DNA from: a virus
Reading direction: 5' to 3' (one strand)
DNA length: 52,194 nt
IMG/VR virus record: IMGVR_UViG_3300033141_005196
Span: 1-52,194 of that record
The notes under the pieces are model-generated. The model worked only from the letters and a program-made list of their open reading frames with translations, made no database searches and had not been told where the DNA came from. Below, one piece after another: positions 1 through 52,194 of this stretch; within the stretch, counting starts at the first letter, position 1, and every line of letters begins with the position of its first letter. The position numbers and the translations under genes were made by a program.

Positions 1-225
1 AAAAAAAAAAAAAAAAAATCCTACCAACTCCAAACCCATTCCCTCATGCACAAACGTGCTTGCGCGTAATTTTACCACCCTTCTCACAGACACAATTGAG
101 AAAACCGGGAAATTGGAAAACTGGAATGATTTCGGGCACTTACGCAGCGAAACCGAGAAAACCAGTAAATTCGGTAACTTAGCCGGCCGGCCTTAACCCA
201 TTGAAATTACTACGAAAAAAAGTTC
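1..225. other. Non-coding left end
   Basis: No credible gene is seen here. The first 18 bases are a run of A and the last 7 bases of the window are also A, so the ends may be one homopolymer broken during assembly. The stretch holds a half copy of the dispersed palindrome (66-76) and the left arm of the 84-bp end-to-end inverted repeat (98-181). Within that arm, motifs resembling AAAACC-GG-AAATT-GG recur near 101, 117 and 153. The function is unknown; an origin or regulatory role is inferred only from the repeats. Confidence 0.6.
98..181 (+). repeat. Left arm of 84-bp end-to-end inverted repeat
   Basis: This arm aligns without gaps to the reverse complement of 51924-52007, with about 65 of 84 positions identical by hand count. 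The last 14 bases (AATTCGGTAACTTA) are identical. The similarity may continue weakly outward to the GTAATTTTA half-site at 66. The arms face outward, like terminal inverted repeats of a linear molecule; on a circle they would flank a spacer of about 280 bp. Confidence 0.8.
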
Positions 226-254
226 TTGACAGTCCTCGGCCACTATGCTATACT
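226..254 (+). promoter_or_regulatory. Sigma70-type early promoter
   Basis: TTGACA at 226-231 and TATACT at 249-254 are separated by exactly 17 bp, a near-consensus -35/-10 pair. The predicted start of transcription near 261 leaves a leader of about 35 bases before the first gene at 297. This is the best candidate for the main promoter of the rightward arm. Confidence 0.85.
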
Positions 255-296
255 TGGGCTATAAAGACAACTGTAGACAATGAGGAGGACAAGCGC

Positions 297-746
297 ATGA
301 AATCGGCAAAGAAGCTGGAGCTGGCTCTCAAGGCTCTGCCACCGGAGCTTCTGGCCACCAAGGAGGCACAAGCTCTGCAAGCAGAGCTGGCCAGGCTCAA
401 GGCCGAGGAGCATAGCTCCCAAAGCATAGCTCCAAGGAGCATAGCTCCGAGGAAGAGACGTCCTGCCAGGAGCATAGCTCCCAAGGAGGATTTTCTCTTC
501 CGGAGATTAAGAAGATTTCTGGAAGAGACCGATGCAGCGAAGCTGCGTCCTTGGGAGGCAAAGATGCTGATCGCAGAGCGGTGTGAAAGGCTGGCTCATA
601 AGGAGCCAGAATACGCATCGCTTTTCCGAGGCTTTGCCTCAAGAGCTATGCTTTGGAATGAGGCAGAGCTCAGGCGAAGCCTAAGTCACTTCCTCAAAAG
701 TGGAGGGCAGTTTCCTCCGCCGAGGATGACGCTGCTTAGGAAGTAA
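297..746 (+). CDS. Hypothetical protein with SIAP repeats
   Basis: Product of 149 aa with no recognised family. The ATG at 297 is chosen because GAGGAGG lies just upstream; an in-frame ATG at 201 lies upstream of the promoter and is rejected. The N-terminal 40 residues are rich in Ala, Leu, Lys and Glu and probably helical. A basic linker follows with three SIAP(R/K) units, encoded by copies of AGCATAGCTCC at 423, 438 and 471; a copy at 409 is read in another frame. The C-terminal 90 residues are Arg-rich and look helical. It is the first gene of the early arm, a position often used for host takeover functions, but there is no direct evidence of its role. Confidence 0.65.
   Translation: MKSAKKLELALKALPPELLATKEAQALQAELARLKAEEHSSQSIAPRSIAPRKRRPARSIAPKEDFLFRRLRRFLEETDAAKLRPWEAKMLIAERCERLAHKEPEYASLFRGFASRAMLWNEAELRRSLSHFLKSGGQFPPPRMTLLRK
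409..481 (+). repeat. Short direct repeats AGCATAGCTCC inside the first gene
   Basis: Four exact 11-bp copies start at 409, 423, 438 and 471, with spacings of 14, 15 and 33 bases. Spacings that are not all multiples of three mean the copies are read in different frames, which suggests DNA-level expansion rather than protein selection alone. Confidence 0.8.
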
Positions 747-792
747 ACCCAAGGCTGCGATAGCAGCCACACACAGAAAGGAGGACAAGCGC

Positions 793-1074
793 ATGAAGTG
801 TTCAGACTGCGGGGCGGTGACCGCCCCCTCTCCTGTTGTTAGAGGAGATTACCGCGAAATAGAATTGGGGGAGTACACCGCAAGGCTCCTCCATCACAAT
901 GGCTGGGTCACTGAAAATAACTGTGGCTGGAATGGCTACCAGAACGTGACCCGTAAATATATCCTGTGCCCTGGGTGCCAGGCCGCTTTAAGGGCCGAAC
1001 TGGCCCAGCGGCACAGGGAATTTAAGGTAGGCCTGAAGCAGCTTCTTCGGCTGCGCGAAATGATAAAAGGATAG
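793..1074 (+). CDS. Small zinc-ribbon-like protein
   Basis: Product of 93 aa. An N-terminal CSDCG pair and a later CPGC pair (near residue 59) would make a four-Cys zinc site. The C-terminal third is basic and helical. Its leader (GGAGGACAAGCGCATGA) is almost identical to that of the gene at 297, which points to duplication of an expression module. No family is recognised; nucleic-acid or protein binding is a guess from the zinc site. Confidence 0.65.
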   Translation: MKCSDCGAVTAPSPVVRGDYREIELGEYTARLLHHNGWVTENNCGWNGYQNVTRKYILCPGCQAALRAELAQRHREFKVGLKQLLRLREMIKG

Positions 1075-1142
1075 GAGCCGAGCGTCATCTAGTATCAGGT
1101 TTTTCTCCTGAAAGGAGAATCAATGAAAGGAGGTGACCCAAG

Positions 1143-1433
1143 ATGTTTACGAAATATGACGAGGAGATGTTCTTCCTTGCTAAGAAGAATTACAGAGCAG
1201 GGAAGAAATGTCCCTATTGTGCAGAGGTAATGGCCAGGGAAGACCCGGACTTGAACGACATAAGTTCCGAAGCCTCTGCCTGCTTGAAGTGGTGCCCCTT
1301 CCTGAATTGGGTGAAAACTATCAACCCAGTTCTGGAGAACTCCTACTACATGTGCACCGCTCTCGGGAAAAGAGTCTCAGTCGCCCTGGACACCGGCGAC
1401 TGGAGTAAGTTATTGAAAAGAGGAGGGAAATAG
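1143..1433 (+). CDS. Small Cys-rich hypothetical protein
   Basis: Product of 96 aa with a CPYC pair near residue 23 and three further Cys residues (SACLKWC and YMC). A strong AAAGGAGGTGA ribosome site precedes the ATG. The stop codon abuts the ATG of the next gene, so the two are probably translationally coupled. No family is recognised. Confidence 0.65.
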   Translation: MFTKYDEEMFFLAKKNYRAGKKCPYCAEVMAREDPDLNDISSEASACLKWCPFLNWVKTINPVLENSYYMCTALGKRVSVALDTGDWSKLLKRGGK

Positions 1434-1787
1434 ATGAAGGTTGTTAATCTGACACCGCATGAGATTACCGTTGAGGCAGGGGATGGTACCCGTACCTTCC
1501 CACCCAGTGGGAAGGTGGCAAGGGTTGAGAACGTTGCCGACAAGTTTGGCATCGTCTCCCTGTCTCTGGACAATGAACTCGCCTGGGTTACATACAAGCC
1601 TGGGCGAGTGGAGGGACTCCCCAAGCCGAAACCAAATACCATCTTTTTGGTCTCGGCCATGGTCTTGGCTGCCGTCAAGGGGCGGGACGATCTGTATGCC
1701 CCGGATACGGGGCCGGAGTCTGCTATCCGAGACGAAGCGGGCAGGATCATTGCTGTCCGCCGACTGGTAAAAGGAGGGAAATCATGA
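1434..1787 (+). CDS. NLTPHxI-type conserved phage protein
   Basis: Product of 117 aa. It opens with VNLTPHEITV, has FPPSGKVARV near residues 22-31 and a VSAMVLAAV segment near 73-81, and ends in RDEAGRIIAVRRL. This arrangement belongs to a widespread small protein family of phages and bacteria whose function, as far as I know, is not established. The length is normal for the family. It begins directly after the previous stop. Confidence 0.7.
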   Translation: MKVVNLTPHEITVEAGDGTRTFPPSGKVARVENVADKFGIVSLSLDNELAWVTYKPGRVEGLPKPKPNTIFLVSAMVLAAVKGRDDLYAPDTGPESAIRDEAGRIIAVRRLVKGGKS

Positions 1788-1843
1788 AAACCCGTCGGAT
1801 GACCACGAAACAGCGCGTCATTGAGCGTTCGGGCTTTTTATGA
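1784..1843 (+). CDS. Tiny ORF, possible truncated paralogue of the 2717 gene
   Basis: This 19-residue frame starts at an ATGA overlap with the previous gene. Its start (MKTRRMTTKQ) resembles the start of the 41-residue gene at 2717 (MKIRRMTYRQ). It stops early, so it is either a decayed duplicate or a leader peptide. Confidence 0.35.
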   Translation: MKTRRMTTKQRVIERSGFL

Positions 1844-1876
1844 AAAACTTCGCAATGCAATAAGGAGAACAAGCAC

Positions 1877-2500
1877 ATGAGCTACCATCTCGAACGGTCC
1901 GCTCAAGCAGACCCGACCATCCGTGCGATTAAGCACGCGGTAGGGTATTCAGGCTACCGAGTAAGGCTGAGTACCGAGGTTCCGAAGGAGCTTCGCTCCT
2001 ACTGGAGTGGAGGAAGTAGAGACTTCTTCCTGCTCTATGGATTGGAGACCGGAAAGGTATTTCAGCTACCATCAAACCATCCATTCTTCGAGCCTTCGGC
2101 TCCCAGTTCCCTTCGAGAGCTTAAGCAAGGAGTGGCGCTGATCAAGCGCACCTACTTCCAGGGCAAAGACCTCGGCATCACGATCTACGCCAGGGCCGAG
2201 GATCTTGCCCCTCTCCTTCCGGAGAAGCACAATCTCACGCTCGAAGAGCGAATCGTCCTCGCCGCCACCAGAGCGTATAAGAACTCATACGGCGGCGAGA
2301 CGAACCTGCGCTACAAAGAGAGCTACCGCGCAGGTTTCGAAATTTCCTTCGAGGAGTGGCAGCGCATCCAAGACACGCTTCGCGCCAAGAAGCTCCTCAA
2401 CAAAGCCGGCGCAATCACACCCACTGGACGCAACGCAATTGGCTCCGAGGATCACTGGAGCCTGTGCAGGGAGTGGAAGGAGAGGCATGAAAATGGATAA
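1877..2500 (+). CDS. Hypothetical early protein
   Basis: Product of 207 aa, the largest in this part of the early arm. The ATG follows AAGGAG with good spacing. It is a soluble mixed alpha/beta sequence with no transmembrane segment. The end (residues 150-205, from SFEEWQRIQDTL through AITPTGRNAIG) resembles a winged-helix layout, but this is only an impression. No family is recognised. Confidence 0.6.
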   Translation: MSYHLERSAQADPTIRAIKHAVGYSGYRVRLSTEVPKELRSYWSGGSRDFFLLYGLETGKVFQLPSNHPFFEPSAPSSLRELKQGVALIKRTYFQGKDLGITIYARAEDLAPLLPEKHNLTLEERIVLAATRAYKNSYGGETNLRYKESYRAGFEISFEEWQRIQDTLRAKKLLNKAGAITPTGRNAIGSEDHWSLCREWKERHENG

Positions 2501-2720
2501 AAGCTATTGGATCGTGAAGTGCGACTCCAACACCTACCGTGTCTGCTCAGACGCGCTGAAGACGTATGAAGTGCAGACGGGACATAGGTCAAGGTGTTCT
2601 TGTCCGCACTTCACAAATCGCCTCAGGGTTGGCCAAAGATGCAAGCATATCAAGATGTGCTTGTATCTCAAGCCAGACTTTGATCTGACAGATGATTTTG
2701 AAGAGTGGAGGGTAGTATGA
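2487..2720 (+). CDS. Small SWIM-type zinc finger protein
   Basis: Product of 77 aa. Residues CSCPHF (about 43-48) followed by CKHI (about 58-61) give the CxC…CxH pattern of SWIM zinc fingers, which bind nucleic acid or protein. The start overlaps the end of the previous gene by 14 bases, and the stop overlaps the next start, so it is translationally coupled on both sides. Confidence 0.65.
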   Translation: MKMDKSYWIVKCDSNTYRVCSDALKTYEVQTGHRSRCSCPHFTNRLRVGQRCKHIKMCLYLKPDFDLTDDFEEWRVV

Positions 2721-2842
2721 AAATTCGAAGGATGACCTACAGGCAACTAATCGAGGCAAGGAAAAATGCAAGGCTGAATTGTCCAAACTCTCGGTATGAG
2801 AAGCATATCCTCCGAGAGATTGAGAAGAGGAGAAGCAAATGA
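2717..2842 (+). CDS. Very small basic protein
   Basis: Product of 41 aa that starts and ends in ATGA overlaps with its neighbours, which supports its being real. It is rich in Arg and Lys and probably one or two helices. Its N-terminus matches the 19-residue frame at 1784. Function unknown. Confidence 0.5.
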   Translation: MKIRRMTYRQLIEARKNARLNCPNSRYEKHILREIEKRRSK

Positions 2843-3348
2843 TGAAAGGACTTTCCTGCAAGCCACTGCAACTGCTCTACGAACAGGCTGCAGAGCGGCA
2901 TCGAGATGCCTTGCAGAGTAGTGAGTATCGCTGCCCATTCTGCAGTCTTGCGATGGCCGCAAAAGACCGCTACAGAGATAAAGAACCATGTGAGCTCTGC
3001 TGGCATGCATCGGCAGCAGGGTTTATCACTCACCTCATCGTAACGACTCCATTAAGTTGTTTGATCACAGGCAAGCTCGCCAGATACTCAATTCACAGAG
3101 GGAGAGTTGAAATGGGGTATAAAGTCTTTGCCGAAGTTATGTACGGAGATAAACAAGTAACCGTCGAAGGTATGGTTCATCCCTCGTCACCTGAAGGGCT
3201 TTATATCGAGGATGTCAAGTTCCTCTGTCCAGAACCGCTTCGCTCGGAGCTGGAAGAGGCCTTCGACAATGACCTACGCTTCGCGGATGACGTCTTCGAC
3301 GCCATCTCGCAAGCAGACGCGCATCCCTATTGGGAAGAAGGAGTGTAG
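2842..3348 (+). CDS. Zinc-ribbon protein of the KGL-KP…CPFC…CWH family, with extra C-terminal domain
   Basis: Product of 168 aa. The N-terminal 60 residues (MKGLSCKPLQLLYEQ, CPFC near 34, CELCWHAS near 52) match the genes at 3350 and 13423, so this is one of three paralogues. The C-terminal half has a different composition; its start (KVFAEVMYGDKQVTVEGMV) resembles the opening of the protein at 4984, suggesting a fusion of two small-gene modules. The second ATG of ATGATG is chosen because it matches the paralogues. The CPFC and CxxCWH residues probably bind zinc. Function unknown. Confidence 0.6.
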   Translation: MKGLSCKPLQLLYEQAAERHRDALQSSEYRCPFCSLAMAAKDRYRDKEPCELCWHASAAGFITHLIVTTPLSCLITGKLARYSIHRGRVEMGYKVFAEVMYGDKQVTVEGMVHPSSPEGLYIEDVKFLCPEPLRSELEEAFDNDLRFADDVFDAISQADAHPYWEEGV

Positions 3349-3349
3349 T

Positions 3350-3604
3350 ATGAAAGGACTCAGTCCGAAGCCTTACCTGCTTCTCTTAGAACAGGCAAAG
3401 CACAATCATCTAACTCCAGCCCAATGTCCATTCTGCGACTTAGGTGGAAACGAGGAAATCTTCTGGCTGGAGCGTGGAGAGGAGATTTATGATGATTGCT
3501 TCGGCTGCTGGCACCGCTCAGTAGCCAGGCAAAACGGTGGCGAGATCGATGCCGACAACTGCGTGTTGTTTGGCATGGGGCTTTGTGTGTTTCTCGGCAT
3601 TTAA
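3350..3604 (+). CDS. Zinc-ribbon protein of the KGL-KP…CPFC…CWH family
   Basis: Product of 84 aa. It starts MKGLSPKPYLLLLEQ, with CPFCD near residue 26 and CFGCWHRS near 50. The four Cys plus the His in CWH suggest zinc binding. The stop codon of the previous gene overlaps nothing; the ATG follows GAAGGAG. It is a stand-alone version of the N-terminal domain of its upstream neighbour. Confidence 0.6.
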   Translation: MKGLSPKPYLLLLEQAKHNHLTPAQCPFCDLGGNEEIFWLERGEEIYDDCFGCWHRSVARQNGGEIDADNCVLFGMGLCVFLGI

Positions 3605-3617
3605 AAAGGAGCGTGAG

Positions 3618-3803
3618 ATGGAAAGTTTAATTGAATCTGCGAAGAAACGGCTCAGAGAGGCTATCATGCAAAACTTCTCCGAAGTTTCAGAACGTGCCCC
3701 GAGACAGTCAGCAGCGATGCAAAACGCGCTCAACAAGCTCTCGCTTCTAGAGCTTGACGCGATGTTTACACTGACCTCCTACCTTCGGGAGCTTCGACGG
3801 TAA
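3618..3803 (+). CDS. Small helical hypothetical protein
   Basis: Product of 61 aa, mostly helix-forming. The ATG at 3618 has AAAGGAG upstream. Its stop codon lies inside the dispersed palindrome at 3800-3823. Confidence 0.5.
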   Translation: MESLIESAKKRLREAIMQNFSEVSERAPRQSAAMQNALNKLSLLELDAMFTLTSYLRELRR

Positions 3804-3823
3804 TTTTAGACCGCTAAAATTAC
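3800..3823. repeat. Dispersed palindrome, copy 1
   Basis: Arms GTAATTTTAG and CTAAAATTAC are perfectly complementary around a 4-base loop (N6 core GACCGC when written with 9-base arms). It covers the stop codon of the preceding gene. The following bases (ACAGAC, then hairpin GGCAC-AAA-GTGCC at 3829-3841) resemble the flank of copy 7 at 52113. Confidence 0.85.
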
Positions 3824-3862
3824 AGACAGGCACAAAGTGCCGCAGACGCGGAGGCAAAAGCC

Positions 3863-3955
3863 ATGAAAACTGCAGACACAGTTTGTTGGATCATTCTCGC
3901 CCTAACCACAGCCTACATCGCCTTTCACTTCTTCGTTTGGCTGTGGAGGTTTTGA
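3863..3955 (+). CDS. Tiny single-pass membrane peptide
   Basis: This 30-residue frame reads as one hydrophobic helix (WIILALTTAYIAFHFFVWLW). GCGGAGG lies 10 bases upstream of the ATG. The next gene starts one base after its stop. Such peptides are common in phage early regions, but no role can be named. Confidence 0.45.
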   Translation: MKTADTVCWIILALTTAYIAFHFFVWLWRF

Positions 3956-3956
3956 G

Positions 3957-4115
3957 ATGAGAAAAATTACAATTGGAGGCGTCACCCTCCTGATTCTGAT
4001 GTTTGGGATGCCAAAGGCTTTGGGAGGCAAGAACTTTTGGCATCCCTGCATCAGGATCAAAGCCACAAATCAGGCGTGTCACGTCACGATCATCTGGATC
4101 GAGAAGAGACGCTAG
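3957..4115 (+). CDS. Small predicted exported protein
   Basis: Product of 52 aa. It begins with a signal-peptide-like segment (MRKITIGGVTLLILMFGMPKALGG), with possible cleavage after ALG. The mature part of about 28 residues has two Cys residues that could form a disulphide. An export role in the envelope is inferred only from the signal. Confidence 0.45.
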   Translation: MRKITIGGVTLLILMFGMPKALGGKNFWHPCIRIKATNQACHVTIIWIEKRR

Positions 4116-4136
4116 TCAAGCATGTTGACTCGGAAG

Positions 4137-4155
4137 GAGCACTTCGTGCTCCTCC
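4137..4155 (+). other. Hairpin in the gap after the exported peptide gene
   Basis: AGGAGCAC-TTC-GTGCTCCT forms an 8-bp perfect stem with a 3-base loop. No T-run follows. It sits in a 77-base gap that otherwise holds only a doubtful 20-codon frame (4122-4184). It could be an RNA processing or stability element. Confidence 0.5.
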
Positions 4156-4192
4156 TGGGCCAGCGTACTTGCTGGAGAAAGTGAGGTGAGAT

Positions 4193-4345
4193 ATGAACAG
4201 CATTCAAGTTCAGCACTATGCTCACCCAATGCATCTATGGTGCCGCCTTCAGGGTCGTGCAAGGATGCTCTGCATCCTCTATGAGCGCACCCTATGGCAG
4301 CTGATTCGAAGAATCCTCAACAGTGAAAGGAGGGTAAAGGTATGA
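4193..4345 (+). CDS. Small basic hypothetical protein
   Basis: Product of 50 aa, rich in Arg and Leu. The ATG follows a GTGAGGTGAG ribosome site and the stop overlaps the next start (ATGA). No family is recognised. Confidence 0.45.
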   Translation: MNSIQVQHYAHPMHLWCRLQGRARMLCILYERTLWQLIRRILNSERRVKV

Positions 4346-4530
4346 TCAAAACAATTTACCATCTCGCACGTCCTGCCAGAAAGCACGGCGGAGACAGGTA
4401 CGAAACCGGCGATGTAAATGCGCCATGCGAAATTCTTTACATCAATCAAACCTTCTCTCGAGCCAAGTCGAGGAAGCCAGTGGCCGAGATCACAGTAATC
4501 TTCCTCGAGGAAGGAGACAGTGATGAATGA
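4342..4530 (+). CDS. Small hypothetical protein
   Basis: Product of 62 aa with no recognised motif. Preceded by AAAGGAGG and overlapping its neighbours at both ends, which supports coupled translation in a tight operon. Confidence 0.5.
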   Translation: MIKTIYHLARPARKHGGDRYETGDVNAPCEILYINQTFSRAKSRKPVAEITVIFLEEGDSDE

Positions 4531-4987
4531 AAGGCAAATTCTGTCCTTCAGGACATCCATCATCGTAAAGGCAGATAAGGACGAGCTGCTTGAGAGATAT
4601 GCATCCTCCAACAAGCGAACCGTTTATGTTTTTCATACGGGAAGAATGATGGATGATGAAGAGCCAGAGGTGCTTGAAGTTCAAAAGCCCCTCTATAATT
4701 ACCAACTAACCAGGCTTCTCAATCTGCTATGTATAGACCATGTCTATGACGCAGAGATTCTCGAAGAAACCATCACTTCGAGCTGGAGCCTGCGGATCGC
4801 AGGCTACGATCTCGCAATCTACTCTCACTCCGATGAAGGCTGTCTAGACCTGAGCTACACCAGCTTTCACGACAACATCGACGGCCACTACAGAGATGTC
4901 AACGAGATCAAAGCACAACTCATCAACGACGGCATCGAGATCGTCTCCGGCTCCTGTGAGCTGGAAGAAAGGAGGAAGTGCGGATGA
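4523..4987 (+). CDS. Hypothetical early protein
   Basis: Product of 154 aa starting at the ATG; a GTG one codon earlier is less well spaced from AAGGAG. It is acidic and mixed alpha/beta. No motif is recognised. It overlaps both neighbours by a few bases. Confidence 0.55.
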   Translation: MNERQILSFRTSIIVKADKDELLERYASSNKRTVYVFHTGRMMDDEEPEVLEVQKPLYNYQLTRLLNLLCIDHVYDAEILEETITSSWSLRIAGYDLAIYSHSDEGCLDLSYTSFHDNIDGHYRDVNEIKAQLINDGIEIVSGSCELEERRKCG

Positions 4988-5262
4988 GCAGCGACGCAAA
5001 GTTCAGCATTGCCGAAGTGTTGCTCGGTGATGTGACAATCATCTTCGAAGGAAAAGTTTTTCCGCCATCCTTCGGAGATGAGCACACCTTGCCCGAACCA
5101 TCTCTCGTAGAAGTAACAGGGTGCTATGCACCTGAGGGAACGTTTGGCTACGAAGTCCTCGCTGAGCAACTATTTCTGGAAGATCAAGAATTCGAACAGC
5201 TCGTTCGAAATGAGCTGATCGAAAATGCCGGCTATGGCCGGTGGAAAGGAGAGATGAGATGA
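4984..5262 (+). CDS. Hypothetical protein resembling the C-terminal part of the 2842 product
   Basis: Product of 92 aa. It starts at an ATGA overlap after GGAGGAAG. The opening (FSIAEVLLGDVTIIFEGKV) and overall layout resemble residues 90-168 of the protein at 2842, so the two may share a small acidic domain. Function unknown. Confidence 0.5.
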   Translation: MSSDAKFSIAEVLLGDVTIIFEGKVFPPSFGDEHTLPEPSLVEVTGCYAPEGTFGYEVLAEQLFLEDQEFEQLVRNELIENAGYGRWKGEMR

Positions 5263-5468
5263 AAATTGAACAACTGAAGCTGCATCGAGTCATACTCGAC
5301 TCGAATGAGTTCTTCAACATCGCCCTTTGTGCTGCGGCATGCAAGAACGCCAAGAAGCGACCCGTTCGTGCCGCAGCTAATGCCCTGCTGCAGTCGCTAC
5401 GCGAGGCCGGTTATGGTCTGCTTTGCGAGTCGGCAGAGGAGAAGATTGCTCAAGTGAGGGCGAAATGA
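5259..5468 (+). CDS. Small helical hypothetical protein
   Basis: Product of 69 aa. The start is set by the ATGA overlap and AAAGGAG upstream; the in-frame ATG at 5241 is rejected. Mostly helical and basic, with a CAAACKNAKK segment. No family is recognised. Confidence 0.5.
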   Translation: MKIEQLKLHRVILDSNEFFNIALCAAACKNAKKRPVRAAANALLQSLREAGYGLLCESAEEKIAQVRAK

Positions 5469-5704
5469 AGCAATGCGTTGGATGTGGCTATTGCTGTAAG
5501 CAGGCACGCTGTATGCTCAGCCTCACCCTCTACGGGCTTGATCCTGAGCTACAGTGTCCTGCACTTTTCTTTGAGAATGGCCGATACTGGTGCAGACTCG
5601 CTCAAGCCTTCTCTGAAGAGTTGTTCATCGGAGTTGGGTGCTGTTCGCCACTAAACTCGGAGAGGAAGGGATATGAGCGAAGTCACGAAGGCCCCTTAAA
5701 ATAA
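5465..5704 (+). CDS. Cys-rich protein, YkgJ-like CxxCxxCC motif
   Basis: Product of 79 aa. CVGCGYCC at residues 4-11, then C15, C36, C48 and a CC pair near 66, resemble the zinc/iron-chelating YkgJ family, which starts with CxxCxxCC. The family has no clear function. It starts at an ATGA overlap with the previous gene and ends just before the promoter at 5708. Confidence 0.55.
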   Translation: MKQCVGCGYCCKQARCMLSLTLYGLDPELQCPALFFENGRYWCRLAQAFSEELFIGVGCCSPLNSERKGYERSHEGPLK

Positions 5705-5707
5705 CCC

Positions 5708-5736
5708 TTGACAACTTTTACGTTTTGTGGTACAAT
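5708..5736 (+). promoter_or_regulatory. Sigma70-type promoter
   Basis: TTGACA at 5708-5713 and TACAAT at 5731-5736 are separated by 17 bp. It lies in the 63-base gap between coupled genes, so it would restart or boost transcription of the middle part of the rightward arm. Confidence 0.85.
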
Positions 5737-5767
5737 ACAGGTACACTCAGAGACAGGAGATAAAATC

Positions 5768-6127
5768 ATGAAAGACTATAATGGGATTGATGAGGATGTC
5801 TTAAAAGATGTCCTTGAAGATTTTGAGAAGAGAAAAGGAGAGCATGAATACTCTAATTCAAGAGGCGAAACGGCAGAGGTTATTTATCGCTTCATCAAAG
5901 TCATCATAACAGCAACGAAGCCAGATGACTGGAAAGTAGGACAATGCACTCCAGTCAAGGGAACGATTCTCCTTCCAGACAAGCTCGTTCCGATACTTCA
6001 AGAAGTTCAAAAGTTTGGCATTCCTCTCGATGTCCTTGAGGATTTTTATGCGACGCTGATGTTGGTCCTTGCCCACGCAGGACTTACATTATTCGCCACA
6101 GTCTATAGAGAGGAGTTGGGAATATGA
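5768..6127 (+). CDS. Hypothetical protein
   Basis: Product of 119 aa, first gene after the 5708 promoter. The ATG at 5768 follows CAGGAGA; an upstream in-frame TTG falls inside the promoter and is rejected. The sequence is acidic and helical at both ends with a short beta region in the middle. No family is recognised. Confidence 0.55.
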   Translation: MKDYNGIDEDVLKDVLEDFEKRKGEHEYSNSRGETAEVIYRFIKVIITATKPDDWKVGQCTPVKGTILLPDKLVPILQEVQKFGIPLDVLEDFYATLMLVLAHAGLTLFATVYREELGI

Positions 6128-6297
6128 AGAAGATATTCAACTCTCCATTTCGCCGATTCAAACTCACCGAAAAAGCAGATCGAGATGTCTTGGCGGGGTG
6201 GATGAAATACTACGAGGAGCGCGGAATTGAGTATGATCTCGTACTCCGAAAGCGAGATCAAGAAGCTGAGCTTCTGGTCGAGCCGCCAGATTGGTAG
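6124..6297 (+). CDS. Small hypothetical protein
   Basis: Product of 57 aa, starting at an ATGA overlap after GAGGAG. Charged and soluble, no recognised motif. It is followed by the large hairpin at 6306-6337. Confidence 0.5.
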   Translation: MKKIFNSPFRRFKLTEKADRDVLAGWMKYYEERGIEYDLVLRKRDQEAELLVEPPDW

Positions 6298-6305
6298 TAA
6301 GTTCA

Positions 6306-6337
6306 GAAGATGCAGTCCTGACCCAGACTGCATCTTC
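6306..6337 (+). other. Strong 12-bp hairpin without a T-run
   Basis: GAAGATGCAGTC and GACTGCATCTTC are perfectly complementary around an 8-base loop. No T-run follows, so it is not a standard intrinsic terminator. It may be an RNA processing site, a pause site or a stabiliser between gene groups. Confidence 0.65.
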
Positions 6338-6403
6338 GGTACAAGAAAGGAGGTTGAAGAGGGGTCACAAAGTTAAATTCCTACCTCAGAAAGGAGATTT
6401 TTC

Positions 6404-6679
6404 ATGAAAAAGATCACGAAAGAAGTCAAGAGCAAGGGTGAAGTTCTCGGAACGGTGGAGATCGAAGTCTTTGAGAGCCTCGAAGAGGCCGGCAAGTTTT
6501 TCGGCCCCGAGAAGGCAGTTGCGCTGATCAACTCCCAGCACGCCTCGAATAAGATGAACGAGTTTCGCGCAAGCAAAACCCGTCCCAGGAGCGCAATTGC
6601 ACAGCTCGCTCGCCTTGCAAAGCAGAACCCCGAACTTGAGGCAAAAATCGAGGCACTTATCAAGAAAGTCGGGGGATAA
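6404..6679 (+). CDS. Small conserved-looking phage protein
   Basis: Product of 91 aa with AAAGGAG eight bases before the ATG. A beta-rich N-terminus (KSKGEVLGTVEIEVF) leads into helices and a basic stretch (FRASKTRPRSAIAQLARLA), ending in a helical tail with a KQNPELEAKI segment. The KxNPEL pattern recurs in the protein at 50283. DNA binding is possible from the basic region but unproven. Confidence 0.55.
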   Translation: MKKITKEVKSKGEVLGTVEIEVFESLEEAGKFFGPEKAVALINSQHASNKMNEFRASKTRPRSAIAQLARLAKQNPELEAKIEALIKKVGG

Positions 6680-6685
6680 CATGAC

Positions 6686-6716
6686 CGGGAGAGGGGGCAA
6701 GAATGTCCCTCTCCCG
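6686..6716 (+). other. 10-bp hairpin in a short intergenic gap
   Basis: CGGGAGAGGG and CCCTCTCCCG pair perfectly around an 11-base loop. No T-run follows. It occupies most of the gap between the genes at 6404 and 6731. Confidence 0.6.
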
Positions 6717-6730
6717 AATGCGAGGGCAGC

Positions 6731-6955
6731 ATGAGTGAACAAGAAAGTCAACAGCCAATCATGGCATACACACTCCGAGAAGTTCCTCGAGATCTTCACA
6801 GTGCATGGAAAGCGGCGGCTGCTCTGCGAGGGCTTTCTATGAGGGCGTACGCAATCATCGCCCTATCCGAGAAGGTCAAGAGGGACTTCCAGGCGTATAG
6901 GAAGGAGGTCGAGAGTATTGGAGCAGATTCTAAATCTCAGGGAGATGTCCGATGA
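6731..6955 (+). CDS. Ribbon–helix–helix-like DNA-binding protein
   Basis: Product of 74 aa. Residues 11-50 (a short beta strand, then VPRDLHSAWKAAAAL and GLSMRAYAIIAL helices) match the layout of Arc/FitA-type ribbon–helix–helix domains, which bind DNA as dimers and often autoregulate. It overlaps the next gene. It is one of the few transcription-factor-like candidates in the genome. Confidence 0.6.
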   Translation: MSEQESQQPIMAYTLREVPRDLHSAWKAAAALRGLSMRAYAIIALSEKVKRDFQAYRKEVESIGADSKSQGDVR

Positions 6956-7130
6956 GGAGCTGCGGAAATTCCTAGAAGATCTTAGGTCAAGGCGCAAGAA
7001 GGGATATGAGATTGACAGACGCTTCAAGCGTCAGGCAGCTCCGAAAGCTCTTCAGGGCATCTCTGCTGAGATTGCAGAGAAGGTCCTGAAGGAGCTTCTC
7101 AAAGAAGTTGAAGTCGAAGTTGATACTTAG
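6918..7130 (+). CDS. Small helical protein coupled to the RHH gene
   Basis: Product of 70 aa if the TTG at 6918 is used; AGGAGG lies 9 bases upstream of it. An ATG at 6945 gives 61 aa but has almost no spacing to its GGAG. The protein is highly charged and helical. Overlap with a ribbon–helix–helix gene is reminiscent of antitoxin–partner pairs, but no toxin fold is recognised. Confidence 0.5.
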   Translation: MEQILNLREMSDEELRKFLEDLRSRRKKGYEIDRRFKRQAAPKALQGISAEIAEKVLKELLKEVEVEVDT

Positions 7131-7203
7131 GTTTCTCTGGAATCTTTGGAAGCTCGTCTCCTTCCTTGCGCTGCTTTACTTCATCTCTAAAGTCCTCTTT
7201 TGA
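7108..7203 (+). CDS. Possible tiny membrane peptide
   Basis: A 31-residue frame from a TTG overlaps the previous gene and reads as a hydrophobic helix with Lys at both ends. GAAGGAG lies about 12 bases upstream. The weak start makes this tentative. Confidence 0.25.
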   Translation: MKSKLILRFLWNLWKLVSFLALLYFISKVLF

Positions 7204-7223
7204 GGGAGCTTCAAGCTCCCTCA
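7201..7223 (+). other. Hairpin upstream of the nuclease gene
   Basis: TGAGGGAGCTT and AAGCTCCCTCA are perfect complements separated by one base, so the RNA stem would have about 10 pairs and a tight loop. No T-run follows. It is the third such hairpin in 900 bases. Confidence 0.6.
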
Positions 7224-7254
7224 GAGGACAGCCTAACCAGCAGAAAGGTAGAAC

Positions 7255-8103
7255 ATGAGACTATCCTACTCCAGGATTAAGGCGTTCAACGAGTGCCCGA
7301 AGAAATACTACTGGCGTTATGTGAGGCGTATTGAGCCAAAGGAAAAATCAAAAGCCCTCTCCCTCGGGGGCTGTATGGCAGCAGGAGTTGCGGAGTTCCG
7401 AAAGACCTTCGATTTTGACAAAGCCGCCGAGGCTTTTGTCGAGAGGTGGGTTGAGGATAATCGAGTTCTCGAAGAGAGCAAAGCACTTGATCCTCTCCGC
7501 TCAGTTGAGCGAGGATTGGAAATCCTGCATGCTTACACCGAGACCTATCCCGACGAACATATTGTCGAGCCAGAAGTCAAGTTTCTCATCAAGCCAACTC
7601 CTTGGCTGGAGTTTATTGGAATTATCGACGCGGTGATTAAAGATGGATCAACATATTCCATCATCGAAGACAAAACCAGCAGCAGACCACTGACAGAGTA
7701 TTACTTCAGCTCCTTCAGGAATTCATATCAGATCCTCTGGTATATGTGGGCAGCGAAGGAGATGGGACTTTTCTCATTGAACAAAGACAACATTCCAAGA
7801 TGTGTTATCAACGCAATCTACATCCATCCGGAAAAACTTGACTTCCGGCGAGAGCTGATTTCGAAAATGCCACAAACACTTGACATCGCGAAAGGGTACC
7901 TTGTTGAGTGGGCTTACATCATCGAGCTTGCTCATGAGAATAAACACTTTCCCCATGCAGACTCTGATGTCTGTCGAAAGTGGGGAGGGTGTGAGTACCT
8001 CCCCCTCAAGGGCGTTGGAGAAGAAATGCAGGAGAGGCACATTCGGAATATGTACGTCGAGAGGCCGGAGGCCGAGGACGAAATCTTCGAAGCCACAAGC
8101 TGA
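7255..8103 (+). CDS. PD-(D/E)XK nuclease, Cas4/RecB-like
   Basis: Product of 282 aa. The N-terminus (SYSRIKAFNECPKKYYWRY) is the usual opening of Cas4/AddB-type nucleases and includes C14. The catalytic signature is seen as GIIDAV (D125), IIEDKTS (E138, K140) and SYQILWY (Q159). Two Cys in CRKWGGC near 240 may, with C14 and another Cys, form the iron–sulphur site of this family. The enzyme would resect or cut DNA ends during replication or recombination. It leads the replication block, with ligase next. Confidence 0.85.
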   Translation: MRLSYSRIKAFNECPKKYYWRYVRRIEPKEKSKALSLGGCMAAGVAEFRKTFDFDKAAEAFVERWVEDNRVLEESKALDPLRSVERGLEILHAYTETYPDEHIVEPEVKFLIKPTPWLEFIGIIDAVIKDGSTYSIIEDKTSSRPLTEYYFSSFRNSYQILWYMWAAKEMGLFSLNKDNIPRCVINAIYIHPEKLDFRRELISKMPQTLDIAKGYLVEWAYIIELAHENKHFPHADSDVCRKWGGCEYLPLKGVGEEMQERHIRNMYVERPEAEDEIFEATS

Positions 8104-8119
8104 GAAAGAAGGTGAACAA

Positions 8120-8965
8120 ATGGCTAAAGGCAGAAGAGATATCATGCTGGCGAGGAAGGTAACTGATTCGCTAGTAGCGAAGATGGGAAGAGAATTTATC
8201 GTTCAGCCCAAGATTGAGGGCGTTCGATGCCGAGCAGTCTTTCACAAGACAGGCGTTACACTTTTTTCAAGTCAGGGGAACGAATTCGTAACCGTTCCCC
8301 ACATCGTAAACGATTTGCTTGAGCTTGACAGGGGCCATATTCAAGAGCTTGACGGAGAGCTTTATGTGCATGGATGGCCCTTCCAAGATATCATCTCCGT
8401 CGTGAAGCGGAAGGTGATGCATCCAGATTTCTTCAGGATTGAGTATCACATCTTCGACTACGTTTCACACGAGCCACAAATCGATCGTCTTACGTATCTT
8501 CAGAAAAAACTCAAGCCAACAGGGGCCCTGAAGCGCGTCGATTCTACAACCTGCACTTTAGCTGAGCTTCAGAGTTATTATGAGATTTTCCTCAATCAGG
8601 GATATGAGGGAATAGTCCTCCGTGCTCCATTTGCGCCTTATGAGCGAAAGCGCACAAGCAACTTGCTTAAGCTCAAACCGAAGAAGAGAGGATGGTTTCC
8701 TATCATAGGCTACGCTGAGGAGATCTCAATCCACGGTGAGCCAAAGGGAACATTAGGTGCGCTGATCTGTGAAGCTGATGGTGAGAGTTTTCGGGTTGGA
8801 TCTGGGCCTCTCTTCACAAAAAACTCCCGAGTAATACTTTGGGAGGTGCGGGACGAGCTCATCGGCAAAACAGCCAGAGTCAAGTACCAGGGCCTGACAC
8901 TTCGTGGCGTCCCATACTTCCCTGTCGGGACAGCTATTGCAGGATGGGAAGGGAGGTGTGTATGA
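8120..8965 (+). CDS. ATP-dependent DNA ligase
   Basis: Product of 281 aa. Nucleotidyltransferase motifs are visible: motif I QPKIEG with the adenylated lysine K31, motif III ELDGEL (76-81), motif IIIa FDYV (112-115), motif IV EGIVLR (163-168) and motif V LLKLKP (182-187). The remaining ~85 residues fit an OB fold. It seals nicks using ATP. The ATG at 8120 is chosen for the AAGAAGGTGA site and because motif I then falls at the expected position; the longer in-frame extension overlaps the nuclease and is rejected. The stop overlaps the next start. Confidence 0.9.
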   Translation: MAKGRRDIMLARKVTDSLVAKMGREFIVQPKIEGVRCRAVFHKTGVTLFSSQGNEFVTVPHIVNDLLELDRGHIQELDGELYVHGWPFQDIISVVKRKVMHPDFFRIEYHIFDYVSHEPQIDRLTYLQKKLKPTGALKRVDSTTCTLAELQSYYEIFLNQGYEGIVLRAPFAPYERKRTSNLLKLKPKKRGWFPIIGYAEEISIHGEPKGTLGALICEADGESFRVGSGPLFTKNSRVILWEVRDELIGKTARVKYQGLTLRGVPYFPVGTAIAGWEGRCV

Positions 8966-9858
8966 CGTATGATGCAGTCTGTATCTACCATGCCTCTGAT
9001 CTTGATGGCAAATGCTCCGCAGCAATTACTGCGAAGTATTTCAGGGAGCGAGATCTTAAGATTTACTTGATCGGGGCAAATTATGGGGATGAGCCGCCAT
9101 ACGAAAAGCTCTCTGAGCTACTCGATCCTACATGGGGTGGCCTTCTCATCGTTGACTTCAGTTACCCACGGAAGGACATGCTGAAGCTGTGTGAGACGTA
9201 CTTTGTGCATTGGATCGATCATCACATCACCGCTATAGAAGAGATGAAGGGCACCGCTGCTATTGTCGGGATGCGTGACCCGAATTTCGCAGCGTGTGAG
9301 CTTACGTGGAAGTACCTCTTCCCGAAGGAGAATATGCCCTGGGCGGTCAAGATGCTCGGCCGCTACGATGTTTGGGACCACTCAGTCTCGGATGTCCTTC
9401 CATTTCAGTATGGCATGCGCCTGCATCGAACGGATCTTCCATACGCCCTAGATTTTTGGTTTGATCTCCTCTCTAAACGGAGCTATGCGAAGTCGAAGAA
9501 GATCCTCGAAGAAGGGAGAGTGGTTTTGAGGTACATCACTCAAGACAATCGTGTTTATGCGGAGCGATGTGCATTCCATCTGACCTTTGCAGGCCGCAAG
9601 GCTCTAGCGGTGAACAGACTTCTCACAAATTCGAAGATTTTCGATGCGGTGCCACGAGATCGAGATGTCGAGATTCTAATCACCTTTGGATGGATGAAAA
9701 ACACCTGGTACGTATCGCTCTATGCGGCGCACGATGGTATCAACGTCGGAGAGATTGCCAAACAATTCGGAGGTGGAGGCCATGCTGGAGCAGCAGGCTT
9801 CAAAGCTGAAGAGCTGCCGAAGGATTTAGAGCGTGTGCTCAGAAAGGATGGAAAATGA
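8962..9858 (+). CDS. DHH-family phosphoesterase
   Basis: Product of 298 aa. ASDLDG (D13, D15), IVDFS (D65) and WIDHH (D86-H88) are the metal-binding motifs of DHH phosphoesterases, and GGGGHAGAAGF near 270-280 is the DHHA1 domain. Relatives include RecJ nuclease, NrnA nanoRNase and cyclic-dinucleotide phosphodiesterases. RecJ-like or nanoRNase activity fits the DNA-metabolism context, but destruction of a host cyclic-nucleotide signal is an alternative. Confidence 0.85.
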   Translation: MTYDAVCIYHASDLDGKCSAAITAKYFRERDLKIYLIGANYGDEPPYEKLSELLDPTWGGLLIVDFSYPRKDMLKLCETYFVHWIDHHITAIEEMKGTAAIVGMRDPNFAACELTWKYLFPKENMPWAVKMLGRYDVWDHSVSDVLPFQYGMRLHRTDLPYALDFWFDLLSKRSYAKSKKILEEGRVVLRYITQDNRVYAERCAFHLTFAGRKALAVNRLLTNSKIFDAVPRDRDVEILITFGWMKNTWYVSLYAAHDGINVGEIAKQFGGGGHAGAAGFKAEELPKDLERVLRKDGK

Positions 9859-10649
9859 ATTTTCTATTTATTGGGAGGCCGGGATCAGGGAAGACGACCC
9901 TCGCGACCACGGCCCCAAAACCTATTGCACTCATTGACGTCGACCGCAAGGCCCATGCGATGCAGAATATTCGTCACCTGATCGACGACGGCTCCGTTGT
10001 TCTTTATCCAATTGAGGAGAAGCTCATTGAGGATGATCTCATATTTCGGGCTGAAAATCCGGACAAACCACCAAAGAAAGCTCCACAGGGTTACATAAAG
10101 GCGTTGGAGATTTTTAACAAAATCCTCAACGGAGATCCAGAATTTGACAAGTTCGAAACAATCGTCCTCGATAGCCTAACTCGTCTTGTCGAGCATATGA
10201 AACGATTGCTGATCTACCACCGTGGCCAAGGGAAGTTTGGAAAGAAGAAAAGTACGAGAGACATTGAGGGCGACATGAACTGGCCAAGTTGGGGATCGTA
10301 CCTCTCGAACCTCGAAGAACTCTTCGGCACCGTCGCTGCTTATATGAAACAACACTTCATCTGCATCGCTCACGAGTACGAAGAGGTCGAGCGGGATGAC
10401 ATGACCGGAGTTGAGTTCGTTCGAGGCTATTGGCCGATGGTTGAGGGACAGATGCGAAAGAAGCTCCCAGCATATTTCGATGAGGTTTACTTCATGTACA
10501 ACAAATTCAACAGCCGAGAAAAGCGGATGGAGTATTTCATTCGCACGGTTGGCTCAAAATACTGTGCCAGGACGAGCTTCCCTGTTGAGGCAATTGTCGA
10601 TGCGGACATCTCGAAAATTCTGGCACAGAGTGGAAAGGAGGGAAAGTAG
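9855..10649 (+). CDS. Sak4-like RecA-fold ATPase
   Basis: Product of 264 aa. Walker A GRPGSGKTT is at 7-15 and a Walker B strand ETIVLDS at 101-107. Size and gene context (followed by a DUF669-like protein) match phage Sak4-type single-strand annealing/recombination ATPases. It starts at an ATGA overlap with the DHH gene. It would help load or pair single-stranded DNA during replication-linked recombination. Confidence 0.75.
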   Translation: MNFLFIGRPGSGKTTLATTAPKPIALIDVDRKAHAMQNIRHLIDDGSVVLYPIEEKLIEDDLIFRAENPDKPPKKAPQGYIKALEIFNKILNGDPEFDKFETIVLDSLTRLVEHMKRLLIYHRGQGKFGKKKSTRDIEGDMNWPSWGSYLSNLEELFGTVAAYMKQHFICIAHEYEEVERDDMTGVEFVRGYWPMVEGQMRKKLPAYFDEVYFMYNKFNSREKRMEYFIRTVGSKYCARTSFPVEAIVDADISKILAQSGKEGK

Positions 10650-10694
10650 TTTGAGATGTCCAAACCAAAAATTTATTTTTGAAAGGAGAACGCT

Positions 10695-11063
10695 ATGCCC
10701 AAGATCAACGTAAAGCTTGATGAAGTCGAAAGTCTATTTCAAGTTTATCCCGAAGGTCAGTACCATGTTGAATTGACCGACAAAAGCAAGCCGATGAAGA
10801 AGGAAGATGGATTTCCTTTCATCCTCTGGATCGCTGAGATCAAGGATGAGGAATATGAGGGAAAGCTCATCTCCTGGAGAACATCTCTCGCTCCACAGGC
10901 TCTTTGGAATTTGAAAAATCTCCTCGAAACAATCAACGTTGCATGGGATGAGGACGGCTTTGAGCTTGAGGAGTGTTTCGGTCGGGAGTTGGTCATTGAT
11001 GTAACAAGTGATACTTACAACGACCGTCCTGTCAACAACATTCAGGCGTATTATCCTGTGTGA
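10695..11063 (+). CDS. DUF669-like protein, possible ssDNA-binding partner
   Basis: Product of 122 aa, beta-rich, with ...GQYHVELTDKSKPMK... near residues 18-32 and an acidic C-terminal half. DUF669-type proteins usually sit next to Sak4-like ATPases in phages and are suspected to bind single-stranded DNA. The family call rests on layout and context more than on motifs. The ATG has AAAGGAG upstream. Confidence 0.55.
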   Translation: MPKINVKLDEVESLFQVYPEGQYHVELTDKSKPMKKEDGFPFILWIAEIKDEEYEGKLISWRTSLAPQALWNLKNLLETINVAWDEDGFELEECFGRELVIDVTSDTYNDRPVNNIQAYYPV

Positions 11064-11071
11064 TCACATCT

Positions 11072-11106
11072 ACGGAGAGGCGAGCTTGCGTCTCTCCGTA
11101 ATTTTA
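11072..11106 (+). terminator. Probable intrinsic terminator
   Basis: ACGGAGAGGCG and CGTCTCTCCGT form an 11-bp stem with one G·U pair and a short loop, followed by AATTTTAA. The T-rich tail is the left arm of the dispersed palindrome at 11098. It would end or attenuate transcription after the DUF669-like gene. Confidence 0.65.
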
Positions 11107-11121
11107 ACGGTCTAAAATTGC
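11098..11121. repeat. Dispersed palindrome, copy 2
   Basis: GTAATTTTA-ACGGTC-TAAAATTGC: arms match the family with one change. It overlaps the end of a terminator-like hairpin and lies between the DUF669-like and ParB–methyltransferase genes. Confidence 0.8.
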
Positions 11122-11140
11122 AAAGAGGAGCTGAACTACG

Positions 11141-12532
11141 ATGGCGATGATGAAAATTTCTGACATCAAAGTAACAGATCGCGCAAGAAAAGAGCTTGGA
11201 GATATCGAGGAGCTTGCAAAGAGTATTGAGAAGAGGGGACTTATAAATCCAATCTGCGTTGAGCGAAGCTCGGGAGAGCTAATTGCCGGCTTTCGTCGTC
11301 TCGCAGCCTGTCAGCTCCTCGAATTCGATGAGATAGAGGTGAAGTATTATGAGGATCTTGATCCAATTGAAAAGAAGCTGCTAGAGCTTGAAGAAAATCT
11401 CCACAAGGAGTTTACGTGGGACGAGCAAGCTCAGCTCAGAGTCGAAATTCACAATCTCCACTGCGAGTTGAAGGGAAAGAAAGTGAGGGGTCGAAAGACT
11501 GATGGATGGGGAATCGAAGACACAGCTGAGCTGCTCAATGTCTCTCCGGCCACGATTTCTCAGGACATGGCACTGGTTGAGGGAATGAGTTATATCAAAG
11601 ACCTCAAAAAGCTCACGTCCAGAAATCAAGCCCTCAAAGCGCTGGACCGGTTTCAGGAGATGGCGGTGCTTGAGGAAATTGCTAGAAGAGAGCGAGAATA
11701 TCAGGAAGCCGTCGAGAATCTAGATGCAGGCTCAGATGTAGATACAGACTCAGACATTTCACAAATAATCCCAGCCCCAATGCCATACCGGATATTCTGT
11801 GGTGATGCAGTTGAAGTGCTGAAAGAGAAAGTAGATGACGAGACTATAAGTCTTGTGATCTTCGACCCTCCATGGGGCATTGACATCGACGCCTACAAAG
11901 GCGGTATCTCTGCCTTCAAAGCTCAGTATCGCGACGACTGGCACTATGCTTTTGGGCTGATATTTAAAATCCTCGAAGAGCTTTATCGAGTGATGCAAGA
12001 CGATACGCACATGTACTTTTTCTGCAGCCCTACCGATTTCTCACTGTGGCGGGATGTGCTTACTGGAGACTTTGACTACTTGACCTCGCTTGAGCTACTC
12101 TTTCCCAACTCTACAAAATCACTCCCAAAAATCGAAGTTCCTTGGAAGTTTCATGTGCAATCAACACCGCTAATCTGGTTGAAGGATGGAGGAGCGTTCA
12201 CGAACACAGATTATAACTTCATGTCCCGCACCGAAATAATCCTCTTCTGCTCAAAGGGCGTTGGACGAAGGCTCCGTGAACCCAGCCTTAATGTCTTTGA
12301 CATCAAACGAACCCCTACAACTGAGCGACGTCATCCACAAGAAAAGCCCGTAGAGCTGATGCAACGACTGATAAAGCTCTCTACCGTCGAGAACGAAATT
12401 GTTCTCGATCCATGTGCCGGCTCTTTCTCCACAGCGTTAGCTGCAACACTCCTCGGACGGAGGAGTGTTTCGATTGAGAAGGACGAGAAATACTTTGGAA
12501 TTGGGGTTGAGAGGCTTAAGTTTGGAGGCTGA
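11141..12532 (+). CDS. ParB-like domain fused to DNA methyltransferase
   Basis: Product of 463 aa. The N-terminal 100 residues are a ParB/Srx-type domain (SGELIAGFRRLAACQ near 44-58). Residues 125-145 (IEDTAELLNVSPATISQDM) are a helix–turn–helix. The C-terminal 250 residues are a DNA methyltransferase with catalytic DPPWG at 242-246 and the SAM-binding DPCAGSFST at 423-431; this order fits the beta class, which methylates adenine N6 or cytosine N4. Protection of phage DNA from restriction or marking of replication sites are both possible; the target sequence cannot be read from the protein. Confidence 0.85.
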   Translation: MAMMKISDIKVTDRARKELGDIEELAKSIEKRGLINPICVERSSGELIAGFRRLAACQLLEFDEIEVKYYEDLDPIEKKLLELEENLHKEFTWDEQAQLRVEIHNLHCELKGKKVRGRKTDGWGIEDTAELLNVSPATISQDMALVEGMSYIKDLKKLTSRNQALKALDRFQEMAVLEEIARREREYQEAVENLDAGSDVDTDSDISQIIPAPMPYRIFCGDAVEVLKEKVDDETISLVIFDPPWGIDIDAYKGGISAFKAQYRDDWHYAFGLIFKILEELYRVMQDDTHMYFFCSPTDFSLWRDVLTGDFDYLTSLELLFPNSTKSLPKIEVPWKFHVQSTPLIWLKDGGAFTNTDYNFMSRTEIILFCSKGVGRRLREPSLNVFDIKRTPTTERRHPQEKPVELMQRLIKLSTVENEIVLDPCAGSFSTALAATLLGRRSVSIEKDEKYFGIGVERLKFGG

Positions 12533-12572
12533 GTCGGTAGGAGTCAAATCCACAGTGAAAGGAGGTGAGAAC

Positions 12573-12980
12573 ATGACGACAGCGAAGGGGAATCAGAGGA
12601 AGCACATTGAACGGGAGTTCGAAACGGGGAAAGATGAGGCGTGGTTCGCCAATGTCAAGCGCATGTACGACGAATACCAACACGAGTCGCTAGAGAGCAT
12701 CCGCCGAAACAGATCTTATGTGGACAAGATCTTACTCGATGCTCAACAGCATGATAATGTTCGTCAGGATATTGCAAATCAGGCCTTGCAGAATGCCGTG
12801 GAAACTGCTAACATGGTGGGCAAACAGGCAGTGCGCCACAGTGATCTTGCTATCGACAGGCAGTGGAATGTCGATGAGCAGAGCTACACGGCAGAGAACA
12901 TTCTCCGTCAACCCTTCTGGCAGGATCTCGCCCAGGCAATTGCGGTTGCGGTTGCTACGGCTCTGAAGGAGGAAGAGTAG
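12573..12980 (+). CDS. Hypothetical helical protein
   Basis: Product of 135 aa. The ATG follows AAAGGAGGTGA; the in-frame upstream extension overlaps the methyltransferase and is rejected. The middle (HDNVRQDIANQALQNAV…VGKQAVRHSD) is a long amphipathic helix and the C-terminus is AVAVATALKEEE. No family is recognised. Confidence 0.55.
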   Translation: MTTAKGNQRKHIEREFETGKDEAWFANVKRMYDEYQHESLESIRRNRSYVDKILLDAQQHDNVRQDIANQALQNAVETANMVGKQAVRHSDLAIDRQWNVDEQSYTAENILRQPFWQDLAQAIAVAVATALKEEE

Positions 12981-12983
12981 TTA

Positions 12984-13070
12984 GGATCGGCCAGCAGAAG
13001 GCCATCGGCCTTGGGAGTAAGCACAATAAAGTGGAGTCGGGGTGTGGGTTGCCCTACCTGCTGGCCATCT
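12984..13070 (+). ncRNA. Possible structured RNA element in a leader
   Basis: In the 126-base gap before 13107, GGCCAGCAG (12989-12997) is complementary to CTGCTGGCC (13058-13066). The stem can be extended past a bulge by GAT/ATC, and GGCC-ATC-GGCC could form an inner hairpin. A leader RNA structure or a separate small RNA is possible. No known riboswitch is recognised. Confidence 0.3.
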
Positions 13071-13106
13071 CAAATTCGCCTTGAATATCTGAGATGAGGA
13101 TCGAAA

Positions 13107-13442
13107 ATGGACACAACAACTGTCTTCAACCTAACTCCCTTCCAAGCAGCAAAATTACATGGATGTTCAAATCCCATAAACAGCCAATACAGGAGCGCAT
13201 TAACTGATAAAAGAGGATGGGAGCTACACGGATGCTTCGAGTTTGCTTCAAGGATCAAGGCTGAAGAGGATTATGACTATATAGTCCACTTCCTCCACGA
13301 TTCTCTCAAAGATGCTATTTGCGTAGGACTTGTTAACTGTTCAGCAGACCGACGCAGATGGGCATTTCTTGGAACGCATAAGATAGGCAAATGTCCGTAC
13401 TGTGAGTACATGGAGGTGAAGAATGAGGGGGCTTACTTGTAA
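13107..13442 (+). CDS. Zinc-site protein of the HKxGxCPYCEY family
   Basis: Product of 111 aa. The end (FLGTHKIGKCPYCEY) matches the end of the protein at 14194, and both have a short hydrophobic strand (AICVGLV / AICLVAK) about 20 residues before. The CPYC pair plus His could bind a metal. No function is known. It overlaps the next gene by 20 bases. Confidence 0.55.
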   Translation: MDTTTVFNLTPFQAAKLHGCSNPINSQYRSALTDKRGWELHGCFEFASRIKAEEDYDYIVHFLHDSLKDAICVGLVNCSADRRRWAFLGTHKIGKCPYCEYMEVKNEGAYL

Positions 13443-13692
13443 GCCGTTGCAGTTGCTTTACGAGATGAGCAGGTGCCACTACAACCAGAACATTGATGGT
13501 TGTCCATTTTGCGAGGTTGCATCTAGGGAACTGCGGACTATCAACGAACGTTTCAACCAAAGATTTACTAACGTATGTAAATTCTGCTGGCACCGTAGTG
13601 CAAACGGACTAATAGCAGAGGAATTGTTTGACTGCTTCGCAAGAGGTACAACAGCTTCGAATAGGATCAGATTTCCGTTTCATTGGGTCTAG
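13423..13692 (+). CDS. Zinc-ribbon protein of the KGL-KP…CPFC…CWH family, third copy
   Basis: Product of 89 aa. MRGLTCKPLQLLYEM, CPFC near 28 and CKFCWHRS near 53 match the proteins at 2842 and 3350, about 10 kb upstream. The family thus occurs three times in the early arm. The start is placed at the ATG after GGAGGTGAAGA. Confidence 0.6.
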   Translation: MRGLTCKPLQLLYEMSRCHYNQNIDGCPFCEVASRELRTINERFNQRFTNVCKFCWHRSANGLIAEELFDCFARGTTASNRIRFPFHWV

Positions 13693-13721
13693 GAGACTAA
13701 AGTGAAAGGAGATTAACACAA

Positions 13722-13895
13722 ATGCTAGTGATCTGCGAAGGAAAAGATACTTGTGATGTGAAGGACTGCCCACATAGAAAACCTCACGTTCCTTGGCCAA
13801 TCCCTGACATGGACGACGCGATAGAATACTGCAACGAGGTAGAGTGTGTTTACTACCATTTTCGCTGCATTGCAACGGGAGAAGAGGGAAGTTGA
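13722..13895 (+). CDS. Small Cys-rich hypothetical protein
   Basis: Product of 57 aa with six Cys (CEGKDTCDVKDC early, then three spread in the second half) and two His. It may bind a metal or, if exported, form disulphides, but there is no signal peptide. AAAGGAG lies 13 bases before the ATG. Confidence 0.45.
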   Translation: MLVICEGKDTCDVKDCPHRKPHVPWPIPDMDDAIEYCNEVECVYYHFRCIATGEEGS

Positions 13896-13964
13896 AGATG
13901 ATAAAGAAACGAGTGCTCAATCATATCTACCATGTCAGCTATTGAACTTGGATGCTAGAGAGTC

Positions 13965-14180
13965 ATGATCGAATATCTTCACGCAAAAATGAGCGTTTTA
14001 GGGCCGGCAGATGCGAAGAGACTTTGGCGGCTTTTCCATATGATGATGTTTGTCCTCTTCCTACGATCTGCATGGAAACATCTGAAGCGCAAGAATGCAA
14101 AGATAGCTGCATGGCAATTTCTAGGAGCTTTTAAGTCAATAGGATACATGTTCAAAGAAGCAGGGGAATGGATGGTCTAA
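13965..14180 (+). CDS. Small basic hypothetical protein
   Basis: Product of 71 aa, strongly basic (pairs of Lys and Arg around LRSAWKHLKRKN) with a hydrophobic FHMMMFVLFL segment that could be a short membrane helix. No family is recognised. The ribosome site (AGAG) is weak. Confidence 0.45.
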   Translation: MIEYLHAKMSVLGPADAKRLWRLFHMMMFVLFLRSAWKHLKRKNAKIAAWQFLGAFKSIGYMFKEAGEWMV

Positions 14181-14193
14181 AAGGAGATGAAAA

Positions 14194-14532
14194 ATGCCAC
14201 TTCTAGTACATGTACTAGCAGCCAGATATGGCTGTCCAAACTTTCTGTTTAGGGCTTACTCTTCAATTACAGCTAACAAGAATGACATAACGCTACAGGA
14301 ATGCTTTGGATTTGAACAAATAGTTAAGGCTACATCACAATTCAATCAGGTTAAACACTTTCTGAGACGAGATGGAACGGCCATCTGTCTCGTTGCCAAG
14401 ACTGACATCTGTGGTCGTCCCAGATTCGCGGGCCTCCATAAAGTCGGGGAGTGTCCGTACTGCGAGTATCGAAATCTCGATCCGGATAAGGTGAGAAGGA
14501 TTCTAGCGAAAATTAGAGGAGATGTCGGATGA
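14194..14532 (+). CDS. Zinc-site protein of the HKxGxCPYCEY family
   Basis: Product of 112 aa. GLHKVGECPYCEY near residues 83-95 matches the end of the 13107 product, and the preceding strand and spacing also agree, so these are paralogues. A basic tail (DKVRRILAKIRGD) is added at the C-terminus. AAAGGAG precedes the ATG. Confidence 0.55.
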   Translation: MPLLVHVLAARYGCPNFLFRAYSSITANKNDITLQECFGFEQIVKATSQFNQVKHFLRRDGTAICLVAKTDICGRPRFAGLHKVGECPYCEYRNLDPDKVRRILAKIRGDVG

Positions 14533-14744
14533 GCCGACTAGCTGATATAGAAAACGCAGCTTATCGTTATGTTGTGGCCAAAGTAGCTCTTACAAAGTGT
14601 ATGCAAAAACACTTTAGGCAGCTTTGTAATAGATGCAAGCATTATGATAGATGCGACGTCTATGCTACTTATGTTGATAGCTGGATTAATTTACAAAAAG
14701 CGGTGAATTTGAATAGATTGAGAGCTACGTTGGAGAAAACATGA
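14529..14744 (+). CDS. Small CxxC…C protein
   Basis: Product of 71 aa. CNRCKHYDRCDVYATYV near 33-49 resembles CNLCQEFTTCSLYSNYL in the protein at 15909, so the two share a Cys-rich module. Start and stop overlap the neighbours (ATGA). Confidence 0.5.
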   Translation: MSRLADIENAAYRYVVAKVALTKCMQKHFRQLCNRCKHYDRCDVYATYVDSWINLQKAVNLNRLRATLEKT

Positions 14745-14953
14745 AATGGTGGGACGACGACGTAATTAGATATGTTGAATACTTCATCTGCCTCTACTGC
14801 GGCGGCTACGGCATTGTCTTGCTAAACAAAAGCCCAAACGACGCGAGCACATGGGATATTATCGAGCCTGAGGCCAGAGATATGACTGTGTGTCCGCTCT
14901 GTGCGGGCTTTGGTGTGTTTTGGGACTATGTTGACCAGCGGAGAAGAAGATAA
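14741..14953 (+). CDS. Small protein with DnaJ-like CxxCxGxG motifs
   Basis: Product of 70 aa. CLYCGGYG near 17-24 and CPLCAGFG near 51-58 resemble the paired zinc-binding repeats of DnaJ central domains. Alone they would form one zinc centre, probably for protein binding. It overlaps both neighbours. Confidence 0.55.
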   Translation: MKWWDDDVIRYVEYFICLYCGGYGIVLLNKSPNDASTWDIIEPEARDMTVCPLCAGFGVFWDYVDQRRRR

Positions 14954-15333
14954 TGATCGACGAGATTACATTAGCTGATAATCAGATAACGCTTGATATG
15001 ATAAAGCTCCTAGCCAAAGGCGCAAACAGGCTTGTATATGCAGTGCAGACCTGTTGGTGGAAAATAGGAGATCCAATTTACAAGCATCCAGCCACTAATT
15101 TACCATGTGGACCACGAGGCGAGATGTTATTAGAGACAGGTAATCCCACAGGCTTCATAGAACTTGCCGAAAAGAATCCAGAACATTATGGTAGGCATGG
15201 CCTGCGGGCCTTTGTGACTGCCTATCATGGCAACGTGGTAACAAAGAAAGGAAAGCTGCCCACGTCGCTAGTTGGCTGGGAGAGGTATAATGATCTTTTA
15301 GATAAGGAGTTGAGTACCGAGGGGAAGCTATGA
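14953..15333 (+). CDS. Hypothetical protein
   Basis: Product of 126 aa, sharing one base with the previous stop codon. Aromatic-rich middle (YAVQTCWWKIGDPIYKHP) with no recognised fold. The stop overlaps the next start. Confidence 0.5.
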   Translation: MIDEITLADNQITLDMIKLLAKGANRLVYAVQTCWWKIGDPIYKHPATNLPCGPRGEMLLETGNPTGFIELAEKNPEHYGRHGLRAFVTAYHGNVVTKKGKLPTSLVGWERYNDLLDKELSTEGKL

Positions 15334-15533
15334 AAACGATCCTGAGAATTCCTCTATTACGATACACAATTGCATCACTTATATTCTTCATAGACATTTG
15401 GACGGTTCCGTTTCTGTGGTATGTTCTCCGGCCCGAAGATCTTTTCATCTGGTGGGGATTCCCACTTTTCTTTACACTTATTGTCATCTTCGTCGGAGGT
15501 GTGACCTTGGCAGTTTTTATCGCATGCGACTAA
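15330..15533 (+). CDS. Two-helix membrane protein
   Basis: Product of 67 aa with two transmembrane helices (about residues 13-32 and 44-66) and a basic N-terminus. The second helix (VGGVTLAVFIA) resembles that of the next gene (TGGTALAVIIA), so the two are probably duplicates. Roles in superinfection exclusion or membrane association are possible; neither is shown. Confidence 0.5.
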   Translation: MKTILRIPLLRYTIASLIFFIDIWTVPFLWYVLRPEDLFIWWGFPLFFTLIVIFVGGVTLAVFIACD

Positions 15534-15559
15534 TATCAAGAAAACCAAAGGAACGTATC

Positions 15560-15766
15560 ATGTCTAGACACATACTTGCAGCGATTATCATCTTAACATC
15601 TTCCCTGTTGATTTATATCATCACACAGCTCTGGAACGAAACGTCTTTGAGTTTTTGGATGCAATTTGTCGTCTTTACAAGCTTGGTATGCATAGCCACA
15701 GGCGGCACGGCACTTGCTGTAATAATCGCTTTTGGAAAGGAGGGTGAGGATGATAAAAATGCCTAA
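15560..15766 (+). CDS. Two-helix membrane protein, paralogue of its neighbour
   Basis: Product of 68 aa with two transmembrane helices and a charged tail (GKEGEDDKNA). An in-frame ATG at 15524 would add 12 residues; 15560 is preferred because AAAGGAAC lies upstream. Its tail overlaps the next gene. Confidence 0.5.
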   Translation: MSRHILAAIIILTSSLLIYIITQLWNETSLSFWMQFVVFTSLVCIATGGTALAVIIAFGKEGEDDKNA

Positions 15767-15902
15767 CGACGCAGAAGGTTGGCCGATAGAGGGTGTAATC
15801 AGAAACATTGTCGAGCAGGTGAATTCTTGCCTGATGCAATTGGCAAACGAGGTTGAAGATCACGATCGAAGGTTAAAATCTTTAGAGCATGGTGGGGAGT
15901 GA
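15750..15902 (+). CDS. Small helical protein
   Basis: Product of 50 aa, preceded by AAAGGAGGGTGAGG. The C-terminal half looks like a coiled coil (VNSCLMQLANEVEDHDRR). No family is recognised. Confidence 0.4.
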   Translation: MIKMPNDAEGWPIEGVIRNIVEQVNSCLMQLANEVEDHDRRLKSLEHGGE

Positions 15903-15908
15903 TTAAAA

Positions 15909-16265
15909 ATGTACAGTCAAATTTCACAGTGTCCGAAATGTGGTGCACCGATCTATGCTACAAATCCTTGGCATGGAACCTGTCCGCCACCGCCTATTTA
16001 CTCCTGCAGCTGTCGCTTTGGTGCAGATCAAGCCACATCCACTGAAAGCGACACACTTCTAAAAACCGTTAAGAGCTACGTCGAAACTAAAGAAGCCATG
16101 CTTCGATGTAGTCTGCATCGAGGAAAGTCCATCTGTAACTTGTGTCAGGAATTCACAACATGCTCCCTCTACTCAAACTATCTCACTAGCTACTTTGAAC
16201 TTTTGGAGGATGTGCGATGCCTCAGTTCGTCATCTGCACAAAATGTTGGACAAAGCGAAGGCTGA
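15909..16265 (+). CDS. Zinc-ribbon protein
   Basis: Product of 118 aa. CPKCGAP near residue 8 and a second set (CP, CSCR) near 25-35 form an N-terminal zinc ribbon. A second Cys module (CNLCQEFTTC) near 86 matches the protein at 14529. The 3' end overlaps the next frame by 49 bases. Confidence 0.55.
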   Translation: MYSQISQCPKCGAPIYATNPWHGTCPPPPIYSCSCRFGADQATSTESDTLLKTVKSYVETKEAMLRCSLHRGKSICNLCQEFTTCSLYSNYLTSYFELLEDVRCLSSSSAQNVGQSEG

Positions 16266-16450
16266 AAAAGTCAGATCCAGATTACAAGCATCCGAAATGC
16301 AAATGCTGCGGAGTTGTACTTCGAATCTGGCCCTGGCAATTTGATTCAGTAGGAGGTGATTTCAATGACTGTTCAGCTCTTTTGGCGACACAAGAAGATG
16401 ATAATCTGCCCACACTGTCAAACCAAAGGCTACGTGTACACGAAACTTGA
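16217..16450 (+). CDS. Small zinc-ribbon protein with a long 3' overlap
   Basis: Product of 77 aa. CTKCWTKRR near 7-15 and CKCCG near 28-32 make a zinc ribbon. The last 29 residues are encoded in a region that also codes for the next gene in another frame, and they look compositionally plain, so the useful part may be the first 48 residues. The upstream TTGGAGGATG is a good ribosome site. Confidence 0.45.
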   Translation: MPQFVICTKCWTKRRLKKSDPDYKHPKCKCCGVVLRIWPWQFDSVGGDFNDCSALLATQEDDNLPTLSNQRLRVHET

Positions 16451-16595
16451 CGAGGTTACTAAAGGCATCTCCGGGGGCAAGGCCGTAGGTGGACTGCTTA
16501 CAGGGGGTTTGTCTCTGCTTGCAACCGGTATATCTCGCAAGCAGCAGGTTACACGATGCAAATGCCGAAACTGTGGTAGTGAGTGGATGTTCTAG
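16365..16595 (+). CDS. Zinc-ribbon protein with a Gly-rich hydrophobic insert
   Basis: Product of 76 aa. CPHCQTKG near 15 and CRNCGSEW near the end would form one zinc ribbon, with a Gly/Leu-rich segment (GGKAVGGLLTGGLSLLATG) between the halves. GGAGGTGA with ideal spacing supports the ATG at 16365. A membrane hairpin inside a zinc ribbon is a possible reading. Confidence 0.55.
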   Translation: MTVQLFWRHKKMIICPHCQTKGYVYTKLDEVTKGISGGKAVGGLLTGGLSLLATGISRKQQVTRCKCRNCGSEWMF

Positions 16596-16615
16596 TTGAA
16601 AGGAGGTGAATTTGA

Positions 16616-16888
16616 ATGAATGGCAATGTCGAAGATCTTATGCAAAAATACAAGGTAAAACTCAATGTGAAGAGCAGCTGTGAGATCTGTGGAAAGTCCT
16701 GGCCGGCCTCGCTCATCAAAACCTTCATCTTCAGCCCGAATAGCAGAGCACCAAAGAGGAAGGATGCATGTCCTTTATGCGCATTGAAGCTGAAGAACGA
16801 ATTCTGTAAACTTCCGCCAGATACACCATTCAGTGGAAAGCCGCAGCAAGACCTCTACAAGATCGCGCTTTACTTGAAAGGAGACTAA
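16616..16888 (+). CDS. Small zinc-finger-like protein
   Basis: Product of 90 aa. CEICGKSW near 22 and CPLCALKL near 51 form a four-Cys site; a further Cys lies near residue 64. It ends one base before the polymerase gene and may be coupled to it. AAAGGAGGTGA precedes the ATG. Confidence 0.55.
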   Translation: MNGNVEDLMQKYKVKLNVKSSCEICGKSWPASLIKTFIFSPNSRAPKRKDACPLCALKLKNEFCKLPPDTPFSGKPQQDLYKIALYLKGD

Positions 16889-16889
16889 A

Positions 16890-19163
16890 ATGCACAAATG
16901 GGTCGGACCTTGCGGTCCACTTGATGCACAAATAGTTCTTATCGGTGAGGCTCCAGCCAGGGTAGAGTGTGAAGTAGGTGTGCCATTCAAAGGCTCTGCA
17001 GGAAGGTATTTGGATATGCTCCTCAGAGCTGCGGGACTTCCTCGTGACGCGCTTCGCATCACAAACCTTGTAAAGATGAGAGTCCCACAGGACAAGATTT
17101 CAAAAGTCTCGAAGAAAGAGCTTGCAGTTTGGAAAGAGAAGCTGATTGAGGAAATCAACGATCTCCCAAACGTCAAGGTTATTGTGCCTCTGGGAAATTT
17201 CCCTCTAGAAGCAGTTACTGGAAAGAGCGGAATTACAAACTTCCGTGGCTCACCCTTAAAGCCCATCTCCACAATCAATCACAACTGCATCGTAATTCCA
17301 ACATTTCACCCATCCTACCTCCACTACGGAGGCAATTGGAGTGTGTGGCCGCTCATGGTTGCAGACTTCGCAAAGGCGAAGAGAGTTGCATTTTCGGACG
17401 AGCCTTTCAAATTCCCCACATTTCACTTCACTCTCAAGCCAAGCTTGGAAGAAGTGATAGAAACTGTGGAGATGCTAGTCCGAGAGGCAAGGCCGGCGGT
17501 CATCGATGTCGAAACACCACATAACTTACTTTCCTGCATCGGCCTCGGTTGGAGCAGACAAGATGCAATTTGCGTCCCTTTCTTTATGGGAAATGGCGCA
17601 AATTATTGGACCGAGGAGCAAGAACTCTTCCTCTGGAAGTTTCTCGCTAAGAATCTTCCCAAGCTCGAACTCCGCGCCCACAACTCCCTCTTTGACTGGA
17701 GGGTTCTCTTAGAGCACGGAATTCACCTCAAGCCGCCCATCTGGGACTCGATGTTCATGCATCACTGTCTCTATAGTGATCTACCCCACAAGTTAGATAT
17801 CGTAACCAGTATCTACACAGACATTGCATACTACAAGAGCGACGAGGACGAAATAAAAGGCTCCGCACTTTTTGCAGGACGGGAGCTTGAACACTGGGAG
17901 TATAACTGCATGGACTGTGTGGCCACATTTTGGTGCATCGAAGAACTAAAGCAAGAGCTTGAAGAGGAAGAGATGCTCGGTGTCTATCACGATCTCTATG
18001 TCGAGATGTTCGAGCCTATCTTCAAACTCAACATTCGAGGAACTCCCGTTGATCTAGAAAGACTAGCCGAGGCCAGAGAGGTTCTGAAGAAGCTAATTTC
18101 TCAATACACGCAGGAAATCCAAGATGCCACTGGCATGCTAATAAACGCAAACTCCCCAAAGCAGGTTGCAGAGTTGCTCTATGGCAAGCTTGGAATGCAA
18201 CGGTACAAGCGCGGAGGCTCTACGTCGAAAGATGTACTTAAGCAACTGGCGCATAAGTATCAAACCGACGTGCCCCTGAAGATCATTGACATCCGTGAAG
18301 CCCGCAGACAGCTTGGTCTCTTCTCAGATGAAAATGTTCAAGAAGGCCGTGTGAAGTGTGAGTACTCTCTTACCCGCACTGCCACAGGTCGTCTTGCCTC
18401 TCGAAAGGGCCGTAGAGGAGGAATGAATCTGCAAAACGTAAAACGTGGAGAGCAACGTCGCTTCTTCACAGCTGAGCCTGGAGAGGTTTTGCTCGGAGCA
18501 GATCAATCCCAAGCCGAAGCGAGGATTGTCGCGTGGTATTCGAAAGATCGGAACATGCTAAAACTCTTCGAGAGCGGAGTTTCGATTCACTTGCAAAATG
18601 CGAAGAACGTTTACGGTGAAGATATCTCAAAAAGCGATCCACGTTATACGATAGCGAAGGGTCTGGTGCACGGTGGAAATTATGGCCTCGGACCCAAGAA
18701 GTTCAGCCTTATGACAGGCGTGGACTTTAGCACTTCCAAGTACCTGTTGGAAACATACCATACCAAATACCCAGGAATACGAAAGAACTTCCACAATTAC
18801 GTTGAGAGGGAGATTCAGAGATGCAGAATGCTTTACAATCCATTCGGCCGAAGGCAAGTTTTCCTCGGGAGGCTCGACGACCCTGCAACATTCCGCGCTG
18901 GATATGCATTTCTCCCTCAGAGTACCGTATCCGATGTCAACAAAAAAGCATTGAAGTTTCTAACGAGAGCCGGCTTTAATGTGCTCTTAGAACTTCACGA
19001 CGGAATAATCATCTCAATAAAAGAAAGTGAGCTGAAATTTGGCATTGAGGCCTTTATAGAGGCATACAGCACTGAATTTCGCATTTGGGATTACACATGT
19101 AAACTCCCTATTGAAATCAGCTACGGCCCGAACTGGGCTGATATGGAGGTAGTAGAAATATGA
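16890..19163 (+). CDS. UDG–exonuclease–family A DNA polymerase fusion
   Basis: Product of 757 aa. Residues 1-165 resemble a family 4/5-type uracil-DNA glycosylase (GEAPARVE at 19-26, FKGSAGRYLD near 33-42, HPS at 140-142), though the family's iron–sulphur Cys set is not complete. Residues 200-350 are a DEDDy 3'-5' exonuclease (D206, E208, D269, Y338, D342). The C-terminal part is a family A polymerase: motif A GADQSQAEAR with D538, the O-helix KGLVHGGNYG (K590-G599), motif C HDG with H703 and D704. The position equal to E. coli Phe762 is H594. It is the replicative polymerase; the N-terminal domain may read or remove uracil. Confidence 0.9.
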   Translation: MHKWVGPCGPLDAQIVLIGEAPARVECEVGVPFKGSAGRYLDMLLRAAGLPRDALRITNLVKMRVPQDKISKVSKKELAVWKEKLIEEINDLPNVKVIVPLGNFPLEAVTGKSGITNFRGSPLKPISTINHNCIVIPTFHPSYLHYGGNWSVWPLMVADFAKAKRVAFSDEPFKFPTFHFTLKPSLEEVIETVEMLVREARPAVIDVETPHNLLSCIGLGWSRQDAICVPFFMGNGANYWTEEQELFLWKFLAKNLPKLELRAHNSLFDWRVLLEHGIHLKPPIWDSMFMHHCLYSDLPHKLDIVTSIYTDIAYYKSDEDEIKGSALFAGRELEHWEYNCMDCVATFWCIEELKQELEEEEMLGVYHDLYVEMFEPIFKLNIRGTPVDLERLAEAREVLKKLISQYTQEIQDATGMLINANSPKQVAELLYGKLGMQRYKRGGSTSKDVLKQLAHKYQTDVPLKIIDIREARRQLGLFSDENVQEGRVKCEYSLTRTATGRLASRKGRRGGMNLQNVKRGEQRRFFTAEPGEVLLGADQSQAEARIVAWYSKDRNMLKLFESGVSIHLQNAKNVYGEDISKSDPRYTIAKGLVHGGNYGLGPKKFSLMTGVDFSTSKYLLETYHTKYPGIRKNFHNYVEREIQRCRMLYNPFGRRQVFLGRLDDPATFRAGYAFLPQSTVSDVNKKALKFLTRAGFNVLLELHDGIIISIKESELKFGIEAFIEAYSTEFRIWDYTCKLPIEISYGPNWADMEVVEI

Positions 19164-19480
19164 AAGTAGTCTACATCGCCGGACCCTACCGAGCACGAAC
19201 GGTCTTCGGAAGGGTTTTAAATATTCTCCGCGCCCGATCCGAGGCTAAAAAGTGGTGGGCAATGGGTTATGCTGTAGTGTGTCCTCACATGAACAGTGCA
19301 CTTTTCGACCGCATCGCTCCAGAGACAACGTTCCTCGATGGCTATCTTGAGATTCTGTGTAGATGTGATGAGCTTGTGCTGCTTAAATCGTGGAAGAAGT
19401 CAGCTGGATCAGTAATAGAAAAGCGCGTTGCAGTACAGCGTGATATGAGGATTCACTATGCCGACGGACAGGATCTTTAA
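19160..19480 (+). CDS. DUF4406 / nucleoside 2-deoxyribosyltransferase-like protein
   Basis: Product of 106 aa. IAGPYRA at 6-12, WWAMGYAVVCPHMNS near 33-47, FLDGYLEIL near 58-66 and the closing KSAGSVIEKRVA give the layout of small 2-deoxyribosyltransferase-fold proteins. True members swap bases on deoxynucleosides; here the role may be nucleotide salvage. It starts in an ATGA overlap with the polymerase gene and overlaps the next gene by 23 bases. Confidence 0.7.
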   Translation: MKVVYIAGPYRARTVFGRVLNILRARSEAKKWWAMGYAVVCPHMNSALFDRIAPETTFLDGYLEILCRCDELVLLKSWKKSAGSVIEKRVAVQRDMRIHYADGQDL

Positions 19481-20645
19481 AGATGGTTGGTTGCAGGCAT
19501 ATAGAGACTACATCGTCAAGCAGGAATCACCGGACATCTTCCATATGTGGGTGGGGCTGACTGTCTTAGCAAGTACTTTAAGACGAAACGTATGGATGGA
19601 TCGAGGAGCATATCAGCTTCTACCAAACATGTACGTATTCCTCATCGCTCGATCTGGAGTGTGCCGCAAGTCTGTAGCGATGGAGATAGGGGTCGATCTG
19701 CTATCTGCCCTTGAGGCCAAAATCAACATCGTTCGAGGTCGGATGAGCCTAGAGGGTCTCATGGACCAGATGTGCAGGGTGGCTATTACCCCCGAGGATA
19801 AGATCGTACCAGACGGGAGTGTAATGATCCAATCCGATGAGCTGTCGTATCTCTTCGGAAAGGCATCATACATCACAGACCTCCTGACATTCTTGACTGC
19901 CGCATACACCGGCAAAGCAAGTCTGGACTTCCTCACCCGAAATAAGGGCTTGTGCAAGGTTAGAAATCCCTGCCCCTGTGTCCTCTCTGCCTGTACACCG
20001 GAGCAGCTTGGTGAGGTTTTTCCGTCCATGTCCCTGGTGAGTGGGTTCATGGGACGGGTGATCCTCGTCTATGGTGAGCAGACAAGTCGAATTGCAAAAC
20101 CTGAGCTTCGAGAGGAGATGAAGGAAGATTTGATCTTGGATCTCAACACAATTTCAGAACTCTACGGGGAGATAAAAATGACTCCGGAATGCGAAACCGC
20201 CTTTGATCGCTGGTATGAAGCTCTTCCACTTCAAGTCCCATCTGAGCTCAGCTCATTCTATGAACGAAAGCATGACCACGTGCTAAAAGTCGCAATGCTT
20301 TTGTCGGTGAGCAAGTCGAGCAACTTAATTGTTGATCTTGAAATCCTACAACAAGCCATCGCACTTGTTGAGTTGATCGAAGAAAGCCTGCCTCGAGCCG
20401 TTGCTTACATAGGAGCCACGCAGCAAGCCTACGTTGGAGATCTAATCTACGGCTTCGTTGCATCGAGTGACGAGCCAGTTTCACACTCCGTACTTCTACG
20501 TCGCTTTTACAAGAAGCTGAACCAGGGAGCCGGAGAGTTTGCTCAGATCATAGACAGCCTCAAGGAAGCTGGAAGAATCAAAGAAGTCGTGACTGACAAG
20601 GGAATCTTCTACAAGGCTGATCGAAGAAGGAGGGGAAGGTTATGA
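19458..20645 (+). CDS. DUF3987-like P-loop NTPase, possible helicase/primase-associated protein
   Basis: Product of 395 aa. A degenerate Walker A (ARSGVCRKSVA near 63-73) and a Walker B-like strand with SDELSYLF near 125-132 match the core of DUF3987-type proteins, which often stand in for replicative helicase or primase-helicase genes in phages. Residues 320-390 look like a winged helix (VSHSVLLRRFYKKL…IIDSLKEAGRIKEV). It is the only helicase candidate I see. The Walker A lacks the usual GKT/S and has RKS instead. Confidence 0.65.
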   Translation: MPTDRIFKDGWLQAYRDYIVKQESPDIFHMWVGLTVLASTLRRNVWMDRGAYQLLPNMYVFLIARSGVCRKSVAMEIGVDLLSALEAKINIVRGRMSLEGLMDQMCRVAITPEDKIVPDGSVMIQSDELSYLFGKASYITDLLTFLTAAYTGKASLDFLTRNKGLCKVRNPCPCVLSACTPEQLGEVFPSMSLVSGFMGRVILVYGEQTSRIAKPELREEMKEDLILDLNTISELYGEIKMTPECETAFDRWYEALPLQVPSELSSFYERKHDHVLKVAMLLSVSKSSNLIVDLEILQQAIALVELIEESLPRAVAYIGATQQAYVGDLIYGFVASSDEPVSHSVLLRRFYKKLNQGAGEFAQIIDSLKEAGRIKEVVTDKGIFYKADRRRRGRL

Positions 20646-20815
20646 AAGAAACAGAAATTGGAAAGGCAGATATATGTGAATATTGCGTTCACCAGGGTTT
20701 TCGTTACATGAAAAAGGAAAAGATAACCTACTGTCGCGTCATACCCGCTATTGACAAGGATGGACATTGCTGGTCATTCCGCAAATGGCCACAGACAAGG
20801 GAGAGTGAGAGATGA
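20642..20815 (+). CDS. Small Cys-rich protein
   Basis: Product of 57 aa. CEYC near residue 12, C31 and C43 with His in between may bind a metal. It overlaps both neighbours (ATGA). Confidence 0.5.
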   Translation: MKETEIGKADICEYCVHQGFRYMKKEKITYCRVIPAIDKDGHCWSFRKWPQTRESER

Positions 20816-20934
20816 AAGAGCAAGATTTTCATGTATTTGTTCACGAACTCAGACTTCTGCTTGAGAAATTCGAGGCAGGGGCAACAGAAATCCTTAGAGC
20901 ACTTGCAGTGATCTTAAATCCTAAGTCCTCTTAG
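20812..20934 (+). CDS. Last rightward gene, tiny helical protein
   Basis: Product of 40 aa starting in an ATGA overlap after GGGAGAG. Amphipathic helices only. Its 3' end overlaps the 3' end of the leftward arm by 14 bases, and there is no terminator between the two convergent arms. Confidence 0.45.
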   Translation: MKEQDFHVFVHELRLLLEKFEAGATEILRALAVILNPKSS

Positions 20935-21094
20935 CAGTTCTCACCGCACGGACGAGGTAGCCAATGATCCCACCACAAATCGTTGAGACAATGTTGCTAC
21001 CTTGTCCGCCCCACTTCCAAATAACAACCACACCAATTCCGGTCAAGCAGAGTATACTTGTAACTTCAGTTACTACATCCTTCCAGTCATTCAT
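20921..21094 (-). CDS. Small membrane protein, holin candidate
   Basis: Product of 57 aa. Two hydrophobic segments (about 13-27 and 35-48) and a basic C-terminal tail (RAVRTAKRT) give a typical small class II holin shape. It is the last gene of the leftward arm, downstream of the endolysin. AAGGAGGTAGGG lies upstream of the ATG. The holin role is inferred from topology and place. Confidence 0.5.
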   Translation of the reverse strand: MNDWKDVVTEVTSILCLTGIGVVVIWKWGGQGSNIVSTICGGIIGYLVRAVRTAKRT

Positions 21095-21426
21095 TTCCCT
21101 ACCTCCTTCATAATCTGTTGCTGCTCGATGCGGAGTTGTTTGAGATCGTACTCAAGCTGCCTCATTTCCTGCTTCACCTCTTGCGGACATTCCGGCTTTG
21201 GAGGACAGCCAAAGCGATCTTGAAGTGACCAGAGTCTTTGTTGCTTCGTCGCAATCACAAAATTGAGCTGAATGAGATCCGACTTTCTAAGAGCCCTTAT
21301 TGCTATGGTTTTAGTTTCTCTCAGCTCTTCTGCTGTGGCATAGTGCTCTTCAAGAAAGTATACGCCCGACACGACAGCTCCAAGGAGTACCAGTACACCC
21401 AAGATCGCATTGATCTTATTCCACAT
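21091..21426 (-). CDS. Membrane-anchored coiled-coil protein, possible inner-membrane spanin
   Basis: Product of 111 aa. A single transmembrane helix at about 5-26 is followed by a long coiled coil ending in EYDLKQLRIEQQQIMKEVGK. Inner-membrane spanins have this topology, and a lipoprotein is encoded nearby. The ATG at 21426 is chosen over an earlier in-frame ATG because the membrane helix then sits at the N-terminus. Confidence 0.5.
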   Translation of the reverse strand: MWNKINAILGVLVLLGAVVSGVYFLEEHYATAEELRETKTIAIRALRKSDLIQLNFVIATKQQRLWSLQDRFGCPPKPECPQEVKQEMRQLEYDLKQLRIEQQQIMKEVGK

Positions 21427-21598
21427 CTGGAAGATTCTCCGCCCGATACTCGGGTTGCATGTACTTCGCATCAACATCGACAAGAAACTTCTGATATTCT
21501 TCTGGTGTCATTCCAGCCATCCTTGCATGGAAAATATAAAGTTGAGCAAGGACTTTTACAAGCTCCAGTCCAGCACCTATAACTAGCTCTCCACCCAT
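21416..21598 (-). CDS. Small protein of the lysis region
   Basis: Product of 60 aa, preceded by GGGAGGT. The first 28 residues form an amphipathic or hydrophobic helix and the rest is acidic. No family is recognised. Confidence 0.45.
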   Translation of the reverse strand: MGGELVIGAGLELVKVLAQLYIFHARMAGMTPEEYQKFLVDVDAKYMQPEYRAENLPDVE

Positions 21599-21599
21599 T

Positions 21600-22004
21600 T
21601 TAACCTCCCATTGCCATAGTTTGCAGGTCGTTAATCAAGTCCAATATCGCTTGTTCTGCATCTGGCGTTGGACTCTGCCCCGCTTTCACAAAGGTTCGAT
21701 AGGTCATGATGACGTGATCTGCATGCTCCAAAAACTTCTTCTTATGTCGAAGTAACTCCTTCATTTCCTCACTTAAGTTTGGCCTGGCGATTTGGGTTTT
21801 GTAATCATCTATCTGCCCCGTGTACAGATTCTGTGCCATCGCGAGCCGATCTTGTGGTGCATCTGGAATTGCGGGGAGATGTACATTCATCGTCTCACAC
21901 GACGTCAATGCCAAGATCCCAAATGCAAATCCAGACAGAATCAGGAACACCCCTAAAACCAAACAGACGAGTATCTTATGCTCTGCCTTTAAATGGATCA
22001 ACAT
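21600..22004 (-). CDS. Predicted lipoprotein, possible outer-membrane spanin
   Basis: Product of 134 aa. A basic start and a long hydrophobic run end in LALTSC, a lipobox with the modified Cys at residue 35, which implies outer-membrane anchoring in a Gram-negative host. The mature part is helical. With the coiled-coil membrane protein at 21091 it could form a two-part spanin; most outer spanins are shorter, so this is tentative. AAGGAGG sets the ATG at 22004. Confidence 0.55.
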   Translation of the reverse strand: MLIHLKAEHKILVCLVLGVFLILSGFAFGILALTSCETMNVHLPAIPDAPQDRLAMAQNLYTGQIDDYKTQIARPNLSEEMKELLRHKKKFLEHADHVIMTYRTFVKAGQSPTPDAEQAILDLINDLQTMAMGG

Positions 22005-22506
22005 AAATCCTCCTTCCACTGCGTGACTCTATAGGTCGCAGTTTGATAAAAGCATTGTGCAAGATTGCATCATCTCGACTTCTTACAAATCGTCCACCGC
22101 CACTTGCGCCGATCGAAAATCTACTGTTGTAGCAGATCTCAACATGCTCTGCTCTTCCCTCAACACCCACCCAAAACACGAGACATCCCTCTGACGGCTC
22201 CGAGACAATTCTTCTCTTCCATCTTCTCAAAAGGCCGTCCGCAGTCCAATCTCCACCTCTTGGAAGCAGGCCTAACGCTTTCCCACACTCAACGACCAAA
22301 CCGGAGCAATCGAATCCAGATGGATCATCTCCTCCCCAAGTATACCAAGTCCCCAGCCAACTCCACGCATAGTCTACAAGTAACTCTCGATCAGAGAGGC
22401 GGATTGTCTCATTCAACTCTTTCTCAAGATTTTTGACATTCAACGCACACTTCAGACAGAAGGTACGAACTGTGTGTGCCAAATTGTCTCGATATGCTCT
22501 ATTCAT
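21976..22506 (-). CDS. NlpC/P60-type endolysin
   Basis: Product of 176 aa. GTWYTWGGDDPSGFDCSGLV (52-71) holds the catalytic Cys67, and AEHVEIC holds His121, the core of NlpC/P60 cysteine peptidases that cut peptidoglycan stem peptides. The N-terminal 40 residues are extra and without a signal peptide, so a holin would be needed for release. Its position beside membrane and lipoprotein genes makes lysis more likely than tail assembly. Confidence 0.8.
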   Translation of the reverse strand: MNRAYRDNLAHTVRTFCLKCALNVKNLEKELNETIRLSDRELLVDYAWSWLGTWYTWGGDDPSGFDCSGLVVECGKALGLLPRGGDWTADGLLRRWKRRIVSEPSEGCLVFWVGVEGRAEHVEICYNSRFSIGASGGGRFVRSRDDAILHNAFIKLRPIESRSGRRIYVDPFKGRA

Positions 22507-22841
22507 AACGTTATTTTATTCTCATCCCCCTTCAACCCACTATGGCCGTGTGCTTCCAACTTCTCAATTCTCTCCGTTATGTGTATCGCACAAGCTTTTT
22601 GCCTCTCTCGACAAAGTTTCTCAAGCTCACACTTCAAGTTTTTGGTTATTACATGCATTTCACTCTTAATACACTTCTGCTCCTTCTTTACCTCAGCTAT
22701 GTCTTTCTTCACTGTAGCAACAGCTTCAGTAAGTATCCTCACTGATGTCATGATATAAGACCTAATTGCCCAAGCCAAGAGCGAAGTACCAAGTCCAGTG
22801 CATCCAGTCAACACAAGCGTGTAGAAGATTCGATCTTTCAC
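22503..22841 (-). CDS. Membrane protein with coiled coil, lysis region
   Basis: Product of 112 aa from a GTG preceded by GGGAGGTGAG. One hydrophobic segment at about 8-28 is followed by a coiled coil (EAVATVKKDIAEVKKEQKCI…). Together with the endolysin gene it may belong to the lysis module, as a holin or anti-holin, but the topology is not decisive. Confidence 0.45.
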   Translation of the reverse strand: MKDRIFYTLVLTGCTGLGTSLLAWAIRSYIMTSVRILTEAVATVKKDIAEVKKEQKCIKSEMHVITKNLKCELEKLCRERQKACAIHITERIEKLEAHGHSGLKGDENKITL

Positions 22842-22863
22842 CTCACTATCTCACCTCCCTTCC

Positions 22864-24141
22864 TCAGTCTACCTTTGACTCCTGACCCCACCAGATAATC
22901 TTCTTCTCCAAACTTGGAAGCCACCGAAATCCGCCATAGTTATCAGTGTTTCCAAGTGCGCTGCATCGATCATAGCTTCTATCACACCACGTTTCGGAGC
23001 CGGAGTATTTGCATTCAGTCCCTTTAAACTTTTTCCATCTACAAGATGGCGAATAAGTCGAGAGAGTTCGCTGAGACCATCGAACAAGTTCATCAGACAC
23101 AGTAATTCTAACAGCTTCCTCAGTTAGGCTCCACGAATCAATCTCACCTTGGTGGACGATCACTGCACCTGGGCCAACGAATTCCCCATCCGACAACTTC
23201 GTAATTTCCTCACTACTCGGAGTTCGATCGTACAGTAATATTTGCTTCATCCTGCAATACGAATATCGACTCGAAATTCCTCCGCCAATGTGAACAGAAG
23301 CACTTGTCATATCAGTTCCAGAGCCATTTGCATCATTTATCGCCGAGCCGGCTCCAATGTAAGAACCGTCAACATACAACTTGGCTTTGTTATCGGAAGT
23401 ATCGAAATATCCAACAACATTATACCAGGCATCGTAGTCGGGGATCGAATAGCCCACTGAGGAGATATTCCCCGAACTGTCCTCGAACCTGATGACTATC
23501 TTATTTGGCGATGTGTCATATCTAAGATACAAACCAAACTTTCCACCGATGTGCTTCGAGCAGGCAATGTGATAGAGAGTAGCTGAGCTCTGCTCAGAGA
23601 TTGGCTTGATCTGCGCTACAAAGCACTTAATCGAGTCGAGATCCGACGCGTCTGGCACCTCTATGTACTCATCTGTTCCATTAAACTGAACTCTGTTGTA
23701 ATTCCAGTCGCTTTGATCTAAGTTGTAAGCGGTGCCAATATGACCGTTTCCACTTTCGTCACGAAGTGTGTCACCAAAACCATCATCACAAGGCCAGTAT
23801 GCCACTGGCCCTGTAACCTGAGCCACGGGCTTTAAATCGGAGTCTAGAGCTATGAGTTTAAGCGTAACATCCGTCTTCTGTGGCGTTCCGCCGACAAAGT
23901 AGGTTGTCAGGGCTTGATCAAGATTCGCAACCTCAACATCCATCGTCAGCACAAGTTGATCTGCACCGTAGGTGATTGGTTGAATTCGATATGGATGCGG
24001 AGTGTAGAGGTTTCCGTCTACATAAAGTGGAATGTCACAATCAGTGAAATACGAACCGCTTACCTCAAGATAAAGCAGGGAGAAGATTCTGATCTCTTCG
24101 TTCTGAAGTTGATCAAGAACTCTAGCATCTAGGTATCGCAT
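22864..24141 (-). CDS. DUF2163-like tail-hub protein with inserted LamG-type domain
   Basis: Product of 425 aa. The first ~110 residues (MRYLDARVLDQL…ADQLVLTMDVEVANLD) and the last ~110 (SWSLTEEAVRITVSD…CRWKKFKGTECKYSG…FRWLP) match the two halves of DUF2163/BR0599-type proteins, which sit at the tail tip in lambda-like phages and gene transfer agents. Residues ~112-310 are an inserted concanavalin/LamG-like beta sandwich (WPCDDGFGDTLRDESGNGHIG…VQFNGTDEYIEV…YVDGSYIG). The gene is 10 kb downstream of its usual neighbours. It may combine baseplate and glycan binding. Confidence 0.7.
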   Translation of the reverse strand: MRYLDARVLDQLQNEEIRIFSLLYLEVSGSYFTDCDIPLYVDGNLYTPHPYRIQPITYGADQLVLTMDVEVANLDQALTTYFVGGTPQKTDVTLKLIALDSDLKPVAQVTGPVAYWPCDDGFGDTLRDESGNGHIGTAYNLDQSDWNYNRVQFNGTDEYIEVPDASDLDSIKCFVAQIKPISEQSSATLYHIACSKHIGGKFGLYLRYDTSPNKIVIRFEDSSGNISSVGYSIPDYDAWYNVVGYFDTSDNKAKLYVDGSYIGAGSAINDANGSGTDMTSASVHIGGGISSRYSYCRMKQILLYDRTPSSEEITKLSDGEFVGPGAVIVHQGEIDSWSLTEEAVRITVSDELVRWSQRTLSTYSPSCRWKKFKGTECKYSGSETWCDRSYDRCSALGNTDNYGGFRWLPSLEKKIIWWGQESKVD

Positions 24142-24162
24142 CTGACACAGCCTCGTATTTTG

Positions 24163-24186
24163 GTAATTTTACCGCGTTAAAATTAC
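24163..24186. repeat. Dispersed palindrome, copy 3
   Basis: GTAATTTTA-CCGCGT-TAAAATTAC with perfect 9-base arms. It lies in the 240-base gap upstream of the tail-hub gene. I see no credible gene elsewhere in that gap. Confidence 0.85.
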
Positions 24187-24381
24187 ACTGTCTGCCTTAT
24201 TTGATAGTTATACTTACATCTGTAATGTGGGCCCGTGCAGCCCATCAGTATCCCACCATAGAAAATCTATCGAACCAGATTGTTGCCACCTCCTTGTGCA
24301 TCTCAATGCTTTTGTTTTATCCTCCATTTTTATTCTACCACCAGAAACCAAATCCCCAAAAACCAGTCTCCCAGCTCCACT

Positions 24382-24720
24382 CTATTCTTTCGACAATCTT
24401 ACCCCGCCCGGTTTCCCAGGAAGTCCTTTGCTGAAAACGAAAGGGTCAGACCACTCCGACTCGCCCCAAATGTTGACAGCCTTGGCTTTGGCCGTGAAGT
24501 CACCATCCGGCAGCACCTGTTCGTACAGATCGACCTTGAAACCGTACTTGCCGGTAGGGTCTGGTTCAACATGGTTCAGAACCCTATTGCCAATCTCTAC
24601 TACATAGTAATCAAGCTGCTCACCTGCCTGTGGTGGATCGCAGACGAGAAATGGGGCAGACCAGACGGCTGTGGTCAAGGCCAAAAACACAATTACCAAG
24701 AACAAGACTTTCACTTTCAT
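24382..24720 (-). CDS. Exported fibronectin III-like protein
   Basis: Product of 112 aa. A signal peptide (MKVKVLFLVIVFLALTTAVWSA) with cleavage after WSA is clear. The mature part (PPQAGEQLDYYVVEI…TAKAKAVNIWGESEWSDPF) resembles one fibronectin type III/Ig-like beta domain. The ATG overlaps the stop of the upstream gene. It is one of five neighbouring late proteins with export signals. Confidence 0.6.
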   Translation of the reverse strand: MKVKVLFLVIVFLALTTAVWSAPFLVCDPPQAGEQLDYYVVEIGNRVLNHVEPDPTGKYGFKVDLYEQVLPDGDFTAKAKAVNIWGESEWSDPFVFSKGLPGKPGGVRLSKE

Positions 24721-26369
24721 TGTAGCGATACTCCTATCAGAGTGCAACCTTTTAGCATCTTCTGTCCTGCATTCAGTGGATGCGGATAGGTATATGGAGT
24801 ATAGTAAAGTGTCCATGTATTGGTTGCCGTACATTTATATAAGACTCCGTCTGCACCATTTTGCTGAACACCATATGGATTAGACGAACTTTCATTCCAT
24901 GAGCCCTGATCCGTGGCAAAATAAGCCACACCTTTGGTGCATGTTGTCGGTCTGTTTGCCAGAGTACCCCAGCCAACGCCGGAAGTGCCATCAAAGGGGT
25001 TTGTCTGTGATGTCTGGACGCCACTTGCTTGCTCGTAATAGTCTCTATCTGATTGCACCCTGTAGCCACTAGTAGTATCTGTCTGGTTTTTATAAACCGC
25101 CCCTCCCCATCCGGCCACAACACTGATGTTGTTATTCCAGGTATATACTGGTTCCAGGGCTTGATTCGGCCAATCTATGCCGTTTGTCGTGTCGTTTATC
25201 TTATTTGGAAAGTTGCCAGTAAGAAGATCGCCTTTTCCTCTTCCAGGCTGGTCTAGGCAAGCATAACCAGTACCAGCACTTGAGTTTTCATCCCAGTCGG
25301 AACCAGTGCCATTGAAGTCTGTCCCGCAATAGCCCCATCCATTCGGAGTAGCTGTTTGCGAATAGGTGGTATCATCTTTTCTGGTAACCCTAAAAACTAT
25401 TCCATTTTTGTAGCAGTTTACTGCTTCATTGCCCCAGACAAGAGCCGTACCTGATTGGAGTGAGAGAAGAGTAAAATTAGGTCCATTAGGAGCGTTCAGT
25501 GCAGCACTGCTCTCTGTAGATTTATTGCCATAGCACTCAACTGCCCTTACGCCACGGTCACCACCAGCATGACCTGTCCCATGCTCCTCCAGAGCACAGC
25601 TATCGTGGAAGCTGTTGAATCGTATCACTGCCCTAGCTGCAGACCACCCATCAAACAACCGTGTTTCATAACCACCAGAGGTGCTTGGATAGCCATTTAC
25701 CTGATTGTCTTCAAAAAAGAAAAAATCACTTGTGCCAAAGTCGGTATCAGCCGCCCAAGTATTGTTCCCTTGACTATCTGTGCCAGCTCCATTGAAGACA
25801 TACACTGCACTCGCACCATAAAGGTCTAGGATACAATGGTCTATTACCCCATAAACTCTGTCACCTATCACTACTATTTTTTGTGATCTAGCCGGGCTGT
25901 CTTGCGTATATGACCTGGTGTCAAAATGACAATGGTCTATACGAACCGTTCCTGGGCCAGTGAAAGCTATGACTCCATTATCTTTCAATGCCCCAGAAGA
26001 ACCGCCTTTAAAAGTTATTCCGGTCATGCGAAATGTACCGGTTGATGAAACAGTAATCTTTAACAACTTAGCGTTAGCATTGTAGTCATCTACGATAACA
26101 GTCTGGTCACCACCACCAACGGCTGACGTTCCGGCCCCCTTCAGCGTCACATTTGCTGGTGCAGTCCATGAAACCTGTGTAGTCCACGAAGTGCCGCCAC
26201 TACATGCAGGAATCACGACAGTATCGCCAGCACTGGCGGAATTCATGGCGGTCTGCACATCTGAAGCGGAGCAGCTCGAAGCATTGATTGTTGCTGCCAG
26301 TGCCTCTTGATAGTCGCACAAGACACATAGTAGGATAATTAAGAAAAGATAGTGCAATTTGCTCATCAT
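24717..26369 (-). CDS. Exported parallel beta-helix protein
   Basis: Product of 550 aa. Residues 1-27 are a signal peptide (LFLIILLCVLC…EALA). Residues 45-300 have the pattern of a right-handed beta helix of the pectate-lyase type (AMNSASAGDTVVIPA, TLKGAG, FRMTGITFKGG, VRIDHCHFD, GVIDHCILDLYG). Such proteins bind or cut polysaccharide. Beta-helix tailspikes are common in phages, but an N-terminal signal peptide is not. The start is set by the ATGA overlap. Confidence 0.65.
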   Translation of the reverse strand: MMSKLHYLFLIILLCVLCDYQEALAATINASSCSASDVQTAMNSASAGDTVVIPACSGGTSWTTQVSWTAPANVTLKGAGTSAVGGGDQTVIVDDYNANAKLLKITVSSTGTFRMTGITFKGGSSGALKDNGVIAFTGPGTVRIDHCHFDTRSYTQDSPARSQKIVVIGDRVYGVIDHCILDLYGASAVYVFNGAGTDSQGNNTWAADTDFGTSDFFFFEDNQVNGYPSTSGGYETRLFDGWSAARAVIRFNSFHDSCALEEHGTGHAGGDRGVRAVECYGNKSTESSAALNAPNGPNFTLLSLQSGTALVWGNEAVNCYKNGIVFRVTRKDDTTYSQTATPNGWGYCGTDFNGTGSDWDENSSAGTGYACLDQPGRGKGDLLTGNFPNKINDTTNGIDWPNQALEPVYTWNNNISVVAGWGGAVYKNQTDTTSGYRVQSDRDYYEQASGVQTSQTNPFDGTSGVGWGTLANRPTTCTKGVAYFATDQGSWNESSSNPYGVQQNGADGVLYKCTATNTWTLYYTPYTYPHPLNAGQKMLKGCTLIGVSLQ

Positions 26370-27091
26370 TGCCACGATACATAAACCTTCACATTATCAA
26401 TATAACAAGTATTTCCAGATGCATTCGCCGGAGCAACCAATGTCGTGTATGTTCCACTTACAGGGGTAAACGCCGTTGACCCATAAGTGGTGGTACCATC
26501 CACATCAAGTGCCATATAGTTTCCACTGTGATCTGTTGTATCCCACTTGGCAGTTATACTGACCTTACCGCCAGTGAAAGCGTTCGCCGCAGAAGCGACG
26601 GTCCATGTAGTGCCCCAGTTATGTCTTATCTGGAAATAAACTTTGTTATTGTCGGAGTATACCATGATGACTTTAACGTGATCGCCATCGACATCTCCGA
26701 TGTATACGGCGTTCTGGGTAGCAGTATAAGAACTGCAATAAATGTCAAATGAGATAGTTCCTTTGTTTTTGTCCCAATTAAGCGGAAAAGTGGTATTACC
26801 AGTTCCAAGTGCAAGTGAATGAGTACCATCTGAAGGCCAGTTGGTTGCCGTTTGCGTCGAGATAGAGGCATCAGAGCCTAACGTAAGGCTTTTGCTAGCA
26901 TTGTCGGAACAGCCACAGGGAGTACCAGTTTCACAGTCTACATTTTCGAGGTGATGAGCAAGTGATAAGTCACCACTACAGTCATCACAACCAGATTGCG
27001 TATTGACCACAGGCCCACGTACGATAATAGTCGCTCCGGTACAAGCGAAGAAAACATACAACAAGGCTAAAAATATTATGAATTTTTTCAT
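26366..27091 (-). CDS. Exported LamG-like domain protein, possible lipoprotein
   Basis: Product of 241 aa. The N-terminus is a signal sequence; FFACTG could be a lipobox with Cys at residue 17, or the protein may be cleaved by signal peptidase I. The mature part resembles a concanavalin/LamG-like sandwich (GTISFDIYCSSY, KVYFQIRHNWG, KVSITAKWD, YIDNVKVYV). An early CDDC and CETGTPCGC cluster may form disulphides. Confidence 0.6.
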   Translation of the reverse strand: MKKFIIFLALLYVFFACTGATIIVRGPVVNTQSGCDDCSGDLSLAHHLENVDCETGTPCGCSDNASKSLTLGSDASISTQTATNWPSDGTHSLALGTGNTTFPLNWDKNKGTISFDIYCSSYTATQNAVYIGDVDGDHVKVIMVYSDNNKVYFQIRHNWGTTWTVASAANAFTGGKVSITAKWDTTDHSGNYMALDVDGTTTYGSTAFTPVSGTYTTLVAPANASGNTCYIDNVKVYVSWQ

Positions 27092-29703
27092 TGGCTTATC
27101 CCATAGCGAATGGTTAACGGCCCACTGTATGAGTCAACCGTTGACGAGTCATTCGTGCCATCGTCCCCATCTCTGGCAACCCTTATCACCCAGAGATTCC
27201 CGGCAGTGAGGTTGCTCTTCCAATTGGTGAGCGTATCGCCGCCTGCCGTCTCTACGTCACCGTCAGCACCGCTTGCATCGGCGGTATAGCTGAGGTTCAC
27301 AGCATTACCTACGGTGCCTGTGTAGTCAGCGGAATCGGCAACCGAGGCCATAGAGATCACATAGTCGTGGTCGTTTGTGTCAGCCCCGCCAAGTCTGAAT
27401 TTGAACCAAGCGACGAGGTCCACACTTGTATCAATGTCCCGTGGAACCTCAAGGCGATATTCGACATAGTTTGTGGCCTCGTCCGCATCATCAGCAAACT
27501 TGGCTTGGCCATAATATTCGTTCGTATCCGTGGTATCGAGTCCGGCTTCAACGCCGCTTCCGACCATATGCGGGTGGGTGAGTTGAATGTAACCGTACAT
27601 CTTCACGGTGTTGCCAGTCGCGTTGGCGTCGAGGGTTGTATTTGTCAGAGTCTTTGAATCAGAAGCATAGTTGGTAAGCTCTGTCTGCACGTAGGCAGTC
27701 GTGGCAACGCTCGTGTCATTATCATCAGCTGCCGGGGTTGTAGCAGTGGCTGCGCCGATTGCTGGGGTTGTAAGCGTCGGTGAGGTTGCAAGGACTATAG
27801 AGCCGCTACCAGTTGTGCCATTGGAGAGGTTTGAAGCGGCTATCTGCGAGCCGTTGATCTTGTAGTTCTTGCCCGAGGCTAGGTTGATGTCCTGAGCTAC
27901 TTCGAGGTTCCCATCAGCGTCTATTTGCATCATGGTTGTGAGGTTGGAATTGACCTGCGTCTGGAAATAGATGTCAATGTCCTCACTCCCAGCGTTCGCA
28001 TCCGAGGCATCAACGTAGATTTTGGCGTCAGTAGACTCTGAGGCGGAATCTGAGTCGTCAAAAGTCATGGCTGGTTGCGCTGATGCACCTGTCTGCACGC
28101 CGTTTGTAGCAGTAATTGTACCCGCACAGGTAAGATCACCTTCTGTATCAAGAGCGAACAACTCCGTGAAGTTGGCGTCGCCATCATCTTGGGCACCTCG
28201 ACCGATCTCAAATATTTCCTGATTGGCAGGGACTCCGGCATTGCCAGTATCGACAGCAATCGTGACCATCGCATTGTCGGTACCGGACGAGGCGGTCTTG
28301 GCAGTCTGGATGCTGAGCGTGTCCTCGTCGGCTTCCTCATAAGAAAGAAGCCAGTCTGCGTCTGTGCCAAGAGCTAGACGGAAATCGTCTGCCAATTCTA
28401 TGTTGGTATCGTCATAGACGAAACTGCCTATACCGCCGAAGCTGCCACCATCGTTATACTGAATCTGAGTGTCGGAGCCGCCCGGTGTCCCTCCCGCACC
28501 ACCACCATCATCATCTACCTCTTTCCAGGTGTTAGTCGAAACGCAGATATAGAGCGAACCATTTGTATCCGCGTCAGTGTCAACGTACAGCTCTCCCGTG
28601 GTGCAACTCGCAGGAAGTGAGGTGCTTGAACCAGTTTGGAGTGTATCGCCTGGCTCGTAGAATTGACTCACATCCGACAAGGCCGAATAGAGTCCTGCCT
28701 CGTTGGTAAGCGTCCCCTCCTTTGCATCAAGCTGGGTCTGGATTGCAGAAGTCACGCCGTTTAAATACTGAAACTCGGTGTTTGACACCGATCCATCCGC
28801 GATCTTGCTTGCGTCAATCGCAGCGGAGGCATTGATGTCTGCATTAGCAATAGTACCATCCAGAATATGTGTCGAGGTTACATCCCCCGTTTCCAGTGCG
28901 TCTTGTTTGCCATTGAAAGTGTTCCAGTCAGTAGATGTTAGAAATCCTTTGGCTGTGCTAGATGCTGCCTGACCATTAGCGTAGTCTATGGAAATGTTGC
29001 CCGAGGAAGAGTTGAAATCGTTCGCGTCAAAAGAGGCAATTCCCTTGGTGCTGCCGTCCGCCACCGCGTCTGTACCAGCGATGCTAGTAGTAGAGATTGA
29101 CAGACCAGTGCCAACAGTCAACCAACTTACATTGCCAGCAGAGTCATCCCAAAACATGATGCGGTCAGCGTTCGGATCGCTTAGACTTGCTCCGGTGCCG
29201 CCGTCATCCAGTGCCACATCAGCACTACCGGGAGCATAATAATCAGTGCCAGGAGTAGCTGCTGACCACCCACCAGAACCGTCACCCTTTCCGATCCCAT
29301 TCACAGACTCAAGTCCGGTCACAACAACTTCATCAGTCAGTGTCGCATCTGATTGATTCACGTAATAGTGTGCATCTGATGGTGCTCCGCCAGCAGTAGA
29401 ACTTAGCGTGGTTCCACTAATTGATAGTCCCGTGCCAATATCCAGCCAATCAACTTGCCCGGTTGAGTCATCCCAGAAAAGTATTCTGTCGGCATCAGGA
29501 TCACTCAATGTAGCATCGGTACCACCCGCCCCCAGATCTATATTTCCATCCGCATCAGTGTCATATGTTGACTTCTTCATGTCTCCAGTGCCAGCTCCTC
29601 CTGGAGGGGCACCATATGGTGAGCCTGGATACTGCGCCTGGACGCCTCCAACAAAGAGGAGTGCACTGACTAAGCTGATAAGAAGCAGTTTTAGTTTTTT
29701 CAT
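27088..29703 (-). CDS. Long repetitive fibre-like protein with signal peptide
   Basis: Product of 871 aa. Residues 1-23 are a signal peptide (ending GGVQA). The body has tail-fibre-like repeats: DADRILFWDDSTGQVDWL (near 67) recurs near 178, and the INASAAIDASKIADGS and SDTQIQYNDGG types of segment are common in environmental phage fibres. The C-terminal 200 residues look like a globular beta domain. Asp, Gly, Ser and Thr dominate. The signal peptide would send it out of the cytoplasm, which conflicts with ordinary virion assembly. Confidence 0.7.
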   Translation of the reverse strand: MKKLKLLLISLVSALLFVGGVQAQYPGSPYGAPPGGAGTGDMKKSTYDTDADGNIDLGAGGTDATLSDPDADRILFWDDSTGQVDWLDIGTGLSISGTTLSSTAGGAPSDAHYYVNQSDATLTDEVVVTGLESVNGIGKGDGSGGWSAATPGTDYYAPGSADVALDDGGTGASLSDPNADRIMFWDDSAGNVSWLTVGTGLSISTTSIAGTDAVADGSTKGIASFDANDFNSSSGNISIDYANGQAASSTAKGFLTSTDWNTFNGKQDALETGDVTSTHILDGTIANADINASAAIDASKIADGSVSNTEFQYLNGVTSAIQTQLDAKEGTLTNEAGLYSALSDVSQFYEPGDTLQTGSSTSLPASCTTGELYVDTDADTNGSLYICVSTNTWKEVDDDGGGAGGTPGGSDTQIQYNDGGSFGGIGSFVYDDTNIELADDFRLALGTDADWLLSYEEADEDTLSIQTAKTASSGTDNAMVTIAVDTGNAGVPANQEIFEIGRGAQDDGDANFTELFALDTEGDLTCAGTITATNGVQTGASAQPAMTFDDSDSASESTDAKIYVDASDANAGSEDIDIYFQTQVNSNLTTMMQIDADGNLEVAQDINLASGKNYKINGSQIAASNLSNGTTGSGSIVLATSPTLTTPAIGAATATTPAADDNDTSVATTAYVQTELTNYASDSKTLTNTTLDANATGNTVKMYGYIQLTHPHMVGSGVEAGLDTTDTNEYYGQAKFADDADEATNYVEYRLEVPRDIDTSVDLVAWFKFRLGGADTNDHDYVISMASVADSADYTGTVGNAVNLSYTADASGADGDVETAGGDTLTNWKSNLTAGNLWVIRVARDGDDGTNDSSTVDSYSGPLTIRYGISQ

Positions 29704-30026
29704 GGCGCGTACTCCACTGTTACCTGAATAGTTCCATTTGATCCATTCGTCTTATTAATAAATCTGAACGACTGAATCGCATCTGTTCCAGTTAACTTCA
29801 AAGACTGATCTGCATACAAAATATGTCCTACACCAGAAACGCCCTGCGTAGGATTTACTCCACCCAACGCAAAGCGAATATCACTGCCTTCACAGGTGAT
29901 TAACACCCCTATAACCGGATTTGCAGAATTTAAGGTTACTTCATTAATCAGCACCTTCACGGCATCTCCTGCAACTATCCGTTGGGTCTGTTCTGGCTGT
30001 CCAGTCAAGCCTATGTAATATCTCAT
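29700..30026 (-). CDS. Small beta-rich protein next to the fibre gene
   Basis: Product of 108 aa without signal peptide, predicted all-beta from alternating pattern. TAGGGAGGT precedes the ATG. The start overlaps the fibre gene stop. It could be a fibre accessory or virion decoration; no family is recognised. Confidence 0.5.
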   Translation of the reverse strand: MRYYIGLTGQPEQTQRIVAGDAVKVLINEVTLNSANPVIGVLITCEGSDIRFALGGVNPTQGVSGVGHILYADQSLKLTGTDAIQSFRFINKTNGSNGTIQVTVEYAP

Positions 30027-30038
30027 AAGCCTACCTCC

Positions 30039-30386
30039 CTAGTTACTCTTCTTCCACTTCGGTACGGTGTATGGTATTTGAACCGACGTAACAGGAACAA
30101 ATACCAACTTGTAAATAACCAGCTTCCTCGGAACTGTGGCAGGATCGGAGTTTTCGTTAACAAAGTCTAGAACCTGCTCTAGCGTCAACTTCTTACTTGC
30201 ATCCTTCTTATCCCTGAACAAAACGAAGCTCTCAACTGGAAAGCGCAGGGCTATGCCATCTTCGCCATAGACCTTATCCTCGATAAGATTGAGCCTGATT
30301 GCATAAAGCGGATCGGCACTAGCCTTCGTCACGATCACTCCGGAGCTTACGAACAACAGGCTGAGAACGATCACGAGCCACTTCAT
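30039..30386 (-). CDS. Predicted exported protein
   Basis: Product of 115 aa. The signal peptide (MKWLVIVLSLLFVSSGVIVTKASA) ends in ASA, a good cleavage site. GGGAGGTG sets the ATG at 30386; longer in-frame starts are rejected. The mature part is mixed alpha/beta with no recognised fold. It overlaps the upstream gene by 68 bases. Confidence 0.55.
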   Translation of the reverse strand: MKWLVIVLSLLFVSSGVIVTKASADPLYAIRLNLIEDKVYGEDGIALRFPVESFVLFRDKKDASKKLTLEQVLDFVNENSDPATVPRKLVIYKLVFVPVTSVQIPYTVPKWKKSN

Positions 30387-30750
30387 ATACATCACCTCCC
30401 TCCAAGAATTTCCGTTCCTCAAGAACTGCTGCGAACTTCGCCATTACCATCACGGCTTGTTCCATAGAAAGCAGTAGATTGCCAATTGCCTCAACCTTAC
30501 CACTCAAATCTGCAAAGCAGCTATTGTTTTTGTGCACATCACTCTGCAATCCCCGAAAGGCAGCTTCCTGATGATAAAGCTCTTGCACCCAAAATGCAGG
30601 CAAGAACACTTTCTCCTTCCGAAGCTCAGGTGCAGCGAGAGGCTGTCCTGTTTCTTCACTACGACGCTTTTCCCAGGTGATCTCAACCGTTAGTGCCTTG
30701 ATTACCTCATCTCGTACAATTTGTCTTAGCTTCTTTTCACTCAGAATCAT
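30319..30750 (-). CDS. Hypothetical late protein
   Basis: Product of 143 aa, mostly helical and charged (MILSEKKLRQIVRDEVIKAL at the N-terminus). No motif is recognised. Its last 68 bases also code for the start of the next gene in another frame. Confidence 0.5.
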   Translation of the reverse strand: MILSEKKLRQIVRDEVIKALTVEITWEKRRSEETGQPLAAPELRKEKVFLPAFWVQELYHQEAAFRGLQSDVHKNNSCFADLSGKVEAIGNLLLSMEQAVMVMAKFAAVLEERKFLEGGDVYEVARDRSQPVVRKLRSDRDEG

Positions 30751-30752
30751 AA

Positions 30753-31400
30753 TTAAATATCCGGATAAATTAAAATCCCTGTTGCAGCCAAAGGCCTCCA
30801 GCCGGCAGTGTGAGAGACAGTGTGTGTATGTGACACGCTCGTTGTGTAACTATCAAAATTCAGTTTTCCTTCAGTATCACCACTTGCTAACATGCCAAGA
30901 GGATTCTTTGCCGATTTGCTTATGGCTACTTCAGATCCTCCACTGTCGTATGTCTTATCGGCCGCCGAAGAGCCACCGTACTTGTACCACTGATGCACAT
31001 GCCCTCCACCAGAGGAGCTTAAGCCTGAGATAGTCCAACTTCCCTGAGAAGCATCTCCACCAGTAACATAGGTAGATCCGCCTTTCAAGCTCAGGATTAC
31101 ATCGGTAACCGAACTATCCCTTGCCCAACCTTCAATTGCAGAGTTAGCGTAGATCCAGATTTTCAGGTTAGAGCTTCCAGCAAGAAATCCATACCAAGTA
31201 TTTGATCCACCATTATACGCATAAAACTTCACCAAGTGCTTTGTTGTATCATACCACTGCTGCCCCAGGACTGGAGAGCTTGGAGTGCTGGTTCCCGAGA
31301 ACGTAGTTCTCAACGTTTCAAACATCAACTCAATATTCGACATCGTCGTATCAACAACGGTTGAGGTTGTGTAAACATTGCTAGTCCAATCTTGAGACAC
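30753..31400 (-). CDS. Tail fibre / receptor-binding tip protein
   Basis: Product of 215 aa. The middle and end have HxH pairs (GGHVHQWYK near 133, SHTHTVSH near 193) and a GWRPLAATGILIYP close. This is the pattern of collar- and short-fibre-type tips that bind metal ions along a trimer. It lies directly after the tip protein gene and is the best candidate for the receptor-binding fibre. Confidence 0.65.
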   Translation of the reverse strand: MSQDWTSNVYTTSTVVDTTMSNIELMFETLRTTFSGTSTPSSPVLGQQWYDTTKHLVKFYAYNGGSNTWYGFLAGSSNLKIWIYANSAIEGWARDSSVTDVILSLKGGSTYVTGGDASQGSWTISGLSSSGGGHVHQWYKYGGSSAADKTYDSGGSEVAISKSAKNPLGMLASGDTEGKLNFDSYTTSVSHTHTVSHTAGWRPLAATGILIYPDI

Positions 31401-31413
31401 CTTCTACCTCCCC

Positions 31414-31437
31414 GTAATTTTACCGCGTTAAAGTTAC
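31414..31437. repeat. Dispersed palindrome, copy 4
   Basis: GTAATTTTA-CCGCGT-TAAAGTTAC, one change from copy 3. It spans the stop codon of the tip-protein gene and the gap before the fibre gene. Confidence 0.8.
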
Positions 31438-34352
31438 GTTCTCCAATATGCCGTAAAGTGCTTCACCTTTGCATTGGTTGACCAATCAGGGTCAATGATC
31501 CGAATCTCGTACTGAAAATATCTCGCGGTGACTATCGCAGACAAAACCTCCATTTTCTTTACGATACTTGTCAAGTTCCCTGACGTATCACCATATCTTA
31601 GCTGTATTTCAACTTGAGAAGCTATATCACTTTGCACCAATCCTCCCCAAGTGCTCGTTTCAGCATTGATATCCACCCATGTCTCTGGATCTGGAGCAAT
31701 ATCTCCCCAAGTATTTCCAGCTCCAACAAGGACAACAGAGGTGTCGATGTATACAAGATATGTATCCGATGTCGTAAGATCATACTCAGGACTGATATAC
31801 TTTCCAACTAGCCAATCAACCCTAATCAAACAGCATGAAGTTGTAGCTTCATGCCACGAGCTATCATAATACCACCTAGATTCGTCCCAAGTCGTTGAAG
31901 CATCTGTCCTCCAATTTATCGTATTAGTATAGTCACCAGTAAGATCATTACCGTCAAGCACTACGTAATACTTCGTATCTTCCGTCAGATCAATTGGAGT
32001 GCTGAAGCTAAACTGAACCCATCCAGCAGTGGTACTGATATTTGATACATCTTTAGCTGTACTCTCCCCAATGGAAGTATTTGGTCCAGAACTGTCATCG
32101 TAGATATATGCCTTGAGATTACCACTTGGTGATCCCACTCTTTTTATCTTCACTTTGAGCTTGTCGAGACTAATATCGCGAACTGCATGAAAAGACTGAG
32201 CGCGAATTAATGCTACATCTGAAGAGTTATGCAATCTTATACCACCATCATCCTCAGTAATCCCTCTCGCCGCCTGGAGATAATCTGTCGAGTCGTAAGT
32301 TACATGTTTGGTATTTCTATGCGTTCCTACACCATCATAATCACAAGTCTGCGTTGTAACGCTCGTGCCCCATGCCTTAGGAGTTGGAACTGTTACCGTT
32401 CCAGACCGAGGTGTCGATCCATAAACCCCGGCAGAGGAGAGACTATTCAGAAAGAAAGTATGCTCACCAGGTCTTACGCCATAAAGGTACAAATTTGGAG
32501 ATGAAAGTCTTGCAAGAAGAACACCTCCAGACCACGTAGATCCCCACCTGCACTCATACGCGACGATGTCGGGATCTGAAAGCTCCGGAGCGTATAGCGT
32601 AACCGCGTTGTCATTTACCACGATGGACACTTCATCAAGAGAGTTTGGATTATTAGTTGATATTCCAACAATCGTTCGAGAGATCTTTGGAGCGGTCTCA
32701 AAAGTTTCAGCGACATCATAGATAGAAACAGCTTGCAAGACTACATAGTAAGTTTGACCCTCTTCTACAGGATCGAGGTAAAATGATGCATTAGTCGTGA
32801 ACTGCTGCTTAAAGTCCACGTTGTCCAAAGATACCCAAACTCGAATCTCTTTAATTGGCACTCCATCAGAAGGCAGGTCGAAGTCGATGTACCATCGGAT
32901 GTAAGTCCTTCCTCTGTAGTCATATGTCTCCTCAGTATCTGCATCGATGTTAGTTACTGACTCAGGCTTCTCTTTTGGATCAGGCAAAGTGCAGTTGTAA
33001 ATAGTTTGTGTTGACACATTGTAGTCGTCATCATAGAGCGATACATCCTCATACATCATTGTAAGATTGACAGTCTGCCCAACGCCTTTCGAAACTTCAG
33101 TAATTCGCATCAGCTCATTAGAAATCCCGAGAGCACTTACACTCAAGTTGATGACATCAAAGGGCTCTAGCTTCAGACACTCAATTGCAAATGTTCCACT
33201 GACAATCCTATCCAACTGCAACCGCTCAAGACTGTAAGTGCCAATCTGGCCGGCCTGAGTACGACTCGTACATCCTACAAGACTCAAAACCTTCGTAACT
33301 CCAAGAGTATCACCGACTGTGATTTTATCGACCGCATAGTTGTTCTCTGCATCAATATACTCAACCTGCATAGCATCAGGCTTCTTAAACAACCCTGGCT
33401 GCGTTACAGTTATTTGCATCTTACCACTTGTGTCTCGTACAATGTGATCGTCATCAATATCCATCACAGTTGCTTCGTAGTTGACGTCCAAATATCTCAG
33501 CACATACTTTCCATTTGATCGAACCATAGAGCCATGAAAGTGAGACAAAATCGAATCAATCACATCTTGCCCAGCTCTACTACCTTCAAAGACTGCATTC
33601 AACTCCCAACCTTTCAAGTCGCAGTAATTTGCAGCCGAACTCCAAGAGGCAAGGTCAATCTTGTCAGAGTCAATACCCATACCGTAGCGATCGTTAGTCA
33701 TGTAGTCATATAAACAAAGTACAGGATTTGCAGACCATGCAGTCGTGTCGTCCCGAAAGTCATAAACCTTCAGCCCCTTCAAAATGACAGTCCGTCGAGG
33801 GTATGAGTTAAAATAATCTCTGTCAAGTGTTATCTTCCAAACAATGTAGCACAGGTTTATTAGTGGATCTGTCCACTCAGAGAATGCCGAATTCAGCGTA
33901 GAATCGACACTCTGCGTGTTAGTGCCACTATGGAACCAGTAACTCACATTGCCTCCAAACTCAGTGTAGATAGTGTCATCTAGAAAGACCTGATCTACAC
34001 CATCATCTTGCAGAATACCTTCACACTCTCCTTCACACAGGCCCTGGACTACGTACATGTGATGATTGTCATGTCCCCTCGTATTTACATAAACATCATT
34101 CCCACCGATCTTTTGTGTTCCATAAACTACTCGAACATACTCCTGTGTAGATCGAGTATTTATCTGCAGTCCACGCTTAGCCGCGTCACTGAGTGGAGAC
34201 ATGTCCATATCTTCCTGGAGAATGGCATTGACTCCACCAGCTAGTAACGACGTTCCGATGAGAATGAACGGTGCAAGTGCCGGATTCGTATATGCAGCAA
34301 TAGCACCAATAACACTAACAGCTGTAACTAATGCTTCTCTTGCCTCTGGCAC
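31434..34352 (-). CDS. Tip attachment protein (lambda gpJ-like)
   Basis: Product of 972 aa. A hydrophobic segment at about 11-43 is usual for gpJ-like proteins. The N-terminal half is the tail-tip hub (YGTQKIGGNDVYVNTRG, VCLYDYMTNDRYGMG-type segments). Fibronectin III-like domains occupy about 460-650, and the C-terminal 300 residues form one or two beta-sandwich domains. It closes the tail tip and helps recognise the host. The 3' end lies in dispersed palindrome copy 4. Confidence 0.75.
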   Translation of the reverse strand: MPEAREALVTAVSVIGAIAAYTNPALAPFILIGTSLLAGGVNAILQEDMDMSPLSDAAKRGLQINTRSTQEYVRVVYGTQKIGGNDVYVNTRGHDNHHMYVVQGLCEGECEGILQDDGVDQVFLDDTIYTEFGGNVSYWFHSGTNTQSVDSTLNSAFSEWTDPLINLCYIVWKITLDRDYFNSYPRRTVILKGLKVYDFRDDTTAWSANPVLCLYDYMTNDRYGMGIDSDKIDLASWSSAANYCDLKGWELNAVFEGSRAGQDVIDSILSHFHGSMVRSNGKYVLRYLDVNYEATVMDIDDDHIVRDTSGKMQITVTQPGLFKKPDAMQVEYIDAENNYAVDKITVGDTLGVTKVLSLVGCTSRTQAGQIGTYSLERLQLDRIVSGTFAIECLKLEPFDVINLSVSALGISNELMRITEVSKGVGQTVNLTMMYEDVSLYDDDYNVSTQTIYNCTLPDPKEKPESVTNIDADTEETYDYRGRTYIRWYIDFDLPSDGVPIKEIRVWVSLDNVDFKQQFTTNASFYLDPVEEGQTYYVVLQAVSIYDVAETFETAPKISRTIVGISTNNPNSLDEVSIVVNDNAVTLYAPELSDPDIVAYECRWGSTWSGGVLLARLSSPNLYLYGVRPGEHTFFLNSLSSAGVYGSTPRSGTVTVPTPKAWGTSVTTQTCDYDGVGTHRNTKHVTYDSTDYLQAARGITEDDGGIRLHNSSDVALIRAQSFHAVRDISLDKLKVKIKRVGSPSGNLKAYIYDDSSGPNTSIGESTAKDVSNISTTAGWVQFSFSTPIDLTEDTKYYVVLDGNDLTGDYTNTINWRTDASTTWDESRWYYDSSWHEATTSCCLIRVDWLVGKYISPEYDLTTSDTYLVYIDTSVVLVGAGNTWGDIAPDPETWVDINAETSTWGGLVQSDIASQVEIQLRYGDTSGNLTSIVKKMEVLSAIVTARYFQYEIRIIDPDWSTNAKVKHFTAYWRT

Positions 34353-34732
34353 CGAAACACCCCAACGATTTCATACATCCCTAAAGAGGTCTTGACAATT
34401 CCCTCGTTCTCAACACCAACAAGTACTGAACCGTGTCCTGCATCCACCCCAAGAACCACCCGCGTCCCTCGTTGCATCACGAGCACATCTCCAGCAAATC
34501 TCTGACTCGGAGAGATTTCCTGGAGATACACTCTTAAAAACTCAAGAAGCACTCGCTTCGACAAGGTCGAGTCAAGCCTCTCGACGTCAGCTCTACTTAG
34601 ACCCATGAACCTATCAGGAACCTCAATACCCTGATTCCGCATCAACTCCAGCACCATATCCAAGCACGGAACGCTCGTGCCAGGCCTGAACCTACGTAAA
34701 AAGTTTCTGGACATAATCGCCAAGTTACTCAT
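34328..34732 (-). CDS. Small tail-tip protein, degenerate NlpC/P60-like
   Basis: Product of 134 aa located where lambda-like phages and gene transfer agents encode the tail NlpC/P60 peptidase. CLDMVLELMRNQG and GDVLVMQRG…HGSVLVGVE recall its core, with C23 and H-G-S near 109, but the usual D-C-S-G is absent. It may be structural rather than catalytic. Confidence 0.5.
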   Translation of the reverse strand: MSNLAIMSRNFLRRFRPGTSVPCLDMVLELMRNQGIEVPDRFMGLSRADVERLDSTLSKRVLLEFLRVYLQEISPSQRFAGDVLVMQRGTRVVLGVDAGHGSVLVGVENEGIVKTSLGMYEIVGVFRCQRQEKH

Positions 34733-35300
34733 TCAACAACCCTCGTAACTGAAGTCCAGTTGTAGCAAGGAATCTGTAAAAGACGTCAAAGTCCATATTG
34801 TCATCAGCAAATACAGCTCTGATCTTAAGATTCCCTGTGAAGTCGATGGTTATGATTTCCCCGCTTCCTGGAGCGCTAGTGAAGGTCAAGAGATCGGCGC
34901 CATCTGCACCTCCTCCAGAGCTAATCGAGTATCCTGAACTCTGTGTCACACCATCAAGTTTAACCGTGAAGCTGCTGCCATTCCTACAAGGTAGGTTGAA
35001 ACTTGTCGTACTTCCATCTCCAGTTCCAACATACTCATCCTCATAAGAGGACGAATATGGATAGAAGAAGTTAAACGCCTCGTAAGCCCCGCCTCTCGCA
35101 ATGTAAAACTCCCAAAGAGTCTTTATGTCCTCTAACTTCTTCTTGTCATAAACAACTCTGGGATTTCGTCTCGGATAAGTCCACTTCTGCCGTCGTTGTT
35201 CAGATCCAGACTCAAACTCCACCCTCATAGTTTGAAAGGATATTTGATCCGACAAAGGTGTTGAGATTTTGACTGATGTCTCGTCAGGAAATTTTGCCAT
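34725..35300 (-). CDS. DUF2460-like distal tail protein
   Basis: Product of 191 aa. TMRVEFESGSEQRRQKW near 24-40 and IKTLWEFYIARGGAYEAFNF near 59-78 match the DUF2460/gp12-type family that joins tube and tip. Residues ~95-150 are a beta-rich insert (DEYVGTGDGSTTSFNLP…). It directly follows the tape measure gene, as expected. Confidence 0.7.
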   Translation of the reverse strand: MAKFPDETSVKISTPLSDQISFQTMRVEFESGSEQRRQKWTYPRRNPRVVYDKKKLEDIKTLWEFYIARGGAYEAFNFFYPYSSSYEDEYVGTGDGSTTSFNLPCRNGSSFTVKLDGVTQSSGYSISSGGGADGADLLTFTSAPGSGEIITIDFTGNLKIRAVFADDNMDFDVFYRFLATTGLQLRGLLNE

Positions 35301-38074
35301 CAGAGTACACCCCTCATAGTATTTCTCATCCTCCGATTCGTCTTCATAAGATCCAAAATCGGACCCAAGAATCCCTGTGGATTTCTCCTGGCAAACTCGG
35401 CAAAAGATTGAGAGTCGAGTGCATTTATTATCACATTGTAAGTCGGTACAACCTGAGGCTCCACACCTCTCGGAAGCACCGTCTCCCCTCGCTGCAGAAT
35501 GGCCGGAAACTCATCGGCCCTCAAACCATTGTGCAACCGGACGGCAGAGGCAAATGCCTCTGCGGAGATCATACGAACTGGAAATACGGTCTCCCCAACC
35601 ACCCCGCCGGCGTGCATCTTAGAACCGGCAGCAAGCCCACCATAAGCTCCACCCTTTGTTAAAAATCCCGGCTGCTTCACCGAACCCTTGCCTGGGAACC
35701 ATCCAATAATTGTCATCATGCTCTGAAAAAGCATCATTCGAATCGAAAGCTCGGTGAGCATCCTAAGCACAGACTTCGCAAAATCTGCAAAGCTATTCTT
35801 TCCTTCAAACACGAAGTCCGCTATCGCCGAAGACATTCCATCAAATGCGCTGGTAAATGCACCTTGAATGCTCTTCGAGACATTCATTACATCCTGCTTA
35901 ATTTCATAAAGACCATTCTTCAATCCATCAACAACCGCATTCCAGCCATAGAGCAATCGCGGCCCCAAAGCCTTGTTTATTGCATCCATCAGCGCATTGA
36001 CTTCATTCTTTGCCTTCTCAGAAAGCTCCTTTCCATAAATCGTTTCTTGCAAAGAACGCCGGTAAGCCTTCGCAAGCTCCATCTGCTTCTCTCGAAGCAT
36101 CGCAGTCCCAACTCCGTAGATTCGAGTCAAGTTACTCATCTCTCGCTTGAACGCATCTCGAAGCTCACGCAACGCGTCAACAGAAACATCCCTCTGTCTT
36201 TGGATGACAGGTAAAAGGCCCTTATACGCTTTTGCAAGCATGCTAGTATACTTGTTAAACTCTTCAGCAGACAGCTTTGGAAACTTTACGCCCTTAAAAA
36301 TGTGAGTCAGAAACTTCTCAACAACACCTCTAACGACCTTGGCAGATACCTCAATGTTGCTATTCAAGTTTGCTAGAAAATCTTGAGCAAAATCCTTCCC
36401 CTCACCAGCAACGAATTCCCGGGCCTTCTCCCAGGCCTTTGTCAGGCCAGATACAACTGCATCCTCACCCTCCTTCAAAGTCCCCGAAATACCGCCGTAG
36501 AGATTTCTCAGGCCATTGTTTATAGCCTCCGCGCTTCTCTTTGAGGCCTCAGATACCTCCCACTCGGTCGGAAAGATTTTATCAGCAACTTCCTTACTAA
36601 CGCCGAGCTTTCTTGCGATCATATTGAGACCACGACTCATCCACATCATGAACTCGTTGACCTTCTTTCCTGCGGCCGCAATCTCCTCATTCCAGCTCTT
36701 CCACTTGTCCTTAAAGCTGTCCCAGATTTTATTAACCTGCTTTTGAAACTCTGGCATTTTTGACTTAATTTCATCAATAGCATCTGAGAAAACCTTAGGC
36801 AGGCCGCGTAAGTGCTTCTCCAAAGTCTGAAAAGCAGTCACCGCGAGGAGCACAATCCCCGAAACTCCCGCGAGCCTTCCTATCCACTTCCCTGTAGTAA
36901 AGACCCACAAGCTCTTCAGGCCCCGCCCAAATCCAACAAGTAGCTTGTTTATCACCTGAAGGATCATGAATGAAACGAAGACCTGAAGCAGTGGCTTCAG
37001 CCTTCGATATAGCTCCTGTGCCGCGATGGAAATCAGCCCAAAATTTCGAAGAAGAGCCTCAAAAGCTCCAAGGGCTGCATCAAGAATCTTATTCAAGTCC
37101 TCAATAAACAACCCCAATGCGGAGAGTTGCTCACGAGAAATTGTCCTTCTAAAGCGCTCGGCATGCTTGACAAATGTCTCCGCGAAGATATTCCTCAAGC
37201 CCTTAGACTCAGACTTAAGTGAAATTGTCTCGCGAATTATCGCCCTCAGCGACTTTTCCCAGAACTGTAACGCTTGTGCGGGATCAGCCCTCAAGATCAC
37301 ACTCTCAACATCCCGCCAATACCCTGAAATACTCTCCGCAACACGCGTTAGAATCTCAGAGGTATTCACCATATTCCGAAGGTCTTTAATATCCTCCTTA
37401 CTTAAGATTCCGAGCCGCTTCAAAGTTCGAGCTAAGATATCTGTGGTCTTGATCTGCCCCTGCGCCAGGGCTTGAAATTCCTGTCGAATCTGTCGAGTCG
37501 TGGAACCTGTTGTCTGAGCCACGAGTTTTGTGAAGGAGACCAGATCTGCAAAGACCTTCGTATTGCTAGCACTGACGATCAGCCCCGCCTGTCCAAGCTC
37601 GTCAAATCCTGTCGTTAGCTCTTCAAGGGAGCTAAGCGAATGCACACTAGCATCAGCAAGTGCCCTCATATTCACGGCCGCCTTGCCCATGACTGTGCTA
37701 AAGCTCTCACCAGTTCCAGAAAGCATCTGATACCACATGGAGAGCTTTGCCTGATAAGATGCAAGCTCACCGCTCTCACGAATTGCATCACCAAACGTAT
37801 CGACGAGCTTCCGCAGGAAGGCTTCAAATGCATTCATCGCACGATAAGCAACGGTGAAGCCAAGAGCCACAACTCCAAATCTGGCCCACCAACCTTCAGA
37901 AATTTCTTTCGAGGCTTTGGCATTTGTCTTCGCAAAACGGTCAATTCGATTTCCCATCTCCTTAACCGTCTTGTTCAACTGACCATGAGCCTTACTGAGA
38001 TTACCAACAAAGTTGGTGAGGTTTAGAAGGAGTTCAGCCTCAATGTTTGGCCCTTGGATTGTTCCTTCTAGCAC
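35300..38074 (-). CDS. Tail tape measure protein
   Basis: Product of 924 aa from a GTG at 38074, chosen for GGGAGGAG upstream; it then overlaps the chaperone gene by 35 bases. The N-terminal half is a long helical region, with hydrophobic helices in the middle (VFVSFMILQVI, LAGVSGIVLLAV) and near 785-800. This is typical of tape measure proteins, whose length sets tail length. At roughly 1.5 Å per residue the tail would be about 140 nm, an estimate only. Confidence 0.8.
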   Translation of the reverse strand: MLEGTIQGPNIEAELLLNLTNFVGNLSKAHGQLNKTVKEMGNRIDRFAKTNAKASKEISEGWWARFGVVALGFTVAYRAMNAFEAFLRKLVDTFGDAIRESGELASYQAKLSMWYQMLSGTGESFSTVMGKAAVNMRALADASVHSLSSLEELTTGFDELGQAGLIVSASNTKVFADLVSFTKLVAQTTGSTTRQIRQEFQALAQGQIKTTDILARTLKRLGILSKEDIKDLRNMVNTSEILTRVAESISGYWRDVESVILRADPAQALQFWEKSLRAIIRETISLKSESKGLRNIFAETFVKHAERFRRTISREQLSALGLFIEDLNKILDAALGAFEALLRNFGLISIAAQELYRRLKPLLQVFVSFMILQVINKLLVGFGRGLKSLWVFTTGKWIGRLAGVSGIVLLAVTAFQTLEKHLRGLPKVFSDAIDEIKSKMPEFQKQVNKIWDSFKDKWKSWNEEIAAAGKKVNEFMMWMSRGLNMIARKLGVSKEVADKIFPTEWEVSEASKRSAEAINNGLRNLYGGISGTLKEGEDAVVSGLTKAWEKAREFVAGEGKDFAQDFLANLNSNIEVSAKVVRGVVEKFLTHIFKGVKFPKLSAEEFNKYTSMLAKAYKGLLPVIQRQRDVSVDALRELRDAFKREMSNLTRIYGVGTAMLREKQMELAKAYRRSLQETIYGKELSEKAKNEVNALMDAINKALGPRLLYGWNAVVDGLKNGLYEIKQDVMNVSKSIQGAFTSAFDGMSSAIADFVFEGKNSFADFAKSVLRMLTELSIRMMLFQSMMTIIGWFPGKGSVKQPGFLTKGGAYGGLAAGSKMHAGGVVGETVFPVRMISAEAFASAVRLHNGLRADEFPAILQRGETVLPRGVEPQVVPTYNVIINALDSQSFAEFARRNPQGFLGPILDLMKTNRRMRNTMRGVL

Positions 38075-38300
38075 GCAGCTCCTCCCATTGCTTATCAATC
38101 TGCTCTTGCGTCATTGGCGGCCTCCACTTGGCCATGATCCTCCGCTGATCTACCTCAGATACAAGAGCAAAGCTTGAAGCCTCAAGCATCATATAAAACC
38201 TCTTCCGCTCAAGATTCGCAGTCTGCTCAAGGTACATGAAGAACTGCCGAACAGTCAAGTTCAGAATTTCCTCATGTGTCCATCCATAAGTTGATGCCAC
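38040..38300 (-). CDS. Tail assembly chaperone, downstream (T) part
   Basis: Product of 86 aa as an open frame. It is in the -1 frame relative to the upstream chaperone gene and continuous with it through 38298-38332, so it is probably expressed as the C-terminal part of a frameshifted GT fusion rather than alone. The joined sequence PLDWGYCFAAVASTYGWTHE is typical of such chaperones. Its GTG has no strong ribosome site. Confidence 0.7.
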   Translation of the reverse strand: MASTYGWTHEEILNLTVRQFFMYLEQTANLERKRFYMMLEASSFALVSEVDQRRIMAKWRPPMTQEQIDKQWEELRARRNNPRAKH

Positions 38301-38323
38301 TGCAGCGAAGCAGTAGCCCCAAT

Positions 38324-38632
38324 CTAAGGGTTTCCATCTTCTGTCTCCGCTGCAGGCATCGTGTCAGTTACCCATTTGCTGATCTCATTAAGTGCTACTC
38401 CTGCTCCTTTAAGCCCCACCTCCTCTTTTAAATCCTTGGCCGGCACTCCGAGGAGTGCAGCGAGCTGGTCATAGACCTTATCGGGAGCCGGTTCACTCTC
38501 ATCAGATATTTGCTTCAGAGCTTTCATGTAAGTTCTGAGTTGTATATCTTGGAGCTTATACTCCCTACCGCCTAAGATCAAGCACAACTCGTTTTCGGCC
38601 AAGATATCATCAATATTCACCACCTTCTTCAT
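38324..38632 (-). CDS. Tail assembly chaperone, upstream (G) part
   Basis: Product of 102 aa, between tail tube and tape measure, the usual place of lambda gpG-like chaperones that coat the tape measure protein. Its last codons carry a slippery heptamer and the stop follows at once. Helical and acidic, with VGLKGAGVALNEISKWVTDT near the end. Confidence 0.7.
   Translation of the reverse strand: MKKVVNIDDILAENELCLILGGREYKLQDIQLRTYMKALKQISDESEPAPDKVYDQLAALLGVPAKDLKEEVGLKGAGVALNEISKWVTDTMPAAETEDGNP
38327..38333 (-). promoter_or_regulatory. Candidate -1 ribosomal frameshift site
   Basis: The minus strand reads A-AAC-CCT in the zero frame, a canonical X-XXY-YYZ heptamer, followed directly by the TAG stop. 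A -1 slip gives AAA-CCC-TTA and runs without a stop into the downstream chaperone frame. Ten bases on, CTACTGC and GCAGTGG can pair around a 6-base loop, a possible stimulatory hairpin. The fused product would be about 197 aa. Confidence 0.75.
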
Positions 38633-38634
38633 AA

Positions 38635-39162
38635 CTAACTCCCACTCTCTGCAGCAGTCTCATCACCAATATAATACAGCACATCGTTAGAATCCGGATA
38701 CGCTGTAAACGTCACTTCGATGACTCTCTGCGTTGCTGCGTCATATGGAATGTCAAAAGTTCCAGTCGGTGCTGCTGATGGAAAGCGAATCCAATCATCT
38801 TCATCGGTAGACGGAACACCGTTCACGTACTTCTTGATTAACAAACTCTGAGCTTTTGCAGATTTCAAGAAAGTACCAGTAAGCAAAGAACCCTTGATCC
38901 CCTTATCACCCCCATAATCCAATGCCGTCTGATTCAAGGCAATTGCAAGGTTTTCCACAGAGTACTCGGCAAGTGGCACAGTTACTGTTGCTCCTTGGCC
39001 GGTAATGGCCTGATCTTCCGGAGCAGTACCGAACTGATCACTTAAAAGATCAGCCACCGAAGTATTGAAGCTAACAGTCACACCGCCTTGAGTTTTGCCG
39101 AGATCTGTTTCACTACCCGCAGTACCAAAAAGCACCTGACAAGGCCCAAGTTCCAACGCCAT
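38635..39162 (-). CDS. Major tail tube protein
   Basis: Product of 175 aa, beta-rich. The opening (GPCQVLFGT…TDLGKTQGGVTVSFN) and position upstream of the chaperones fit phage tail tube subunits. AGGAGGTGAG gives a very strong ribosome site, as expected for a protein made in many copies. Confidence 0.7.
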   Translation of the reverse strand: MALELGPCQVLFGTAGSETDLGKTQGGVTVSFNTSVADLLSDQFGTAPEDQAITGQGATVTVPLAEYSVENLAIALNQTALDYGGDKGIKGSLLTGTFLKSAKAQSLLIKKYVNGVPSTDEDDWIRFPSAAPTGTFDIPYDAATQRVIEVTFTAYPDSNDVLYYIGDETAAESGS

Positions 39163-39176
39163 ATAGTCTCACCTCC

Positions 39177-40724
39177 TTAAACTAATTTTAGCGCGTTAAA
39201 ATTACGAACAGACGAAACAAACGTCTCAACCACCTTCTCAGGAGTACACTCTCGCGTGCTCATAGGAAAATACCATCTACCTAAGCTATCCGGCGGACAG
39301 GCGTTCTTCCAAAAACTTTCTGGATAGTAATGATGCCACAGCATCACAGTTGGCTTTCTGAAGCGAACTGACATAATTGTATTCCCGCCCGGATACCCAA
39401 TACATCCAACAGCGCCTCTAAAGAGGCCAAAGAATTGATCGAAGTTTGTCTGTCCAACAAGGTACTCCGAAAATTCCCTCACATTAGCATAAAGTGTCTG
39501 ATTTAGCAGATTATGATCCCATGACCCTCCAGTGAGGATCACCTTAAAACCCGTCTCCTTATGCAACAGCTTCAGCATCTCGATAATTTGGCCAACGTTG
39601 AACTCTTGCAGCCAGCGAGTATGAAATCCCGAATCAGTGAAGAACACAACCACGTACTCTCCAAATGCACTCTTAGCACCCTCTTCAAACATTATCTCAT
39701 CCAACGTTCTAAACATCGAATAATACCAATCAGTCTCAATTTCTGGATGAATATCATCCAAACTTTTTCCATGCCACGTCAAGGGGCCGTTAACAGACAA
39801 GAAGAAATCCAAATCACTTCCTACATCCTTGTACAAACACCTCTTACCCGTTACCATCTCATACCACTTATCCGGCGGAGGCGCATACCCCGCAGCCTCT
39901 ACAAAGGGAGCCCTTTTTACAAACTCAAGTGCACGATCATAAGAAGAACTCACTACATACAACTTCGGCAAATCTCCATTTGAAAAAACTTTCTTACAAA
40001 GCAACCAGTAAATGTCGCCAATTCCACTAGGTACCAAGATCCGCCTTCGAAGCATCACACTTCCAAGCTTCCTCGCATAAAAGGTGAGCTTCCCTGGTAT
40101 CGGAGCTTTAGTCTCAAGGATCTCAAACCCTGCACTCCGAATCAACCTTGCAATCTGCTCTTCACTGAGAAGCCAGAGATGCTCAATTTTCTTCCAATGA
40201 TGCAAACCCTCTGACACAAAAAAGTTTGGAAATTCGACGATCAACATCCCATCATCTCTGAGCACTCTCCAAGCCTCTTTCAGTACTTCTCTCGGATCGA
40301 CGCAGTGCTCAATAACATCGTGCATCGTAATAGAACCGTAACCTCCAGACGGAAACAGTAGCTCTTCAAAAGCCCCGTGGTAAATATCAGCTCTAGAATT
40401 GCGAAGATCACATCCATCAATCAAAATCCCTTCTCTCTTCACAGCTTCTAGAAAGCCACCATTTCCACACCCAACATCAAGAACCGGCTCCTGCAGATAC
40501 TCTCCGTGCTGCTCAATTCTTTTCTCACCAACCTCCAAGTCGTGCTCCCTTGTGTGAACATACACCCTCGGATACTCTCTCCGATACCAATCACGGTATT
40601 CATCTATCTCCATCCGCACTTCCTGATGCATAGCGCCACACCCTGAGCACACTCTAACAGGAAGCCCATTCTTAACAGTACTCGTGAAGTCACAGCTCCT
40701 ACAGAAGCACTTCTTTACAACCAT
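39177..40724 (-). CDS. Methyltransferase–glycosyltransferase (GT9-like) fusion
   Basis: Product of 515 aa. A Cys-rich start (CFCRSC, then CSGCG) looks like a zinc ribbon. Residues ~80-200 are a class I SAM methyltransferase (VLDVGCGNGGF near 81-91, ITMHDVIEHC, AWRVLRDDGMLIVEFPN). The C-terminal 280 residues resemble a GT9-type glycosyltransferase (ILVPSGIGDIYW, VVVFFTDSGFHTRW, GCIGYPGGNTIMSV). It may build or cap a glycan. The last nine residues are encoded by dispersed palindrome copy 5. The ATG at 40724 is chosen because it overlaps the upstream stop. Confidence 0.65.
   Translation of the reverse strand: MVVKKCFCRSCDFTSTVKNGLPVRVCSGCGAMHQEVRMEIDEYRDWYRREYPRVYVHTREHDLEVGEKRIEQHGEYLQEPVLDVGCGNGGFLEAVKREGILIDGCDLRNSRADIYHGAFEELLFPSGGYGSITMHDVIEHCVDPREVLKEAWRVLRDDGMLIVEFPNFFVSEGLHHWKKIEHLWLLSEEQIARLIRSAGFEILETKAPIPGKLTFYARKLGSVMLRRRILVPSGIGDIYWLLCKKVFSNGDLPKLYVVSSSYDRALEFVKRAPFVEAAGYAPPPDKWYEMVTGKRCLYKDVGSDLDFFLSVNGPLTWHGKSLDDIHPEIETDWYYSMFRTLDEIMFEEGAKSAFGEYVVVFFTDSGFHTRWLQEFNVGQIIEMLKLLHKETGFKVILTGGSWDHNLLNQTLYANVREFSEYLVGQTNFDQFFGLFRGAVGCIGYPGGNTIMSVRFRKPTVMLWHHYYPESFWKNACPPDSLGRWYFPMSTRECTPEKVVETFVSSVRNFNALKLV
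39182..39205. repeat. Dispersed palindrome, copy 5
   Basis: CTAATTTTA-GCGCGT-TAAAATTAC. It is inside coding DNA: the reverse strand specifies the final residues RNFNALKLV of the methyltransferase–glycosyltransferase, just before the tail tube gene's stretch. Confidence 0.8.
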
Positions 40725-41596
40725 TCTCTCAGCACCTGCAGTACATCTCCCACAGTTACGCTTCTCATGCAAATAGGATCTCCACACAAATTAAAAAGCG
40801 AACTTTGGAAACACGGAGCACAAGAAATATACCTCCTCACGACTCGATAAGGTGTAAGGAGTGGATGATTCTTCGAAAGTGGCATCGGCCCCTCAATCAA
40901 AACAACTGGCACCTGCATAACATCCGCAACGACACTCAGCCCCGTCGAGGAGCAGACTAAAAAATCGCACTGCCCAAGCACATGTGCCGTCTCAAACAAG
41001 CTCAGCTTTCCTACAAGATCATAACCATCGCATCCTCTTAGCTCATCTCCCGCTCCAAGAAGATAAACATCACACCCAAGCTCCACGAGCTTCCTTGAAA
41101 GCTCAGGAAACTTGTCCCATCGCTTCTTCGAGGCGACGTTATGTACCGAGCAGTTCGCCAGTGCAATTCGCACCTCAGCTCCATTTAGCTCCGGCCCGTC
41201 AGTCTCCGGCCAAAATCCGTAGAGATCATTAAGGTCAAGGTCATCATTATCGAGACCAAAAGCCTCAAGATACTCTTGAATTTCATGGATACCTTCTTCA
41301 CTCCACGCAACGGCCTTCAACTTTCGGACGTTGAACCGATTCAAAATCGCCTTTGGCATTGACCATCTAGCCCACAAAACTTCATCATACAGCCTCGGCC
41401 GACACCTCGTCCGAACTTCATCGAAGACGAGCGAAGCGAGCATTCGAATCGTCTCATAACTTGTCGTATCATCATCCGTCAAAAGTGTCAGCCTATGCCC
41501 TTGCCTCTTCAACGGCCACGCAGCAGCCATAAAGAAGAGGAAATTTCCAATTCCATTCGAAAATCCAAGAGCTAGGTTCGCCAAATCAGCCCCCAA
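40715..41596 (-). CDS. GT9/heptosyltransferase-like glycosyltransferase
   Basis: Product of 293 aa. GFSNGIGNFLFFMAAAWPL (11-29) is the N-terminal sugar-nucleotide domain opening, and LGQCDFLVCSSTGLSVVADVMQVPVVLIEGP plus a closing CAPCFQ…CGDPICMRSVTVGDVL match ADP-heptose/LPS-type GT9 enzymes. Lacking genes for sugar synthesis, it probably uses host nucleotide sugars. The virion (tail) or the host surface could be the acceptor. Confidence 0.7.
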   Translation of the reverse strand: MGADLANLALGFSNGIGNFLFFMAAAWPLKRQGHRLTLLTDDDTTSYETIRMLASLVFDEVRTRCRPRLYDEVLWARWSMPKAILNRFNVRKLKAVAWSEEGIHEIQEYLEAFGLDNDDLDLNDLYGFWPETDGPELNGAEVRIALANCSVHNVASKKRWDKFPELSRKLVELGCDVYLLGAGDELRGCDGYDLVGKLSLFETAHVLGQCDFLVCSSTGLSVVADVMQVPVVLIEGPMPLSKNHPLLTPYRVVRRYISCAPCFQSSLFNLCGDPICMRSVTVGDVLQVLREWL

Positions 41597-41952
41597 AGGT
41601 CCTCAACTGAAATCTCATCCAACAACCAATGTACCAGCCTCTCAAGCCGACCTGGAAGTTCTCCGACCCAGATAACCGAAACGTCATAATTTTTACAAAA
41701 AATCATTGCATTGATGTGCCTCTGTTCAAGTTCTACATGCCAAAACACAACTCTACCTGCGTGACAGAGGACACTTAAATCCCCACCCTCGTAAACGAAA
41801 CTGCTAAAGCCGAGCTCAGTGCCATACTCGAACAACCTCGGATCTGGTTTATCAACAACCCAAGCAATTGTCGGAGCCTCATAAGAAGCCAAGAAGACTG
41901 TTCGAATCTCCGTCAATCTACTCGCAACGCTGGACTTCGAGACAAAGGCCAT
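41572..41952 (-). CDS. Hypothetical protein of the glycosyltransferase cassette
   Basis: Product of 126 aa, overlapping the glycosyltransferase gene downstream and sharing one base with the tail terminator gene upstream. Alternating strands and helices (RTVFLASYEAPTIAWVVDKP, VSVIWVGELPGRLERL) suggest a Rossmann-like or partial GT-B fold. It may be a small partner of the glycosyltransferases. Confidence 0.45.
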   Translation of the reverse strand: MAFVSKSSVASRLTEIRTVFLASYEAPTIAWVVDKPDPRLFEYGTELGFSSFVYEGGDLSVLCHAGRVVFWHVELEQRHINAMIFCKNYDVSVIWVGELPGRLERLVHWLLDEISVEDLWGLIWRT

Positions 41953-42326
41953 TACTTCATCCTAACAAGCAAGGAGAAAGAGCAAATAAACGAGCCCCGG
42001 GAATCTCGATCAATAATAGCTGGAGTGTAGAGCACGTCCACGTAGAAAATGTCCTGTAAGGATACATCAGAAAATCCGGGCTTGTGAGCCAGCAGGTCAT
42101 ACACCGTCCCTGCAAGAGTTTTTGCATCCTCTGGAGCCAAATCCTTCGCAAAAACCTGAACCGAGTATTGCTTCACCCTCGATTCATTATCAGTTCCATA
42201 GTTCTCAGCCACAATTACGCACTTGGATGGTGCATCATACACACTAGCCTCAACGAAGAGATCAGTATCAACAGTCAAGCTGGTCTGAGATGCAATGTAA
42301 TTCACAAGATCAAGTACAAGACTCAT
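41952..42326 (-). CDS. Tail terminator / minor capsid-type protein
   Basis: Product of 124 aa. The VSLVLDLVNYIASQTSLTV start, central KCVIVAENYGTDNESRVKQYSVQVFAKD and the AGTVYDLLAHKPG helix match the tail-terminator/minor capsid family that caps the tail tube at the head. The order after the gp10-like gene fits. Confidence 0.65.
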   Translation of the reverse strand: MSLVLDLVNYIASQTSLTVDTDLFVEASVYDAPSKCVIVAENYGTDNESRVKQYSVQVFAKDLAPEDAKTLAGTVYDLLAHKPGFSDVSLQDIFYVDVLYTPAIIDRDSRGSFICSFSLLVRMK

Positions 42327-42745
42327 CGTCTAAAAGCTCTCCGTAGCTTGTCTGAAACCTTCCTCGAAGCAGTTCTGTAATATTTCTCTGCAAGCGTAAC
42401 TTGCTTAATCTCAATCCATTTCGCTCCCGTTCCAGGAGTCTTATAGGTGATAGGTGTTCCCCATCGACTTACACCCTCATGTACAACTCTAGCATACGGA
42501 ATCCCCACCACCCTCACACCTCCCACATAAGACCATCTGCCCTGTCGCTTCACGAACCACTCATGCGCATCCCTCAACGCACCAGTTGCATATGGCACCT
42601 TTGGATATACATTCAAGCAATCGCTCAGAAACTCCTTTGCAGCAGCTTCCAGACCCTCTTGGCTTCCGATAAGTGCCGCACTCGTCGCGCTTCTCTGAAA
42701 CTTTTTAAAGTTCTTCAGGCCCTTACTGAAGTTCAGTTCAGCCAA
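42323..42745 (-). CDS. HK97 gp10-like tail completion protein
   Basis: Product of 140 aa from a TTG at 42745 with GGAGGTGG just upstream; it overlaps the previous gene by 8 bases. VYPKVPYATGALRDAHEWF and VGIPYARVVHEG are the marks of HK97 gp10/tail-component proteins, which join the head–tail neck. Confidence 0.75.
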   Translation of the reverse strand: MAELNFSKGLKNFKKFQRSATSAALIGSQEGLEAAAKEFLSDCLNVYPKVPYATGALRDAHEWFVKRQGRWSYVGGVRVVGIPYARVVHEGVSRWGTPITYKTPGTGAKWIEIKQVTLAEKYYRTASRKVSDKLRRAFRR

Positions 42746-43040
42746 GCTCCACCTCCAGGTGGTGATCTGCACTCAAGGTCTTCAGCTTCCGAATCTCCAC
42801 AACTGGTCTCGTCACGCCGTCGACTATGATCTCATCTCCAACATTGATGCTCACCGTCGGCTCAAGAAACACAATAGTTCTAGTTCGTCTTTCATCACCC
42901 CCGCCACTCAAGATACGCTCAGTCTCATACGTTACCCAGGCAGCGACTCCAGATGTCGTACTAGTCGTCCTGCTACCTTGACTCCTCGTAACGGAGATAA
43001 TATCAACAGTATCAGTTAGATACTTCCGAACATCACTCAT
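42738..43040 (-). CDS. Head closure / stopper protein
   Basis: Product of 100 aa. A small beta-barrel pattern (DTVDIISVTRSQG…VGDEIIVDGVTRPVVEIRKL) and its place between adaptor and gp10-like genes match head–tail stoppers that close the filled head. Confidence 0.65.
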   Translation of the reverse strand: MSDVRKYLTDTVDIISVTRSQGSRTTSTTSGVAAWVTYETERILSGGGDERRTRTIVFLEPTVSINVGDEIIVDGVTRPVVEIRKLKTLSADHHLEVELG

Positions 43041-43432
43041 GTGTAGTCATGCATCCCTTTCTGAAACTTACTCGCCACAAGGCTGTCATCATCCTCAACG
43101 GCGTCCTTATCATCCTGATAAATTGCGCCGCTCCATGGCACAGACGATCTTGCCTCATACTTCTTCGCAAGGCTGAGGTAGTGATCTCTCAAGCTTCCTC
43201 GATCCTCCCTCAACCTCCCGATTGTAAAAGAGTACGAAGTATGCACGAACTTGGAGGCGAGTAGGCGGAAGCACCGAGCCACGCGGGAATAGAAGCCCGA
43301 TACTTCCGCTATGATCTGATTGATCTCCTCGTCCTGTAATAGCACATTATCTTCGTCTGTATCGCCAATTTCGAGTCTGATACGATACAAAACCGAGCTA
43401 TCCAGTTGCGTTTCGTCGTATGTGAAGCTCAT
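43037..43432 (-). CDS. Head–tail adaptor protein
   Basis: Product of 131 aa. YRIRLEIGDTDEDNVLLQDEEINQ… (start given near residues 16-38) is the typical opening of gp6/gp15-like connectors, followed by a helical bundle. It binds under the portal ring. The start overlaps the coat gene region by position only, not by sequence. Confidence 0.7.
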   Translation of the reverse strand: MSFTYDETQLDSSVLYRIRLEIGDTDEDNVLLQDEEINQIIAEVSGFYSRVARCFRLLASKFVHTSYSFTIGRLREDRGSLRDHYLSLAKKYEARSSVPWSGAIYQDDKDAVEDDDSLVASKFQKGMHDYT

Positions 43433-43444
43433 AACCCCTCCGAA

Positions 43445-44455
43445 TTAGGTGAGGGTTCTACCACAAGCTACAGCATCATCGAAGAACACGCCACAATCGG
43501 AGCAGACGAGTTTCTGATCCTCCCAAATACTTCCCTCAACTCTCTCTCCCGCAAGCTCTGTCATCTTCCACCTTCGGATCGTGGCTTCGAGCCTTTCACC
43601 CTCTCGGCCTCCAACCTTCGGTCGAATCCAACGGAAGGTATATCCGCCCGTCGGGCGATACCTAGATGGCGCCGGAGCAGCATACACAAGCAGAGCACTG
43701 TATTCATCAAGAATATACGAGGTGCTTTCACTGCCCTCAGGAGATGCAGCGAAGATGGCAGAGGCTTTGAAATAGTTATCAACCTCAAAAACCTTCGCCA
43801 GCAGCTCCTCAGTCATAATTCCAGCCTGTGTGTACTTGAACCGATCCACAATGTCAGGGTGCTGTTTCAAGGCCATATGCACACGTTCAGAAACCACGAG
43901 CGTGTTCGGCAACAGACCCGTAGCCTTCCTCACAATCGCCTTGGCATCCTCAATATCTGAAATCGGAGTCGAGTTGCTGTAGTCATCCCACACATAAAAC
44001 TCATTAGAGCCTGGACTTGCAGTCTGACCTGTAAGATCAGTCCCCCAAATGCTTGTGGCAAAGTACTTTGAGGCCCAATCAGCCTCTCTGTAGATCCTCA
44101 ACTTCTCGACCACATACCTTGCCGCATCTTTCCTCAGATCAAACACATCGTCAGCATTTGCAATGTCATCATCTGCGATGTCCTGATGGAAGCTGATCTC
44201 ATCACAGAAAAAGGTTCCGGGAGTATCTACTCCAAATCCGCCACCGCGACTAGGAGTAAGCGGAGCCCTCGGTCCTGCCTCGTTACGAAGCCAATCATAC
44301 TTCGTATACTTCGCAAACTTGTTTGACTGCTTCGTAGTCTTCACCACAGGGAAAACCCGATCCGCGATATAGGATGACGGCTCGTTCAAATACGCGATAC
44401 TGATATTACTCAAAAGCGAATCAATATGAAGATCGCTACCAGTAGGTTCTGGCAT
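43445..44455 (-). CDS. Major capsid protein
   Basis: Product of 336 aa. The pattern (ISIAYLNEPSSYIADRVFPVV early, DDIANADDVFDLRKDAARYV near 95-114, PNTLVVSERVHMAL near 182-195) fits phage major capsid proteins of HK97-fold lineages. A strong GGAGGTGA site supports high expression. The C-terminus carries CSDCG and a later Cys, unusual for coat proteins and possibly a metal or cross-linking site. Confidence 0.75.
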   Translation of the reverse strand: MPEPTGSDLHIDSLLSNISIAYLNEPSSYIADRVFPVVKTTKQSNKFAKYTKYDWLRNEAGPRAPLTPSRGGGFGVDTPGTFFCDEISFHQDIADDDIANADDVFDLRKDAARYVVEKLRIYREADWASKYFATSIWGTDLTGQTASPGSNEFYVWDDYSNSTPISDIEDAKAIVRKATGLLPNTLVVSERVHMALKQHPDIVDRFKYTQAGIMTEELLAKVFEVDNYFKASAIFAASPEGSESTSYILDEYSALLVYAAPAPSRYRPTGGYTFRWIRPKVGGREGERLEATIRRWKMTELAGERVEGSIWEDQKLVCSDCGVFFDDAVACGRTLT

Positions 44456-44480
44456 TCTTATTCACCTCCTTCACTTATCA

Positions 44481-44858
44481 TTACGGCACGTAACCAAATT
44501 CCATAACAGCGGAGACGGTATCTCCTGAATCTCCACCCTCAATGGCAATGGCACAATACCTGTTGTTTGATGTGGTCGTCTTGATCAGTTTGCCACTGGA
44601 GTCTGTAGTCAATCTGTCTCCAGCGGCCACAGTTCCGCCAAGTACAACCTTTGAAATCCCCACTTTCCGAACGGATGCAGATCTGCCCGCAGCCGCTGGC
44701 TTGTTCTGCAAGATTCCAATAAGCGCTGCATCTGCGGCCCCTGCAGTAGTAACGGTAAAGTCCGCACTGACTTTCATGCCATAATACTGCTTCGCACTCA
44801 AGTCCCCTGCAGCCTTCATCGGCATGTCAAAGATATTAACCTCAATAGCCAAAGTCAT
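44481..44858 (-). CDS. DUF2190-like capsid decoration protein
   Basis: Product of 125 aa. GDLSAKQYYGMKVSADFTVTT-type start, IGILQNKPAAAGRSASVRKVG and VVLGGTVAAGDRLTTDSSG match DUF2190-like cement proteins that stabilise the shell. It sits between scaffold and coat. AAAGGAGGTGATG provides the ribosome site. Confidence 0.75.
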   Translation of the reverse strand: MTLAIEVNIFDMPMKAAGDLSAKQYYGMKVSADFTVTTAGAADAALIGILQNKPAAAGRSASVRKVGISKVVLGGTVAAGDRLTTDSSGKLIKTTTSNNRYCAIAIEGGDSGDTVSAVMEFGYVP

Positions 44859-44867
44859 CACCTCCTT

Positions 44868-45644
44868 TTAGTTCTGTGAATTCAAATATTCCTTATAAAG
44901 CTCTGGATTTTGCTTCACAGCCCGCTCCCAGGCAACATCCTCAGAAACCTTATCCTTCTCCAGGATCTCATCCTTAGCCTTCCTCAGCCTCTCATACGCA
45001 GAGTCGGCTCCAGTTCCGGCTCCCGAACTTCCGATCTCCGAGAACACACCGGCAGCCTTCAAGGCAGCACCAGCCGCTTCGAGATTCTTCTTCATTTCCT
45101 CAAAAGCATCCTCACTGGTCTTCTCCAGGGTCAAGAGCACCTTTGCAGTCTTCTCAGCATCACCAGGAGCACCAAAGTCCTTAACCATCGTGATCAACTC
45201 TCCGAGACGCCGTGCATCGCGCTCCTTCTCAAGCTCAGCCTGCATTTCTTTGATCATCTTCTGAGCCTCTTCAAGCTCCTTCTTCAATGGTTCAACCTCC
45301 TTCTTCTCTTCCTTCTTCTCCACTTTCACACCCACAAACTTGTACTCAGGAACCTTTGCGATGTCCTTAAACAAGCCCTCCGGAAGTTCATCAGCCTTTG
45401 TGGCCATGATCCCCAAACCGAGCTTGACGACGGCGCGGGCTTCATCAGACAGTTTTGCATCCTTCAAAAGCCCCTCGATGTACTCACCCTTCTCAAGTGC
45501 AACTTCCTCACACTTCTCAAGTTCCTTCAGAAGCTCCTCATATTTCATATCTTTCACCTCCTTTTTCATGATAAATCTTCTCTTGTTTGCTGGTTCGTAT
45601 GCAAGAGAAATTTCCTCAATCAGCGGTATTATCCTCTTTGCCAC
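44868..45644 (-). CDS. Scaffold protein with XkdF-like N-terminal tail and internal start
   Basis: Product of 258 aa from a GTG with AGGAGG 8 bases upstream. The first 27 residues (EEISLAYEPANKRRF) look like the end of an XkdF-type protease. The remainder is a highly charged coiled coil (VKVEKKEEKKEVEPLKKELE…) typical of scaffolds. A second, very good site (AAGGAGGTGAAAGAT) precedes the ATG at 45548, so a shorter 226-residue scaffold is likely made too. Confidence 0.7.
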   Translation of the reverse strand: MAKRIIPLIEEISLAYEPANKRRFIMKKEVKDMKYEELLKELEKCEEVALEKGEYIEGLLKDAKLSDEARAVVKLGLGIMATKADELPEGLFKDIAKVPEYKFVGVKVEKKEEKKEVEPLKKELEEAQKMIKEMQAELEKERDARRLGELITMVKDFGAPGDAEKTAKVLLTLEKTSEDAFEEMKKNLEAAGAALKAAGVFSEIGSSGAGTGADSAYERLRKAKDEILEKDKVSEDVAWERAVKQNPELYKEYLNSQN

Positions 45645-45660
45645 TCATCTCACCTCCTTA

Positions 45661-46578
45661 TCACGCAAAAGTTTTAAAGCCTCCAGCAGAAAAACCCTTG
45701 ATCTCTCCACTTTCAATCTGCCTCCACAGCTCATCATCCTCAACCTTCATTGCCACAATCCACGTGCCCTCTTTAATCGTCAAATCTCGAAAGTCCATAT
45801 CAATTGGAGCAATATAACTCTCCACGATATACGCATTCTTCAGCAGCTCCTGATGTGACCTACGAACCTTCTGGTACTTTGCCATATACAAATGCGCAGC
45901 TTCTTCGATGTCCTCTTTCGCCACATACTCTCCATGTGCATCTTCAAAATCTGGCTCAAAGACAATTCCATACACGATCTGCTTCGCGGAGTCTTTCTTC
46001 AGAAACTCAAACTTAAGATCCTTATTCAACATATCCATCAAGCTCCCCGCAGCATTGAAAACTTCCGTCGCTCCCTGCTGAGCGGCCCTGGTTCTGATAG
46101 CCCTCACCGCCGATCGATACACCTTCCCATTCTTTCCAAAAGGATACTTATAATACTGTCGCGTTTCACTATCCTTCGTTGGATCAATTCCGAGAAACCA
46201 CTTTCGATACTCACTCCAGTCATTATCTCCTAAAATCTTATTTCCATCCGCTGCACTAAAGCTCCAAGACGAAGTCGAGTCTACCTTTCCGGCTCTTATC
46301 AGGGCTTTAGCATGCGCAAGCCCCTTGCTGTTGAGGCTCGTCTCATTCTGCAGAGCCGGCTCAAAAGATCCCTTTCCAGCACAATAATGTCGTGCCTCAG
46401 ACTCAGACCAAATGCTCTTCGGAAATCTCAATGCCTGCACCCTGCTCTTGCCGTCCTTGATCCCATAAATTACATCTATCTTCTTCCCCTTATGCTCTCT
46501 TGCATCATTCTCCCTCGCAAATCGATCGAACTGATCAGGACTTTCAAGCCTGCACGAATGTTCGTTAGGATATGGCAT
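45661..46578 (-). CDS. XkdF-type prohead protease
   Basis: Product of 305 aa. Residues 1-175 contain two small phage modules (HSCRLESPDQFDRF… and a helical AHAKALIRAGKV region). Residues 198-305 are an XkdF-type serine protease-like domain, with H242 in RRSHQ and S297 in GFSAGG as the likely catalytic pair. It would cut scaffold and coat during head maturation. The ATG follows GGGAGGTGATTTA. Confidence 0.7.
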   Translation of the reverse strand: MPYPNEHSCRLESPDQFDRFARENDAREHKGKKIDVIYGIKDGKSRVQALRFPKSIWSESEARHYCAGKGSFEPALQNETSLNSKGLAHAKALIRAGKVDSTSSWSFSAADGNKILGDNDWSEYRKWFLGIDPTKDSETRQYYKYPFGKNGKVYRSAVRAIRTRAAQQGATEVFNAAGSLMDMLNKDLKFEFLKKDSAKQIVYGIVFEPDFEDAHGEYVAKEDIEEAAHLYMAKYQKVRRSHQELLKNAYIVESYIAPIDMDFRDLTIKEGTWIVAMKVEDDELWRQIESGEIKGFSAGGFKTFA

Positions 46579-46592
46579 TAAATCACCTCCCT

Positions 46593-47798
46593 CTACGAAT
46601 ACTTTTCAACCTCGCTGAACTCGCTTAGGCGAGCATAATACTTCAAATAGCTTCTAAGCGCGTCATCTATCTCTAACGCATCGGCACCAGTCAAAGAGCT
46701 AACATAGTACGCCATATCCCTAAGTCGCATCTTTCGAACCGGTGCATGTACAATATACGGCAGCGGACGACCAACTACTCCATTCAATGCGAAGAGCTTC
46801 GGAATTGCCTGGTAATTAAAAGCCGATGCGATTTTGTTGGCCCATCCCTCTAAACACAAGTAGAAAAGATCAGTTTGCTCCTGCGCCAGCGCATAACTTC
46901 CCGTCCTCTCCATGCCTAGCATCACAAACTGTGCTAGCACGGTTACAGAGATTTCTTTGTTGTATCGGTTGATTACTGACACGGTATCGAACTGTCTCTG
47001 TCCCTCTGAGGCCAGCAGCCTCAAATTCCACCCGTAAGGCAGGAGTATGCCATCTTGCTCATCTCTTCGAATGGACGTCAGCAACGTTTTCGCGGCTGTA
47101 ACTTGTGCCGCATCATTCTCATCATCCGATCCCGGGTCCAGTCCTTCAGGAAGTTCGATAATGGGCAATCCCGCCAGATCTCTCTCAATCCCAATCGCCT
47201 CGATCTCCTCAATCGTCTTCTTGAAGAACCATGGCCGGAATGCATTTCGAAGCAGACTTCGGCCCTCTGGATTTTGCAAGATCGAACTTGTTGTCAAGTG
47301 CACGCACTTATTTATCGGAAGGTAAATCAACTCAAAATTTGGCTCTGGTCTTTGCCAAACGCCTCGTGTTTGGCCGTACTCATCAATATCCCACATCTCA
47401 ACGGCACTCTGCGCCCTTGGGGCAAACTTCTTCCAAACAATCTTCCCATCAGATCGTCTCATGTATACCTGCTCAAGGATGGCGAAGCCGTATTCCATCA
47501 TCGTCAGTACTTCATCCATCACACATGACCAGGGATACATCAGACCATTGATGCACTCGTTTAGAAAATCGACATCTCCTTGTTCCCCTCCCTCCGCTAC
47601 TGTCACACTCCACCGCACTTCCTTCAGAATCTGCTTAATCGCATAAAGTACAGCTCCGACGATTGCATCATTATCCGACATCTCCCTGAACACCTTAAGG
47701 CCCTGCAGCCCCTGGAGAGATGACAGAAATTCCTCATAAACAATCCCCGAATAATGCTTCAGCCCCGTTCGTCCAATTTCCAATCTTGGCCTTGCCAT
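46593..47798 (-). CDS. Portal protein, DUF935 (Mu gp29-like)
   Basis: Product of 401 aa. DNDAIVGAVLYAIKQILKEVRWSV near 42-65, YGFAILEQVY near 103-112 and GYALAQEQTDLF-type segment near 306-317 are landmarks of DUF935 portals. It forms the dodecameric DNA gate and sits between large terminase and protease genes. Confidence 0.8.
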   Translation of the reverse strand: MARPRLEIGRTGLKHYSGIVYEEFLSSLQGLQGLKVFREMSDNDAIVGAVLYAIKQILKEVRWSVTVAEGGEQGDVDFLNECINGLMYPWSCVMDEVLTMMEYGFAILEQVYMRRSDGKIVWKKFAPRAQSAVEMWDIDEYGQTRGVWQRPEPNFELIYLPINKCVHLTTSSILQNPEGRSLLRNAFRPWFFKKTIEEIEAIGIERDLAGLPIIELPEGLDPGSDDENDAAQVTAAKTLLTSIRRDEQDGILLPYGWNLRLLASEGQRQFDTVSVINRYNKEISVTVLAQFVMLGMERTGSYALAQEQTDLFYLCLEGWANKIASAFNYQAIPKLFALNGVVGRPLPYIVHAPVRKMRLRDMAYYVSSLTGADALEIDDALRSYLKYYARLSEFSEVEKYS

Positions 47799-47806
47799 AG
47801 AATCCT

Positions 47807-49273
47807 CTAATGAAGCATCTGAAACCTTCTAAGTCCGCTGGAGGGAATGTTTAAATCCCACCTCGATGTCTTTCGAAACTCCTCATTAACCTTCGTAAGA
47901 GTTCCAACAAAGTTAGGAGCATCCTCCTGCTTAGCACAAAGCTCTGCACGTAGAAAAGCGTACATGAGCGAGTCCGCGTGGTCTGGCGAAGTGCTCATAC
48001 TCTCTTTCGGAGGCATTTTGATCTTGCCATTTGCCATCTGAAACTTCAACGTCCCCAACTCCACGAGCAGTTGATCCGGCCACGAATTGCAGTAAAGGTG
48101 AGGAATTATGTTCCTCAACTCCCAGTAACCCTGTGCCCGAAGGTTGAGGTAATTTCTGGCAAATTCGCCCTCAGGACTCGCAGAGCCATAAACGGCGTAT
48201 GTAATTGCTGGATAGAGACGCTTTACGTAGTCATAAATCGGTGCTCCGAGCCCCGTTGCATCAATCTTAATTGCCGTTGGGCGGTATGCTTGAGCATGCT
48301 CCACAATCCAATTGCCGATGTCAATTGCATCGTCCACCTTCCCCACATAAGCATGCACATCGATCTTAAGTACCTGATTTCCTCGCCTCACAGTCAGAAC
48401 TGTCCTGTTACTCGTCCGCCCGATATCAACTCCGAACTCATGTCCGGCCCCGTCATATGAAACCACACTCCGGTCGTTATTCACCATCTTCTCAAGATAA
48501 TCCGGAGGTATGAGCAAGTCTCCAATTGACCCTGGAAATTCACCGAGCACCTTGATTTTGTAAATTGGGTGATCCTCTCCATACCTCGCTTTCATCATCT
48601 TAATCCACCGCTCCGACACGAACTTCGAATCGAGGCCGGAGACGTGAATGAGATGATACAACCCATGCATGTTAATATCGTTAAAAACGCTGTGAAAGTA
48701 GCCTGCATCTCGAGTTGGATTTGAGGCCAAGATACAGTATGCATTCGGCCCCGTAAATGCCCCTTCAATTGCCGGATAGATCGCATCGGGAACACCAGAT
48801 GCCTCATCAACAATAAACAAGAGGTTATCCTCTGCATGAAACCCCTGCAAACCCTCAGCCACCGTGCCGTCTGGCGAAACTCGTGCAGTACGTGCTACTG
48901 CGTACCAATTCGGCTCATGACCTACCACTCCAATTTTCGTTTGCTTCCATCGAAGAATATGCCCCAGGTACTCGCTATTCGAGATCCACTTATAACACTC
49001 AGCCCAAAGCAGGTCAAAAAGCTGATGTTGAGATGGAGCTGTACACGGTACTCTAGAATTTGGCCGAGTGGCCAGGAACCAAAGAAGTGCAAGGGCTAGG
49101 AAAACCGTCTTACCAACGCCCGATCCGGACCGAATCGCTACGAAGTGATCCTTCTGCAACGCCTCAAAGGCATCGATCTGCCACTGATCAAAATCAACCC
49201 CGTCCACCAAGTCTTGCAGGAACTCTACAGGATGATCAACATAATAGCTCAACGCTTCTACGCTCAAGTTCAC
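47807..49273 (-). CDS. Large terminase subunit
   Basis: Product of 488 aa. ATPase motifs: Walker A SGSGVGKT (49-56), Walker B LLFIVDEAS with D156 and E157. Nuclease motifs: GVDIGRT with D283, IKIDATG with D338, and SPDHADS with D431/D434. It pumps and cuts DNA during packaging. The GTG start overlaps the stop of the small subunit gene (GTGA). Confidence 0.9.
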   Translation of the reverse strand: MNLSVEALSYYVDHPVEFLQDLVDGVDFDQWQIDAFEALQKDHFVAIRSGSGVGKTVFLALALLWFLATRPNSRVPCTAPSQHQLFDLLWAECYKWISNSEYLGHILRWKQTKIGVVGHEPNWYAVARTARVSPDGTVAEGLQGFHAEDNLLFIVDEASGVPDAIYPAIEGAFTGPNAYCILASNPTRDAGYFHSVFNDINMHGLYHLIHVSGLDSKFVSERWIKMMKARYGEDHPIYKIKVLGEFPGSIGDLLIPPDYLEKMVNNDRSVVSYDGAGHEFGVDIGRTSNRTVLTVRRGNQVLKIDVHAYVGKVDDAIDIGNWIVEHAQAYRPTAIKIDATGLGAPIYDYVKRLYPAITYAVYGSASPEGEFARNYLNLRAQGYWELRNIIPHLYCNSWPDQLLVELGTLKFQMANGKIKMPPKESMSTSPDHADSLMYAFLRAELCAKQEDAPNFVGTLTKVNEEFRKTSRWDLNIPSSGLRRFQMLH

Positions 49274-49713
49274 GATCCGTGCCCCTCGTCAGCATGGCAG
49301 CTTTGCTGCTGCCTCCTCCGATTGTACGCCTCAGTTATCAGTTCCGTGATATCCGCATGAACACTCAAGTGCTTCTCCACAGCCTTATTGCCGGTGCGAT
49401 CAAGAATATCCCAACAACTTTTCAGCCTCAAGGCCAATGGAACATCTTCATTTCTCATCATCCCCACATTGAATTCTGCAGCCTCCGTAGCGGCCTCTTC
49501 AAGCACCTCCATCGCGGTAACGCGTTCTGAAACATACTTTGCCTCAACAACATCCCGCACCTCGGCCAGGGCTGAGGCAAATATTGGATCTCGCTTCAGC
49601 TGCCCGATCCTCTGAGGCGAAATGCCGAGACTTCGGGCGATGCTGGTCTGATCCTCACCCTTTACAAGTCGGCGGATAATCTCCCGATGCCGATCCGTAA
49701 TTCCCTTCAGCAT
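49270..49713 (-). CDS. Small terminase subunit
   Basis: Product of 147 aa. An N-terminal helix–turn–helix (GEDQTSIARSLGISPQRIGQL, seen as residues 19-39) fits DNA recognition, followed by a helical oligomerisation region. It sits directly upstream of the large subunit. Confidence 0.8.
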   Translation of the reverse strand: MLKGITDRHREIIRRLVKGEDQTSIARSLGISPQRIGQLKRDPIFASALAEVRDVVEAKYVSERVTAMEVLEEAATEAAEFNVGMMRNEDVPLALRLKSCWDILDRTGNKAVEKHLSVHADITELITEAYNRRRQQQSCHADEGHGS

Positions 49714-49850
49714 TTCCGAAAACTCCGAAAAGAGTTTGCGAGGAGGCTACGCTCGTTGCGCTTCTCGCGCTCCTGCGTTGTCGCCTTCTTCTGCTCCTGA
49801 ATCAGCTTCTCAAGTCGATTCCATTCACTGCGTTTGATCTTCGGCTCCAT
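49707..49850 (-). CDS. Small basic protein, first gene of the late operon
   Basis: Product of 47 aa, nearly all charged helix (KKATTQEREKRNERS). It starts after GAAGGGACGAT and its stop overlaps the small terminase start, so it is probably co-translated. Function unknown; a packaging accessory role is a guess from place. Confidence 0.5.
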   Translation of the reverse strand: MEPKIKRSEWNRLEKLIQEQKKATTQEREKRNERSLLANSFRSFRKC

Positions 49851-49888
49851 ATCGTCCCTTCCTTCGTATGTTTCGGCCACCCTACTTT

Positions 49889-49917
49889 ACCCTACCACAA
49901 AACCTCGGTTTTTGCAA
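49889..49917 (-). promoter_or_regulatory. Candidate sigma70-type late promoter with dyad in the spacer
   Basis: On the minus strand TTGCAA (49917-49912) and TAGGGT (49894-49889) are 17 bp apart, a moderate -35 and weak -10. An inverted repeat AAAACC-TC-GGTTTT (49899-49912) fills the spacer and could bind a regulator. It lies 39 bases upstream of the first late gene. Confidence 0.4.
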
Positions 49918-50183
49918 GGATAAACTTTTGGTGGGATTGCAAAGGGTAGCTTCGCTGCTCGCGACATCTTTGATTGTTGAGTCTGTATCTTGGGCGCGTT
50001 TCGAGAAGTCGTAACACAATTCATACCAATCTAATATCTTGCATAAAAATATCTATTAATTTAATATAGATTAAGCAAGTAGGATGGCACAGAGTTTGCA
50101 TGTGGCACAGAGTTTGCATATTGCAAGTATCATGCCATATGCAAAAGATATACCACATCAAATCGGTAGGAATTGGATGATGT
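49918..50183. other. Non-coding stretch upstream of the late operon
   Basis: No gene is supported. It is AT-rich around 50030-50080 and holds four of the 16-bp TGGCAC-N5-TTGCA-type elements between 50085 and 50155. Confidence 0.6.
50085..50155. repeat. Cluster of four 16-bp sigma54-like elements in palindromic order
   Basis: Two plus-strand copies (50085-50100 and 50103-50118, both TGGCAC-AGAGT-TTGCA) face two minus-strand copies (50122-50137, TGGCAT-GATAC-TTGCA; 50140-50155, TGGTAT-ATCTT-TTGCA). Neighbours are 18 bp apart on each side, so the whole 71-bp block is an imperfect palindrome. The minus copies point at the late operon and could be sigma54 promoters. Confidence 0.75.
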
Positions 50184-50215
50184 AAAAAAGCAGAGCATGT
50201 TCTGCTCTGCTTTTT
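50184..50215. terminator. Strong bidirectional intrinsic terminator
   Basis: AAAAAGCAGAGCA pairs with TGCTCTGCTTTTT through a 13-bp stem with a short loop, T-run on the right and A-run on the left. On the minus strand it ends the gene at 50283; on the plus strand it would end any transcript started at 50085-50118. Confidence 0.85.
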
Positions 50216-50282
50216 GGGTTAAGGTATCCAGAATCGGGTGGCGGATTCTGGACTAAACGCGGGCGTCACTCCGCACAAGCCG

Positions 50283-50618
50283 TCAAGATTTTTTCTTGAC
50301 GGGCTTGATGGCCGATGCTTTCAGCTCAAGCCCGTGAACCGAAAAGCTACGAGCCTTATGAGCTGAAGTATCCGCTTCTTCTGCCAAGCGGCTCAGCTCC
50401 GAAGCCAACTCCGGGTTGCTTTTAGCAACTGCACGGAGTTTGTCTCCGGGCATGGGCAGAGTCCTAGCAGCGTTCCTTACATCCGTAAAGAATTGACGGA
50501 TAGCAAGGTCTGCCACTACCGGATTATCTGCCTTCAGCCAGTCCGGCAGAGTGACAGTCACTGTGCGACAATACCCCTTGGGTATTGTGCCACCTGTCAC
50601 TGTCAGCGTCTCTTTCAT
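50283..50618 (-). CDS. Hypothetical protein encoded alone in the control region
   Basis: Product of 111 aa. The ATG at 50618 follows GGAGGGAGGTGAAAAT, a very strong site; the longer in-frame start would overlap promoter-like DNA and is rejected. A beta-rich N-terminus (TLTVTGGTIPKGYCRTVTVTL) leads to a helical region with AKSNPELASELSRLAEEAD, similar in layout to the protein at 6404. It has its own upstream elements and terminator, so it is a separate transcription unit and a regulator candidate. Confidence 0.6.
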   Translation of the reverse strand: MKETLTVTGGTIPKGYCRTVTVTLPDWLKADNPVVADLAIRQFFTDVRNAARTLPMPGDKLRAVAKSNPELASELSRLAEEADTSAHKARSFSVHGLELKASAIKPVKKKS

Positions 50619-50665
50619 ATTTTCACCTCCCTCCTGCCACCACGTGATATTTGCCCATGATATAA

Positions 50666-50681
50666 TGCAACACACGTGCCA
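50666..50681 (-). promoter_or_regulatory. Candidate sigma54 promoter for the 50283 gene
   Basis: On the minus strand TGGCAC-GTGTG-TTGCA matches the -24/-12 consensus. A start of transcription near 50655 would give a leader of about 37 bases before the gene's ribosome site. Unlike most copies in this region it has no face-to-face partner, which favours a true promoter. Confidence 0.6.
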
Positions 50682-50743
50682 GAAAACAATCATTATTGCA
50701 AAAATATTTCTCAACAATATTCACCACTTAGAGCACTCCCGAT

Positions 50744-50793
50744 ATAAACCGGACATGATAAACCGGACATACCGGACATTCTGGCCGGTTTAT
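50744..50793. repeat. ATAAACCGG operator-like repeats
   Basis: ATAAACCGG occurs at 50744 and 50758, with an inverted copy CCGGTTTAT at 50785-50793; CCGGACAT also occurs three times in the same block. The cluster is about 65-110 bp upstream of the candidate promoter at 50666, a fitting place for an activator or repressor. Confidence 0.6.
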
Positions 50794-50893
50794 GGCCGGA
50801 TTCACGAGACAAATTTCCAAGTGAAAACAGCAACTTGCGGTATTCCGGCCATGTGGCCAAGAAACGTGTCCGGCAAAGATTTGCAGCATTTCA

Positions 50894-50909
50894 TGCAAAA
50901 AACATGCCA
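50894..50909 (-). promoter_or_regulatory. Single 16-bp sigma54-like element
   Basis: Minus strand TGGCAT-GTTTT-TTGCA. It has a looser partner (CGGCAA…TTGCA) on the plus side at a different spacing. It points toward the 50283 gene. Confidence 0.5.
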
Positions 50910-50926
50910 AGTGCGCCGGAGACGCT

Positions 50927-50960
50927 TGGCACAAACTTTGCAATGGCAAATCATATACCA
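50927..50960. repeat. 34-bp palindromic pair of sigma54-like elements
   Basis: Plus half TGGCAC-AAACT-TTGCA (50927-50942) and minus half TGGTAT-ATGAT-TTGCC (50960-50945) face each other across 2 bp. Confidence 0.7.
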
Positions 50961-50993
50961 CAGTATTCCTATAGGTTTAGTATGAATTCCCTC

Positions 50994-51027
50994 TGGCACG
51001 ATACTTGCTATAGCAGAAACCGTACCA
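50994..51027. repeat. 34-bp palindromic pair of sigma54-like elements
   Basis: Plus half TGGCAC-GATAC-TTGCT (50994-51009) and a weaker minus half TGGTAC-GGTTT-CTGCT (51027-51012), separated by 2 bp. Confidence 0.7.
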
Positions 51028-51034
51028 GCGCATG

Positions 51035-51068
51035 TGGCGCACTTCTTGCAATTGCAATATGCGTGCCA
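51035..51068. repeat. 34-bp palindromic pair of sigma54-like elements
   Basis: Plus half TGGCGC-ACTTC-TTGCA (51035-51050) and minus half TGGCAC-GCATA-TTGCA (51068-51053), separated by 2 bp, so the centre reads TTGCAATTGCAA. This is the most symmetrical copy. Confidence 0.8.
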
Positions 51069-51088
51069 AAGTAAATCATACAAATCCA

Positions 51089-51193
51089 ATAGACACCGAG
51101 TTAATAGATATTGAATTGATAGATATTGAATTGATAGATATTGAGACAATAGATATTGAATTGATAGATATTAAGTTAATACCTATTAAATCT
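51089..51193. repeat. Seven 15-bp tandem repeats, iteron-like
   Basis: Units of consensus ATAGATATTGAATTG begin at 51089, 51104, 51119, 51134, 51149, 51164 and 51179. Three are identical; the outer ones are degenerate. The block is AT-rich and next to further AT-rich DNA to 51230. A replication-origin or operator array is plausible. Confidence 0.85.
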
Positions 51194-51241
51194 GTATGAA
51201 TAAAGTATATTATCATACTAGTCTTTCCTCACCCCACGTGT

Positions 51242-51559
51242 TGTCGCAAGTCGATATGTCGCACGGCAGTGTATGTCGCAGGTCGGTTCGCGTTATGTCG
51301 AGGAGCCATCATGGTCGATGTCCTGCACCGCAGGTGTAGAGCATCAGTCCCGCTCTACATTGTCGGTGCACAGTATGTCGAGGGATCATCCATGTCGAGG
51401 GAGCACGGCTCTTCAGGAGCACAGAGGAGAGGATCATGTACATCAAAGATGACAACAACCCTTCCTGCAGCTGGCTTTGTCGCATGTCGATGTTGTCGCA
51501 TGATGCCATAGTCGAAGCATAACTCCCTCGGTATCTTTGGAGAGATCATCTTAATGTCG
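51242..51559. repeat. Cluster of TGTCG direct repeats
   Basis: Eleven TGTCG copies start at 51242, 51257, 51274, 51296, 51361, 51376, 51393, 51478, 51485, 51494 and 51555. The spacing 15 then 17 occurs twice (51242 set and 51361 set), as if a block was duplicated 119 bp away. Several extend to TGTCGCA or TGTCGAGG. No gene is credible here. Confidence 0.75.
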
Positions 51560-51646
51560 GACCATGTATCGACCGGATCATGTATATGATCATCCCAGAC
51601 TTCAGAGAGCCGAGGATTGGATGATTTGATGTACACATCAGGACCA

Positions 51647-51698
51647 TGGCACGCTTCTTGCAATAGCAATCCGCAGGCCACATGCAAGTCTCGTGCCA
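51647..51698. repeat. Palindromic pair plus extra sigma54-like element
   Basis: Plus half TGGCAC-GCTTC-TTGCA (51647-51662), minus half TGGCCT-GCGGA-TTGCT (51680-51665) across 2 bp, and a second minus copy TGGCAC-GAGAC-TTGCA (51698-51683) 18 bp further on. The plus copy points toward the right end and, on a circle, toward the early genes. Confidence 0.7.
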
Positions 51699-51809
51699 AA
51701 GCTGCGCTTCATGCCACCTGCGCCAGAGGCGCGACTGCGCCACACTGACGTGAGGCAGATGCTCAATTCCCGGACAAGCGCACTGTCCTGCAGAGCAGGC
51801 TGGTTGTTT

Positions 51810-51833
51810 GTAATTTTAGTGCGGTAAAGTTAT
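51810..51833. repeat. Dispersed palindrome, copy 6
   Basis: GTAATTTTA-GTGCGG-TAAAGTTAT; two changes from the best copies. Confidence 0.75.
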
Positions 51834-51923
51834 TTTTGTAAGGAAATCCAGTACTTAGGAAAAGGCTAATGAAATCAATAACTTAACTCGGCCAAACTGT
51901 AAGAATCGTTCTTAAAATCGCTG

Positions 51924-52007
51924 TAAGTTACCGAATTTACTAGTTTTCCTTTTTTGCCTTTGTAAGTCATTGAAATTACACCAGTTTCCCAATTTCCCAG
52001 TTTTCTT
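51924..52007 (-). repeat. Right arm of 84-bp end-to-end inverted repeat
   Basis: Reverse complement of this arm aligns ungapped with 98-181 at about 77% identity. The most conserved part is nearest the coding side (51924-51945). Its outer side leads to a TAAAATTAC half-site, as on the left. Confidence 0.8.
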
Positions 52008-52112
52008 AACTGTAGCTCTCGACAGCCCACTAAAATTACAAACAGGACAAGAACGCGCCTGCGGCGTGCTGCGCCTGCGGCACGAAGTGCTTGCACACCT
52101 CCGCGTCTGTCC

Positions 52113-52136
52113 GTAACTTTAGCGCGGTAAAATTGC
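52113..52136. repeat. Dispersed palindrome, copy 7
   Basis: GTAACTTTA-GCGCGG-TAAAATTGC. The preceding CCTCCGCGTCTG matches, in reverse complement, the CAGACGCGGAGG that follows copy 1 near 3843-3854, so these two copies share a longer element. Confidence 0.8.
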
Positions 52137-52194
52137 AAACAAGCGCGGAGACGAGCGAGCGCATGAGCACAGGCGCGCATGTATATTAAAAAAA

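Follow-up and report, generated by a model that had tools for sequence, protein, structure and literature searches.

Face-to-face pairs of sigma54-type sites in helically phased arrays of a tailed phage and of unrelated phages

Sigma54 is the one bacterial sigma factor that needs an activating ATPase to start transcription. To our knowledge, reports of phages using it concern mainly single promoters. The record of Pseudomonas phage YuA annotates -24/-12 promoters of high measured activity in the structural-gene region, and the original report is said to have found the late promoters of this phage to be rpoN-dependent. Plasmid origins offer a different kind of precedent: their iteron arrays and Rep-dimer operators consist of bipartite repeats, both tandem and inverted, within a non-coding control region, and iterons are specific to each replicon. 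For bacterial sigma54 promoters, a ChIP-supported list exists for Salmonella (PMC3844500). Among bacterial sigma70 promoters, bidirectional ones are common; they work in one orientation at a time and have their starts most often 18 bp apart (PMC12825309).

The DNA analysed here, hereafter the window, comprises all 52194 bases of an IMG/VR record from a tailed phage. Early and replication genes run rightward over 1-20.6 kb (exonuclease, DHH phosphoesterase, Sak4-like, ParB-methyltransferase fusion, UDG-PolA fusion and primase-like DUF3987), and late genes run leftward from the terminase small subunit at 49.7 kb to about 21 kb. The sites described below form an array between these two arms, and the GC-skew minimum of the window is at 49906. 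One of the fusions joins a uracil-DNA glycosylase domain to a family A DNA polymerase (16890-19163) and the other a ParB N-terminal domain to an N6/N4 DNA methyltransferase (11141-12532). Both record ends are poly-A (1-18 and 52188-52194), so the genome may be circular or permuted and cut in an A-run, in which case the array would stand directly upstream of the early genes. We found no confirmed relatives of the window in viral contigs using its terminase, no DNA similar to its control region in phage records and no match in Rfam.

Within 50085-51698 we located 15 sites (Table 1), and every coordinate and strand given by the first-pass annotation proved correct. Five face-to-face pairs with a gap of 2-3 bp are present, measuring 19 bp start to start in 50103/50122 and 18 bp each in 50927/50945, 50994/51012, 51035/51053 and 51647/51665, and tandem copies lie 18 bp apart at 50085/50103, 50122/50140 and 51665/51683. 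The motif had been noted as missing from the rest of the window, and this holds in a systematic search: the 11 sites with at most one mismatch to TGGCAC-N5-TTGCA all fall within 50085-51698, and the remaining 50.6 kb has none. Because five of the 15 sites score clearly lower, most pairs consist of one strong and one weak site, and only the pair 51035/51053 fits the strict two-sided pattern with at most one mismatch. From the site on the minus strand at 50666, transcription is predicted to start near 50655; the ATG of a leftward gene follows 37 nt later, at 50618, and has a strong GGAGG-type ribosome-binding site. The inverted repeat between that gene and the leftmost sites is likely, from its sequence, to be a bidirectional terminator separating the 50283-50618 gene from the 50085-50155 block.

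Table 1. Sites of the array and neighbouring features of the window, with scores from the Salmonella sigma54 matrix
Feature	Position	Strand	Score or basis
Sigma54-type site TGGCACAGAGTTTGCA (-24/-12), tandem copy 1	50085..50100	+	18.9
Sigma54-type site TGGCACAGAGTTTGCA, left arm of pair with 50122	50103..50118	+	18.9
Sigma54-type site TGGCATGATACTTGCA, right arm of pair with 50103, directed left to late operon	50122..50137	-	19.8
Weaker site TGGTATATCTTTTGCA, tandem to 50122	50140..50155	-	13.6
Unpaired site TGGCACGTGTGTTGCA	50666..50681	-	19.1
Sigma54-type site TGGCATGTTTTTTGCA	50894..50909	-	21.3
Sigma54-type site TGGCACAAACTTTGCA, strong arm of pair with 50945	50927..50942	+	20.0
Weak arm TGGTATATGATTTGCC of pair with 50927	50945..50960	-	<8
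Sigma54-type site TGGCACGATACTTGCT, strong arm of pair with 51012	50994..51009	+	20.4
Weak arm TGGTACGGTTTCTGCT of pair with 50994	51012..51027	-	13.9
Site TGGCGCACTTCTTGCA, left arm of best palindrome, fits strict 34-mer	51035..51050	+	13.3
Sigma54-type site TGGCACGCATATTGCA, right arm of best palindrome	51053..51068	-	21.1
Sigma54-type site TGGCACGCTTCTTGCA, strong arm of pair with 51665	51647..51662	+	20.6
Weak arm TGGCCTGCGGATTGCT of pair with 51647	51665..51680	-	10.6
Sigma54-type site TGGCACGAGACTTGCA, tandem to 51665	51683..51698	-	18.6
Terminase small subunit, first of leftward late operon	49270..49713	-	
47-aa ORF preceding terminase small subunit	49707..49850		
111-aa protein, family unassigned, downstream of site 50666	50283..50618	-	
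Longest non-coding gap of record, contains most of array	50715..52194		
Perfect 13-bp inverted repeat, T runs on both strands	50185..50215		
Consensus sigma70 promoter TTGACA-17-TATACT, upstream of first rightward early gene (ATG 297)	226..254	+	read from sequence

Other repeats occupy the same region. A 15-bp tandem repeat, ATAGATATTGAATTG, is present in 4.6 copies at 51104-51172 and adjoins the dyad 51035/51053; it forms the most AT-rich 100 bp of the record, and one frame gives a short peptide with IDIEL repeats. Numerous short direct repeats of the TGTCG(C/A) type fill the non-coding stretch 51240-51560, and a perfect 17-bp inverted repeat, TGTTTGTAATTTTAGTG, has its arms at 51805-51821 and 52028-52044 with similar GTAA..TTT motifs between them.

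We scored the sites with a matrix built from 29 Salmonella sigma54 promoters. The ten best sites score 18.6-21.3 compared to 14.9-21.5 for the 29 promoters themselves, and 14 of the 15 reach at least 10, so that the resemblance to the sigma54 -24/-12 consensus noted at first pass is borne out by scores in the promoter range. Across the whole window the density elsewhere is far lower, with a best score of 15.2 outside the array; 13 sites scoring at least 12 lie in the 1.7 kb array, against a mean of 3.9 per whole-window order-2 Markov shuffle. The sites carry the GG (-24) and GC (-12) elements at the fixed spacing that defines sigma54 promoters (TGGCAC-N5-TTGC). Agreement extends to positions 6 and 7, which were free or half-free in the motif search: in 144 phage sites other than the search anchors, position 6 is C (.62) or T (.36), compared to.59 and.38 in Salmonella promoters, and position 7 is G (.66) or A (.28), compared to.66 and.34. 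The base preceding TGG is most commonly T (60 % of sites). For comparison, sigma70-like promoters are at chance level in 49500-52194, with 4 found and 4.3 expected. As far as sequence allows the point to be tested, the sites are sigma54 promoters.

To find the paired layout elsewhere, we searched for the strict palindrome TGGYRY-N5-TTGCA-N2-TGCAA-N5-RYRCCA. In viral contigs it matches 49 stretches and its gap-3 version 41, while control gaps of 8 and 13 match 3 and 5 stretches and are thus about 10-fold rarer; some of these control matches themselves lie within arrays, at longer steps. Back-to-back pairs with a gap of 0-30 gave at least 119 matches in the viral contigs. Clustering of the loci by blastn resulted in 83 sequence groups, among which distant relatives may still count separately, and 45 of the 83 have at least four sites within 600 bp. 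In 257 Gb of bacterial and archaeal genomes the strict palindrome occurs in 8 stretches, with about one predicted from equal base composition, and only 2 of the 8 have further sites around it and are real arrays. Both the half-site and the paired spacing, proposed at first pass as the features to look for in related genomes, therefore recur in unrelated ones. Pseudomonas phages PAK_P1 and PAK_P4 are among the carriers of the paired layout, and some relatives of array-bearing phages have no such sites.

Two further groups of carriers were observed. In a T7-like group (L186 7081-7292, L205, L208, L176, L220 and relatives) about nine sites, most of them in strict alternation with a 46-47 bp unit, are placed between the lysis/terminase and early operons. 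Paired sites are also found on contigs of 330-480 kb (L134, L139, L140, L151, L160, L162), which are probably jumbo phages.

The distances between neighbouring sites are narrowly distributed. Measured start to start, face-to-face neighbours are most often 18-19 bp apart (58 group-level distances), and 17 and 20-21 bp are much rarer. The first two scans had preselected this 18-19 bp spacing, whereas the back-to-back set left it free and still yielded face-to-face distances of 17-21 bp. Back-to-back neighbours fall at 22-26, 32-34 and 42-43 bp (near 23, 33 and 43), with none at 27-30 or 40-41 bp, and the 78 group-level distances show a period of 10.5-11 bp (Rayleigh p about 1e-10). These distances place the -24 boxes about 11, 21 or 31 bp apart in back-to-back neighbours and 30-31 bp apart in a face-to-face pair. 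Since these separations are near whole helical turns, all -24 boxes lie close to one face of the helix.

We looked for a protein that could read the sites. In 25 carrier genomes compared, several of them partial, no protein family is common to most; the widest is DNA polymerase A, found in 10-12 genomes, and small DNA-binding families are not common either. In 30 records, neither a phage-coded sigma54 DNA-binding domain nor an activator AAA+ domain exceeded the cut-off, single weak matches below it being found in G026 and G020, and the window's ribbon-helix-helix candidate (6731-6955) gave a sub-threshold match only. The SrpA palindrome of phage K5 (PMC5945682) was considered as a match and ruled out, its sequence being different. 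Near the arrays we found no shared second motif, only C-runs and A-tracts. Given neither a phage sigma54 DNA-binding domain or activator nor a widely shared family, a conserved host factor is the likely reader, and the constancy of the motif in phages without common genes points the same way. We know of no conserved host reader with such a sequence other than sigma54. It is highly probable that host sigma54 reads the sites.

In the mechanism that we favour, the 16-mers would be binding sites for the host sigma54 (RpoN) RNA polymerase, and each face-to-face pair would act as a symmetric overlapping promoter onto which the polymerase is loaded in either orientation. With the standard -24/-12 geometry, each pair would have its two starts about 19 bp apart and be transcribed outward in either direction, but not in both at once; the overlap that follows from 18-19 bp pairing and a 2-3 bp gap would make the two orientations mutually exclusive. 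The array would then form a transcription hub between the leftward late and rightward early operons and control the late genes, the first rightward gene having its own sigma70 promoter. Activation would come from an enhancer-binding protein, presumably the host's, since none was found in the phage, and the phasing would keep all -24 boxes on one DNA face to contact a shared activator. This whole mechanism, in which the pairs serve host sigma54-RNA polymerase as overlapping divergent promoters, has in our judgement an even chance of being right.

We favour overlapping divergent promoters because the geometry of the pairs is like that of sigma70 bidirectional promoters. The first-pass annotation had held that promoters would not be expected to show such symmetry; this symmetry does exist and calls for an explanation, but its unexpectedness is reduced by how common bidirectional sigma70 promoters are (PMC12825309). 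Counting against the mechanism, overlapping promoters alone require neither an 18-19 bp spacing nor phased neighbouring pairs. Strict spacing and phasing thus exceed the needs of a plain divergent promoter and would also be compatible with a symmetric protein assembly, a polymerase trap or an origin. It is conceivable, if rather doubtful, that the pair geometry (18-19 bp, with neighbours 1-3 helical turns apart) brings several units of sigma54 or of sigma54-polymerase together on one DNA face, as a transcription or replication hub in many unrelated virulent phages. Higher-order sigma54 assembly of this kind is not known to us.

One alternative explanation for the strict 18-19 bp pairing, with its rare control spacings, and for the back-to-back period is that a dimeric or oligomeric protein binds the dyads. 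This protein, either phage-coded and fast-evolving or an unrecognised host one, would share or compete for the sigma54 sequence along one DNA face as a repressor or organiser. The retention of both arms in Pakpunavirus genomes whose local annotated genes all point one way is consistent with it. We nevertheless consider it unlikely, given that 111 of 249 clustered sites lack a partner at 17-19 bp, that no shared protein family or sigma54-like DNA-binding domain was found and that the frequency profile equals that of sigma54 promoters. The proposal made at first pass, operators or origin sites of a dimeric protein, accordingly finds no support in a protein (25 genomes, 30 records) or in the positional frequencies, though spacing and phasing would fit a symmetric complex.

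Returning to overlapping promoters, we looked at the genomic setting for signs of their use. The pair groups are intergenic in 44 of 48 cases, with flanking genes divergent in 11 and convergent in 2 (sign test p 0.02). Against a promoter reading, many sites are more than 200 nt from any gene, and single sites face the next gene in 19 cases compared to 15 flipped. An orientation of single sites toward genes had appeared with a rough gene call (28 vs 14) and was dropped as support after the better call; with no clear direction of the single sites, layout does not prove promoter use.

PAK_P1 and PAK_P4 have two site clusters each, one of those in PAK_P4 being at 67531-68480, and in PAK_P4 antisense RNAs from RNA-seq, numbered to 17, are annotated. 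In the record stretches covered (1-48000, 52574-59128 and 66500-71500), 15 of them are in the late region, and the only two outside it, as16 and as17, are both on the two site clusters. The 5' end of as16 is annotated, with rounding, at 55850 and the predicted starts of the pair are 55830 on the minus strand and 55849 on the plus strand, so that as16 begins at the pair within rounding; an annotated sigma70-type promoter lies about 70 nt inside it. Counting against promoter use, the 5' end of as17, which is the broader of the two, lacks a strong site. At the pair, annotated RNA is on the minus strand only. Distant Pseudomonas phages keep the dyad together with a conserved adjoining block of about 65 bp, which may be a protein site and showed no conserved RNA structure beside the PAK_P4 pair (z 0.6). 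This block, CTGTTTGTCTCCGGTGCTCGGCCTCC..GCCTGCGTTGCC, is at L279 3285-3350 (PAK_P4) and in the matching L280-L282, from Pseudomonas phages of several species. A stretch resembling part of a tRNA, with the T-arm-like GGGTGCGAGTCCC, is included in as16 (L279 3077-3277).

The distance of many sites from genes could also mean that the array traps host sigma54-RNA polymerase as closed complexes that stay silent. The array would then be a decoy that competes with the sigma54 regulon, or a roadblock separating early from late transcription. Closed complexes of sigma54 need no activator to be stable, and the many near-consensus sites together with the lack of a phage activator fit such a trap. A decoy, however, needs no fixed dyad, some genomes carry only two or three sites, and RNA-seq RNAs do map to the PAK_P4 clusters; we regard the trap as improbable.

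Equally improbable in our estimate is that the region is a replication origin, in which the dyads would be initiator sites or sigma54 promoters priming replication outward both ways. Its position argues for this: in many genomes the array occupies the longest or second-longest non-coding gap, and in most of 17 genomes it is near the GC-skew minimum (KS p 3e-5); PAK_P1 and G015 have arrays that lie away from it. Skew minima mark points of divergent transcription too, and no initiator gene is shared. The AT-rich 15-bp repeat adjoining the best pair of the window would suit an origin, but AT-rich stretches beside arrays are not general. Finally, chance clustering or functionless expansion of a simple repeat, for which the exact 18-bp tandem copy formed by two sites might speak, has a negligible probability, being contradicted by the viral recurrence at two pair spacings, by the cellular genomes with about one palindrome expected, 8 found and only two real arrays, and by consensus bases kept while spacers vary.

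Taken together, the same arrangement in dozens of unrelated phages suggests a shared, apparently undescribed way to take over host transcription; a literature search of limited coverage returned no description of sigma54 sites set in pairs or arrays in phages. If the reading is true, a sigma54 element of such symmetry and strict spacing, present in dozens of unrelated phages and almost absent from bacterial genomes, would point to a common strategy to take over or park the sigma54 polymerase. The paired element could also serve as a sequence mark for phages with an rpoN-carrying host.

Compared to known systems, the phage sites share with bacterial sigma54 promoters (Salmonella, PMC3844500) the GG/GC distance, the extended consensus and the positional frequencies, and differ from them in their symmetric face-to-face pairs and phased arrays and in having no cognate activator gene alongside. 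The YuA late promoters are likewise phage promoters with -24/-12 elements, so the earlier remark that sigma54 is rare as a main phage control signal needs qualifying; they are single, without TGGCAC-N5-TTGCA sites, pairs or array. With sigma70 bidirectional promoters (PMC12825309) the pairs have in common a pseudo-symmetric sequence that loads polymerase in two orientations, but those promoters share a -10 element, whereas the phage pairs are two complete abutting sigma54 sites with predicted divergent starts. Tandem and inverted bipartite repeats in a non-coding control region are also the mark of iteron and Rep-dimer origins; there, in contrast to the phages, in which no common Rep protein was found (25 genomes), each replicon has its own repeat, while the phage motif is identical across unrelated phages.
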